Source of the DNA: Chlorella sorokiniana
Taxonomy: Eukaryota > Chlorophyta > Trebouxiophyceae > Chlorellales > Chlorellaceae
Length of the DNA: 64,000 nucleotides
Direction of reading: 5' to 3'
NCBI GenBank assembly: GCA_025917655.1
Contig: CP084616.1
Coordinates: 62,001-126,000 of the forward strand
The stretch's first letter is position 1, and each line of letters opens with the position of its first letter. The notes beneath the pieces are model-generated. The model worked only from the letters and a program-made list of their open reading frames with translations, was not told where the DNA came from and made no database searches. This document shows positions 1-64,000 of this stretch, piece by piece. Position numbers and translations under genes: made by a program.

Positions 1-3000
1 CCGCGCACCCGCCGATCCCATGCAGTACCGCGGTCACACCTTCAACGCCGTGGACACGCCGGGCCACGCCGACTTTGGTGGGGAGGTGGAGCGGTGAGCG
101 GGGTGCACCGTGGGCAGGGCGCCTGAAGTGGGCCTGACTTGAGCTGCCACATCAGGAGCTTGTGAGGGGAGGAGTCAAGCTGCTTTGAATCCTGCGCTTC
201 CCGCCGCGCGCGACTGCGGGGGCTGGCCAGCGCCAGCGCTTGGCGTGCGCATGTGCAGTGTGTGTGTGTGGGGGAAGGGGGCGCGCGCGCCAGGGCTAGC
301 CTTCGCATCGCCACATGCTCTGCTATGCTGTGCTCCCTGCTCTCTGAGACCACGCTGCGAGCGCTGCGCCCCCACATCGTGACCACAGCGTGCTGGGCAT
401 GGTGGATGGCGCTGTGCTTCTGGTGGACGCGTGTGAGGGGCCCCTCAGCCAGACCAAGTTTGTGGTGGAGAAGGCAATCGCGGGGGCTGAGGTAAGCGCT
501 GCCGGGCTGTGGGCGTGTCGCAGCAAAGCAGCATCGCTGCCAGCATGCTCCGGTAGGTCTTCGCCCCCAAAGGCAACCGTCCCCCCCACCCCCTCCCACC
601 CTTCCACCCCCCACCCCCCACACACACACACCTCCACCCCCACCCCCACTCCTAGGCCGCTGGTGGTGCTGAACAAGGTTGACCGCCCGGTGCCACGGAG
701 CGTCGCTGCGGCGAGGTGGAGTCAGGTGTGCGGGCATCCGTGGTTTGGCTGCCTGGTTGTTTTGACGGTTAGAGTCGCTTCCCACAACGCTGATTCGATC
801 ATCTCCGTGCCTGCCGCCGCTCCTCCTGTTGTTGTTGGGCTGAGGAGGGGGCGCCATGGCCCTCACCGCGTGCCACCACAGCCGCAGATGCTGCCCTGCC
901 AATCCCCAGCGTTTGCCGGTCAAGACCTCTCCCCGTGCCTCGCCTGCTGCCCCTCGCACAGCCCTGTTTGATGTCTTTGCCCAGCTGGGCGCCAGTGAGG
1001 AGCAGCTCGACTTCCCGGTGCTCTACGCCTCAGCCCGCCAGGGCTGGGCGGCGACTGCGCTGCCTCCGCCAGGCAGCGGCCCGCCTGCCCCCGAGGCCGC
1101 CTCCATGGCACCCTTGCTGGACGCCTTGCTGGCTCACGTGCCGCCGCCGCCCGCAGAGCGCGTCCAAGGTGGGCATGCCTGTGTTTGCGTGCATGTGTGC
1201 AGGCTGGGCGTGCTTGTCCCAGCATCATGCCGTGCCAACACACTGCCTCGGCACCCTTACCCCGCTCGCCTGCTGCACGCATTGCTGCGATGCGCCACAC
1301 GGCCCCTCCTGGCTGACTCGTCCTCTGGGCTGTGCGTTGTACTGCACTGGATACCGCAGATCCCTTCAGCTTCCTGGTGGTCATGGCGGAGCGGCACCCC
1401 TTCCTGGGCCGCCTGGCCACGGGGCGAGTGCACAGCGGCGCGGTGGCAGTGGGGGACCGCGTCAAGGTGCTGTGGCGCGACGGTGAGCGCCCCCTCTGTG
1501 CTGTTCTTGCAATTTGCTGTTCTGATGGCACCATCTCATTTTGTCGTCCTGGTGGCGGCAGGCATGGCAGGGAAGCCGGGGGCTGCCTGCCGGCTGCAGC
1601 AGGCTGCGACATTGCCCTGCCACAGCCCTGCATGCTCTCACTGGCCCGCTGCCGTTGCTGACAGCCCCCTCCACTGCGTGTGTGTGCGTCTCCCCCACCC
1701 ACCTGTCTTCCAGGCGGCCAGCAGGAGGGCTTCAAGGTCACCAAGCTGATGAAGCGCAGCGGCACAGCCACAGGTGGGCTTCCTCGGCTGGTTGGCGGGG
1801 CAGCCCTTGCCCTGGTTGCACACCGACACACAGCCCTCCAGTCCACACCCGTTTCTTTTCCCTACCCGCATGCTTTCATGGAATCTCACACACCAGGCAT
1901 TCGCAACCCATCCACCTGCATGGACGGCCCCCTATCCACACACACATGCGTTTCGGATCCCACTTCCTCTTGCCCACCCTGCAGTGGAGGTGGAGAGAGC
2001 GGTGGCAGGCGACATCGTTTCCCTGGCGGGCGCCCCAGCTGCGCGCATTGCCGACACAGTGGCGGCGCCGGAGGTGGCCGCTGCTCTTCCGCCAGGTGGG
2101 CCGACCGCGGTGCCGCAGCCGTTCTTGCCGCACGAGCTCTGCATCAGTGCAGGTTTCCGCTTCAAGTTAGTGCAGGGGCCGGCTGCGCCTCATCTGCTTG
2201 CCGCGAGATGTTATGCTGAGCTCACGCGCCCCACCCTTCCTCCTTTCCCTCACCCCGTCGCCATGCAGGTCGCATCGACCCGCCCACCCTCTCCATGGTC
2301 TTCTCCCCCAACACCTCGCCGCTGGCGGGGCGCGAGGGCAGCCAGCTGACGGGCTCTAAGATCGGCGAGCGGCTGATGGTGGGCTGGGGTCGGGCTGGGG
2401 AGCGCGTGTACTCGTGTGGATCGGCGGCTGGATGGGGTCTGTGGGAGGGGTGAGGGAAGGGGGCACTGCGCGAGAAAACGGGTTCTCAGAGCCCCTGGGC
2501 TGGTCTGTGCTGATAGGGGTGCTGCACTTGCAGTGCACGTGCGCATGCTTCCTCTTGCACGTCTGTCAAGCGTGCCTCCCCATCCACCCATCCATGGACA
2601 CACCACACACCCATCATCACCCGCCCACGCACCCGCCCACTACGAAACAGGCCGAGGCGGAGGGCAACGTGTCGCTGCGGGTACACCCCGTTGAGGGCGG
2701 CGGCGGCGAGAGCTTCGAGGTACAGGCGCGCGGCGAGCTGCAGCTGGGCCTGCTCATAGGTGGGGACGGGCTGCCGGGCGGGGAGTGCGCTGCCTCCTCC
2801 CATGTGTGAGCTCCTGTGCGTGGCGGCATGCTGCCCATGCAAGATGGGTGGGAGGGGAGAGCAGCGCTTGCCATGCTGCAGTTTTGCTTCGCCTTCCCCA
2901 GCCACGGTCAAACCCCCACACCATGGCGTGGTGCTGCAACCCCCACACCAAACACAGAAAACATGCGGCGAGAGGGCTTTGAGCTGTCGGTGTCGCCGCC

Positions 3001-5523
3001 GCGAGTCGTTCTGCGCCAGGAGGAGGGTGGTGAGCGCCAGGCTGGCATGCATTCGCCCTTCGCCCCTGTTGCTGCTGCCGCCCTCACGTTCCCATTGATT
3101 ATGCCTCGCACGCTTGGTTTGGGCCGGCATATGATTGCCATGCCGGTCAGCCCGCTTGGCCGCCTCCCCCTGGCGGGCTCAGTGGCTTCACCTGCACGGT
3201 TTTCGCCCCCCCCCACTTTTTCCCCGGCCTGTTGCCGCCCTGCAACCGTCTCCCACCTTGTCTACCCCTTCCCTTCTCATTTCCGCCCGCTGCTCCCCGC
3301 TGTCAGGACGCCCTGTCTTGGACCCGCCAGTGCAACCCTAATTTTACCCGCTAAACGCATGCCCATCGCCTGTCTGCAGGGCGTCGGCTGGAGCCTCTGG
3401 AGGAGGTTGTGTGCGAGGTGGAGGACGAACACACGGGCGAGGTCATCGAGGCGGTGACGTTGCGCAAGGGAGAGGTGCGCGCCATTCGGGGTTCCACTCA
3501 GCTCTTGCTTTATGCGCTTTTCCTGCTGGAACGCCATTTTGGCCTGCAACTTATGTGGTTGCGGAGCTGCCAGCCCAAAGAAGTTGCCACCATTGCGCTG
3601 CCCCTGGACGCTGAAGCTGCTGCTGAAGCAGCCGTCGATGGGCGCATTGGCCTCAGTGCACACTTGCAGGCGTGCCTGCTCAGCTTCTCCCTGTCGCCCG
3701 TCCCTTGCGCTGCCGCTTCAGCCCCACCCTCCCCACCCACTCACCCTCCCCACCCCCCACCCCCCAGCTGCTCGAGATGCTCCCCCTGGAGGGCGAGGGC
3801 GGCAGCGCCTAGTGTTTGAGGCGCCGGCGCGGGGCCTCATCGGCTTCCGCGCCGCCTTTGCGGCAGTCACGCGCGGCACCGGCGTCCTGCACAGAGCCTT
3901 CTCGCGGTGGGGGCCTGTGCCGCCCGTGCACCCTGCCTGCGCCGCCCACACTCCCCGCTGCGCAGCTTGCACATGCCGGCTACAGGCAGCGGGGTGTGCA
4001 TGTCTGCCGTGGCTGTGCATGCGGGTGTGGTGCGGGCGGGCGGGGTGTGATGGGTGAATGTGTGGTTGGGGCGTTTCTGTGCCGATCCGAGGGCGACAGG
4101 CATCCGCCTTTGGCTGAGCCCGCCGCAACTCTATGCCTCCCGCTCTCCACGCTCTGCACCGGCAGGTATGGGCCCTACCGTGGCGGGCTGGACCGAGTGC
4201 GCAAGGGGGCGCTCATCTCGGTTGCAGGCAAGCAGCAGCCCCTGCGGCCGCACGCCAGCAGCGCTCCGCTGACAATGTCCTGCTCGCCCTCGTCGCGTGC
4301 ACGGCGGAGCGCCAGGGGCGTGCAGCTTGTCCAGACGGCTGCCTCTTCCAGCCTGCTCGCCGGGCCCCAGGCCCCCGCTCATGTTGCGCGGGGCTGCATC
4401 CTGCGTCGACGTATTCAGAGAGCATTGCTGCCCCTGTCCCCCGGCTGCGTGCTCATTCAGCCCCCCGTCCCCCTCGCTGACTTTATCCCTGCAGGCGGGC
4501 GGGCCACAGGCTATGCTCTAACTGCCCTGGAGCCGCGGGGCGTGCTGTTTGTGGAGCCGGCGGCGGAGGTGTACGAGGGGATGGTGGTGGGGAGCACAGC
4601 AGGCACGCGCGGGTGGAGGGGGCGGTGGTGGTGTATGTTTTTGTGAGTGTGTGTGTGGTGGTGGTGGTGGTGGTGAGTGTGTGTGTGGTGGTGGTGGTGG
4701 TGGTGAGTGTGTGTGTGGTGGTGGTGGTGGTGGTGTGTGTGTGTGTGTGGTGTGTGGTGGGGGAGGGAAGGTGGGGGCAGGGAAGAGGCTACTGCGTACT
4801 TGTGACTGAGCGTCACCAACGGCACGCAGCCCGACGACGGCAGCACAACACGCTCGCACGGATGCGCACACTCACACCGCCCCAGCGTCGATGCCCCCCC
4901 AATCACCGCAGGGAGTCCGACCTGGAGGTGAACCCGGTGCGTGAGAAGAAGCTGACCAACGTGCGCAACACGGGGTCGGAGGAGAAGGTGGCGCTGGCGC
5001 GCCGCGGGCGCTCACGCTGGAGGACGCCATCGGGTGGGGGCTGTGGGGGTGCTCTGGGCTGTATGGGGTTGCTCTGGGCTGTATGGGTGTGCTCTGGGGC
5101 ATGCCGCCGCCTGCCTGCTTGCCCTTGGGCTGCCGCCAGGCTTAGCGGCCTGGCTAAAGCCCAGTCGGGAGCTCCCAGCCAGGCATGCCGCTGGGGAAGG
5201 GAGCCGCACCCCAAGCCTCTGTCAGCAGCCGTCGCCTGTGCAGCAGCTGCTGTTGCCGCCCTTGGCAGAGGCTGCGGCTGTTGTTGCCACCCTTGCAAGG
5301 CTTGCAAGGCCAATTGGCAGGGGGTGCGGCTGGTTGTTGTTTTAACAACTCCAAGTTTTTTCATCCATGGGATCACTACCCCCTCCCCATGCCCAGGTAT
5401 GTCGCCGCCGACGAGCTCATCGAGGTGACCCCCACCCGGCTGCGCTTGCGCAAGCGCACGCTCGAGGCGGGGATGCGCCGCCAGCAGCGGCGGCGGGACG
5501 AGGCGCTGGCGGCCGCCGCCTGA
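1..5523 (+). CDS. typA: TypA/BipA-family translational GTPase, left end missing
   Basis: This is a ribosome-associated GTPase of the elongation-factor family, probably acting in the chloroplast as in other green plants. The window opens inside the G domain. The G3 motif [14 protein letters not shown] is at about 50-93 and the G4 motif NKVDRP at about 670-690. Clear exons are 1-93, 389-491, 656-725, 962-1168, 1360-1482, 1714-1773, 1985-2095, 2269-2378, 2651-2759, 2958-3026 and from 3380; the C-terminal domain includes ARGLIGFR near 3830 and the protein ends in a basic tail with TGA at 5521-5523. Most junctions are GT-AG and in phase. The frame breaks without an intron near 690, 3800 and 5000, each explained by one missing base, and the 491/656 junction is also out of phase. 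The transit peptide and first exons lie outside the window. The family call is firm; intactness is not. Confidence 0.93.
4643..4741 (+). repeat. 30-bp minisatellite in a TypA intron
   Basis: About three tandem copies of a 30-base unit made of GTGAGTGTGTGTGTG followed by GGT triplets start at 4643, 4673 and 4703. The array lies in the intron after the exon ending in MVVG. Each unit carries a GTGAGT-like 5' splice-site sequence, so the donor of this intron cannot be fixed by eye. Confidence 0.85.
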
Positions 5524-6147
5524 CCGGGGTGCTCACATGGGCAGACGCGTTGGATGGTTTGGCTGGCAGAGGCGCTTGGGCAGAACTGGGTTCGCATGCG
5601 GCTGGGAAGTGAGGTTGGCTCTGCCGGCAGCTGCTGGGCTCGTCATGCCGATATGTCTTTGACCGTTACCTGATCTACCTATTCTCATTCTTTCTTGACT
5701 GCGCATCTGTGCTCAGCACTGCACTCTGCGCGCTTGCAACCCTCCAGCAGCCAGCTGCATCAAGCGGTGCTGGCAGCCCCCACGCCAGCCCATGCCAGCC
5801 TCGCTCGCTTGTATTGGGTCCTGCGCTGCCGCTGTTCCACGAGCGCCTTGCCGCCGCCTGGCGGGCATGAATGCGTCCATACGATTGATCTGAGGTCACC
5901 GCGTGTGTGAAAAGCGAGCAAAAGGCAATCAAAGTGGATAGGAAATGAAAGTACTAAGTATGAGGAATCATAATCAGGTCCTGCCACATATTGGCAGCGA
6001 GTTGTGGGCCAGACACAGAGAGGAAACTGGTGCGAGAAAGCAGGAAGGGAATAGCTAGTGGGTGGGTGGGTGGGTGGGGGAGATGTGCTGCGCGGACTGG
6101 AACAGCCGCTGCTGCCACCGGGCAACGGCCCAGCCATCCCCGGCAGC
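5524..6147. other. Convergent 3' intergenic region between typA and the carrier gene
   Basis: This is the space between two converging stop codons. I see no further coding segment. A run of GGGT repeats lies at about 6058-6080. The stretch around 5880-6060 is visibly more AT-rich than the genes, as expected for 3' untranslated sequence. I found no clear TGTAA in either orientation. Confidence 0.6.
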
Positions 6148-8813
6148 TCACTGCGCCGCCGCCGCCGCCGCCGCCGCTCCGCTGCGCAGCACCCCGCCCT
6201 GCGCCGCCGCCTGCCGCTCCTCCCCTTGCTGCTGCTCCCGCTGCTGCGTGCCCCAGCGGGCCAGCCCGCGCTTCACGCTCTCGTACGTCAGCCAGGTGAC
6301 TGCCGAGCCGGTGGACATGGTGGCGACGCGGGCGGCCATGCCTCGGGTGAAGCCCCGCAGGCCCTCCTCCGCGTGCAGCTGGCGGCAGACCTGCAAGGGT
6401 GGGTGGGTGGGTGGATGAGTGGGTGGGGGTGGGGGGATTAAAAGGTGGTGGTTGGGGTGCATGGATGGGCCGGTGGGGTGAAGGGCAAGGGTAAAGAGGG
6501 AGCTATTCCCATGCCTGACGAACGTGAGCGACGCAGCGACAGCGGCGGAGCGGCAGCAGCAGCTGCCTGGGGCGCCCATGCGCTGTTGCGCTGGGCTACC
6601 TGCGGCGGGCGCAGGTGATTTGCCACAGGGCCCCGCACCTGCCAGGCAGTGAGCTGCGCCCCTCCGCCGCCGGCGGCACCTCGGTTGGAAAGCACTTGCA
6701 GCCGCGTCTTGGCGACGTCGATGGGGTGGGTGCAGATGGAGGCGGCGGCGGAGCAGACCGCCGAGCAGAGCGGGAAGCTCCACAGCGGCAGCACCTGCGG
6801 TTGAAAGGGCAGCCAGCCAGCCAGGCAGTTGCCACTTCATCAGTCGCAGCAAGCAGCGTCCGCAGCCCTTCTTCAAGCTGCGCCCCCACAGACCGCGGCA
6901 CTGAGTATGTCGCCGGCTGGTGCGGCAACCGGCAGCGGCTGCTTGAGGGCAGGCTGAACACAATTCCAGCGGCAGCGGCACCTGCAGCATCGGAGGGTCG
7001 GCCACCACCCGCACGCCGTCAGCGGTCTGCGGGGGGGGCAAGAAATGTGTGAGGATGGGTGAGTGAGTGGGGTGGGGGATGGGATCGCATTTCAGGGAAT
7101 GGAGGTGGCCAAAGCAGCAGGGGGAATGCGTGAAGGCTGGAGGGCAGCAAGGCATGCAAGCACGGCGGGGCCTGCACGCCTTCCGCCCTGCTTCCCTGTC
7201 ATCCGCAACCCCACCACCCTCGCCCACCGCCCACCGCCCCAGCCCCAGGAAAAAGAGATTACGATGCAACCCTTTTCCTACCTGGCTGACGTCGGCGGCG
7301 GCGTGGGTGCGGGCCAGCTGCCAGCGGTACACGCGCCGCTTGGCCGCCTCGTACAGCGGGATGTACAGCAGGTTCCAGGGCAGCCACAGCGCGTTCATGG
7401 CAGCATAGCCCCGGAAAAAGCCTGCAGGCGGGCGGGCAGGGAGCGATGGATGCGTGCGCATGAGGGGCAGGCTTCAGTTGCTGAAGCTGACGGGGTTGAA
7501 GGCCAGGCAGCGGCGGCAGGCAAAGGGGTCAACAGGCCGAGGCCTGCGGCGGCCCCGTGCAGGCCGCTTTGGGGGTGCAGCAGGCCGCCAAAAACGGCAC
7601 AGGGGCAGCCAGATCCAGCTCGCTGCACGCATACACTGACAGCAGAGGAGCACACGCTGCTGCAGCCAAGGGCAAGCTCAGCACCCCACGCTCCCCCACA
7701 GCCACCCACCCGGCAGCCCCGCCGCCGCGTAAACCTGGCGCACGGCGTTGAGCGGCGACACCTGGGTGCCAGGCGCAAGCACCTGCTGCGTCTGCACCCG
7801 CTGCTTGACGATGTCGATGGGGCAGAAGGCCACGCCCGCAACGGTCTGTGGTGGGGGTGGGGAGGCGGGGAAAACGAAGGGCTGGGTTCGCGGGCCAGGA
7901 AAGCGCAGGGGAGTGCGGTAGGGAAATCGGGACAAGCCCAGCGGCGAGGCCGCGAACACGGCAGGGCGGCGGTGGGGCCACCCCTGTCCACCCTCCACCC
8001 CTCCACATGTTGTTCTGCAGTTAACGATGGAGAATCAGGAAAGCTGCCCCATTCAGCCCCACCTGGGCCACCAAGGCTGCTGTAAGGTCTGCCGCCAGGC
8101 CGCCGCCCTCAGGAGCCACACGCTTGCCCAGCTCGTATCCGCTGCAACGGGGGGGGAGCGGGGGGCATGAGGGGCGCAGTAAGGGGCGCAGGGGTTTGAG
8201 GGGGAGTTGCAGGCAGCTCTGAGCCGCTGGAAAGTTTGCAGCCTTGCCTTGGCCACGCTATTGCCTGCCTGCCCTGCCCTGCACCTCTTCCTATTTCACA
8301 CCCGCCCACCACTACATCATGCCCCCCCCCCCCCCACACACTCTACCCCCCTCACCCCCCACACACACACACCAGCCACCTCACCCCATGCAGGCCCCCA
8401 CGCAACCACATCCCCACCCGCACACCTAAAGTAGCACATGTTGGCGGGGATGACGGTGAGCAGGATGCCGCCAAAGCCGCGGTAGAAGCCGGGCACGCCC
8501 TGCCAGGCGGGTGCGCAGCATGAGGGGCGGTTGCAGCGGTGGTGGCGGAGCTGCAGTCCCAATGCTGCTGATCATCAAAGTTGAGCGTGGCCATCCTCAT
8601 TCAGTATTGAATCTGGCCTCACAGTTTGTCGGCCCACCGCAGGGCACAGTAGTAGCAGCAGCAGCGGCAGCGCAGCATGCAGGGCACCGCGGCAGCCCAT
8701 CGCACCTCGCGTGCCGCGATCTTCGCAAATGCGTCCAGAGTGCTGCGATACACCACGCTGCTGCCGCCTGCACCCTGCACCTGCAGCCGTGCCTTGACGG
8801 TGTCCGGAGGATC
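6148..8813 (-). CDS. Mitochondrial carrier (SLC25) family transporter, 5' end not found
   Basis: This encodes a six-helix carrier of the SLC25 family, which usually moves metabolites across the inner mitochondrial membrane. All three signature motifs are visible: PDTVKARLQ in exon 8706-8813, CPIDIVKQRVQ in exon 7710-7845 and HPIDVAKTRLQ in exon 6639-6794. Other exons are 8426-8499 (GFYRGFGGILLTVIPANM), 8063-8141, 7281-7421 (FFRGYAAMNALWLPWN), 6981-7026 and 6148-6390, the last ending in an Ala/Gln-rich tail with TGA at 6148-6150. The first transmembrane helix and start codon should lie upstream of 8813, but I could not find a convincing exon there. The substrate cannot be told from the sequence. 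An amino-acid or S-adenosylmethionine-type carrier is possible, but that is a guess. Confidence 0.86.
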
Positions 8814-9826
8814 TGCGGCAGCAAAGGGATGGAGTGTGGGGCTGGAGGGGGCATCCAGCAGCGGCGAGGCCCCACGGCGGCGGCAGGCACCACACTGTGG
8901 CTGCGCACTGGCCTGACATGGATTGCACTACGGGCGCCCAAAGTAAGAGGCTTTAACAAAGGTGCATTCAAGCTCAAGACGGCACCCACAAGTGAACAGC
9001 CGCGACATGATGGCGAGCTGGCGCCGGCGGCGAGAGCATGCCATGGCGGGGGTGGTGCGTGTGTGTCCATTGCGCCGATCAATACGGCGCCCCGCCTTCA
9101 CTTCAGAATGCGGCGCACGAGACAGCCTGCTGCTGGTGAGTGGTTTCTGTCCGGGCTGGTGGCTTTGGCGGCGGCGCCTGCGGCTGCCTTTGTTGTTCAA
9201 AGATTAAAACCTGAACGTGTATCATATCCAAGAAAATGGGCGGCTGAGATTAATCAGGCGTCCGACTTGCAGTCCAGCCCGACGCTGCTGTGCGCGAAGG
9301 GCGGTCAGCCGCGGGCATGCAACATGCCTGGGGGCGTCCACGGTGCCTCACTCGGTGCTCAGTGCCAACTCAGGTAACAGAAGAGCAGTCAAAAGTGTGG
9401 AAAACTTTCAAGGGGATGAGGGCGCGAGGAAGTCGAAGCTACTGAAAGCGTGCTCTGACCGCAGTAGCAGGCAAACTCATGTGCCCTTCCCGGCAGCCGT
9501 TCAGTGTTCAGTGCCGATAGGCAGCGAGCCATGCCCGACCGTTTATGCATCATTGTGCAATCACGGTTGAGTGGAACCTTGAGTTTGGGGCCATGCCAGA
9601 GCTGGCGGGCAGACTTGGTGGGCAGCGCCCAAAACCTGCTGCGCCCGAAGTGCCGCCACATGCCAGACCTTCCATCAGGGCACCTGCGGATGAGCACGTC
9701 GCCCCGTTTCCCGTGACCGCATCACAGTTTTGGTGGCTTTCATGAGAAAAATCCCCTGCCGGGCGTCGTCCCGGCAAGCTGTGTAGGCCTGGGCAGGGTG
9801 TCGCTGACGCTGAAGGGCCGCATGAT
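8814..9826. other. Divergent intergenic region between the carrier and the RAP-domain gene
   Basis: This region should contain the missing first exon or exons of the carrier (minus) and the promoter of the RAP-domain gene (plus). Open frames exist on both strands, but none shows a recognisable domain or helix. The part from 9200 to 9750 is less GC-rich than its surroundings. No TATA element could be assigned with confidence. Confidence 0.5.
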
Positions 9827-12800
9827 ATGGCGCACGCCTGCGTTGCAACCGCTTCCCACGGGCCGGTGGTGGCAGCCGGAGTGCTGTCGTCACCGCCGCA
9901 CTTGTGGGCCTGCCGCCTGCGGCCGGCGGTTTGTGCCGCTGCAAAGCAGGATCTAGCGGGGAATGCAGACACGGGCGATCGTGCGACAAGCGACAGCAAT
10001 GCCAGCGCGACCAGTGTGTCTCGTGACAGCCAAACCACGCGCGCTGCGCCCGTCCAAGGGCCGCCCAGAGCCCTCACGGCGGTGGGTGGCGGCGGCGGCG
10101 AGGGGGAGCACGATGCTCACAAGCAGCTCAACGCCCGCATCTGCGCCGCCAGCTCAGCAGACGAGGTTCTGGCGGAGGTGGGTGCTGGCGGGCAGCGCCT
10201 CGTCAACTTCAACATGGTCAACGCCGTCACCGCCTTCCACCGCCTCGCCAAGGCGAGCTGGGTGCTGCACTCTGGGTGCTGCTGTGCATGCCTGCCTGAG
10301 ATGGCATGCTTCATGCTTGCCTAGTTTGCCTGTCATTGCTTGCGCGACGACACGGTTGGACAGGCTGAACGTCGGTTGCAACCGTCTTTTCTTTGTTGAA
10401 ACAGTCAGCCTTGCTCCCACACCTGCAGCACGGCATGCGGCTGCCGCCCGGCGCGCAGCCTGAGGTGGCAGCGCACCCCGCAGCCAGCAAACTTGTGGCC
10501 TGGCTGGAGGCTGCGCTAGCCGGCGGCGCGCGGCTCAGCGAGATGGAGGCGGCGCAGCTGCTGTGGGCGCACGCACAGCTGCGGCACGGCTCCCCCACGC
10601 TCGTCGATGCCGTCTACGCGCAGCTGGATGGCGCTGTGGTGCTCACCCGCGCCGGCACCAGCAGCGGCAGCAGCAGCGCCGCAGACGACGCCGGCAGCAG
10701 GGGCGGCGACGCCGCGGAAGGCAGCAGCAGCGGCGGCGGCCCGCCCATGCGCTTGAGCGGCGGCTCCGCCGCCGTCATGCTCGCCTATGCCATGGTGCGC
10801 CTGCAGCGGCCGCACGAGGAGCTGCTGGGGAAGGTGGTGGCCGCACTGCTGTCGGATGACAGCGGTGATGGCGGGAAGCTGCGCGGAAGCCGGCACCGCA
10901 GCAGGAGCGGCAGGCGGAGGGACCTGAAGGAGGAGGCGTGCGGCGGCCGGAACGGGAGGGGCTGGGGGCAGAGAAGCAGCCGCGGCGGGGCATCAGCCTG
11001 GCCAACTTGGACCCTCGAAGCCTCTGCCTGCTGGTGTGGAGCCTGGCTCACTTGCAGCGCTGCCCCCGCGCCTGCTGACGGCGGCGTGCGCGCGGCTGCT
11101 GCGCTGCGGCTTGCACCAGTGCAGCGTGCAAAGCATGACGCAGGTGCTGACAGCCATGGACCTTGTGGAGGGCGGCAGCTGGGACCAGCCGCTGGTGGAG
11201 GCGGTCTGCGCTGAGCTGGCAGGGCGGCAGCACGCTGCGCAACCACAGCGTGACGAGCCGCCGGCCGGAGGCAGGCGTCGGCATCAGCAGGAGCTGGCGG
11301 GGGCTGCCGTGCGGCCTGGCAGCCCCAAGCTGCAGCGGAGGCTACCGCTGCAGCAGCAGGGGTGGCGCCGTTCCGGCTGAACGAAATCGACGCCGCCATC
11401 CTGGCCCGCTGCCTCACCCTGGCCTGGCAGGCGGCGGTGGCGGCATCCCTGACGGCGCCACCGCCACTGAGAGCCGGCAGGCGATGGGCCGTGCTCTGCA
11501 GCGGCACGTGGCTGAGAGCCCCGCGCGGCGTGCCGCCTTGCGCCTGCTGCTGGCCACCGCGCAGCGTCTGGCGCCGCGCCTGCGCGTGCACAGCCTGTCA
11601 GGTGGGAGGCAGCTGCGCGATTGCGGTTGGGAGGCAGCTGAAAGCTGGCAGGTGCCACTGGTGCCTGCAAATTGCATGGATGCTGCAACTCCTCCTGCTC
11701 AGCACGCAGCTGATCCTCTCTGTCTGCTCTACCCCTTGCTTTTGCAAGCAAGCTGCATGTTTACAAGGTGCTCCTTGTGCGTTTAAAACATTGGCCTGCT
11801 TCCATCCACCTATCTCCCACCCCGCACACCCGCCCGCGGCCCCTGCCCTCCCCTGCCCCTGTGTCGCCGCAGCCCTGGCCTACTCCTTTGCCTGCCTGGG
11901 CAGCTGCCCCCCGAGCTCCTGGAAGCGCTGGCTGAGCGAGCGGTGCAGCTGGAGCGGGAGATGGATGCGCAGGTGGGGCCTTGCCAGCGGCGGGGCGGGA
12001 GTGGGTGGTGATGTGAACGGGGGCGGAAACCGCGGGCACAAATTGATGCTGCTGCACAGGCTGCGCTCAGGACTGCTGCCCAGACGGTCCGCCCAGCAAT
12101 GCAAACAGACTGCATGATCCGGATGTGCAAGGCCTGCACAGCAATCAGCAACCGACTGCCGCCTGCATCCCACGTTTCGTTGCCGTCTCCTCACAGGCAG
12201 TGGCCAGCCTGTCCTGGGCGTACTGCACGCTGCGGTACGATCATCCGCAGCTGTACGCAAGCCTGGCGGCTGCGTCGCTGCGCCTGCTGGGGTGCGATGG
12301 AGAACCGGAGCCGGATGGGGGCTACGGGCACGAGAGCACAGCACAGGCACAGACTGACGGCAGCAGCCCTGGCCCGGGAGCATTTGCCGGCGGGCAGCAG
12401 CCTTCCGCCGGTGCTTTACCCGGCGGTACCAGCAAAGGCAGCAGCGCTGATGGCGGAGGTTTCAACGCGCAGACGGTGTCTGTGGTGCTGCACAGCTTCG
12501 CGTCGGCCAACCGCTGCAGCTCTCCCCAGCAACGGCGCCTCGTGGCGGCGCTGGCCGCGCGGGCAGAGGCAGTGCTGCCCGACTTTTCGCCGCAGGGGCT
12601 CAGCAACCTGGCCTGGGGGCTGACCGTGGCGGCGTGCTACCCGCCGCAGGTGTGCATGTGGGGTGTGGTGGGGTGTGGGTCAATTTGCTGCAGTGTCATG
12701 TATGTCCGCCCTCCAGCATTCCTATCTGCTTATTCCTTTGCTTGGCGCTTCCTCAGCCGGGAACGCGCCTTCTTCATCCACCCACCGATCCACTACCATG

Positions 12801-14880
12801 CCCCTCTGCGCCCCTGCCTGCCTCCCGCAGCTGCTGCGCCGCTGGCGCTCCGCTGCGGCGGCCGCCGCCCCCTCCTTCAAGCCCGCCGAGCTGAACCAGC
12901 TACACATAGTGGAGGTGGCGCTGCGGCTGGAGGCGCCCGGCATAGGTGGGTTGCGTGTGAGCGCCTTCGTCGGGGTGGGGTGATATCATGGGTGGGTGCG
13001 CAACTTGGGTTTTGGTGTAAAATGGTGGCAAGGAATGTTGTGGGGACTGCACCCCGAGCAGCTCTGACTGGCAGCCTGGACAGCGTATTAATTACAAACC
13101 TTCCTGCACACCTTCGTGTTTGTGGGTCATGGCCACTTATTTTGCCTCTTCAGCTGCCTCTCTCTCTCCCTCAGCACACACAGCAACCCAACCCTACACA
13201 GGCCTGGACCTGCCCCCCGAGAGGCCGCCGGTTTCTTCGACGGCCTCTACCGCACCGGCCGACTGCGGGGCCTGTCTGGCGGCGCCTGGCAGCGCACGCT
13301 GGCCGACGGGCCGCGCTCAGTGACGCAGTTCCAGCTGCAGGCAAGACTTCCGCTTGGTTTCTTTACTTTCCTCCGGTTTGCAATCTTCTCGAGGAAAAGG
13401 GAGCCCCAGTTTCGCTGCTTCTGCCGCCAGCGCGGGCCTTTTGCTGCTGTGCTGCCACTGCCAGGTTGCCGCCTGCACTGCTGCCGCGGCGGGGGCTGCC
13501 GGTTGGGGGCGCTGCTGCCGCCGGTGCCCTGCCACCGACACGACGACAGCAAAGGATATCCAAATTCCCTCCGCCGTGCTGCCCGCTGCTGCCTTCCGCT
13601 GCATGCGGCACACTTGACTTCCTTCAAGTGAGTTCCTGCCGTACCCGCTGCTTCAGGTTTATGAGGCGATGCGCGCGCTGGGTGCGCCGTGCCAGCTGGA
13701 GTGGAGCCCTGCTGGGGAATACTCCATCGACATCGCCCTGCCGCAGCAGCGAATAGCAGGTGCGCACGGCGCTGTCTGGTGCCTGCCCAGCAGCGCTTCG
13801 CGGTTGGGGCCTCAATAGTGTGCGTGTCGTTGCATTGGGCCCGCGTCCTGATGGAAGCACGGCCCGCAGCCTGTCGGGGGCCGTTTGGCAGGCTGCGCTT
13901 ACACTTGTTGTGTCTGTTCGTTTGATGCGGCAGTGGAAGCCGATGGCCCGCATCATTTCGCCTCAAACAGCCGCCACATCATGGGCGGCACGGTGCTCAA
14001 ACGCCGCCTGCTCAAGGTGGGTACCAGAGTCGGGCCAGAAGGCCGGCAGGCACCGTTTCCCTGCCGGTGCTGCCACTCCTCGGCTGCTGCGGCTGCTTCT
14101 GCGGCTTCTCTGCAGCGTGCCGGCTCTGCCTGTGTGCTGGCTGGGCGCGGCACTGCCCTCCCGCCCGCTTGGAGTGGAGCAGGCAGCGCTGCCGGCCTCC
14201 GCTCTCTTTTTGCTCGAAGAGCCTTGCCGCCTTGCACACAGATGCCCTGCGCCGTAATGCTCACTGCTTGTCTCTTCCTTCCGCGGCGCCCGCTGCGAGC
14301 AGGGCCTGGGCTGGCGGGCGGTGGACGTGCCGTTCTACGATTGGTGGGGCCTCGGCGAGGAGCAGCAGCGGGAGTACATGCGGCGCAAGCTGGAGGCAGC
14401 GGGGCTGCGGGTGGATGCAGCTGACCAGCAGCGAGCGGAGCAGAGGGAGGAGCAGGAGGAGGGTCGCAGCCCGTTGGCGGCGGCGGCGGCGCCGCCGGCC
14501 GTGGCAGCACCTGCAGCAGGGCATGCGGCAGCGCAGCTGGCACAGGCTGATGGTGTTCACGCAAGCAGTAGCAGCAGGGGCGATCCGGGAGTAGCAGCGA
14601 CCAGCAACCTGGCGCTGAAGGCGTCAGCGTGGCACAGCGTGCACAGCGGCTCAGCATGCTGCAGTACAGGCAAGGGAAGCTGTCGCGGAAGGGACTGCTG
14701 ACACGCAGCACGATGCAGGCTGCGGCTTCAGGCGCCAACGCGCCACCGCCAGCAGCATCAAGCGCAGCAACAGGGGCCCCAGACGCTGGCGGCGGCAATT
14801 CAGCAGCAGGTAGCGCAGGCAGCTTTGAAAGTTCCCTTGCAGCAGAGGGCGAGGATTCAGGCGAGACGGCAGCTCGCTAG
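9827..14880 (+). CDS. RAP-domain protein, probably an organelle RNA-binding factor
   Basis: This looks like a nuclear-encoded organelle gene-expression factor: helical repeats of the FASTK/OPR kind followed by a C-terminal RAP domain, a family that stabilises or processes specific plastid or mitochondrial RNAs. It starts at ATG 9827 with an Arg/Ala/Ser-rich, acid-poor N-terminus that fits a transit peptide. Exon 1 ends at 10261 and exon 2 starts at 10405. Repeat-like segments include FNMVNAVTAFHRLAK (about 10208-10250), GISLANLDPRSLCLL (about 10990), AVASLSWAYC (about 12198) and LSNLAWGLTVA (about 12600). The RAP domain spans roughly 13930-14400, with ADGPHHFA, HIMGGTVLKRRLL and WRAVDVPFYDWWGL. 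A low-complexity tail ends at TAG 14878-14880. Frame breaks near 10870, 11070 and 14600 look like single-base errors. The target RNA is unknown. Confidence 0.85.
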
Positions 14881-15575
14881 CATTCAGCCTGTATGGCAGT
14901 GGTTTTGCAGCCCACTTCCCATCCATTTGCATTCCTTGAAAAAGCATTCCAGCATATCCTTTCTGTCTACCATGTGAATGAATCTACCTTTGAAAACCAT
15001 GGGGCTCGCTGTGAAGCCTTGTCACTGCTGCTGCCGCCCGGGCGGCGGCGCCGCCGCCCGGTCTGTCGCCCCCTCACGCTTGGATGAAGGCACCCTCAGT
15101 GGACATCGAAATCGCATTCTTGCCTTGCATGAGCAATTCCGTCTCGCTGTTGCCTTCACGCCCAGGATCTTTGCTACCTGGCCCTCTTTTGGCATCTCAG
15201 CATCGTCACGAGCGGGCATGTTAGGCTGGTCCACTTCATCCCACTCCATCGAAGCATTGGTGATGTTTGTGTAGCCTCGGGCTGTTTCGGAGGCACACTG
15301 TGTGTCGTGGCGTCTACATCGGAAGCTTGCGTGAGCTCTCAGGGGCCTATCTAGGTGATTTCGAGTATTTTATGGGGCGTGGGGGTGCAGCGGGGCGATG
15401 CGTAACTGCAGGAAGAGGGTTGGGGCCAGGGCAGTGCTGATGCGCATCACACGCCCATCCTGCCAACTTGCACGATGGTCAGCGGCGGTTTGCTGCCTAT
15501 TTCAGACTCTGAAGACCCTTGCACCCAGAAATCGTCGGAGTCGCGGTTGTTCCCGCCTACTTGCAGGTGCCCCAC
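14881..15575. other. Intergenic region between the RAP-domain gene and the ParA-USP-CG-1 gene
   Basis: This covers the 3' flank of the RAP-domain gene and the 5' flank and leader of the next gene. From about 14890 the sequence becomes less GC-rich. No protein-like frame was found apart from in-frame leader sequence just before ATG 15576. A 5' exon cannot be excluded. Confidence 0.5.
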
Positions 15576-18500
15576 ATGGCTGGCAGGGCAGGCGCCGCTG
15601 GCGCCGCCGCTCCAGCGGCAGGCACATCGCCCAAGTTTGAGAGCATCGGCCTGTGGACCAACAAGGGCGGCGTCGGGAAGACTACGCTGAGCTTTCATCT
15701 GTCAACCATGTATGCGTATCTGAACCCATCCAAACGTGTGGTGGTGTTGGACATGTGCCCACAAGCCAACCTGTCCAATACACTCCTAACCAGCCTGTCG
15801 CCAGCACGTGCGGAGCTGCAAGCAGCGCTGCTGTTTACTCCTGTGGCTGCCCCGCACCAAAATGGCATTATGGCCTTTCCCTTTGTGTCCTTCTCGTTGC
15901 CTTCAGTGCAATCTGATGCCTGCTTGCTTTGCATGCAGAGAGGGGATCAGAGGTTGTGGCCCAGCTGAAGCAAATACACCATAACCTGCAAGGGCCACGT
16001 ACGGTTGCCGGTTATCTCCATCGCATGCTGAACCCAGTGGTTGCAGGCATGATGCCTGTCCAGTTCTCAAGTAAGTGGCAAGGAGGGTCCACTTACATGA
16101 CTTACAAGACTTAAATGACATGTATGCCATCCTTTCTGCAGATTATCTTGTGAAGCTGGATGGCTACAATCACTCATTGCCTGATAATATGTGGCTCTTC
16201 TGTGGTGATAGTCGACTGGGTGCGTACCAGCATTTCCGCTGCTTGTCCAGGCTGTTAGCCATTATAAGACAGAAGAATGAACATAATCACTGCATTTTGG
16301 TCCACCTTTGCCAAATAGCGCACTCACATAAACTCTGACTATTTGTTACTTGCTGCCTTACCCGTTGCAGATGATCTAAGCAGCGCGATAGGCAATGCAA
16401 TGAAACAGCCTATCACAGCTTTTGGCGACCCATTTGAGATCACACTGTCGCGCCTGCGTTTTTCTTCAAAGAGTTACTTTCTGAGGCTGACTGGGCGGGC
16501 CAAGATGTTGTAGTTTTCATCGATTCTAACCCTGCCTTTACCGAGTATACACAGCTGGCTCTTTGTGAGTTCACATGGTGATGTTGCAGGGAAGCACCAA
16601 CACCAGCTGTGTCATTGGCATGCATACAATTGACCATTTGTTTCCATCCAAGCTGCAGGCACCATGGACAAGTTGGTTGTGCCTGTGAACGCAGATGATT
16701 TTTCCTTGCAAGCTGTGGACTATATGTTCAACAAGTAAGCGCTTTCTTTCAGCTTGGGCGGCAAACAAGTTGTTTCAATATGCTCCGAAATGCTGCAAGT
16801 TACGAACTGTTTAAACATGTTCGCAGAATTTGGGGCCTTTATGGAATGGACGACGCGTTTTTCGGTTGCAATGCAGGCTGATTCGTTTGCTGCTAGAGCA
16901 TCCGCCCATCCAGCCAGGAGATTACTGTTACCCAAAATTGCCACAATAATTCACAACCGCCATAATATCAACAGAACCAGGGTTGTGAGACCTTTCCTGC
17001 ATCTCCAACAGGAGGCTGCAGAACGCATATTTGCTGCATATGCGGAAGCCAGACAGCATAGTATTGCAGTGTTTTTGGACAGAGGTGCCCCAAATGAGGA
17101 GCAGTTTGATTTGCTTTTTACAGGTCCAGTTTGATGCAGCTTTGCTCATGCAAATTTCTGTGACAATCTGAGTCCATAAAACTGATCAATTGCATCTATT
17201 TGTGTGCAGGCACTATGCGGGAAATGTTCAGCACCGGTGTTGTATCTGCTCATACCGGTGTGCCGCTCCACAGAGTTCTGGACTGCAAGGCAGAGATTGG
17301 GAAGTCATTCGGCGCGTCCATCAGCCTGCAGCCGAGCACCACACGCAACTTGATAGCAGTGAGAGACATGCCGCACATGCTTATAAACTGACATGCAGGC
17401 ATGAAGTACAGATTTGCAAGCAGGCAGCATAACTTGCTTGCGCATACCACAACAGGCAGCGCAGATATTGAATGCACTCCGTAACACTGGCTTCTTGTTG
17501 TAGGACCTTTTGAAAGTCCTTTCTGTGGTAACCGATGATTTTGATTTCAAGTCTCCATCCATCAGTGAAGTGCGGCTGCTTAAACTCCTGAATGCTGACA
17601 GCAGACATGCGCTAAAGCAGCACATCAAATGGACCAGGTTTGTAATGCTGAGCGACTGACCTTCCACTGAACTGCTAGCAGCCTGCCAGCAATTGAAAGG
17701 TGCCTGTATACCTGCAGGCGCAAGACTGCTGCGCGGGCCGCAGCGGAAGCTGCAACGGCCCCAGAAAGGTATGATCCTGGTGCAACCGGCTCGGTGAGTG
17801 CTTGAGGGAGAAAAGGCTATGGGTCAATGAAGGCACTGGTTGATTTGTAGGGCTGTTGGATCCCTTATTTGGCATTTTTCACTGAGCTTTGAGACACCGC
17901 TCTGGGGGACAGCAGTTGTACTAGAAAAAGCAACACCATCCGCTGTTAACAATGTTCTTCAATTCTACATGCAGTCTGATGAGTCTGATGACAACTTTGA
18001 AGATGTGGATGACCAGGCAGACGCTGACGTGAAGGCTCGTGCCTTCAAACTCACCAATAACAGCTGCGGCCCCGACTCGCTCACTGTGGTTGCGGCCGTC
18101 ACCGTGCTTGCATCCCTTGCCGAGCTCACCGCTGAGATTTCGCCAAGCTTTGAGGTTGCCGCGGCTAGCTTCGAGCAGCTGGCAGTGATGACACGCAGGT
18201 TGATCCACCAGACCGCACGCAACCCCAGCGTGATCAACAGAACAATTGAGGCGCAGCTGGCAGATGTCCAACGGACAGTGATGCAGCGCATGGCAGAACA
18301 GCTTCCTAGCATGACCACCGGCATGACCACCGACCTCCGGGACCTCTTAGCAGCGCTCTGCACGCAGCCAGGCACAGGTGCCGTGCGCATGCCCTTTGCG
18401 CTGGTAACAGAGACCATTCGGCACTGCAGCTTCGAGCACTGTAGCGGCCAAGAACCGCATCAGCCAGAGGAGCTGTTCTGCGTTGAGATTACCGGGAGCG

Positions 18501-20337
18501 ACGTTGTCAGCGGGCCCCTACATGGTATGGTGCACCCCGGCTCCGGCTTGTATGACATGGAGAACTGCCTGCAGCGCTGTGCAACTCTTTATGGGGAGTC
18601 CGAGGTTGACAGCTGCCCTACCTGCAATGGCAAGCGGCGCTCAGAGGTTGTTGTGCACAGCCTGCCAAAGTGGCTGCCCGTGTTGTTGAGGTGAGTTTCA
18701 GTCTTGGCATGACCAATGTTGCCACACAATTGTGCTGCATGGGTGCATCAGTGCAAACCCCTTTACTGGCTTCATGTGGGCACGCAATTTCATTCCGTTC
18801 CTGGTTCTTGCAGGCGCACAAAACCGGACTACTTCTCTGTGCCAGACGATATGGACACGCGTGCTGGCCCAGACCCAGTCACCGCCACCGCACTGCGGCT
18901 CTATGAGCATCCCGCACAGCCGGTGGAGTTTGACCTGCGTGCCATGTTTGTGCTGCGACACAATCACCACACCGTGTACTTTCGGGCAGGGCCAGGTATG
19001 GCTGCTTGATGGGACCATGATGCGCAAAGTCAGTCCGCTTGACTGTGCTGTTATGCTTTTCACACTACCCGTTTCCTTCAAGGATCGCAGGCAGTGATGA
19101 CGCCCGGGCGGGACTGCTAGAGGGGTGGTACTACTATGATGATAGGGATAACGGGCGCATCAGGGCGTCTGGCACCACTTTTCCAGTGATGCAGAACGGC
19201 GAGGCTCCATACAACATTTCTGGCCTGCTTTATGAGCGATTGGAGCCCACCTCAATGCATACCAGCCCTGGGGTGAGTTCCTTACTGCTTAGCATTGATC
19301 CTGCATGCTTCGTGCTCGCGCAAAATTCATACAGCCCCATCAATAAGCAAGCCTATTTAATTCTCTCTGAGAGACTTTCCCCTACCCTGTTGTGCTCTGC
19401 AGTCAGTCACCCCTGCTCGAAAGATGCCCGCTGGGTGCATTGAGCTGTCAGCTGGCCACGCAAATATGAGCGCAGAGGCAGCAGCCATTTTCAAGCAGGC
19501 GCCTTTGGGGTGGCTAGCTAGCGCGGATGTGGTTCAGGTCCTCTTGGGGAGCGCTGAGATGGGCGTCCCCCTGTCCACCGAGGCACCTCAATTGCCAGGC
19601 CGTAAGCAGCATTAGGGCTTTCGCTGGCTGCATTGCCGTTTATCTGCTTCATGAGAATAAGGCAGCCGCATCATTGGCAATGCTGCCAGCTGCCCGCTTT
19701 CTGAAATTCTGCATGTGCAGGGGGCGAGATTTTCATGTTTGACAAGAAGCAAATGGGCCATCGCTATCGCCAAGATGGTCACAGCTGGAAAAAGGCAGAC
19801 AAGTGCATCGTCAAAAAAACTGTGAAAAGTGAGCCTCAACACCATGCCGCGCCTTCCTGCCCTGCATTTTGCGAGGCCCCAGCACCGCATGTACTGCCTG
19901 TGCAATTGGGCTACTGTTGATTTCGTTCTTCAGGGTGGCCAAGGCATGTGCCTCACAACAACATCTTTTTGTGTTGCAGTGGACGACAACATTACTGTGC
20001 AGCTTTGCACCACAATCTCGTCAAGTGATGGTGGACGCCTTGAGGTGTGTGTGTCAGTGTTCACAAGAAGTATGCGACATGCAACTCTGTGTTCAGTGCT
20101 GCCACACACCCGGAAATGACTTGATGAATATGTTGCCACTTGCCCCCGCACCCCGTACTTATCCACCCTTGCCCTCACCCCCACCCCGGGTCGCAGCGCC
20201 GTATCTACCACATCAAGAGCACGCAGGAGCATGAGAACCCGGCCCGAGTGGTGCACTACCACCAGCCCTCCGAAAGCACAGTTAAGGACAAGTGGCCAAC
20301 TGATGCAGCTGGCCTTGACACGACACCAAGGAAGTAA
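15576..20337 (+). CDS. Composite protein: ParA/Soj-like ATPase, USP-type deubiquitinase, CG-1 domain
   Basis: Three domains are fused in one 17-exon gene. First is a ParA/Soj ATPase with the deviant Walker A KGGVGKTT, then VVLDMCPQANLS, FIDSNPAFTEYTQLA and VVPVNADDFSLQAVDY (15576 to about 17360). Second, after an acidic linker, is a USP domain (about 18025-19180): the Cys box NNSCGPDSL, a CPTC knuckle before VVVHSLPKWLPVLLRR, the His-box region HHTVYFRAG and WYYYDDRDNGRI. Third is a CG-1 domain (about 19440-20270) with APLGWLASADVV, GEIFMFDKKQMGHRYRQDGH and ERRIYHI. The two linker junctions, 17793/17975 and 19272/19403, are both phase 0 with no stop between domains, which supports one reading frame. 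Exons: 15576-15807, 15939-16070, 16142-16219, 16371-16564, 16659-16734, 16827-17123, 17210-17358, 17504-17637, 17718-17793, 17975-18690, 18814-18995, 19091-19272, 19403-19601, 19721-19828, 19980-20044 and 20197-20337; the 16827-17123 block probably hides an intron or indel near 16880. One base seems missing in the T run at 16459. Function is inferred only: DNA-associated deubiquitination under ATPase control. Confidence 0.85.
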
Positions 20338-21169
20338 TCGACCCCAAGTGATACTGCCAGCTGTTGCAGCGGTTGTCAGTACCAGTGTTTATGGCGGGGG
20401 AGTTGCATCCGACGAACCCTCGCAGTTTGTACATCCATCCTGTTGCACTGCGGTGTGGTGCGGTAGGCGACATGGTTATGTTCAGCCAGCCTGATTTGCA
20501 ATTCTAGGGGTCTCTAGGAGTTTTTAAAAGCATGATGAGTTGATCAGCCGATGTTATGATTTGCCATTTCTCACTTGCCTGAATGGTTGTTGTACAGCAT
20601 TGACCTGGCCTTTTGTAGATGTTTCTCAACATATACGCAGTGCTGACCGGCGCCGATGCTGGGCGGCGCCGGGCGCCGCCGCCTGCCGGCCAGCGCCGGG
20701 CGGCACCTGCCGGGCGCACCCCCTCTGAAACCCTCTGCCGAGCTCTGCTTTACACCTGCCGCAGTGCGCAAGGCATGGGGATGCAAGGAGGCAGACAGGG
20801 AAGTGCAGGGAGGGGCAGCAGGCCGCAGCCCAGCCGCACCAGGCGGGCGGGCGGGCCAGCTGCCACGCAGATGCGGCGCAAAACTGCAGGGAACAAGTCT
20901 ATGGGGTACGTGCAGGTGTGGGAAAGTGCAGCGACAGTCAATGAAATCGGCGAGGGGGGTGACGCAGGCGGCTAAGGCCCGCCGGCGGGCAAGCAGGGAG
21001 CAGGTGGGCGCCAAGGTGCGGCAACAAGCAGAAGGAAGCTCAGGCGCTCCGCACATGCAATATGCAGCGGAGGGGTGGACGGTTGATCAGGGTGGTGGAG
21101 GTTAAGAAGAGACGGGGCAGATAACAGGGAACGGGCAAAAAGGAATCTGCACGCCTCAATGCGGCAGGC
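20338..21169. other. Intergenic, no gene seen
   Basis: This is the 3' flank of the ParA-USP-CG-1 gene followed by a GC-rich stretch from about 20640. A cluster of CCGGCGCC-like palindromic bases lies at 20645-20720. No domain or credible exon was found on either strand. Confidence 0.45.
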
Positions 21170-23053
21170 TTAGCGCACAAATAGGTTGAGGAAGAAGGTG
21201 TCCTGGGCAATCGCGTCGGGCTGCACAAAGGCGGGGCCGGCGATGTCGGCCAGCGGCACCAGGTCGTAGTACGGGCACCAGGTCGGGGGCCCTCCCTCAA
21301 GGGCGCAGGCCGCCTATGGCTGCACCAGGTCAGCCGCGTCATGCGCAGCGCGAGACTGGCCCTGGTTTCCGACGCGTTCTCCAGCCAGCGCACAATAGCC
21401 CACAGGTTCTCGCCGCTTGCTGCCCACGCAGCCGGGGTGGGGGCCGTGTCGATCAGCGCCTCCAGCCGCCCCACACACGTCTCGCCCTACGAGCCCCTGC
21501 ACACCCCAAACAGGCGGGCGAGGGTGGGCCCGGCTGGAAGGGGGCGGGGGCAACGCAAGCTGGCCGCCAGCAGCAGCAGCGGGTGGCAACAGCTCCCCGC
21601 CCCAGCCGCGGCGGTGCTCACCCGACGGTCACAAACTGGAACACTGCCTTGCCGTTGTGGCTAAGATCCGCGTGCAGGGTGATGCCCTGCACGGGGTGGC
21701 CCTCGTACTTGAAGTAGGGGAAGCCCAGGCTGTTGAACACGGTGACCTCCTGCAGCAGCAGACAGCCGGCAGCCCAGGGTCGAGGCCATGCATCGCCAGC
21801 CCAACGCAAACAGGCTGGCCCTCGCCAGCTGCCGCCGCAGCATGCTGCTCACCGACACGGTTATGTTGTTTAAATGGCAGGACAGCGGAAGGTGCTCCAG
21901 CTGCGGGCGGCTGGACAGCAGACCACAGGCCCGGCGCTCAGTGCTGCCGCTGCCCAGGGCCAGCTGAGCCAGCTCCACACGTGTGCCGCGTCGCTGCGGC
22001 AGGCAGGGCCGACCCAACTTCTCCGCCTTATTGGCCTGCGCCGCATGGTTCTCAAATCAATACTGGTGCAAGCCTCAAGCATGCGGCAGGCGTCGCAGGG
22101 AGGCGTGCTGTCGGCACAGCCCCGCCATCCCTCCCGCTCACCACGCCCTTGCGAGAGCCCTGCTCTGGGGCCAGGCGTTTGCTATCCGCCAGCAGCACCC
22201 GCACAGCGCCTGCCATGGTGGCGTGTCCCACGATCAAATGTCCGCACAGCTGGCTGGCACACGGCCTGGCGGCAACACAGCGACACCGTTGCCGGCAGCA
22301 CGAGCCCTGTTCCACCCAGCGGAGCCCCTACCTGCTCCATGAGTCTGGACGGTGGTTGTTGAAGGCATCAGAGGGCGTCAGTTCCTGGTGTGTCCTCTCT
22401 TGGGTGTCGGTGTTGGTGTAGGTGGACGCTGCAATGCGCTTGGCCGCGGTGGCAATGTGGCGCATGCGGTACATCTTGGGCGCGGCCCAGTTGCGGAGGT
22501 CATTAAAGCCCACGATGGCCAGCTCCTGGAACCTGTGCATGTATGGGGCGACGGCAGGTGGCGTGAGCGGTGCGGTGAGGAGGCAAGGGGCGACGGTGAG
22601 AGTGCCGGAACTGACACCAACCGCTCGCTAACACATGCAGCGGCACCTGAGCAAAGCCCTTTCCATTACTGAATGCTCTCGTCCGTGTGGCGCTCGCGCA
22701 ACGTCAGAGCCTCCGACTCAAGGCTGGAATGGGCAGCGCGGGCACAGAGGATGTGCGGCCCATTGTTCAGCCAATGCATGCACAAGCGCAAGCCGCTGTG
22801 GTGCATCCCAAACAGCTCACGCCTGCCCATCCAGCTGCCACCAAACACCAGGCCCACCCGTCAGCAGCTTCACAAAGTCGTCCAGCTTGCTGCGCGCTGG
22901 CTCCAGAGTGGCAAGCGCTGGCGCCACACAGCGCGCCATGAACGCAAAGCTGTTGCCCGATGTTTCCGTGCACGACAGGGTGCCAGGGAGACGACCTCAT
23001 GCTGGTTGTATGGGCAAGGGAGGGGTGGCCGGCAGCACAGCGCCGCTCATGCA

Positions 23054-23085
<32 letters not shown>

Positions 23086-23691
23086 CATCCCTCTCCAACA
23101 AGGTCACTTTTTGGGTGTATTGGCGGGGACCGAGGCCTGAGCGGTCAACCTGACGGCGAGGCGCCCCGCTGCGGCTGCTGCGCCTGCCCCACTTGGGCCT
23201 GGTGAAAGCACGGCCCTGCTCGGCGACGCCTGGCTGGGCAGGGGCTGCTCTGGCGCTGGGCTTGGATGCACCCGATTCATGCCGCCTTGATCTGGTGGCA
23301 GGGGCGAGGCCGCGCATGCGCTGGCCAGGGGGCTGCCGGGCTCCACGCCGCCGCGGGGTTCTTCGCCAGCGCTGAGGCGTCGTCGCTGCCTGCGCCCTTG
23401 GCTGCCGGCCGTGGCGTCTTGTGGGAGGCCATAATTGGCGCTGCTGTTTTCGCCGTTGCTGCGGCTGCGGCGTCCGCTGACTGGAAGGCCGCCAGCAGGG
23501 ACGCCACCGTCGACGCCACAGTGATGCTGGAGGCTCGCAGCAGCGGCAGCTGCACCGCCATTCCTGCGTGATATCGTGTTGTTTGTGATCCGTCTGTTCG
23601 CATCTCGGCACCTGACATTGCGGCGATGGCCCCAGTGGCAAACGAGGGATTTGAAGTGGCGTCTGCAGCCGGGACAGACGGTTGTGCCCAT
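21170..23691 (-). pseudogene. Broken or unrecognised gene with a CxxC zinc-knuckle-like start
   Basis: Several minus-strand segments read like protein but I could not join them cleanly. The first, starting at ATG 23691-23689, has CPGCRRHFKSLVCHWGHRRN, a CxxC...H pattern that could bind zinc. Next are AFMARCVAPALATLEPARSK (about 22870-22950), FQELAIVGFNDLRNWAAP (about 22490-22540), TVFNSLGFPYFKYEGHPVQG (about 21680-21750), a Trp/Leu-rich block at 21330-21480, and a C-terminal segment PDAIAQDTFFLNLFVR with TAA at 21170-21172. The arrangement, a small zinc finger, a long body and a hydrophobic C-terminus in a gene-poor area, resembles transposase genes of algae, but I cannot name a family. It may also be an intact fast-evolving gene hidden by missing bases. 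The low-GC neighbour gene and the repeats next to it fit an accessory region. Confidence 0.35.
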
Positions 23692-23704
23692 TATTCTAGC
23701 TCGC

Positions 23705-23736
23705 AGAAGAAGAAGAAGAAGAAGAAGAAGAAGAAG
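23705..23736 (+). repeat. (GAA)n microsatellite
   Basis: About ten AGA/GAA triplets lie here. A CTT-rich tract of roughly the same length follows at 23864-23903, so the two could pair as an imperfect hairpin. Confidence 0.9.
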
Positions 23737-23903
23737 ACGCGCAGGAAAAGCCAGCGACTGGGCCGACCCCGAAATTGCGAGGGACCGCTGGCATTGCGCC
23801 ATGTACTGCCAGGGTTCCGCCGTCTGCGCAGTGGTTCTCTGTCTACACTGTGCCCCGCGCACCTTCCTCTTCTGCTTCTTCTTTTTCTTCCTCTTCTTCT
23901 TCT

Positions 23904-25105
23904 GTGCTTTGTGGCCACCGATTTAACAGCAGTTGTCCTTATCACGCGCCTGGGGCACCCTCCGACAACGCCATGCCTCCGCACACCCAGAAGAGGTCGC
24001 GGGGCCAGGTCTTGCGCCGGAATCCCTTCCTGCACGTGAATATCACCACATTGTGGCTTTACTGACGCATGTTCCTGCTCCTCGCTTCAGCAGAGTGACT
24101 GCAGAGAGACTGAAGTGCCCTGGCTGCCTTGCAAATGCGTGTGGCAACGCAAATGCTGCCTGTCAACACATGCAGCCAGCGCTCATGTTGTTGGCAACAT
24201 AAACGCTGATGGCGAAGTTGGCAGGCAACAGTCAACGATTGTAACGACATTTGACATCCCATCACGCGCTTAAGTGTGTTGAGCAGCTGCTTGCTGCTCT
24301 GGGGGCAACTGCGAGCCAGCCAGCACCAGGCATAGATGCGTTCAGCAGGGGGCGGCCAGGGGCTGTCAACAACGCGGTACAGTGTTTGAAGATGAAGGCG
24401 CTCGGGCAGTGGCTCGGCCAATGGCGCTGTACAGAGCCTGTCTTACCTCTCGCAGCTACTGAGTTGCCGCCATGTTGTTGGGTGCAGCTGCGCCGTAGTG
24501 CGCTGTAGGCACAGTTATGCCCCGGCATAACGTAAGCCCTGGCATACCACTGTGCAATGCTGCACCGCAACCTGCCGATGCGTGAGCTCCAGCAGTTGCG
24601 GCAGCCAACTGGCCAGCAATCTTGGTGCAGCCGGCTGCTGCCTGGCAGGTGCGCGCACAGCCTGCCCGCAGCGAGGCCACTGGTAGCAAGAGTTGGGCCC
24701 CGCTTGTGCAGCACCTTGCGCTCTGACATTGCAATTATTCTATTTCTAAGTCTAGGTGAGAAAGCTGGCCAAACGCACATGTAGGTTGGCTGCCACCAGT
24801 GACGGGCAGCAGGCGCCGGCGGCGGCAGGACGAGGTGGCAGTGAGGCGTGATGCAGGAATCGCTCCGCCGGGTGCTCGAAAGGCTCGACACAGTACCCGA
24901 GAACACACCGCTGCCTGACGAGCGGCCCAGGCTGCCCTTGCAAGGGGCAGCAATCGCAGCAGGAGCGCAGCATGTCTCCCACGCTAGCCGGATGTCTCCC
25001 ACACGCTGGAAAGGCCGCGACAATTGAGCTTGTTCGGGAAGCACATTCCGTCGTGCAAGTAGGCACATTGCTTCCATCCAGCTGGTGTCCTCGTTCGGCT
25101 GCACA
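23904..25105. other. Gene-free stretch upstream of Rubisco activase
   Basis: I found no coding segment on either strand that shows a domain. The part from 24050 to 24780 is richer in A and T than the flanking genes. The last few hundred bases should hold the Rubisco activase promoter and leader, but no light-response element could be assigned by eye. Confidence 0.5.
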
Positions 25106-28100
25106 ATGCTGTCTGTGCAGAGCCGCCCAACGGCTAGCCTGTCGGCTGCCAAGCCCTCTGGGGCTCGCCCGCAGCGCGTCAGCGTGCTGCAGAAGCCTGG
25201 TCAGCAGCGCCTGCAGCCCTCCAAGGTGGGGCTGCCTGCTTCGGGACCCCTGCCCGCATCTCGCTTGCTGCCACTCTGTCGCTGCTGCCACCGCGCCCTG
25301 CCTCCTCACGTGCATCCTTCCTCCTGCAGGCCACCAACGCCGATGTGCAGAACTGGCTGAGCCAGGGCCTTATCACGGACCAGGAGGCCAAGAGCTTCTC
25401 CCCCACCCAGCTGGAGTTCATGGCCCGCAAGCGTGGCGCCAGCCCCAGCCCCAGCCCTGGTGCGCACCCCGCTGCCTTCTGACTGCATTGCTGCAAGATG
25501 CATGGCTGGGTTGCGACGGGCACGTACAGCGCAGCGGGATCAGCCGGGCAGCACACGCAGCAGCCCTTCTCTCCGCCGACCACAGCTCGTCCAGTCAGCC
25601 AAGCAGCTGCGCCGCAGCATGGCCAGCTCAGCTGCGCAGCGCCTCACAGCCGGCGCCGTCCCTCAGCGCTGATCCTGCCACTCGCTTCCCCGTCCTGCAC
25701 CCCTCTCGCCGCCTGGGCTGGACGGCAACGCTGTGCCCGCTGCCTCCCCCGCCCCCTGTCCCTTGCAGCCCCTGCCGGTCGCTCCGCGGTGGACGACACC
25801 CGCGCCTCGCTGCAGCGTTCCTTTGAGGCCCCCTCCCGCGGCGACTCGCCCATCGCGCGCGGCAGCAGCTCCCCGCGCCGCCCCGCCGGCGCGGCGGGCC
25901 AGCGCGCGCAGAAGGGGCGCTGGAGGGGCATGGACGCGGGCCAGGACATGAGCGACGACCAGCAGGACATCCAGCGCGGCCGCCAGATGGTGGACTCGCT
26001 GTTCCAGGGCGGCCAGGGCATGGGCGGCACCCACAACGCCATCCTGTCCTCTGCCGACTACCTCTCCACTGCCGGTGGGTGGGCGGTGGGTGGGCGAGAT
26101 GGATGGTGCGGGTGTGTGAGTGGGCGGGGATACCGGGTGCATTGGGGGCGCCTGCCCCTCCCCTGTCCACAGGGGCAGCGCCCCCGCCCTTCCTGCCATC
26201 GGCGTGCGCCCTCCGCCAGCCGCTCCGTCGCGTCAGCCGCGCCCAGCCTTTTTGCGAGCTGGCTCGCCCGCCCCTCTCCTCGCGTGCAGCCCGCAACCTG
26301 AACAACATTGAGGACGGCTTCTACATCTCCCCCGCCTTCCTGGACAAGCTGTCCATCCACGTGGCCAAGAACTTCCTGGACCTGCCCAAGATCAAGGTGC
26401 CTCTCATCCTGGGCATCTGGGGCGGCAAGGGCCAGGGCAAGACCTTCCAGTGCAACCTGGCCTACAAGGTGGGGGGCCGGGCGCGCCCGCCGCCGCAAAT
26501 CTTTGCGCGCCTGGTCGGCGCCTTGCTTGCCGCACGTTTGCTGCCCCGTGTGAGAACGGTGTGGGCTGCACTCCTCCTGCAACAACCACTGGTGGTATCC
26601 CCCCGCGTTTCGCTGCGACCCCGCAGAAGCTGGGCATCGCCCCCATCGTCATGTCGGCCGGCGAGCTGGAGAGCGGCAACGCGGGCGAGCCCGCCAAGCT
26701 GATCCGCCAGCGCTACCGCGAGGCCTCCGACGTCATCAAGAAGGGCAAGATGTGCTCCCTGTTCATCAACGACCTGGACGCCGGCGCGGGCCGCATGGGC
26801 GACGCCACCCAGTACACCGTCAACAACCAGGTGCGGCGGCGCCGCCCGCGGCTGCTGATCTGCTGCTGGTCTGCTGCTGGTCTGCTGCTGGTCTGCTGCT
26901 GGTCTGCTGCTGGTCTGCCTGCTCTGCTGCCGTGTGTTCTTCCGGGTGGTGATGGCGACGAGGGCGGGCCAGCTGTTGGGAAGAACGCGGGCTGCTGGCC
27001 AGGGCAGATCTGGCCTCAGTTGGCATGCGCTTGGGCGGCATCATCAGCAGGATCAAGCCCACACCCACCTGCCCCTCGCCCCTCGTTTCCCACCACCCTC
27101 CCGCTGCAGATGGTGAACGCCACCCTGATGAACATCGCCGACAACCCCACCAACGTGCAGCTGCCCGGTGAGCCGGCAGGGCTGGCACTCTGAGGCTGGC
27201 AGCAGCCATGGTGGCGGCAGCAGCCTGCAGCTCGCACAGACGCTCCTGTCGATGCCCTGCGTCGCGGCGCAGCAGTCCTGTCCAGCACATGCCGCCCTGC
27301 TTCTATCTTTACACTGACATGCATGCATCGGCATGTCCCTCACAACCCCCGCAGGCGTGTACAAGAACGAGGAGATCCCGCGCGTGCCCATCGTGTGCAC
27401 GGGCAACGACTTCTCCACCCTGTACGCCCCCCTCATCCGCGACGGCCGCATGGAGAAGTACTACTGGAAGTGAGCGGCGGCGCTGCTGCCGTGCCTTGTC
27501 CAGCGTTGCCGGCGTCGCAGTGTCCCTACTGTATGGCTGCCCGGCCTGGTGATTACCCCCACAGCTGCCCTCCCCCTGGTAGCCGATCGCCTCGCCCCTG
27601 TCACTGCTCCACCCTACCAACCACCCCCTGCACACTTACACACCTTCCGCCCCCGCCCCCCTCCTGCAGCCCCACCCGAGAGGACCGCGTCGGCGTGTGC
27701 ATGGGCATCTTCCAGCACGACAACGTCAACCGCGGCGACGTGGAGCAGCTGGTGGACGCCTTCCCGGCCAGTCGATCGACTTCTTCGGCGCCATCCGCGC
27801 CCGCGTCTACGACGACAAGGTGGGTGGCGGTGTGGGAGTGTGTTGGGGGTGTGCATATTGAGGGGGGCAGCAGAGCATCGTTGGGGCGGGAGCAGCAGCA
27901 GCAGCTATGGGGTCAGCAGCCTGCGCGTGGGTTTGGGAGTGCGTGGGGGTGTGGATGTTGAGTGGGAGCAGCAGCAGCGTGGGGGAGCAGCAGCAGCGTC
28001 GGCTCCGCAGCTGGTCTGGCAGGGGCGTGGTGCAATGGCAGGCTGCTCCCTCCCATGCCCTCCTGCATCGCCTTGCTTACCCGCTCCCTCCCCGACAACC

Positions 28101-28786
28101 ACCTCTTTCCCCGTCGACCCCAAACGACCCCCTGCCTGCAGGTGCGCGACTGGATCTCGGGCACCGGCGTGGACAACATCGGCAAGCGCCTGGTGAACAG
28201 CCGGGAGGGCAAGGTGGAGTTTGACAAGCCCTCCATGGACCTTTCCACGCTGATGAAGTACGGTGAGCTGGCCGCTCACCGTACTGCTGCAGGGGGCTGC
28301 AGGGGGCGGTGCAGGGCGCAGGGCGGGGCGGGGCGGCGGAGGGCGCAGGGCGGGGCGGGGCGGCGGAGGGCGCAGGGCGGGGCGGGGCGGTGGAGGGCGC
28401 AGGGCGGGGCGGGGCGCGCTGCTGTGCCTTACGCGGGTGGAAGCCGTCCCCTTGCGCTGCCCCCACACTTTGCACATCGTTTACCTCAGCCAGAACATCA
28501 ATCGCTTCTCCCCTCGCCTCTCATGACAAGAAGAGTCAAAGTTTAGCACACCTCGACACACAGACACACGCTCACTGATGCCCCCCTCAAACCCCAACAC
28601 CCACCCCTCACCCCCACCCCACCCCCTGCAGGCAACCTGCTGGTGGAGGAGCAGGAGAATGTGAAGCGCGTGCAGCTGGCGGACGAGTACCTCAGCGGCG
28701 CGGCGCTGGCCGGCGCCTCCGGCTCCTCCCTGCCCGAGGGCTACTCCGGCATGGCCCAGCCCAAGCGCCGCTCCCTGCTCAGCTGA
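25106..28786 (+). CDS. RCA: Rubisco activase, chloroplastic
   Basis: This AAA+ ATPase of the chloroplast stroma (or pyrenoid) frees Rubisco from inhibitory sugar phosphates. Exons are 25106-25224, 25330-25459, 25769-26074, 26290-26468, 26628-26830, 27110-27167, 27355-27469, 27670-27819, 28142-28262 and 28632-28786, nearly all GT-AG in phase. Walker A is [13 protein letters not shown] (about 26412-26450), Walker B is in [14 protein letters not shown] (about 26760), and further signatures are [17 protein letters not shown] and [19 protein letters not shown]. The C-terminus is the short form, without the redox cysteine extension of the plant alpha isoform. Between transit peptide and AAA+ core there is an extra segment of roughly 100 residues (exons 2-3), longer than in land plants. 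One base is missing near 27766: the frame shifts inside the conserved [10 protein letters not shown]. Identity is certain. Confidence 0.98.
26861..26929 (+). repeat. 11-bp CTGCTGCTGGT repeat in an RCA intron
   Basis: Five or more tandem copies of CTGCTGCTGGT lie in the intron after exon 26628-26830. They are not in coding sequence. Confidence 0.85.
28314..28416 (+). repeat. 27-bp G-rich array in the last RCA intron
   Basis: Copies beginning GGGCGCAGGG occur at 28314, 28341, 28368 and 28395, an exact 27-base period. Each unit has several runs of three or four G, so the transcribed strand could form G-quadruplexes. The array lies between exons 28142-28262 and 28632-28786. Confidence 0.9.
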
Positions 28787-29612
28787 GCGCGCCTGTGCGC
28801 CTGGCTGAAGGGGAGGGCAGGAGGCTGGTGCCGGCAGCCGGTCGGGAGCCAGACCCCCTCCCCCATCCTTTCATCCATCCATTTTTGACGGCCCGCCCAG
28901 CCCCTGTCCCATGATGGCCACAGCGGCATGGGGCCCCCTCAGATCCAGCGCCCGCCCCGGCAGTGCGCACGACTCGTCTCTTTCATTTACGGTGCCAGCC
29001 AGGACGCAGCTCGCGGGTGTGAAATTTTTAATGTGTTGCCAGCAAGGGAGCTCGCCCCCTCTGCCCCAATTCATCGCCATTTGTTTCATATGCCGCGCAC
29101 CAGTAACCCCCCGCCTGTTGCCGCCCGAAAGTCTTTCCAGTACTGTCTCTCGCACCACAGCCTGCGCACTGAGCACCAGCAATGCATGTAACAGCGAGCT
29201 GAAGTGCTGGAATTCAAGGGGATGAAAAGCGGTGCTGCAACAAAATGATGCGCTTGTTATTATGCAAGAAAGAGGGCCACCGGCGGCCGAGGGAATGCCA
29301 GCGGTGGAAGGAATTCGGGCGGCTCTGAAGGGGCTGCCGCCATTGCGCAGTGCGGAAGCAATGCAAGTATCTAGCAGAAGGGTGCATACCATGGGGGGTG
29401 CCAAGCCACGCAGAAGAGCTTGTCGGCCCGCTAATGCACTACGTTGGGGGCTCAGGCAGATGGAGGCAGAAACAAGAAGTGCGGAATGGGTTATTTCAGA
29501 GGGGAACGGGGGGGCGGCTTTGCAGGGCAGCAGTGCTTGACTGCAGCTTGGCCGCACGGGCACTGGGCAGCAGGAGGAGGCGCAATTGGCTAGGCGCTCT
29601 TGTGGAGCAGCA
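28787..29612. other. Convergent 3' region between RCA and the TmpA-like gene
   Basis: No coding segment is convincing here. The first 400 bases are the likely RCA 3' untranslated region, closed by a TGTAA at 29187. The remainder is the 3' flank of the minus-strand gene that stops at 29613. Confidence 0.6.
29187..29191 (+). terminator. Candidate TGTAA polyadenylation signal of RCA
   Basis: TGTAA, the usual green-algal signal, occurs about 400 bases after the RCA stop codon on the coding strand. The distance is typical, but the motif is short and could occur by chance. Confidence 0.5.
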
Positions 29613-32600
29613 TCACGAGTCCCAGATTGCGCCAAAGGCGCGCACGCCCACCGCGCGGCAGCCGCGCACCACGGAGTAGGTCACGCGCAGGTTAGCCACA
29701 ATGTACCTGCGACAGCCGCGGGTGGGTGAGTGGGTTGGTGAGTGGGCGGGTAGTGTGTCGGGGAGGTGGGCAGTTGGGGATCGAGAAAGCGAAGAATGGA
29801 CGCCCAGATGGGAGGCCTGTGTGCGGCACCCTGCTGCCCCGCCGAGCCAACCAGCCGCTGCCGCTGCCCCCAGCACCAATCGGAGGGGGGCAGGCACTCC
29901 CTCTGCAGCCTGCAGCCGCCGCTGCTTTGCCGGGCGGCAGCACAGCTTTGAAGCTGGCGAGAGGGGGCTGGCAGGCAGGAAGCCGCAGGCGTGCGCTGGC
30001 TGGAGGTGCTCACATTGCCTCCGCCCCCTCCATGCGCACTGCCTTTAGGGCCAGGGCTACGACGTCAGGCCGCCCCTGCGGTTACGCGGCAGCACGCAAC
30101 CAGGGCGCAGATGAGGCTGTGGCAGCAGGTGGATGTGCAGGGCGGGGCGGGCTTCAAGAATGAGCTGATTTCTTGGCATGCCTGCAATGCACGTGAGTGC
30201 GCGTGGCATGCGTGCCACCGCGCCCGGCTGGAAATAGGCACACGGCCCCGGCAAGGCCACCCTGCCAGCAGCAACCGGATCGCTGTCACGTGACGGCGCC
30301 GCTGGCCCGGCCGGCAGCGGCGGCAGAGCCCTCCGCAGTCGTGCTGCGCTTGCCTCGGTCTCTGTGTCGTGGATGCACAGCTTGTCTGGGCCCAGGGCCT
30401 CTTGAAGGGCGGCGGTGACGGGCCCAAAGCTTTCGGGGCTGGGGGCAGAGGCAGAGGGAGGGAGGGGTGAATGCTGGCGGTACAGGGAAGGGCACCAGCA
30501 TGCAGGCTTGGCACAGCAGCAGCAGGGCAGCTTCGCAACAGCAAGCCGGGTTGCGGCCGGCCTTCCTCGCCCTTGGAGAGCCTTGGCAGGCTGAGAGGCC
30601 GCACCCACCGACCCCCCACCCCACCTGTTCACCACCCAGAGAAGGTAGATGGAGGGGGATGTACGCTGCAGGATGCAGGGCAGTACGGGCGCTATGCCCG
30701 CCCCGTGGCCACGCAAACGATGCGGCTCCACAGGCGGGTGGTGTACATGAAGCCTGCGGTGGCGGTACAGGCAGTACAGCCGAACTAAGAGGGCATGCCG
30801 GCAGGGCAGGAGGCAGCGCACGGGGTGGCGCACCGCAGCCTGAGGGGTTGTATGCAGCAGGCGCAGGCAGCGGCGGCTGCCCAGAGGCAGCCAGTCCGCT
30901 GGGGGGCATGGAGGCTCCTTGGGAGTCTGGGCACCAGCGGCCGCTGGGCGACAGCCCAGTGCAGCTGAGGTGGGCTCAGGGGCGGCAGCCTAACATTGCA
31001 CCCCGCAAAGATGCTCACCCGGAGCGCGGATCAGGCGTACGTACAGCGAGAGGGTGGCGCCGCCGCCGCCACCTGCCTCCACATCGGCGGCCGCCGCCGC
31101 CTCCTCGATGCGAGCGCGGGTCCAGTCGCCGGCGGGGGCCACCACCATGCTGTGCGTGCTGCCCTCGCCCAGCCCAGCGCGCCCAGCGTGCGCAGCATGA
31201 GCGGCATCCCCAGCAGCAGCTTCACGCCGTTCGGGTTGATGGCGAGGGCTGGCAGGCTCCGGGTGCACAGCGGCGGCCTTGCTGGGAGAGAGGCGGGTGG
31301 CGGCGGAGGCGGCGCCGTCGCCCATCGCGCAGCTCACCGCCGCGAATGCGTGCCACTCGCTGTGCCAGCGCAGCGCCACGCGGCCAAAGGTGCCGGCGGG
31401 GGCGTGCCCCGGGAAGCCGGTGAGCAGCATGCAGGTTCGCTTGTGCGGCACGGCGGCGGCGACGGTGCGGCGGCGCACAAACAGCCTGCATGGGCAGGTG
31501 CCAGGCACCGGTCAGCGGTTTTCAGTCAGGAAAGCTGCGCCTTAAGAGGGTACCCCTACCATCCAAGCTGATCAGCTGCACCAGCGCCCCCGACCATCGC
31601 CCGCCCTGCCAGCACCGCGCTGGCAGCCCTTTCTACCGCGGGGTGGTGCATCCAGCTTCTCGGCCTGCCACAGCGGCGCAGCATGCAGCAGCTGCGGCAG
31701 CAGAGTTTGATGTGTAACCCCCTCCCCCCCACCCACCCCCCGTCGCCGCTTCTCACCAAGGGTGGAACACCAGCACCGTGGTCGCCGCCGCCACCCAGGT
31801 GCTCGGATCTGCCGCCAGCTCAGCGCCCGCGCTGCCCCGCTGCGCCAGCGGGGAGCCATCGGGGCGTAGCCCGCGCGGAAGGCGGCGGCCGCCGCCAGGT
31901 GGGCCCACACCGCGGCCAGCAGCGTCCAGCCGAAGTAGCGGTGGCTCCACTCAAACAGGTTGTGGTGGCGGTGCCTGCAGGCGGGAGGGAAGGGACGGTT
32001 GCGAGCACATGAGTCACACTCACACTCACACAGGCAGGCCATTGGCGAAGCTGGCCAACCCAGGTCAAAGCACAGTCAGCCTTGCCCTTGAATGCACCAC
32101 CCTTTCGTATGATTCAAAAAACGTTGAAACGCAGGGCCACCCCAGCACCTGTGCCCCTCCCTGGCACCCGTCCCACCTGACAAAGGGCATGGCCAGCGCA
32201 ATCATGCCCGCCAGCAGCGCCAGCTGCACAACGACGGCAACGGTGGCAGCCACCGCGGGCGGCGGCGCCGCCAACAGGCCCGGCCCGAACACGGGCGCCA
32301 GCCACCACTGGGCGGCGTACAGCGTCACCCAGGCCGTGGCCGCCACTGCGCAGCCCGAGTGCAGGCCGCCGGGGGTGTGGTAGAGGCACTGAGCGAGCCA
32401 GTAGCGCAGCGAGGAGGGCATGGAGCGCACGCCGGGCATGTGGCAGGCGGCGGTGTACAGGCCGCATAGGAAGAGCTCGGAGCGCATGAGGATGGAGAAG
32501 GCAACGGTGATGAGCCCGGCGGTGCCGCTGCTGACGGTGCCAGAGGCGGCGGGCAGCACCTCTGCGCAGGAAGGGGCGGGGGGGGGGCGCGGCGGCGGCG

Positions 32601-32619
32601 GCGGCGGTTGCAGCAGCAT
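29613..32619 (-). CDS. TmpA-like integral membrane flavoprotein/oxidoreductase
   Basis: A multi-helix membrane N-terminus is followed by FAD- and NAD(P)-binding regions, as in fungal TmpA-type membrane flavoproteins and their plant and algal relatives. Helix-rich segments include LYHTPGGLHSGCAVAATAW (about 32310-32400) and HNLFEWSHRYFGWTLLAAVW (about 31910-31970). The flavin-domain part has CMLLTGFPGHAPAGTFGR and ALRWHSEWHAFAAV (about 31330-31440). The nucleotide-binding part has ATGRAGIAPVLP and SIYLLWVVN (about 30630-30710), then SFGPVTAALQEALGPDKLCI (about 30390-30450), RPDVVALALKAVRMEGAEAM (about 30010-30075), and a final exon ending GVRAFGAIWDS with TGA at 29613-29615; the WDS-like end is typical of the family. 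The start is uncertain: 32619 is the first in-frame ATG of the membrane exon. The substrate is unknown. Confidence 0.83.
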
Positions 32620-34292
32620 GTCAGCAACCAGCAGCCTGTAATCGAGCGAGCTGAGCGAAATTGAGCGACTTCCCTGGTAAAGCGCCGCATGGGCGCTGCA
32701 ACCGTTGGCGGGCGCCGGCACGTGCACGTCGGTTGGCAGCACCCTCACCGCATGCCATCAGAGCCATCAACGGGCGTTGACAGCAAGGACCAGCGCAAAG
32801 CAAACATGGTACAGCATGACATGCTTGATCAATCCCGGGTTCTTGGCTGCAGGGGAGGCGGTGGGGGAGCAGGGTGCTCAAGCAAGGCAGCAGTGCCGCC
32901 GGTAGCAGCCACTGCGCCGGTAGCTGCCACAGCCGGCGGTAGGTGCCGCCTCAGTGAGGAGGCGCGAGGTGGGCCGACCCGACCGGCAATCGTTGAATTA
33001 GCGTTCAATTCGTATACAACAGGGGTTGCAGGCTCCGCGCGTGTCAGGAGACCTTCATCAACGGCCCTGATCAGCATCAATGCACACCTTTTTGCAGTGT
33101 CCTGTCCTCCAGATCCACGCTGTGAATGCCGAACGACGACCGGGCATCCTTGAATGCCTTTGGAGCCGAATACTTTGAGCATAGGATATGTGGCCCCTCA
33201 TGAGGACTCGAATCCTCGAACTCTCGGCTGCTTGCAAGCCGTCCAGAATCCGAGGGCGATGCTGATGAGCTCAAATCGGCATAAGAATCGGATGAATGGG
33301 CCAGGGCATCACTAGCGTGCGATTGTGCAGCAGCCGGCACCTCAGACACAGCCTGCGAACCGCCGCAGTGCCCGTCCATCTCATACAGAAGTCAGATTAG
33401 CTGAGAGGATATCTATGATGGCTTTAGTGGATAGCAGGTGGTTGCGGGGAAGCTGACAAGGACATCCTTGCTGGCAGGGATTTTCGAGGACGTACTGCAG
33501 CAATTGTGGCTGTACTGCTGCAGCAATTGTGGCTTCTACGGTGCCCAGGAGACGGCCGTGCTCTTCCATGAAAAGTTATCTTACGAGCAGCTCAACCAAA
33601 TGGAGTGCCAGCCGAGTGACGTATGATCAGCTGACAATCAACTGCAGCGCCGGCGCCCTCAAGAGGTGCCATCGGATGCTGCGTGAAGATGCCAGCGCAG
33701 GCGCCGCAGGACCATTCTGCGTTTTGACTTACTTTTCATTGCTTGAAAAATGATGGGTTTTGCAAATGCCACACTGGCGCCATAACGGGGCAGGCAAAAT
33801 AATCAGGCAGGGCAGGATGAATCCCAGTCCAGCGGGCAGATCCGGCAGCGTGGCAAAGTGCGGCAGGCGCAGCGGTTCGCCGCGTCGAGTGTAATGGTAG
33901 TTGGAGAGAGGAACTAGAAGGCAGAGGCCATAAAACATAAAATTGTCCAAAATTCAGCAGGGAGAACGAGCAATGGAGCGACAGCCGCGCAATCACGGCG
34001 CCGTCAGCAGGCATGCCTGGCAGCAGGCGTGGTGGCGCGGGCAGGCACGACAATGGCAGGTGTCAGGCAGCGCAGCAGGCCAGTGATAAGGGCTGGGAGA
34101 GTTGGTGTGAGTTCAAGAAGGTCCTGGAGGCAGCTGGCAGGTGTGGCCGCCACAAGCACAAAGAGTCCTTGAGGTGCCGGTGCGTACTGCGTGGGTGTAC
34201 TGCTGCGCCACGATGCAGCTGCCTCTCAGGGCCCTCCCAATGAAAGGCATGTGCACGCGCACAGGTGGCGGCGGCATGGCTGCCTGCGTGGC
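32620..34292. other. Long stretch without an assignable gene
   Basis: This lies between the 5' end of the TmpA-like gene and the 3' end of the ferredoxin gene, both on minus. A minus-strand frame at 33729-33950 has hydrophobic stretches (FMFYGLCLLVPLS, GLGFILPCLIILPA), but it has no domain and no partner exon. The stretch 33000-33950 is clearly less GC-rich than the flanks. I see no RNA gene. Confidence 0.45.
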
Positions 34293-35597
34293 CTACGCAC
34301 GGGCTGTGTGTTTCCAGTTCTCGATGACGTGGACGCCCCAGTCGTTGCTGCTCGCAAGGGGCGGGGAGGGGGTGGGCCAGTTTTTAGCATCAACTGGAAG
34401 GATGTGCCCCTCCGCCACACACTCTGGGGCATAGCAGATGTGACGGTGCGACAATAGCGAGCCTGCGATGCCCGCTTGGAGCCCTGTGCAGAGAGCGGCG
34501 GCAAGAGGCGGCGGCATTGACGCGGGGTCGGAGGCCGCCGCTGCGCAGGGGCTTGCCTGATCTCAACCACGCAGTCGCTGAGGGGCTTGGCGGAGCAGGG
34601 CAGGATGTAGCCGTCCTGTGGGGGTGGGGTGGGGTGGGGTGGGGGTTGAAGACGTAAGGGTTAGGGTTGGTGGTGGAGGACAGGCGCAATTAGGAAGCCG
34701 CCCGGGTCGTGGCTCTACTGGTACCAACCAGCAGCGGCTCGGGGTGCTGCCCGCTGGCATGAAAGGGACCCCCCATCCACACGCCCAGCTGCCCTCAGCA
34801 TGCCTGCCTCACAGGCAACGTTTATGCGCCGCTGCTGCGCCCCCACCTGGATCTGCTCCTGGCTCAGCACGTTGCCGTCGTCCAGCACCGCCAGCCACTC
34901 CATGTCCACCCGGCCGCTGCGCAGCTTGGACACGCAGGTGCCGCACACGCCGCCTGCCGGGGTGGGAGGGGGTTCACACGCGGGGGTATCGGGGGTGGGG
35001 GGGGGGGGGGGGGCGCACGCGCGCGCGGCGGCGGCCAGCAGGCGGCAGAGCACAACAGGCAGGCTGCTGGCGGACGGTCTGGCAGCCACAGCAGCCCGGG
35101 GCTTCACACGTGTTCAGGGGCGGCAGCGCACCGCGGCAGGAAGCGTTGAGCTCGATGCGGTGCTCGTCGGCCCCATCCAGCAGGTAGTCATCCGGCCCGA
35201 TCTCAGCCGTCTTGGAGGTGCCCGTCGTCTTGCTCACAAAAGTGACCTGCAGCGGTGGCAGGCGAGGGACGGGGACGAGGCAAGCTGTGGCTGCAGCAAC
35301 TCTTGGCGGTGGCGGCGGCCATGGGAGTGGCATGCAGGGCGGCGGTAGAGCAGCATACAGGCGCGTGCTGTGCTGAGGAGAGAGCGAGCATGACTTTGCC
35401 CATTGCGTGCTGGTGTTGAGGTGCGTGCTGGCTTGCGGCGCTGGCCGGCGCGCAGTCAACATGCACACACACATTGCAGCCCCCACCTTGTAAGCTTGCA
35501 CAATCAGCGGCTTGCGAGCCGCTGAATGCTGCCGAGGGGCCGCCGCGAATGCATTGCGGCAGGCAAAGGCGCTGGTGGTGGCTGTGAGGGCCAGCAT
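34293..35597 (-). CDS. Plant-type [2Fe-2S] ferredoxin, chloroplast-targeted
   Basis: This is a small electron carrier of the stroma. It starts at ATG 35597-35595 with a typical transit peptide (MLALTATTSAFACRN...). Exons are 35487-35597, 35132-35246, 34847-34953 and one from 34615 downward. The iron-sulfur ligands are complete: Cys in NASCRGGVCGTC (CX4CX2C, the motif split across exons 2 and 3) and the fourth Cys in ILPCSAKP. The sequence is not the abundant PETF form; it resembles the minor ferredoxins that serve specific reductases. After CVVEIRQ the end is unclear. A direct read-through gives an unlikely Arg/Pro-rich tail, while a later segment ending NDWGVHVIENWKHTARA with its stop near 34293 looks coding, so a further intron, perhaps with a GC donor, is possible. 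Confidence 0.88.
34997..35013 (+). repeat. 17-base G run in a ferredoxin intron
   Basis: An unbroken run of 17 G (C on the coding strand) lies in the intron between ferredoxin exons 2 and 3. In RNA it would be a long C tract upstream of the 3' splice site. Confidence 0.9.
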
Positions 35598-36148
35598 GGC
35601 TTGGAAGAGAACAGCTCGTGACAGGGTTGTGCGGGAGGGAAATTGGCAAATACTCTGTCATTATTTGACAAAGTCGATGGCGCGGTGGTCATGTAGGGTG
35701 CGAGATGGAGACACGCAGCCTTTTGGATGGGGACAGCAAGCCGCAGCATGACAGAGCGCTGCAGGGCTGGCGGCTGAAGGACGCAGAAAGGTAATCATCA
35801 TTTTGGAATCTACACAACACATGCCGGCGCACAGGGGCCGTAGAGTGCTCAGGTTTCAGCTCGCTGATCGATCAAGCACGGGCGCACTGTCGCTGCCGGC
35901 GCTGATCTGCAGCAACATGCATGTAAGCTATCCGAGACACACTACCAGGACTGGTTGTAGCTCTAAGAGCGTTGTACGGCAGTCGGGTAGTGGGTGTTCC
36001 AGTGAAGCGCCGCCATCGCCAAGTTGTGTGCAGCCGTCATTGAAACCGGTCCGCCGTGACTCTATAGTCGCAGCGATATCGTGAATCGGTTTCGTTTGCA
36101 GGCCTACACCTCGCCTTTAGCACGGAACTTTCATTGGGGAGGGTCGGC
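35598..36148. promoter_or_regulatory. Shared 5' region of ferredoxin (-) and Z-ISO (+)
   Basis: The two start codons face away from each other over about 550 bases, so both promoters must be here. No coding sequence is evident. The region is less GC-rich than the genes. Specific elements could not be assigned by eye. Confidence 0.55.
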
Positions 36149-38923
36149 ATGCAGCGGATTTGCACAAACAGCGGCAATGCGCGATATTTAGGCGCTAGTC
36201 ATCGCACAAGGCTGCAGCCATCACCAAGCAGCCCCCGCCGGCGCTTCTGTCGCGCTTGCCGCGCCTAAAGAGTCCTAATCATCAGCAGCAGCAACAGGCC
36301 TGCAGGGCACCGCTGCAATGCCGCGCCGAGAAGCAGCCCGGGAGCGGCGGCAGCGGGCAGCAGGCGGCGGCAGCGGCACCGCCCGCGCCGCCGCCTCCGG
36401 AGCTTGTTGGGGAGGATGCAGCGGTGTTCCGCCTGGAGGACCAGAGCCTGCGCAGCTGGGCCATGTTCACTGCGCTGCTGGCTGGCGTCTCCGCACTGCT
36501 CTACCCGGCAAGTGGGGTCTCTTGAGGGCCCGGGATGCTGCTGGCGGTTGGGATGGTCACCGGCAGCATCCAGGGCTTTCAACCGCAAATCCCCCTCCCC
36601 CAACCTGCCCAAGGGACCCCGCCGTCATGCAACCCGACAGCCTGCCTAGACACGCTGGGCAGAAGGGACCCAAGCCGCAGGGCCCCTCGGCGCTGAACCT
36701 GCCGTCTGCGCTGCGCCGCCGCCGCTCACCGCCCGTGCAGGTGTGGATCGCCCGGGGCTGGGCCTGGGCGACGACTTTGTGGCCACGCTTTCCGCCATCT
36801 CCTCCGACTCCTCCGTCGTCATGCTCACCATCCTGCTCGTCTTTGCCCTGGCGCACTCGGGGCTCGCCTTCCTGCGCCCCTACGGTGCGCCGCGCTGCAG
36901 CGGCACGGCGGGCGGGGGGCCGTGTCGTACGACAGGGTGCTGCGGCGCGGCTGCCTAAAACTTCGGGCTCCTGCTGTCCCTGTTGCTCGTCTGATAATGT
37001 GGCAGCAGCCCTGGCATCAGCAGGGTCTCCCAGCCCCCCATCCCCCACCCCACCCCACCCCATCCCCCTACACACGCAAGCAAACGCAACCCCCATTCCC
37101 TTCCACCCCCGCAGGCGAGGAGCTGATCGGGCGCGCGCCTACCGCGTCGTCTTTGCGCTGGTGAGCCTGCCGCTGGCCATCGCGGCGGTGGTGTACTTCA
37201 TCGACCACCGGTACGACGGCGTACCGCTGTGGAACCTCAGGTGGGCTGCGCCTGCGGCGGCAGCAAGTCCTTTTCCTTCTTTTACACGCTCGCTGGGGCT
37301 GCCTGCTGAGCTTCCTTGCAAGCGTGCATCCTGCTTGGGGGCTGCTGGGCAGGCAGGGTGCTGTTGCGGCGTGCAGAGGCTGCGCTGGCGCGGTTCCATG
37401 CCTGGATGAGGCTCCTCACTCCCGCCGCTACTCTTCCGTCCAACCTGGGCGCAGGGGCGTGACGGGGGTGCACGAGTTGGTGTGGGGCCTCTCGTTCCTC
37501 TCCTTCTACTTCCTCTACCCCTCCACCTTCAACATCCTGGAGGTGAGCTCTGAATGCTTAGTAGTTGGCAGCCGGTGAAAAGAATGCACTCTGAGCGTGG
37601 ACGCTGGGCACGGCCAGCAGGGCGGCTGCAGCTGTCAGGGCACAGTGGAGTGGTTGGCAGGGGTGGCCCGCTTCCGCATCGGCGGCTTACGCCCTTGAGC
37701 CCTGCCCCAGCATCACGCGCACGCTCCGCTGCCATTCACGCTGCTGCCGCCGGTGCTGCTGTGCTGCTGAAGGTGGCCGCGGTGGATGTGCCCAAGCTGC
37801 ACATGTGGGAGACGGGCATCATGCGCATCACGCGCCACCCTCAGGTGGGACCGTGCTGTGCATGCCGAGGGTGGAGGGAGTTTTGTTCATGCTTTTGTGG
37901 CCTCAGGAAGCGGGCCTGCTTGCGTGGAGGGACAGGCCACCGCACGCTGCTGGCTGGGCCTAGAGCGCGTGCAGCAGGCGGCGCTGGGCGGGGCAGCACC
38001 TGCTTGCTTAGACCCTGCAGCACAATTGGACTCTTCATGGCTTTGACGCCGCTTGTTAGGCCTGCGCGGTTCCCCTGACTGCTGTTGCCGACGACTCCCC
38101 TGCTCTGCCTCCCCTGCCGCAGATGGTGGGGCAGGGCATCTGGTGCCTTGCGCACACGATGTGGATCGGCAGCAGCTTCATGGTGAGTTCCAGACGGTAC
38201 CGCCGCCGCCCCCACACTCTTCATGGCACACGTGGCCCTTTCTGCCGTCGTTGGGGCTGGGTCCCTTCCGCTGCCGGCGCTGCTGCACAGCACTGTTTTT
38301 CGGGGCCGTGAATTTCTGCTGGAAATTCACCTTCACGTTTGTTATTTCATAATACTCCTTTGGCTCTTTCATGCCGGCAGGTTGTGACCTCCCTGGGCCT
38401 CATGGCACACCACCTGTTTGGCTGCTGGCACGGCGACTTCCGCCTGCGGCGCAAGTACGGCGAGGCGTTTGATGCGGTGCGCGCCCGCACCTCCACCCTC
38501 CCCTTTGCCGCCATCCTGGACGGGCGGCAGCAGCTGCCCGAGGACTACTACAAGGTGCGCGGCGCAACAACCTTGCCGCGTTGTGTGCACGCTTGCAACT
38601 TTCCGGCTGCAGTCTGGTGCTGGCAGCGCCTGCTGCCAGCCCTCCCCACCCCACCCCACCCCGGGGGGCCTGGGCTTGCCGCTTTGCGTCAGCCGCTGCC
38701 GGCACCGCGCTTCGACGTAGCCTCCATCCTTTAGCTGCCCAGCCCTGTGTTGAAGCTTTCTTAACCCCCACCCCCACCCCCGCCCACCACCACCCTTCGC
38801 CCCACACCCCCGCCGCCGCAGGAGTTCCTGCGCGGCCCCTACCTGGTGCTCATCCCCTTCTGTGCGGGGGCCTACCTGTGCCACCCGCTCATGCAGCGCG
38901 CAGCTTACTTCCTGGGCTGGTGA
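36149..38923 (+). CDS. Z-ISO: 15-cis-zeta-carotene isomerase (NnrU family)
   Basis: This plastid membrane enzyme isomerises the 15-cis bond of 9,15,9'-tri-cis-zeta-carotene in carotenoid synthesis. Strong signatures are [100 protein letters not shown] and [14 protein letters not shown]. The conserved His residues in AHS, RHP and AHH, which include the heme ligands known for this family, are present. Exons are about 36149-36507 (the donor looks like GC), 36741-36884, 37114-37240, 37455-37542, 37773-37843, 38123-38182, 38391-38553 and 38822-38923. ATG 36149 gives a Ser/Arg-rich transit peptide, but the frame must shift by one base near 36250 to reach the mature protein. Further single-base breaks sit near 36752 and 37132. 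Confidence 0.96.
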
Positions 38924-39370
38924 ACAGCCCCTGCTGGCCGCCTTGCACAGCGGCGGCTGCTGGGGCAGTTCCAGCGGACGAGCAGGCGGCGTGCTAGCCT
39001 GCTCGGGCGGCGCCGTTCCCGGCTAGCAGCCTTTGTGGCAGCACCGTTTTTCCTGCATGCCTGCCCTGCCATGCCCGGGATCCGTAGGAAGCTGCATGTT
39101 GTGTAATGACTGGATCCATTGAGCAGCATCCACATGATTGAGCTGCCTTTCCTTCGTCACGCCGGCATGAAGGCAGGCACCTACCGCCAGGTGTCAGACT
39201 CGTATGCAACTCTTCTGTCGGCCTGGTTGACGACTCTGAGCCAATACTAGACTTCAAGTCTGCAACAATCGCAACTGGCATTCGGTTTCCCGTCAACAAG
39301 AGTCCCGCAACGCGGAGCGAACACCGACTTCCCACACTGTTGTTCCGAGACCATCTAGTCATTTGATTTC
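38924..39370. other. Z-ISO 3' flank and BAP-like gene promoter
   Basis: There is no coding segment. The stretch 39110-39370 is less GC-rich and should carry the promoter of the next gene. Confidence 0.55.
39102..39106 (+). terminator. Candidate TGTAA polyadenylation signal of Z-ISO
   Basis: TGTAA lies about 180 bases after the Z-ISO stop, a usual distance for green-algal 3' ends. Confidence 0.55.
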
Positions 39371-40500
39371 ATGTCAACAGACATGTCCCACGAGCTTACT
39401 TGGTGGAGGGTCCTCGCCCTGGCCTTCCTGCCCCTCCCCATCCTCCTCACCGCCGTCCTGAGCTTGCCGGCGCCCCGCAAGCTGCGGTCGCAAGTTCTTT
39501 GGTTCGTGGAACGTGTAAGTATGCAGCGGTGGGCGTTGATAGCGCGTCGGGCATAGCGCTACCGCCGCTGCTCTTGCATCCGCCGCTCATGCTGTGTGGC
39601 TCGCTATGCCCTGCAGGTGCTGGGCTTCGAGGTGCGGCGGCCGTTCCTGGTCATCCACGTGGCCCTTATGGTGACAGGTATGGAGGACTCGGATCTCAAG
39701 CGGAGACCCGTTGTAACCGCTGCCTCAAGAGTACTGCTTGCCACCACCGCCCTTCTGCTGGCAAGGACTCCTCAGGCGCTCCTTTACACCCGCATCATCC
39801 GCCCCCTGCACCGCCTGGCAGGCGCCTCGCTGTTGGCTGCCACCGCGCCGATGGTGCAGGCGGAGCGCGAGCTGGCGGCGTTGCGGGACAGGCGGGATGC
39901 CAACATCCTCGTATTGCTGCTTTCCCAGAAGTTTAGGTGGGTCCCTGGATGCCAGAGGCGGGGAGGGCAGGTCACAACTCTGGTCTGGACGGCGCAGGCA
40001 CAGCGCCGCAGTGTTTCTGTCTCTGACTTGTTGAGAGCATTTGGTGCAAGTCCGCTTTGGGCACCCTGCACCGCTGCAGGCACGAGCGCAACTTCTGGAT
40101 CTCGCTCTACGCTCTCTCCGCCTGGCTGGTGCTGCTGGTGGTGCACCGGGTGAGGCCTGCCGGGTGCTTTGCTCCCATACTTATTGTCAAGCCATGTGTC
40201 TCAGCAGCCCCGAGTGGCCCCATCTCCCTGCTACCCACCCCCACCCACCCACCCACCCATCTCCGCTCTGGGCTGCAGGTCAACCGCGAGAAGCACGAGC
40301 TGCGGGGGCGCCTGCTGGCGCTGCAGGGGCGCGGCGACGAGGCGGCAAGCGAGGTCGGGTTCATGGGACGCCACGCGGAGGCGGAGATGTGCCGCGTGGG
40401 CAAGGCGGCGGCGGCGGGGCCGCTGGGAGCCTCCGTGGCGGCGCTGGTGCCGCAGAGCAGCCCAGGCGGCGGGGAGCCGCCAGCCAAGAAGGACGAGTGA
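39371..40500 (+). CDS. BAP29/BAP31-like ER membrane protein
   Basis: This is a small protein with three hydrophobic segments and a charged, coiled-coil-prone tail, the layout of B-cell-receptor-associated proteins 29/31 that sort cargo in the endoplasmic reticulum. Exons are 39371-39514, 39617-39677, about 39860-39936, 40080-40149 and 40279-40500. Membrane segments are about VLALAFLPLPILLTAVLSLP, FLVIHVALMVT and WISLYALSAWLVLLVV; KFRHERNFWISLY matches the FRxQRNxYI core of the family. The tail begins NREKHELRGRLLALQ and ends in KKDE, a di-lysine KKxx ER-retrieval signal, as BAP31 proteins do. The segment 39678-39859 is open but absent from relatives, so I treat it as an intron. Similarity is by pattern only. 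Confidence 0.8.
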
Positions 40501-40839
40501 GGCGAGGAGGGCAGCGGCTGTGCTGAAATGCCAATGGATCAGCAAAAGGCTCCTGGCGGCCCCTCATGGCCAGTTCTATGGTAATTTGATGAGCTTCAGC
40601 AGTGCCGCCAGGCTCATGGGTTGCAATTGGGAAGACAGCGAGGGAAACACAGCATCGAGAGTAAGCGTCAAGGAAAGTAGCAGATGGACAGAGCAGGGTG
40701 GCAAGCGGGCGAAATGGGACAAAGGGCGCCTTCAATTCAGCACACTCTGGCACGCTGTACCAGCCTGGCCAGCGTCGTCGCCGCTGACAGAGCGCAAGCA
40801 AATAGAGTGGTCGACCCGCCTGTCGCGCGCCAACCGCCC
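40501..40839. other. Convergent 3' region between the BAP-like gene and MOB1
   Basis: About 340 bases separate two facing stop codons. I see nothing coding and no clear polyadenylation signal. Confidence 0.6.
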
Positions 40840-42548
40840 CTACCGCACCATGCGGTCAATCAGCTCCCGCAGCGGCGCCAGCTCCCGCTCGTCAATGAGG
40901 TTGAACTCCTGGGCGGCGGGCGGGGGGGTGGGGGATCGGGGGGTCAGCAAACGCCAGATGACGTGCAACGACTGTGCTGCCAGCGACGCGCAATCCCCCA
41001 GCCTCATCAAACACACGTGCGCCCCTCCTCAACCCCCCTACCCTTCCAAACCTCAGCTGTACGCACCAGCGTGAAAAGGATGAAGTGGCGGAAGCAGGTG
41101 TTGAGGTGCGGCTCCAGCTCCAGCTTCTCTATCTGCCTGCGGTACAGGCAGCACAGGCAGGCGCGCTGACAGCAACATGCGCGTTTCCTTGCCGCCTCGC
41201 TCTGGTCCCTTTGCTGTCCAGTGCTGGCGAGTCCCTGCTGGCGCAGCGAGCTGCCAAGGCCGCGCAGGGCACAGAGCACGCAAGAAGAGCGGTGCACAGC
41301 AGCAGCACGCCGAGGCGCACCGGAAGTGTGAGTGGTAGATGTGGCCGTACACTCGGAAAAGGCGCTTGAGGATGTTGCGCACCGTGGCGCCAAAGGTGGG
41401 GGAAGGAGCCGCCGTAGCGCTGCGGGAACACGGCGGGGTTGTCCAGCTGCAGCGGGGCCACACGCGTGGGCGAAAGGGGGTAGAAGGTTGGAAGCGAGCG
41501 GCTCTTGCCCGCACCGCGGATCGGCGGGCACGGTGATGCGGCTGGCCAGCCAGCGTGGCACACTTCCTATCAGCCTAGGCCCTCGGCCGACCTCCTCCTG
41601 CTTTAATACCACCCCAGCAGACACATCGCATCCGCGACAAAAGACCCTGCGGCCACCCTGCCCAACCACAACCCACTCCACCTGGTCCTCCACCCAATCG
41701 AACAGGCAGTTGATGTAGTCAGGAGCGCTGAGCTTAACGGGCGTCTTCACTTTTGCACCGTCCGCCCAGAGATACTCGTACTGCGGCCCCGCACACATCA
41801 CGGGGCAGCGCTGCAGGGGGATTGGGATTGCGGCCACAGGGGCGGTTGACCGCCGCGGGCAGCGCCGCAGGCGGTACTGAAGCACCACCGGCGCTTGTAT
41901 GGCTGGGGGCAAGAGAAAGCAAAGGTCGAGGGAGACAGATGGGGCCTCCGGGTGCTGAAGGGGATAGGGGCCTTGGGGCCACAAGGTGCATGCAGTACCG
42001 CCGGACCAAGCTGCAGCAGCGTGCACCCACAGTGGAGGTGCAGAGCGTCTCGTCCAGGACTTGGTACAGGACGTTGATGGCGTTGTAAAAGACGACTGGA
42101 GCAAGGAGGGAAGGGTGGGGCGGGTTGGTGACCATCTGTGAGGTACGCGGCGGCGACCGTCAGGGCGGCTGACATGCCGGGGGTGCCGCGACGCAGCGTC
42201 AGCATGCCGCAGACGCTGTTTGAGCATGGGGTGGACAGGCAGGGAGCCCAACGGGGGCTCTGTCAAGCAGCAGGCCGGGGCGGAGGCGGCTGTCGCCGCC
42301 AGGCCAGCTGAGAGCGCACCCGTGTTGACCGCCAGCCACTCGTTCATGTCCTCTCCTGGCGGCAGCCGCACCGCATCCTCAACAGCCCCCGTGCCAAGCG
42401 TGTGCTCGATGTGTTGCTTGAGCGTGAGGCCCTTGGCGCCCACGGGCACATTCTTCACGGAGCGAAAGGTGCCGCCCTTCCTGCAGCAGCGGCGCAGGCA
42501 GGCACGGGTAACCCTGGCGTTTCGGCGAGTGCCTGCGGTGCCGCTCAT
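40840..42548 (-). CDS. MOB1: MOB kinase activator (MOB1 family)
   Basis: This is an adaptor that activates NDR/LATS-type kinases in cell-division and growth control. It starts at ATG 42548-42546 and ends with TAG at 40840-40842. Segments in order are TFRSVKNVPVGAKGLTLKQH, LPPGEDMNEWLAVN, FYNAINVLYQVLDETLC, CPVMCAGPQYEYLWADG, VKLSAPDYINCLFDWVEDQ, NILKRLFRVYGHIYHSHF, LEPHLNTCFRHFILFT and EFNLIDERELAPLRELIDRM. The zinc-binding Cys of the CPVMCAGP region and the two His of HIYHSH are present. The N-terminus before TFRS is atypical and may contain a short intron. One base appears to be missing near 41398, in a run of five G, where the frame changes between PQRYGGSFP and the NILKRLF segment. Confidence 0.95.
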
Positions 42549-43416
42549 TGCGGTGACTATAATGTGTTGATCTCCCAGAGACTGTCTGCCTTGACGCCTT
42601 TCGCCGGCGAGTGATTGGGCGGCAGGTGTGCAGGCAGCTGGACAACCCACTTTGCAAAGTTGAACAAGCTCGCCATTTATGTAAGATTTCCTGCTGGCTC
42701 GGCCCGAGAGCCCGGCCACCAGTCGGCCGCAAGGCGGGCTCGCACTCGTGTTTCCGTCAGCTGCTCTTATCGACGACTCGAAAGCGAGATGGTTGTTGAT
42801 AGCGTGGCATCAAGGACTCGCCATTTGGTTCGCTGTCATAAAGCCGCTCCCGCCAGCGCAGCAAGCGTCACAATTGGCTGTGGCATTTTGCTGCAAGAAC
42901 TGTAGGGTTATTCTGTTGTCAATGCGCCTGTCTGATCCAGTTTGCATGACCCATGCTGCAATCACAGACGGATGCTGCCGACACACGTCGGTCAACGAAG
43001 CAAGCAGCAGCGGCTGCGCAAGGAAATTCTACGAAATCAGGGTGCAAGCTGGAAGCAGAAAAAAGGCTGACATGGGAGGGTTGTGCAACAATTGTGGGCC
43101 AATGCTGTTTGGTGAGGGTATGGCGGGCGTTGGGTTGTCAAAAAGTTGCTGCTGCTGCAGTGGGCGGGACAAGACCGCAGGCATGCATCGATTCAGAATG
43201 GCAATGTGTGGCACCCAGGCTTCCTTGACTGTCAAAGCAAGACAGCTGCGCGGTGATCTGCAGGCGATCAAAGCCAGGAAGAGCTGGCAAGGCGTCCTAT
43301 CCGGCGCCTGTTGGAAGCTGGGAGGTTGCTGCCGAGCGTGCAGCTCGCCAGTGCAGGGAGCCCAGGGTGGAGCCCCGGTTCTTCGTCGAAGCATTCTCAA
43401 ATCCTCTCTCTCGGAC
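42549..43416. other. MOB1 5' region and APR 3' flank
   Basis: This holds the promoter of MOB1 and the 3' end of the APS reductase transcript, both on minus. No coding segment was recognised. The sequence is less GC-rich than the neighbouring exons. Confidence 0.55.
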
Positions 43417-46400
43417 TCAGTTGGAGCCGGTGAGGGTGCGCACCCACATGCCCAGGGTCTCGGGGTCCCGCCGCTCAGACGGGTACTTGATGAAGTCGCC
43501 TGGAAGCCGGGCGGCATGAGGGAGGAAGTAAACAACCAAAGCATGTGAGGCGAAGCGCGAGCAGGGGTTGCAGGTCCCACCAGCAGCCACATACGATGCG
43601 GCAGCAGGCACCGCAGCGGCAAGGCATCGCAGCAGGCGGGCGCGGCTCACCGCCCTTGCCGCCCTTGGGCAGCAGCACGATGGTGGGGAAGGTCTTCAGG
43701 CCAAACTTCTCCGCCGCAAACTCGCGCTCCACGTCGGCCTGCAGGAAGAAAGTCCAGGCGACGGGCGCTTTGAGGGACGAGCGGCGAGGCAAAACAGCCC
43801 GCAGAGCCAGCCGCGACTGCAGGCTGTGAGCCCGGACAATGCAGCACGCAGCGCAGAGCCAGCTTCACCAGGGTCAACACACTGCTGCTGCCGCAACAGG
43901 CAGCAGGAAGCGCAGCCTCCCTACCTGGAACTTGGCCACGCTGACGTGGCTGCCCGCCAGCTGCTCCGCCAGCGCATCGTACTGCGGCTCCAGTGCCTGC
44001 GGTGCATCCGGATTGGGCGGCACAGGATCAGGCACCAAAGGGCGGCGGAGAAAGGGAGCGCGGTCGGGCCGCCACTGCAGCTTTGCAGAGCCACCGACAG
44101 TCCAAGCCGCGCAGCTGCCAGCAACGTCTTATGTGCACCACAGGCTCTTTGAAGCGTACCTTGCAGAACTGGCACCAGGGGGCGTACAGGGCCACCAGCG
44201 TGTCCTTCTCGCGGGGCCATCCAGCAGGGAGGAAAGCGCGGGCTTGTCCAGCGCCGCCACCGCGCCGCTGGGCCACAGGTCTGCCGCCTCGCTGCGCTCC
44301 TCGTCGCCGGAGGCCGAGGAGATGTTGCCGCTGTGCAGGCCGCACTCCTTCTGCGGGCAGGAGAGCAAGGGAGGCAAAGGGGGAGAGGCGAGCGTGAGGG
44401 GCCAAGGGGGCAGGGGGAGCAGCAGCGTGCAGAAAGCGGGCCACGGTCTCAAAGCCTCAGACAAACAGCGGCATAGCGAGCAGCACAGGCAGGCCTCCAC
44501 ACGAGAGCCCGGCCCCTCTGCACGTCCGCCCGACACCCAGGGAGCAGGCAGCAGCGGTGGAAGACAGGCGGGCGGGCAGGCGCCGCCGCGCGCTCACCGC
44601 GGTCGCGTCCTCCCACCACCAGCGCCCCTCGCGCTCGTGCTGGTTGGGCAGCACGGGGCGGGTGCAGGGCTCGCAGCCGATGGAAATGTAGCCGCAGGCG
44701 TGCAGGTCGTTGGTGGGCACGCCCTGCGGGGGAGAACGGCGACGGAGCACACGCGGGGAGGGTGAGGGGCAAGGGGAGGAGCTGCGCTGGATGCGGCAAG
44801 CGGGGACGGAGCACAGGCAGGAGGGGCAGGGGCAGGAGGGGGGACAGCACGGAAAACGGTGATACTTGCTGGCGGGCAGGCACAAGATGTTCCGAGGGGC
44901 CGGGAGGGGGTTGAGGGCGGTGGTGCGGGCAGCTGGGTGTGAGCAGCGGGGGATGGGGTGGAGTGGCAGCGGGAAGCCCGGCAGGCGGGGAAAGAGGCGG
45001 CCATGGGAGGAAAGGGGCTCACCATGACCCGCAGGAAGTTCCAGACCTCAGCGGAGGAGATGTTGGACAGCGGGTTGTACCTGCCGGGCAGGTGGGGCAG
45101 AGGGGGGTGTAAAGAAGGGGGCGCACAGTGGCGTCGTGCGCTGAAGGCGCAGCCCGGCTGCATGGAGGCCGGCAGCCCAGCTGCAGGCAGGCCATCGGCG
45201 CAGGCTCAGCATATGTAGACACACACATGCACGTGCACGCGCACACTGGGCTGTGCGTGGCGGTGAGAGCCTCCCCCCGCCCTCCCCCTCCAGCTCACTT
45301 GATGAGGGAGCCGGCGCCGCCCTCCACCCCCTCAAACACCGGGTCCACCTCCACCACGGGCACCGCCATGCGCGTGCCGGGCGACTGGTCCTTGCGCTGC
45401 CCCGTGATCCAGGCCTTGAGCGTCTTGAGCTGCTTGCGCAGCGGCTTCACCTGCCGGGGGAGGGAAGAGTGGGGAGGAGGCGGGCCCGGAGAATGGGGGT
45501 GAGCTGGGAGTGGCGGCAATCGACCGGGCGGGGGCATCAGATAGCGAGCAAAAGTGCCAGCGTGGGCAACAGCGCCGCCAGCTGCCTGCTGCTAGCATGC
45601 TCTCCGCCCGCTGCTGACAAGCACGCCGTTGGGCCGAGGCTGGGCCGCTCCGGCAGGCCCCCAAAAGCAAACGGAAACAACGCAAGGACGCAGCAAGGGC
45701 TCTCAAGCCGCTGCGGCGGGCACCTTGCGGATGCGGCAGCACTCCCGTGGCCGTCCTCGTAAAAGGAGAACATGCCCTTCTCCCGGACCAGATCCATCAC
45801 CTCCTGCAGCGCAACCGCAACGCCGGGCGCAGGGGCGGCGGCGCATGAGCGCCCGTGCAGCCCAGTCGCCGCACCAGGCTGCTGGCTCGCCTCCCAGCTG
45901 ACAACCACCGACCGAGGCATGATGCGCTGCTGCGTCGCGGTGCCGGCGTTGAGCAGCCGCCCACACCATGGGCACCGCAGCCGCCTGCCGCAAGCAGGCT
46001 TCATGCAAAGAAGCGAGGCTCGTTGCTGCATGCGCCGCTGCAGCCGCGACGGGGAAGGAGCAAAAGAAGCTGCATGCATTAGCTGCACCTGCGAGTCGGG
46101 AAGGTGTACTCGATCTTGATGCCGTAGTGCTTCTCCACCTTGTCAAACAGGCGGTACGTCTCGGGGTTCAGGCGCCCGGTGTCCAGGCTGCAGGCAGATC
46201 AGAGGGGTGGGCATGGCAATCAGTCCCAGGATCAGGGGAAGGAGCATGGGAGAGACCCAATGGGTGGAGCGTGTGCAACGGCAGCTGGGGTGGCTGGAAA
46301 GGAGGCCTGACAAAGTCAAACGCAGCCCGACAGCCGCCCATCGCCGTGCCCCATGCCCGGCGCCTTGCAGACCGGCAGCGGCAGCACACGGTGCAGCGTT

Positions 46401-47494
46401 CGCGGCGCAGCTGCCGCCCCTGCACAAAATGCTCCGCCCCGTCCCCGCACCTGAACACGCGGAAGGGGCGGCCCGTGAGGTGCGCGTACTCGATCAGCGC
46501 GACATCCTCGGCGCCGGAAAAGGCGATGGCGATTTCGGTGCCAAAGGTGGCAAGGGCCTGCGGCAAGAGGGTGGAGAGAGGGGCGGCGGGGCAAACGGTT
46601 GGGCATCGCAGGGAGGGGGCACAGCTGACCTGGGAGGAGGGTGCGGTCACCCCGGCCTCCACCCCACGACAGCAAGCTGTCCGCTGATGACGCAGGACGG
46701 GCTGCCCAGGCCCCGTGGGCACCCTGGCTCGCGGCAGCTCAACCGGCCTCCCCGCCGCCGGCTGGCTACGCGGCACAGCCGCGCGGCAACAGACTTCATG
46801 GCCGGCAGCGACCACGACCGAACAACGCAGCAGGGACAGCGCGCAGCGCAGCAGGAACAGCGCGGCGCAGCTGGAAAGCGCGGCACGCACGTGGTCCATG
46901 ATCTCCAGCGGGCTCTTGGTGTCCAGCTGCGCCGCCACCGAGGCCCAGTCGACGGATGCCGCCGCGGGCGCCTCCACCGCCGCCGCCGCGTTCACCTGGG
47001 GGCCGGGGGATGGAAGGGCGGGGCAGGGGGCAGGCACGGTCGACCAGCGGAGCTTGCAGCTGGTGCCAGCCGCTGCAGCGGCGTGCACGCACCCCGGCTG
47101 ACGCAATGGATGAGCAAATGCTGTGGGGGTGGCAGGCAACGGCGCTGCCGGCCAGCCACCACCGCCAGCTTGCCGCCAACCCTGCCCAGCATGGGCCACA
47201 GGCTTTGAAACATCTTGCGGCTAGACCTGCGCCGCTACGGGCTCACCTGCTGCGAAGAGGCAGCCACAGCCGCGCAGCGGGCCGCTGCACGGCGCTGCCG
47301 CCGGGTGGCAGCGGGGGCCAGCGCCGCTGCGCCCGCCTGAGCGCGACGGGTGGCGGCCGAGGACGCCACAGGCACCACCTGCACAGTACAAGCGTGGGTG
47401 CTGAGCCATTGGCGCTGGGCTGGTCGGAAGGGAAAGGGTGAGGCCCCAGCATGGGAGCATGCCTCACCTGCGAAGCGACAAGAACCTGCTGCAT
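43417..47494 (-). CDS. APR: Adenylyl-sulfate (APS) reductase, plant type with thioredoxin-like C-terminus
   Basis: This plastid enzyme reduces APS to sulfite with glutathione in sulfate assimilation. ATG 47494 opens a first exon MQQVLVASQ, followed by an Ala/Arg-rich transit peptide in the exon at about 47260-47380. The reductase domain shows [40 protein letters not shown], the ECCRIRK and GCEPCTRP cysteines of the [4Fe-4S] centre, [14 protein letters not shown] and the catalytic Cys in KECGLH. The C-terminal thioredoxin/glutaredoxin-like domain has [13 protein letters not shown] and [16 protein letters not shown], ending [11 protein letters not shown] with TGA at 43417-43419. One base is missing near 45748, between GHG and ECCRIRK. 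Expression is usually controlled by sulfur supply, but no element could be seen here. Confidence 0.97.
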
Positions 47495-48675
47495 GGTGCT
47501 TTTGTTGATCTGACAACAAGGAGCCGTCCGAGAAAGGACCTCAGACCGCCAAAGAGGGGTACAAATGCAGAAACGGGGCTGTCCTGCGCCAGTGCAAGCC
47601 AAAAGGGGGCTGCCCGCCGCCGGATGAAATCATCGATTATTTGAGCATCCATATTTGTCGTGTTATCAGTCCGAAGCGTCTAGCAGCCCGGTCGGCGTGT
47701 TTGTCGGCCTTCCCCAAGGCGTCAGGGGCTCGCCTGAGCTCACCAAACGTCAGGAGTCTGTTGGCAGGGGGCGCCATCGCGACTGGTCTAGAGACATAAA
47801 TGGCGAGGGCCAGCCTGTGGCGTTGTTGGTCTTTACAGGCAGCCTGTGCGGGGCACAGGCGGCTTGTGCCGGCGGAGGCGCCGGCGGCATGCCAGCAGCA
47901 CCGCCGCAGCTGCAATCAATGCCTTGGCCGCGCCGATTTTGCGCCAGCATGCGCATAAACCAGGGGCTCCTGAATTTACACGTGCATTGAAATGAGCACC
48001 AGCTTGCACAGTGTTCAGCACAGCTGCTGCTTCGAGGCTTGCCAAGGGTTGACCAGGCAGGGCCTCCCAAGTGCGCGGCAGCCGCTGCTTGTTGACACTT
48101 GTCACGGGTTGACCAGGCAGGGCCTTCCAAGTGTGCGGCAGCCGCGTCCGCTTTGACCGCTGAGCTTGCAGTTGCATGCGCCCAGAATCCATAGCAGCTC
48201 TTGTGGGTGCCTTGGAAGAGCGGTCTCAGTCGAGCAGGGCATTTTATGTTCAGCATCACATAACAAGCAGGCTCGCGCCAGCCTGCTGCAGACACGCCTT
48301 GGCTGCAGGTGAAAATTCCTCCAGCGGTATTGTAGCCTTGCAAGAAGCTGTTGCCAGAGCAACCCTGGGCGCAACACTGTTCTGAAGCGCTGGATGCAAC
48401 GGTACCGTGGATCCGCCGCCCAAAAGCAGGCGCCCTTGCTGCAGCTGCCATACCGTTCACACATTGCTGTTCTTCGTGAGAAAGCGCGGAGTGCGCATCG
48501 GGCTGCCTTTAGCACACACAGGGAACACATCCCTTGTCGCTCACCCGCCATGGCCGTCCCACGCTGCGGGACGGAGCTTCTCGCAGACGGAGATAACATC
48601 TGATACATGCAGGCATTCCTTGCCCGCTAACTGCCCCCGAATCTTGCATTTGGTTTGGGTATCCGCCCTTTTGAA
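47495..48675. other. Divergent region between APR and the FBH1-type helicase gene
   Basis: The two genes point away from each other across almost 1.2 kb. No exon was recognised. A pair of 60-bp repeats lies at 48041-48160. Promoters of both genes must be in this stretch. Confidence 0.55.
48041..48160 (+). repeat. 60-bp tandem duplication in the APR/FBH1 intergenic region
   Basis: The core GGGTTGACCAGGCAGGGC begins at 48046 and again at 48106. It is followed in each copy by near-identical bases up to GCGGCAGCCGC. A weaker match to the flank precedes the first copy. Confidence 0.85.
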
Positions 48676-51600
48676 ATGGAGCCTCGGCGTTGCCAGCAGC
48701 GGAGCGGCTGCACCCTGTTCGCCGTCCCCGAGTTCCTCGTGGGCTCCCTGCTGCCCTTTTTGTCCACCCGGGACGTTTTCAGAACCACGGCAGTGTGCAG
48801 GTACGCGTCCGCCTCCCGTGACAGCAGAGGTTTGACCGGCCGTCGCCCTCCGCTGTCCCCCTGTCCGCCGATCGGTCAGCATGCTGCTTAGCCCGTGATC
48901 GCGCCCCCTGCCGAGCGTTGCAGGGTCTGGCGGGATGCCGTGCAGAGCGGTGTGCGGCAGAGCCACTTGCCGCAAGAGGAGCGGCAGCCCCGCCGCGGGC
49001 TGCGCTTCTGGGGGCGGCTGGAGGAGCACACGCGGGCAGGCAGCGCTGGGGATCATGCACCGCTGACGCTGGCGGAAGAGCCTGCCTGGGCCGCTGCATT
49101 CACCGCACCCCTGCCGCTGCTGCCGCCAGCAGGGCAGGCCGGTGCTGCTGCCGGCGCGACGCGGATGGAGCGCCGAGTGGCTCTGTTGAGCGCTGCGTGG
49201 CACGCCGACGGACCACTCTCCGCCGACGTCGCCGCCAGCTCTGGCAGCGCCGCCAGCAGCCAAGGCTTGCAGCCGCCTTGTCGGGCGCCCGCAGCGGCAG
49301 AGCTGCTGGCCGCCATCGGCCGCTGCATGGGGCCCGAGGTGGCGGCAGTTGTGCAGGAGCTACGACAGCGCCCCCCCCGCCAGCAGCCCTGCTCTCCAGG
49401 CAGCAGCAGCAGCAGTGTCAGGGGGCGGGCAGCGAAGGGTTGGGGTTCTGGGGCACCGTGCTGCTGGCGGTCGCGTGCGCCGAGGATGGGCGCGGCGTGG
49501 CGGCGCTTGTGCGGTGGGTGCCGCTGCTGCTGCCGGCCAGCTCCTCTTCGTGCGACAGCCGCTCGCTCTTGCAGTCACTTCTGACTTCGTGCTGACCGTG
49601 GCGTCCAGGCCTGCCCAGCCAGATGCACGGGGCGGCGATGCCCCCGTCGTTCCGGCCAGGCGGGCCCCTCACCCCCATCGCACCCACATGAATAGGAGCT
49701 ATCTGGTGCACCCCAATCAATAATTTCCGCCCCTCCCTCCGCCCTCCCCCTTGCCCCCAGATGGCTCTGGCAAGAGTCGCAGCCTGGGTGGCGAGCGGCG
49801 CGGCTGCTCCGCGCCGCCGCCGTGCGCGAGCACCTGGCCGCACTGCTGGTGCTGCTGCGCTACAGAGAGTGGCGGGGCGTGCTGCCGGCCGCGCCGAGGG
49901 CAGCGCACAACGCGCTGCTGGCTGAGCTGCTGGTGAGTCGAAGGCTGAGCATTGACGCGATGATTGTGTGTGTGTGTGTGTTTTTGGGGGGGGGGGGGGG
50001 GGGGGGGTGGGCGAGCCCCCTCCCCCTCCAAATTCGCATCACTGCAGCAGCCCTACCATGCAGCCTGTGCCCAGCCTGCGAGCCTTCTGCATCAACGGCG
50101 TCTGGCCCTCCTGCCAACAACGCCCTGCCTGCCCGCAGCACCAAGAGGCGGTGGACGCCATGGAGGCGGACCGCTTCGTGAAGAGCGTGCCCGCCTGGGG
50201 GTCGCTGGCCCTGCCTGTGCCCGCCCGCCATGCGGCGCTGCCCGGCGGGCGGCCCCCACCGCTGAGCAGCAGTCCATCATCCAGGTCAGCAGGGGGGTGC
50301 CGTTATGCGTATGCTTTCGTTGTATGCTTTCGTCCCTCCGAATGTCAGAAGCTGTCGAGATGAGCGCTGCCGAGGCTCCTGCGCAGTGGCCGACACATTC
50401 CTCCTGCATCCCTGCTGCTGCCCCCTTCTGGCGGCGCGTCGCGGCGGCAGTTCACCAGGCGGCATGCGCGCCTGCAGTGCCTTAAACAGCTGCCCACATG
50501 CTGTTCCCACCCCCTGTGCGCCCTGCCATCCACGCAGTCGCTCTTCCCCTTCACCGAACGCCCCGACGGAAGCCTGGACTACCCCCTCACGCCTTTGAGC
50601 GCCGCACTGTGCGTGTGCTCGCTGCCGCGGGCTGCGGCAAGACCAGCACGCTGCAGCTGCTGCTGGCGGCGCACCCGCGCGTGCGCTTCCTCTACACGGC
50701 CTTCAACCGGTGGGCCGCGTGACTTGCTGCGAGCTGCGTGGAAGCAACGTCACGTGCTGCTGCGTCTCTCCCGTGGCCTGCTGCATGGGCCGTGCCTCCC
50801 GTGTCCCGCCAGCAGCGCATCATGCAGCAGCCCATGCCGTGGCGGTCGTCTTGCGCCACCCTTTCCCCCTAGTCGGCCTTGTGCCCCCTGCCAGCACCAC
50901 CATGTGGCCCCTCCCTCCCCCACCTTTCCACCGCAGCGACGTGGTGGTTGAGGCGGCCAGCCGCTCACGCGGCAACAACGCCACCTTTGCCACCACCCAC
51001 CAGCTGGCACGGCCCCTGTACGCCGAGTTCTACGCCGCCGGCAAGCCGCTGGAGGGCGCCAGGTGGCGGGGCCGCCGCGCACATTTGTTTGGGCCGCTGA
51101 GCGACGCGCTGCAGCGGTTTCATCAGGACAAGTGTGAGTTCCAGCAATGTGGGCCCCTGATCTGGGGATGCAGCCTGGCGCATGGGCCTGTCGCCAGGCG
51201 CATCAATCCTTGCAAGCTTGTTCATGCACTTGTTCTGTTGTATCTGCCCGGCCGCTGCCAGCATGCCCACCACCTGCCTACAGCCGCCCACCTCCTCTCG
51301 CCGGTAGACCCCACCACCCCACCGTTTGCTGCCGCCGCATGTCCCCTTCCCGCCGCCTGCGTGCAGACGGGCGGGGGCTGTCGCGGCCGTGCGTGGCGGC
51401 GGTGGTGGCCGCCCTCAACGCCTTCATGGCCTCAGCTGACTCGGAGCCGTCAGGTGATTGAGCGCAGCTGCCCCGGTTGCGTGTGTATGTTTGTGGGTGC
51501 GTGTACAGGTTTCTTAGTAGAGAGGGGGGGGGTACATTGCTGCGCTGCCGCTTTAGGCCCCTCTGGCCCCTGCTGCCCTGCAGCGGCCCACCTGCCCCAC

Positions 51601-54600
51601 ACGCTGCCCCCCGTCAACCCCGGCCGCCCCGTCAACTTTGTGGAGCTGACCCGCCACGCTTGGGAGCTGGTCAGCAGCACCCAGCACACCGAGATCCCCG
51701 CGCCGCACAACGCCCTGCTCAAGCTGTTTGCGCTGCGCCGCCCCACGCTGGTGAGGCCTCGGCTCGCGGTGGCCACCACAAACAGCCGCCGCTTTGCTGC
51801 TGGGGATTCTTTGTTTGGTTTTTGTGGGCTGTCGGCGCCGCTGGCGGGTGGCGGCGTCCAGCCACAGCCGTGCTGCTCCCCACCCATGCTCCCGTCCGGC
51901 GGCGCAGTGCGTGCCCGGCGAGCCATGCCGCCCCTACGACTGCATACTGGTGGACGAGGCGCTCCTGCGGCGTGACGGCGGCGCTGCTGCTGGCCCAGCC
52001 GCGCGTCGCGGTGCTGGTGGGAGACCCGCGCCAGCACATCGTGAGTGTCCTTCTGAGTGTGTGTCTGTGTGTGTGTGTGGGGGGGATGGTGTGTGTGTTG
52101 CCTGAGTGGGTTCTGTAGGGGATCGAAAAGTTGATGGGTGGTAGTTGCGGTGAGAGTGTCCGTCGGTGTGTGGGGTGGGGCGGGTGGTAAGGGGTAGGCT
52201 TGACTTTGCCTCTTGCAGCTGCCTGCCTGCAGCCGACCTCCTCCAAGCCTCCGGTTCGTTATGGGCAGCTGCCCAGATGCCTTGTAATCCAAGTTTTGTT
52301 TCCCTTCCTCCCGCAAGTACTCCTTCAACCACTGCTGCAACCTGCTGGAGTCCCCGGACATCGAATGGGCCGCCACGTACCGCCTGACAGGTGGGCGACC
52401 GTACTGCTCATACTGCTTGCGCCTTTCTGCAGTGAACCTGACCCCAAACCCATCTCCATATACCTCTCCTCTGCCCCACAGACAACGCTGCTTGCTGCCT
52501 TTATCCTTTCCGTCTCTCAAACCCCACCCACCTCCCACCCACCTTGCCACCCCCACAATCACAGCCTCTTTCCGTATGGGCCCCGAGGTGGCGGCGGTTG
52601 CCAACCGCTTGCTGCTGGACAACGCGCCGGCCGATGCGGCGCCGCTGCTGGTGCTGGGGCTGGGCCCCGCCGACTCTGCTGTGCATGCGATGGTGCCGCC
52701 CGAACCCGGTCTGCCGCCGCATTTTGAGGAGGTGGGTTGTTTTGTTTTTGGGGGTGTTGCAAAGGGTGTGTCTTCTATGAGTGGCGTGCCCGATGGTTGG
52801 GGGCGGGGTGTGTGCAAGAGGGAGGCAGGGCGGCGGCCTTTGTGGGTGGCACAAGCCATCTCGTAAGGCTCTGCCGTCGCCACTCCAGGGCCTGTGCATG
52901 GTCGAATTGGTTGCAACTCGGTTTCCACCGCTGCCCCCGCCTTACGCAGCTGAGCATGAGCGGCGGCCGCCGCCTGTCCGGCGCCGCCACGCCCGCCCCC
53001 GCCATCGGCTTCCGCGCCGCGCTGGTGGCGGATGTTCGCCGCCTGGCCCTGCCGCCCTCACACGTGCCAGATGGCAGCCCGCCCGGCTCCCCGCCAGACC
53101 GGAGTGATTCGCAACAGGGCTGGGGCGGTTCGCAGCAGGCTGCTGGCACTTCACAGACGCACGCCTCGAGCGGAACACAGCCATGCTCTGGGAGCCAGCC
53201 AGGCGTCCTTTCAAGCTGCGGCGCAGGCTGCGCAGGCGGCAGCGATGCAGAGCCCTGTCTGGAGTCCTCTCAGCCGCCTGTCGGGTCCCTGCCTCGGGTA
53301 CGCAGATTGCGGCATCGGTCCCAATCGCATGCTGCAAGTGGCCACAGCGTGATGCTGCTGTTTTGCCCCCGGGTGGCTCACTGCCGTGCCTCTTCGCCTC
53401 CCTCGACCCCGCGTGCCCTCACCCCCCAGCACCCCACCCACCCACCCACTCCACCCCACCCGCTCGCACAGGCCCAGCTCTGCTACATCACCCGCTCCAA
53501 CGCCGGCTGGTTCGAGGCGGCCGCTGCGCTGGCAAAGGTCGGCGAGCGCGTGTGCGCGACGGCGGCGCCGCGCGGGCGACGACGGCTCTTGTGCCTTGCT
53601 GGAGCGCCTCAAGGACGTGCTGGACTTTAAGCGGTGGGTCGCTGGGCAGATCGGGAAGCAGCTTCTGCTGAGATACTCTGCAGCTTCTGCACTGAGATAT
53701 GCTGCTGGACTGCGCCTCAAACCTTTGCTGGAGCGGGCTTGTCCGGGCCCAACTGCCTGGCATCTTTCTGTGGCCTGCTGCTACCAATGCTGCCTCCCCT
53801 GCATCGCCCACCCAGCCGGCGAGGCCGTGCCGTGCGGACATCGCATTGACCGCTGCCCTGCCGCCGCTGCTGCAACCACACTCTGCCCCTCCCCGCTCCT
53901 GGCGGTGCCCCCAGGGGGTGCGGCGCGGGCGGCTGGCCAAGTATACAAGCCTGGAGGCGGCCAAGGAATCCATCAGAGAGGGCGTCGACGTTGACCTGGC
54001 GGCCGCCATCTCGTGAGCCTTCTTTCCTGCTGCTGCGTAACCACACCACCGCACAGAGAGAGCGTGCGACGCACGTGCCGCGCACGCGTTGCCGCCGTGG
54101 CGGGGCTGGTGTGGGGGGCAGCTGCCGCGGGCGCTTTGTGAGCGCGTGCAAAGCTGGAAGGGAGGTGCACCGTGCGCTGCCGGGGCTGCGCGGCCTTCCA
54201 GCAAAACCTTGCTGGCAGCCGGCCGCCGCTCCAATTCGCCGCGCAGCTGGCTGAAAGCGCGCCCCCAACGCTCCGCCGCCGGCGCAGGCTGGCGGAGCGT
54301 CACAAGGAGCGGACGGGGAGATGCTGGCGGCGTGTGGGGCGCGCTGCTGCACGCTGACGTGGCGCATGCTGCGTACGCTGTGCTGACCACGGCGCACAAG
54401 TTCAAGGGGAGGGAGGCGCCGTGCGTGCAGCTGGCAGACGATTTCTGGGAGGTGGCCCGGGGGAAGGTGGGCCGGGCTGGGGATCTGGCCGAGTGCTGGG
54501 GATCTAGCGGAGCCGGATTTTTAGAGAAAGAAAGATTTACCACATGAAAAACAATACACAACGCGGGAGCCGTCGTGAGCTGATCCGCGGCCGCTGCTGG

Positions 54601-55316
54601 GCAAGCAATGCAGCACACGCCCGACGCACCTCCCAGACCTGCCGGGCAGCATACCCCCGCTCCTGCGTCACGGGTGCCTGCTGTACCGCTGTACCGCGCC
54701 CATGCTCTGCAGTGCCGCCCTGCGAGGACGACATGAACCTGGTTTACGTGGCGGCCAGCCGGGCGCAGCGCTGCCTGCTGCTGAACCAAGACCTCTCCGC
54801 CTGGCTCACCCAGCCCCCACCGGGCTCCACAACGCTGCTGCCGCGGGATGAGCAGCGGCTGCGACGGGCGGCACGCGGCGCGGCCGACGCCGACGGCGCA
54901 GGCGCGGACGCTGCGGCGGCGGCGGTACAGGGGCCTGCGCCAGCGCAAGCGGCAGCAGCAGCTGCGGGGCAGCAGCCGGCGGCGGCGCAGGGGCAGCAGG
55001 GTGGAGGGCTGGAGGAAGCGGGTGCGGGTGAGGGCTTTGCAGCTTCCTGTTCGGCGGCCAGGAGCGGTGCAGGCATTGTCAGCGGTGCCTTCATGCCTCC
55101 TGCGGTTGTCTCCGTGCCTGCCCTCTTACGCTGCCTGCCAAGCTTCCGGACACCCCTGCCCATGCGGCCGCAGGCCTCGTCTTTGCCTGCCCCCACTGCC
55201 GGACCATCTTCCAGCCAGCCCGGGAGGCGGCGGCAGACGTGTGGTGCGATGGGCTGCCGCTGTGCGGGACCTGTGCGGCGCGCACCGTGTATGCCCAAGC
55301 TGTTGAAGCTCGGTAG
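48676..55316 (+). CDS. FBH1: F-box plus UvrD-family DNA helicase (FBH1-like)
   Basis: FBH1 proteins are 3'-5' helicases and SCF ubiquitin-ligase subunits that remove RAD51 and remodel stalled replication forks. ATG 48676 is followed by an F-box (VPEFLVGSLLPFLSTRDVFR, then VWRDAV after an intron). Helicase motifs follow in order: Walker A LAAAGCGKTSTL (about 50620-50655), RFLYTAFN, ATFATTHQLA (about 50980), ILVDEA (about 51950), VAVLVGDPRQHI then YSFNHCCN (about 52010-52335), FRMGPEVAAVANRLL (about 52570), YITRSNAGWFEAAAAL (about 53480), TAHKFKGRE (about 54390) and MNLVYVAASRAQRCLLL (about 54735). The C-terminus carries four cysteines, CPHC and CGTC, suggesting a zinc ribbon, with TAG at 55314-55316. 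The Walker B region reads DEA-LLR instead of DEAQD because of a four-base discrepancy near 51965, and the frame also breaks before Walker A near 50600. Confidence 0.92.
49964..50007 (+). repeat. (GT)n followed by a 22-base G run in an FBH1 intron
   Basis: GT repeats at 49964-49981 and five T lead into an unbroken run of 22 G at 49986-50007. Such a run is prone to slippage and quadruplex formation, and its true length is uncertain. Confidence 0.9.
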
Positions 55317-55859
55317 GAGTTTGAGCTCCTTGGAAGAAACAAGCGCTGTTGGAAGTTGACGATTCTGGGACATACTTGCCGCGACCACCGCGGCTGGCGC
55401 ACTACTGCTGCTGACAGGCAGTTGAGCGGGTTGCGCTCAAGACCCGCAAAATGGCGGGCGATGCATGCTTGAGCAGTATATTTGTTTCATCAAGCCATGT
55501 GGGGTGTGGTGGCACATCACGGCAAGGCACTGCAGGTACAGCTGCCCGCTGCGAGGCTCAAAAGGCGCCGGCGCCTGCCAGCAAGCCGCGGACGGCACGG
55601 CTTCGCAGCCTTACGACGGCTGCTAGGGTCTGTTGGCAGCTTTAGCTGCGACATGGTGACGTTAGCATGCAATTTTAATGTCAAACAACACTTGTAAGTG
55701 TTGTTTAAAGCTGCAACAGGCTGTTGTCCAATCCGGGCTTGCTTGACGCCCAGCGCTGCCGCCATCGGTGATTAGTTGTGAACCCTGTACATCCGCACCT
55801 TTTGATAATACCTCGACTGTGAGCGGTCCAGAATTGCGCCTTGGGCCTCTGACAGGGCC
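55317..55859. other. Intergenic region between FBH1-like and SNF2 genes
   Basis: This holds the 3' flank of the helicase gene and the 5' flank of the SNF2 gene. No coding segment is evident. A perfect inverted repeat with a central TGTAA occurs at 55683-55706. Confidence 0.6.
55683..55706 (+). terminator. Perfect 24-bp palindrome containing TGTAA
   Basis: AAACAACACTT, a two-base spacer GT and the exact complement AAGTGTTGTTT form an 11-bp stem. The candidate polyadenylation signal TGTAA at 55693-55697 straddles the centre. It lies about 380 bases after the FBH1-like stop and 150 before the next start codon. Confidence 0.6.
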
Positions 55860-58800
55860 ATGGCGCGAGGCGCCCCGGTTCGAAACTGCAAGCGGCCGGC
55901 TGAAGTCGCCCTGCGCGTGACTAGCAGCTGCACGTGGGAGGATGTGCTGGCACAACTACGTCCCGGTGAGGGGCGGGGCAGGAAACGCTGCAAAGGCTGG
56001 GCTCTGGCGGAGCCGCCGTGCAACCGCTGCAGCCTTCGCTCTCGTGCCCCTGCCAGCGCATCCAGGCGTGCAGCTGCCCTCTTCGTTGGCGGATGGCGAC
56101 CCAAATTGTGAACTTGATGCAATCCGTTTGTCACGCAGTGCTGGACGCCCGCAACCTGCAGCTGGTGCAGCAGTGGGGCGGCGGCGAGCGGTGGGACGGC
56201 GAGGCGCTGCTGCGCAGCACCCAGCTGGAGCTGCAGCAGCTGTTCAACCAGACCCTGGGCATCAAGCTGTACCACCGCCTGGCGGACAGCAGGCGACGGT
56301 GCCAGGAGGTGGGCTGGGGGGCGGGGGAGCAGTTGGCCCAGTGCCTGGCTGGCGGGGTGGCGGGCGGCACAGGGGGTCTGCCTCCCCGCCCTCTAGGCAG
56401 GTTCGCGCTGACGCCCACGCCTCGTCTCTGCATGGCAGGAGGAGAGGCCGGCGCCCAGCGTCCGACTGAGCGAATCGTCCACGCCGGACGATGTGGAGCA
56501 GTGGCTCAGGCGCGGCCTCCTGTGCTGCACACGCCGCCTGCACTGCCTATGTGCATGTGCTGTCGCTGCTGCTGTTTCGGCAGCAGCTCTGAGCTACCCA
56601 TGCACTCAAGCAGGGCCAGAGCCTGGGTGCCAGGCCACCAAGGGTGCCAGCCACCCGCCGTGCAGACCAGCAGCAGAACCTCTCCCCGCTTGTACCGCCC
56701 GTACCGCCCTCCCTGCAGGCGGGACGTCTTCCCGCACGACCCCGCCGCCCTCCAGGCCGCCCTGCGCGCCCTTGAGGCCGAGCCGGAGCGGCCGGAGGCG
56801 CCCGACGGCGAGGTGCTGCTGCTGATGGGGAGGCGGAGCTGGCGGCGCTGTTCCGCTCGCGGGCGCTGGGCCGCAAGCTGCACCTGCGCCTGGCCGAGGC
56901 GCGGGCGGCGCTGGAGGCGGAGGAGGGCGGCGGTGCAGACGAGGCAGAGGAGGCGGAGGAGGGGCAGGAGGAGCCGGAGGAGGCGGGCGGTGCTGCTGCT
57001 TTGCGGGCTGTACACGACGCGCCGCATGCGGGCCAAGAGGGGGTGGAGCGGACGAGGGTTCGGCGGAAACAAGAGCACCCGCTGCAGCAGCAGCAGCAGC
57101 CGCAGCAGCCGCGGGAGCCGCCGCAGCAGCAGGAGCAGCAGGTTGCACCGCCGCCTGCTGCGCCTGCGGCTGCGCCTGCTGCTCGAGGAGCGCCCCAGGC
57201 AGCGGCCGCGCAAGTGCAGGCGGCAGCAGCTGCGGGCTGCCTGCTGCAGCTGGAAGTGGCAGCGGCGGCGGGCCGGGCTGGGCGGCCGGCTGAGGAGACG
57301 GCGCCGCTGCAGCCATCCAGCCAGTGCGGCGTGCTTCGCAAGCAGCAGGTGGGGCCTCCAGGACAGGACATGAGGCCGCCCTGTAAGCAGGCCGGCCAGT
57401 CTCCGCCACATGCGGCCTCCTCCACGGCTGCCGCCCGGCCCGCGCCAGCAAGCAGCCGCCGGCGGGTGAGGCTGCGCATGCAGCGAGGCCGGCGGGCCCC
57501 TCGCCGCTGCCGCCCGTGGACACGCCTGTGCCGACGGGTCGCAGCCTCTGCCCAGCAGCCCAGCCCGGCCAACGCCCCAGCGGCGGCCGCTTGCAGAGCC
57601 TGCCGCCAGCCGATGCCACTGCTGCAGTCGGTGCGCGCTGCGCCGCCCTCGCCTCCGGCGGCGGTGCGGCGATGTGTGGCGGTGGCGCCCGAGGGCGGCA
57701 CTGGCAGCGGCGGCAGCCGGGCCTCTCAGAGCGGGCTGCGAGCGGAGGAGGGGGAGGAGGAGGAGGAGGTGGGGGAGGAAGAGGAGGTGGTGGGAGAGGA
57801 GGAGGAGGAGGACAGCACCGACGGCGAGGGCAGCATCAATTTCGAGGCGTCATCGGGCGGCGGCTCTGCCTCTGGCAGCGACGAGGAGTGGAGCGAGGCC
57901 TGTACCAGCGACAGCGACAGCAACAGCAGCAGCAGCGACGGCGGCAGCAGCGAGGGCCAGGCGGCGTCAGATGTGTCGGACGGCGAAGGGGAGGGGCGCT
58001 GCGGGGCTCTGGAAGCGAGGGCTTTGCTGCAGGCGCGGGCGGTCCCATGTTCTCAGCCTGGTGCCCCAGCAGCGGCGGCAGCCACCCGGCACGGCGGCGC
58101 CGGGGCCGGGGCTGGGGCTGGGGTTGGGGCTCACGGCCGTGGGGTGCCGCAGGCGGCGCAGCAGGGCCGGTGCGCTGCCGACGGCTTCGCCCGTCGGCCG
58201 AGGCAGCCGCGCCAGCCGCGCCAGCAGCAGCAGGCACGCGAGCCGGGGCACTGGGAGGTTTTGGGGAGCGGCTGCGCGGCGAGTGGGATCCCGGCGCGGC
58301 CGACGCGCCGCCGCGGCGCGCCTGCCAGCTGGCGTGTGCTGGCGGCGCCGCGCGTACAACGACGCCATCAACGCCATGCTGGAGGCGCAGCCCAGCGTGG
58401 AGCAGCTGCTGGCGGCGGGCGGGGACAGCGGGCTGCCGGCGCGGGTGCTGGCCTTTGGCCGCCGCGTGGCGGCGACGGAGGAGGAACGGCAAGCCATGGG
58501 GCGCGCGGCGCGGTGCGCACGGCGCCAGCGCCAGCGCGCGCTGCAGGGGGCCAAGACGAGGGGCGCTCTGGGCTGCAGCGGGACGGCGAGGACGACGGCA
58601 GCGGTACAGATGGCAGTACGGGCAGCACAGGCGGCGCCGCCGGGTGGGACAGCTGGGAGGAGGGCGCCGAGCGGGCGCGGCAGGAAGCCGCCCTGGGCAT
58701 GGCTCGCAGCGGGGCCGCGCGCCCCAGGCGGAAGCTGCAGCCGCTGCCCGCGTTTGCGGAGCGCATCGCCCGCCACCTGGCCTGCGGTGGGTGGGCGGCG

Positions 58801-61800
58801 CCGCCGGGCCTGGCCCTGGCCTGCCGCTGCTGCGCTCGCAGCCGCCGCAGCAGCAGGCTAAGCCCCTGGTTTTGCCTCCTCACGATCCATACACACCCAT
58901 GCTATGCCGTCACTCCCGCATGGGCTCAAAGTGCGCAGAGACGCTGCCAGCGCTGCCCTCAATAGTGTTTCCTTGGCTGCGCCCGGCCTGGTGTGCTGCA
59001 GAGGAGCCGCCGTCGCGGGTGCTGGCCTTCCTGCGCCGCCACTTCAAGCCGCAGCTGGCGCTGGGCCTCGCCGGCCGGGCTGAACACATCCGGGTGGGTG
59101 CCCGCTCAGCTTCCGTCGCCTGCCCCGTTGCCTGCCTCCCTGCCTGCCGCTGCCTGCCTCTCTGCCTGCCCCTCGCTGCCTGACTCACCTCCGGGGGCTG
59201 ACAGGCAGGCGCTTCTGCCACGCCCAGGGCTTTTGCTGCTCCTTCGTTCTGCAGGCGATGCCGGCTGGGTACGCAGAGCGCCCCGTGGCCGAGGTGGTTG
59301 TGCAGCTGTGGGCGCTGCCCCGCCTCCCCCCGCACGCCAGCAGCCCGCTGCTGGGCACCTTCACCCGTCGCCTGTCGTCGGGCAGGTGGGCGACCCGGCT
59401 GGCGGGCTGGCTGGCTGTGCTTTGCCGAGCTGCTGCAGGACAGTGGCGGCGGGGTGAAGGGCACATGCCCCACGCTCCATGGCAGGCCCCCCTGATTGTG
59501 GCAGGCTGTGTCAGCACGTGGAACAAACGCTTAGTCGGCGCCCTGCATGTGCTGGTGCCGCGCTGCCCTTTACATGCGCATGCAGCTGCAGCCCTCTGCA
59601 CTCTGGGCACAGCATGCATGGCAGGCCCGCCCAGGGGATGGTGTGGCTGGGGTTAGGAGCATGGGCCAGCAAGCTCTGTCCAGGAAGGTATTTTGTGACC
59701 TGAACCGTGCCGGGTCGTGCCTCCCTTTGCAGCACGGTTCCGACCGGGAGCTGCGCTCGATGCGCGAGGTGTGGGCCGCCTGGAGCGCCGGCCAGATACA
59801 GCTGGAAGGTGCGCCTTGCCTGAGCACAGCGCGGCGACGGTAGTCGTCGCCGCCCACATGCAGGTCGACCGGGCTGCTGCCCCATGCTGCTGGTGCCTGA
59901 GCGCCCATCCTGCCCTGGCTTGCATGCAGGCCCCGACTTTGGCCCTGTCATGCATGCTCTGAGGGACATGTGCCACCCAGCCAGGAAGCGGCACAGGCTG
60001 CTGCTGACGGTGAGCTGGCGACGGACGCTGCGCCTGCCGGCAGCGGGCCCGGCGGTGCTGCGCCCGCTGCCCTCCCCGCATGCCGCGCTATGAACCAGCC
60101 GCGCAGCCGAGTGCTCGCGCGCAGACTGCTCCCACTGCCTGGCCCGCGTGCTTGGCGCCTGCAGGTGGGCGGCCGCGTTCGGCCGGTCGGCCATGCTGCC
60201 GCCGCCGGCGTCGCTGCCACGGATGCTGCTGGCGCTGGCGGTGCGGGCGGAGGGGTCAGGGAGCTGGTTCTGGAGCTGCGGGCTGCCTGGGAGGACGCCA
60301 CAATGTCCTTCTACTGCTCCCTCTTCCCCTTTGACCTGCCCGGTGAGCTGGTCAAGGCGGGGCAGGGCAGTGCCAGGCACAGCAGCCGCAGGCAGCCCAC
60401 ACAATCGCCGCGCTGTTTGCGGGGCTCTGGCTGCGCCACGAGGGATCCTCTGGCTGGGGCCACCCAGGGATCGCGAGCCGGCCGATGACGCACGGCTGCG
60501 TGGGTCAATTGCCGCCATTCCCTGGGCCCAGCCAGCCGGCCAGTCCTTCTGCATGCCCTCAATCCCTTTTACGGTTTGTCGGGTGTCGGGTGGAGACGCT
60601 GGCACCAGTGATGCGCCGTCCAGCGTGCAGCGTGTCGTGCCCCGCCTGCAGCGCCCGTGGACCTGATGCTGCTGCTGGGGGCGATGGACGGCATGCAGGC
60701 CACGCCCGCCTGGCGCCAGCTCTGCAGGTGCCGCAGCCGCGCTGCCCCTGCTGCCGGCCGTCCAGCTGGCGTGCTGCATGCAAGCGAGCCCTCTCCATGC
60801 GAGTGCGCGCTGATTAACGGTCGCCTGCCACGAAACCTTGACACGATGTAGTCTTTGCTTGACCCATCCAAGGTTGATGGAGGGGTTCCGCTCCACGACG
60901 GACGCCGCTCTGGCCGCCAGGGCCTCCCGCCAGGCCTGACCGGCGACGTCGGCAGCCTGAGCCTGGAGCAGTTTGGGGCGCTGCTGGAGCATGTGCAGGA
61001 CAGGCAGGTGGAGCGGCCGCCAGGTGCGGTTGTTGTGCCTGGAGCAGTTTTCGCGCGCCAGGCAGCTCAGCAGGCTGCGTGTTGGCGAGGCAGCCCAGGC
61101 GGGGGCGGTGGGTGCAGGCCGTTCCTGCTCCTCCCGCCTCGCCAACACCCCTTCTGGCCTGGCAAAGCCCTCAATGCTGTTGGCCCTCTGCTGTCAAGCC
61201 TGCTGACCCCCACGTGCCTGCCTGCCGGCTGCCCGGTGCACGTCGTTTGCTGCAGAGCTGCTGCGGTTGCTGCGCGAGCGGCTGACAAAGGAGCTGCGCC
61301 CCTACCAGCAAGCGTCCCTGGCCACCATGCTGGGTGAGGGCGGCGCAGCGGCCCGGCCAGCACCCGGGCATGGGCTATGATGTGTTTCTGCTGCACCTCT
61401 GCTGCCCAGAACGGGCACAGGCTCTTCCCGGCCAGGCCGCGCGCACCCGAATCACCATGACAGAGCACTGCGCTGCCTCCGAGCCGGCCGTGCGCCTGCT
61501 CGCTGTCGCGGCCGCTGAGCGGGCGGCTGAGCTGGCTCCTCAGTAGTCGCTTGCTCCCGGACCCCCAAGAGGCGCCTGCGGCTTGCCACAGCTCTGGTCC
61601 GCCTGCAGCAGAACGGCCGGAGGGCGTAGCTTTGCCTTCCACCCTGGTTTTCTTCTCACGCCCGTCCCGGCACGCACCTGCCCCGCGCAGAGTGGGAGCG
61701 CGCGGAGGGCGGCACCGCCCGGCACCTGTGGGTGGAGGTGCCCGCCCCCACGCCCGGCCTCACGCTCTTCGCCTCCCCGCTGCTGCACGCCGTCGTCGCC

Positions 61801-64000
61801 GACTTCTCCAGGCAGTGCGTGCAGGTGGCTCGGCCGGCATATGTGGCAACCCACTCACAACGGCTCCCTGCATATGCCGGCGCGGCGACTGCTTGTGTCT
61901 TTCCTTGGCTGGCGACCAACCAGCCACGCCGCACTGCCGGCTCGTCATCGGTGCCGGAGCGCTCAGCGCTGCTGCTGCGCCGCTTCCTCATGCCGCCGCA
62001 GGATTACATCGGCACGGGCGGCGCCAGCGGCATCCTCGCCCTGGACGTCGGGGCAGGCAAGACGGCGGTGGCGCTGGCGCTGGTCGCGTGCAACCCGCCG
62101 CCGCCCAGCTGGCGCGCCGCGGCGCCGTGGCGGGAGCCCGCCCGGGAGACCAGCTGGGTGAGCCTTGCTGGCGCTCTGCATCGGCCCTCGCTTGCAGCGA
62201 CGGAACGGCCCGCCCATCCATGCCAGGCTGCTGCCGCCAAGGTTGTCGGAGGGTGTTGCCCGCGTGCAGCGGCCATCAAGCGCAACCTGTGGCACGGCGG
62301 CACCCTTGTCGTGGTGCCCTCATCGCTGATCCGCCAGTGGCAGCTCGAGTGCGAAACCTGGCTGAAGCAGGGAGGGGCGGCGGCGTGAAGGTGGGCGCCA
62401 CCCAGGGCTGCGGGACGGTGGCTGTACCGCAGCAAGGACTCTTTGCACTCGCCAGCGTCGACCCTTGCACCATCCTCTTGAGGCTTCTTCGCTCGTAGCG
62501 ATGGCTTTGCAGGGGCATCGGATTGCTCGCCGCCTCTCGCAGGCCGCACGGTCCAGGCCAGCTGCTCTTGCGTCACCTGCTCTTGCGTCACCTGACCCTC
62601 TGCCTCCCCCCCCCCCCAATAAAAACAACAACAACAACCCAATCCCTTTTCCTGCCCCCTCTTCGTTCCGGGCGGTACAGGTGGTGGTGTGGGATGGTGC
62701 CGCGCGCCACCTGGAGCACAGCATCGCCGACCTGGCCGCCGCCGACGTAGTCCTCACCACCAACGGCGTGCTTCGCACCGAGTTCGGCCAGTCGCAGCGG
62801 GAGTCTGGGGCGCGGGCGCGCCGCGCCGCCTGCCCTGCATGCGCTGGTGGCGCATCATGGTGGACGAACCGCAGTACTGCGGCATGGGCAACCTGATGGA
62901 GGGTGGGCGGGCTGGTGTTTGCAGGTCATCTGGACCGCATCTTCTTCTTCTCCTAGACCGCATCTTCTTCTTCTCCTTCTTCTTCTAATTCTCCTTCTTC
63001 TTCTTCCTCTTGTTCTTCTGGTCTTCTTCTGCTTCTTTTAGAGGGGTAGAGGGGAGGCCATGGGCGTCGAGATGGGACGTGTCCAGCGGGCTGACCCTCC
63101 TGGGCACAAGGCTGCCAGCCGGTGCGTCTTGCTTGTGTCATCACGCCGGTCTGCTGCTCTGCCCCCTGCCCTGTGCAGAGAAGGGCGACGATTGGAGCGC
63201 CCAGCACCGCTGGTGCCTGACGGGCACCCCGGTGCGGGACGCTGTGGACGACATGCACGCTGCGGTACAGTTCCTGGGCCTGGGGGAGCTGTACCGCCTC
63301 AAGTGGCGCCCACGCGAGTTCGGCCACGTGCTGCAGGCAAGGCTGTCGCAGAGCAGGCGCTTGCAAGCATGGGCTCGGCAGACTCGGCCAGCACTGACTG
63401 TGCTGCTGCCTTCCTCCTCCTCGAGCGTGTGTGCACGCCGGCAGCGCCGAGCGTGCACCGCGGCGGCGGCCGGCGCGTGCGGCCTGTGCGGCTGGCGCCA
63501 GGCTGGCGGCCTCAGCTGGGAAGCTCATCCAGCTGCCCACCCTCTGCCACAGCCTCCTCACTGCGGGTGCCCTGCTGCAGTCCCTTCCCCTGACCTCGCC
63601 TGGATGGGGGCTGCGCTGGCAGCAGCCAGAGCTGATGGAGCGTGCCGCCTCCCCCTTCCTGCCTTCCTGCCGCAGCACTCTATGATCCGTTACACCCCGG
63701 AGGGCATGCTGGATGGGCAGCGCAATCTGGTGCTGCCGGGCGTGCGGGAGACAGACGTGCTGGTAGGCCTTTCATCCTAACATGTTCATCAAGCATGCTG
63801 CAGCGTACAGCCACATGTTTCACAGCCGCCAAGCAGCTGTTTGACCAGGAAGCTTGCCAGCCTCGGCAGGTGCTCAATGCGCGTGCCTTGCCATGCAGTC
63901 TGCAACCAAAGTAAGCTCTCTCAACCCCCCGCCTGAGCAGGTTGAGCTGGACGAGCAGGACATGGAGCGGTACCGCCAGCTGGAGCAGCACACCCTGAAG
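55860..64000 (+). CDS. SAM-like/SNF2-family helicase-like protein, right end missing
   Basis: This long multi-exon gene runs off the window. From ATG 55860 the N-terminus reads ALRVTSSCTWEDVLAQLRP. A SAM-like region follows: TPDDVEQWLRR (about 56490), then DGEVLLLMG and AELAALFRSRALGRKLHLRL (about 56800-56900), with one base missing near 56830. Next is a long Gln/Pro/Ala-rich and then Glu/Asp/Ser-rich disordered region (about 57070-58000). The SNF2 core has LRPYQQASLATML (about 61295), the Walker A-like LDVGAGKTAVALAL (about 62040), LVVVPSSLIRQWQLE (about 62308), VVLTTNGVL, WWRIMVDEPQYC (about 62850) and HRWCLTGTPVRD (about 63208). The end in view, VELDEQDMERYRQLEQ, is typical of the region before the second helicase lobe. 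It is probably a Rad5/SHPRH-like remodeller or translocase. Whether 55860-59000 and the SNF2 part are one gene is inferred from the absence of a convincing stop and new start. Confidence 0.8.
62936..63040 (+). repeat. CTT-rich tract in an SNF2 intron
   Basis: About 100 bases of imperfect CTT/TCT triplets lie between the exon ending near 62900 and the exon starting near 63180. It acts at least as an extreme polypyrimidine tract and could form triplex DNA. Confidence 0.85.

Follow-up and report, generated by a model that had tools for sequence, protein, structure and literature searches.

A candidate fused gene of Chlorella sorokiniana joining phage-type ParA, USP-like and CAMTA-type CG-1 sequences

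ParA ATPases of phages and plasmids (phrog_164), such as those of Pseudomonas phage phi297 and an Escherichia albertii plasmid (WP_023259654.1), are characterized by a deviant Walker A, CPQAN and FID(S/C)NP(A/S)F. The bacterial forms compared are free-standing, with 30 of the 34 rows spanning 338-352 aa, four being shorter and none longer, when measured from a point some 12 residues ahead of Walker A. ParA ATPases of this phage/plasmid type are not known from eukaryotic nuclei. Ubiquitin-specific proteases (USPs; UCH PF00443, peptidase C19) carry in order a Cys box, a CxxC with LPxxL...LxR, HxTxYxR and WYxxDD, while CG-1 is the DNA-binding domain of the CAMTA transcription factors.

In Chlorella sorokiniana, sequences resembling all three follow one another on the plus strand, in a gene model of 16 exons (15576-20337) ordered ParA, USP-like and CG-1 (Table 1). 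The window, i.e. the whole 64-kb stretch that was analysed, belongs to a 2.1 Mb contig, and a RAP-domain gene lies upstream of the locus. Among the neighbouring open reading frames, 4/5 pieces had no Pfam match besides RAP, and the downstream pieces gave none (5/5). The sequence-only reading knew of no protein described with this domain order, and no ParA, USP-like and CG-1 architecture was found in the literature searched.

Table 1. Exons of the gene model and the parts that they encode (positions in the window)
Feature	Position	Strand	Content
Exons 1-3	15576-15807, 15939-16070, 16142-16219	+	Start codon, Walker A KGGVGKTT, Walker A' DMCPQANLS
Exon 4	16371-16564	+	ParA middle, Walker B FIDSNPAF; frame change 1 within 16442-16471
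Exons 5-6	16659-16734, 16827-17123	+	ParA middle to C-terminal part; frame change 2 within ~16846-16885
Exons 7-9	17210-17358, 17504-17637, 17718-17793	+	End of ParA homology and linker; exon 6 frame open
Exons 10-12	17975-18690, 18814-18995, 19091 or 19121-19272	+	USP-like region
Exons 13-16	19403-19601, 19721-19828, 19980-20044, 20197-20337	+	CG-1 domain, stop

The ParA part and its reading frames

The presence of ParA motifs, proposed from the letters of the DNA, was supported by the profile searches. The N-terminal ParA piece scored 36.4 bits with Pfam AAA_31 (E=6.5e-9, cut-off 27) and 35.5 bits with CbiA (E=1.1e-8, cut-off 25.4), and exons 1-3 matched the ParA-like phrog_164 (E=5e-14), as did a piece running from late exon 4 into early exon 6 (E=1.1e-7). 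The middle piece reached 25.8 bits with AAA_31, slightly below the cut-off of 27, and NCBIfam ParA_partition gave 32.2 bits, far below its cut-off of 180. The C-terminal piece alone had no Pfam, PHROG, NCBIfam or plasmid match, and it is assigned to the family because it is colinear with the bacterial ParA C-terminus. The deviant Walker A in exon 1 contains the signature lysine, while the DMCPQANLS and FIDSNPAF motifs align with the same motifs, identical or nearly so, in 15/15 phage/plasmid rows. Colinearity with phage/plasmid ParA extends across ~335 residues, and identity to bacterial, phage and plasmid ParA was 28-36% in 23/23 rows, drawn from 50 loci (253-374 alignment columns). In the tree the algal row formed a very long branch and grouped with no bacterial clade. 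Unlike the bacterial forms compared, the algal gene has introns, extra domains and two frame changes.

Relatives of the N-terminal piece were found in 22 of 45 stretches of the prokaryote genomes and in 27 of 38 stretches of viral_contigs, on contigs of 4-97 kb, the other genes being examined on one of them (L019). A sequence search of the PDB with this piece returned eight matches (Soj/segregation proteins, ArsA and one uncharacterized; best E 7e-5). AAA_31 also occurs at six other places in the alga's own genome. Four of these were set aside because by eye they resemble ChlL (C15), an Nbp35-like protein (C8:1403590) and two Get3/ArsA-like proteins (C7 and C3), and the remaining two are C15:28361 and C8:1243542, minus strand.

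As assembled, the ParA part does not run in one uninterrupted reading frame. The homology-bearing frame switches once in exon 4 and once in exon 6, and in the alignment homology to phage/plasmid ParA flanks the exon 4 switch in different frames. In this assembly Walker A is therefore out of frame with the remainder, and the earlier statement that no stop separates the domains, in which both switches had been missed, was not confirmed. No intron could be placed by eye that removes either change, the intervals being too short and none fitting both GT-AG borders and the homology. Each interval holds one copy of a nine-base word with five T, which has no other copy in the 64 kb on either strand, a pattern more suggestive of a context-specific artefact or of slippage than of diffuse decay. 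Given that 112 exon matches of HSP70 and CCT yielded by eye one candidate intronless frame change, two changes in ~0.4 kb exceed the background. We read them as assembly indels or as a recent loss in this strain. Ribosomal frameshifting at the nine-base word, bypassing both changes, is unlikely since the two shifts have opposite senses.

From exon 6 onwards a single frame stays open for 2,190 nt across 10 introns, the stop at 20337 included, and it is shared by the C-terminal part of ParA, the USP-like region and CG-1. None of 1000 dinucleotide shuffles was as open (mean 24.3 stops, minimum 11). GT-AG borders were a condition imposed on the model, and the junctions 17793/17975 and 19272/19403 have them and keep the frame, in agreement with the in-phase introns reported previously between the domains. 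The domain order and the idea of a single gene agree with the exon phases and this long frame. The 15 introns measure 71-181 nt and 14/15 have GCAG ends. The exon 1 donor (CAC/GTGCGG) is weak, and an additional exon 5' of exon 1 is possible.

The USP-like region and the CG-1 domain

The USP-like region contains NNSCGPDSL, CPTC...LPKWLPVLLRR, HHTVYFR and WYYYDD, which can be read as candidate USP motifs in their usual order, with candidate catalytic Cys, His and Asp residues recognized by eye. UCH was the sole Pfam family matched by the C-terminal piece with acceptor 19091 (11.5 bits, E=0.22), and acceptor 19121 raised its score to 14.6 bits (E=0.025), in both cases below the curated cut-off of 23.9; the higher-scoring match covers positions 128-239 of the 254 in the profile and leaves the Cys box outside. 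When the entire 356-aa region was searched with acceptor 19091, the sole family was DUF5682 (8.3 bits, E=0.89) and UCH was absent at E<=10, while with acceptor 19121 UCH scored 13.8 bits (E=0.045) and DUF5682 8.3 bits. The 732-aa piece gave no UCH at E<=1 in Pfam. Unlike USPs, the region has a single clear CxxC and no Gly before the His of the His box. Using a His-box profile from the USPs of the same genome, 0/20,000 shuffles reached the score of the region with acceptor 19121 and 59/20,000 with 19091, the former being no independent proof because this acceptor was picked after the spacing had been seen. In an earlier, weak test on a longer region, 49/5,000 shuffles were equally good. A PDB search by sequence gave no meaningful match to this part (best E 0.3). 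The USP-like copies on C4, inspected by eye, resemble other USPs and not this region. The previous claim of a USP catalytic core went beyond what the profiles support, even though candidate motifs stand in order; among the profiles then proposed, ParA/CbiA and CG-1 exceeded their cut-offs and UCH fell short.

The CG-1 domain was confirmed by a match across positions 5-114 of the 116 in the profile, which scored 50.9 bits (E=1.5e-13, cut-off 23.5). Unlike in CAMTA, it is C-terminal, its match stopping 24 residues before the C-terminus. As the sequence-only reading had noted, the CAMTA partners are missing as far as Pfam tells, for the 732-aa piece gave CG-1 only at E<=1, with no TIG, ankyrin or IQ/CaM-binding regions after it. 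A PDB search by sequence with CG-1 gave no meaningful match (best E 0.73). The likeness to CAMTA includes introns 13 and 14, which have the same place and phase (phase 1) as both CG-1 introns read in a CAMTA-like gene of the same genome (C2:3784610-3785000). This common place and phase argue that CG-1 arrived as DNA from a CAMTA-like gene. The best local identity to this C2 gene is 40% across 30 residues.

Weighing the explanations

We lean, with modest confidence, toward one nuclear gene, now or recently, of a green-alga-like eukaryote, in which a bacterial/phage-type ParA, a divergent USP-like peptidase and CAMTA-type CG-1 exons are combined. This is supported by the domain order, the exon phases, the open frame, the family membership of ParA and CG-1, the ATPase motifs, the candidate USP motifs, the two CAMTA intron positions, the single copy in the genome and the 2.1 Mb contig with its RAP-domain gene, while the ParA frame changes, the UCH score below cut-off, the weak His-box test and a TGTAA at 17641 count against it. 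TGTAA is a usual green-algal poly(A) signal. The one at 17641 stands in intron 8 directly 3' of exon 8, with no further plus-strand TGTAA up to 24000, and could mark the end of an acquired ParA gene finishing in or after exon 8 and wrongly merged with an adjacent USP-like and CG-1 gene. Read-through of intron 8 soon meets a stop (by eye), and the bacterial proteins stop at the same point as the ParA homology, with 0/34 rows longer. However, one frame is maintained over every intron from exon 6 to exon 16, and ~1.4 TGTAA are expected by chance per 4.8 kb, the 64 kb holding 19 on its plus strand, and we regard such a merger as improbable. It is also rather doubtful that the gene is decaying, with a truly frameshifted ParA and a remnant amounting either to nothing or to a downstream USP-like and CG-1 protein, which would be made from an internal start or by splicing around ParA. 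Decay would fit the two frame changes without room for an intron and the ParA C-terminal part, whose GC3 of 0.51 is the lowest of the four parts measured, but the remaining 2,190 nt have no premature stop and the sole two copies of the nine-base word coincide with the changes.

A mobile-element or giant-virus gene inserted into the chromosome is very improbable. The ParA is of phage type and GC is locally low (0.48 and 0.56 in the 2-kb steps of 16001-20000 vs 0.66 for the whole window), but the presence of 15 introns, two of them at CAMTA positions, speaks against such an origin. Searched against the alga's own genome, the 732-aa piece found no place but its own, i.e. a single copy, and it had no relative in the prokaryote genomes (23 stretches). 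In viral_contigs, the USP-like part gave two stretches without a relative and CG-1 gave no stretch; the same domain order was encountered neither there nor in the prokaryote genomes. No convincing terminal repeats surround the gene, the two flanking pairs among 15 inverted-repeat pairs being short, GC-rich and imperfect (78% and 87% complementary).

If the fused gene is expressed as one protein, it would reside on nuclear DNA, where CG-1 would supply site preference, an ATP-bound ParA dimer would lengthen DNA residence and the USP-like part would strip ubiquitin or a ubiquitin-like tag off adjacent chromatin proteins. An ATP-gated, chromatin-bound putative deubiquitinase is a fair guess from these parts. 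We tentatively entertain, as a possibility short of an even chance, a working three-part nuclear protein in which the captured phage-type ParA would, under the control of ATP, clamp or position on DNA a putative ubiquitin-removing enzyme that CG-1 steers to chosen sites. The common CAMTA introns show how CG-1 entered the gene, namely as CAMTA-type exons duplicated at the DNA level and not as a retrocopy or through a virus. Should the three-part protein prove true, a partition motor would have become a switch for ubiquitin on chromatin, a rare instance of a bacterial partition ATPase recruited to eukaryotic chromatin control.

Exon model and reading frame

The exon model of the gene was built from reading frames and splice sites, with all introns picked as GT-AG, and comprises 16 exons and 15 introns, the latter measuring 71-181 nt and ending in GCAG in 14 of the 15 cases. 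The true first exon may be other than exon 1. It agrees with the two junctions named by the sequence-only reading (17793/17975 and 19272/19403). From inside exon 6 to the stop codon the spliced frame runs without a stop over 2,190 nt; dinucleotide shuffles (n = 1000) contained 24.3 stops on average and never fewer than 11. The fusion of ParA, USP-like and CG-1 parts is real and unusual, and it is probably a single transcription unit, while the health of the gene is uncertain.

Exons of the fusion gene and its upstream neighbor
Feature	Window positions	Strand	Remarks
RAP-domain gene	13650-14430	+	Upstream, same strand as the fusion gene; RAP 58.5 bits, exons joined by eye
Exons 1-4	15576-15807, 15939-16070, 16142-16219, 16371-16564	+	
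Exons 5-8	16659-16734, 16827-17123, 17210-17358, 17504-17637	+	
Exons 9-12	17718-17793, 17975-18690, 18814-18995, 19091-19272	+	
Exons 13-16	19403-19601, 19721-19828, 19980-20044, 20197-20337	+	

The claim that no stop lies between the domains was not confirmed within ParA, where homology switches frame once in the interval 16442-16471 of exon 4 and once more in an interval of exon 6 at about 16846-16885, and where literal translation starting at 15576 ends in exon 4. Both intervals are too short for any intron and each holds a run of five T, runs of at least that length totaling 8 per 2,961 exon nt. The nine-base word around both five-T runs (16456 and 16855) has no other copy in the 64 kb on either strand. 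As background, 112 exon matches from the same genome (57 HSP70 and 55 CCT) were viewed by eye and yielded one similar candidate, at about C3:1270967, so that the assembly or the genome does contain events of this sort, though they look rare. Around that candidate (C3:1270819-1271083), HSP70-family matches switch frame with no space for an intron, possibly reflecting an assembly indel or a damaged copy. The two ParA changes may be either assembly errors or real.

The gene lies on the 2.1-Mb contig C11 of a 38.8-Mb genome in 15 contigs. GC content is 65.6% for the window, 0.48 and 0.56 in the 2-kb steps covering 16001-20000, and 0.44-0.67 in the exons. The RAP-domain gene also matched REase_MTES_1575 (29.5 bits), under the family cut-off. 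On the 118-kb contig C15 a match was read by eye as ChlL-like, in keeping with a green-alga plastid contig.

Identity of the USP-like and CG-1 parts

A UCH match, expected from the sequence-only reading, was indeed reported, but at 11.5-14.6 bits it stays under the cut-off of 23.9. With acceptor 19091 for exon 12, UCH was the sole Pfam family reported for the C-terminal piece (11.5 bits, E=0.22) and went unreported for the whole region, which gave DUF5682 (8.3 bits, E=0.89). Acceptor 19121 keeps the phase and shortens the stretch from the His box to WYYYDD by ten residues; with it, UCH scores 14.6 bits (E=0.025) on the C-terminal piece and 13.8 bits on the region as a whole. Against a His-box profile of five USP segments from the same genome, acceptor 19121 scored 10.8 bits (equaled by none of 20,000 shuffles) and acceptor 19091 scored 4.8 bits (equaled by 59 of 20,000); an earlier six-segment profile gave 2.9 bits for the whole region, equaled by 49 of 5,000. 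Comparison of the region with PDB by sequence returned no useful match. We interpret the region as a divergent USP-like peptidase, unproven as a USP, with candidate catalytic Cys, His and Asp. Elsewhere in the genome, contig C4 carries a group of UCH/USP-like matches at 408938-454308 (loci L054, L062, L066 and L067), three of which share a near-identical C-terminal segment, LYRLRAMVCYYGRHYSAFV...WVTFDD; the group probably consists of repeat copies of a single USP gene.

The CG-1 assignment was borne out by its profile (50.9 bits, E=1.5e-13, positions 5-114 of 116). The exon-wise family search reported solely two CG-1 matches in the genome, both on contig C2 (60.2 and 51.4 bits), in a gene whose residues we take to resemble typical CAMTA. 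By eye, its CG-1 region has two phase 1 introns, directly before GGQLFLF and VGNAETLNC. Introns 13 and 14 of the fusion gene are likewise phase 1, directly before GEIFMF and before MDDNITVQLC, and intron 15 (phase 0) is additional. According to PMC4770041, intron phase profiles of plant CAMTA genes start 1,1, a likeness seen in a comparison of phases, and Ostreococcus and Coccomyxa have CAMTA-like proteins that combine CG-1 with TIG and ankyrin. Given the two matching introns, the CG-1 part was most likely acquired as DNA of a CAMTA-type gene. Its best local identity to the C2 gene, 40% over 30 residues, suggests that the acquisition is old.

Origin of the ParA part and putative mechanism

The ParA/CbiA reading was supported by Pfam for the N-terminal piece (AAA_31 36.4 bits, CbiA 35.5 bits); the middle piece gave AAA_31 25.8 bits against a cut-off of 27. 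Both pieces matched phrog_164 'ParA-like partition protein', and NCBIfam ParA_partition scored 32.2 bits, well below its cut-off of 180. Relatives were found in 152 plasmid records, 3 phage records, 27 viral contigs and 22 loci of bacterial genomes. Aligned with 15 phage and plasmid rows, the three ParA pieces run colinear over the whole span between Walker A and the C-terminus, some piece ends being misplaced by the aligner. When 23 rows and the algal pieces were put into a tree, the algal row formed a very long branch, which the program flagged and which cannot be placed; identity to these rows is 28-36%. These results support a bacterial-type origin and point to no particular donor or date. 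In one phage contig (L019, 3981-6047) a related ParA gene follows what looks, by eye, like a gene for a LexA/cI-type repressor, an arrangement that may point to a role in lysogeny.

A mobile or viral origin of the whole gene would be another reading, and large DNA viruses had been named as a place where the same domain order might recur; the viral contig collection yielded no relative of the USP-like and CG-1 parts. A 732-aa piece of the protein found only itself in its own genome (at least 11 matches, all at this gene) and no relative in the prokaryote genome contig collection. A look for terminal repeats around the gene turned up no good ones. The single genomic place, the lack of relatives and of good repeats speak against a mobile or viral origin within the collections searched. 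The claim that no described protein has this order stands among the literature matches listed, where no paper on a ParA, USP-like and CG-1 architecture was found.

The respective steps of ParA, CG-1 and ubiquitin proteases are established for separate families, and from these parts we infer how the fusion might work. An ATP-bound ParA dimer would hold DNA without sequence preference, CG-1 would favor certain DNA sites, the ubiquitin protease part would act on material bound close by, and ATP hydrolysis would cap the residence time on DNA.
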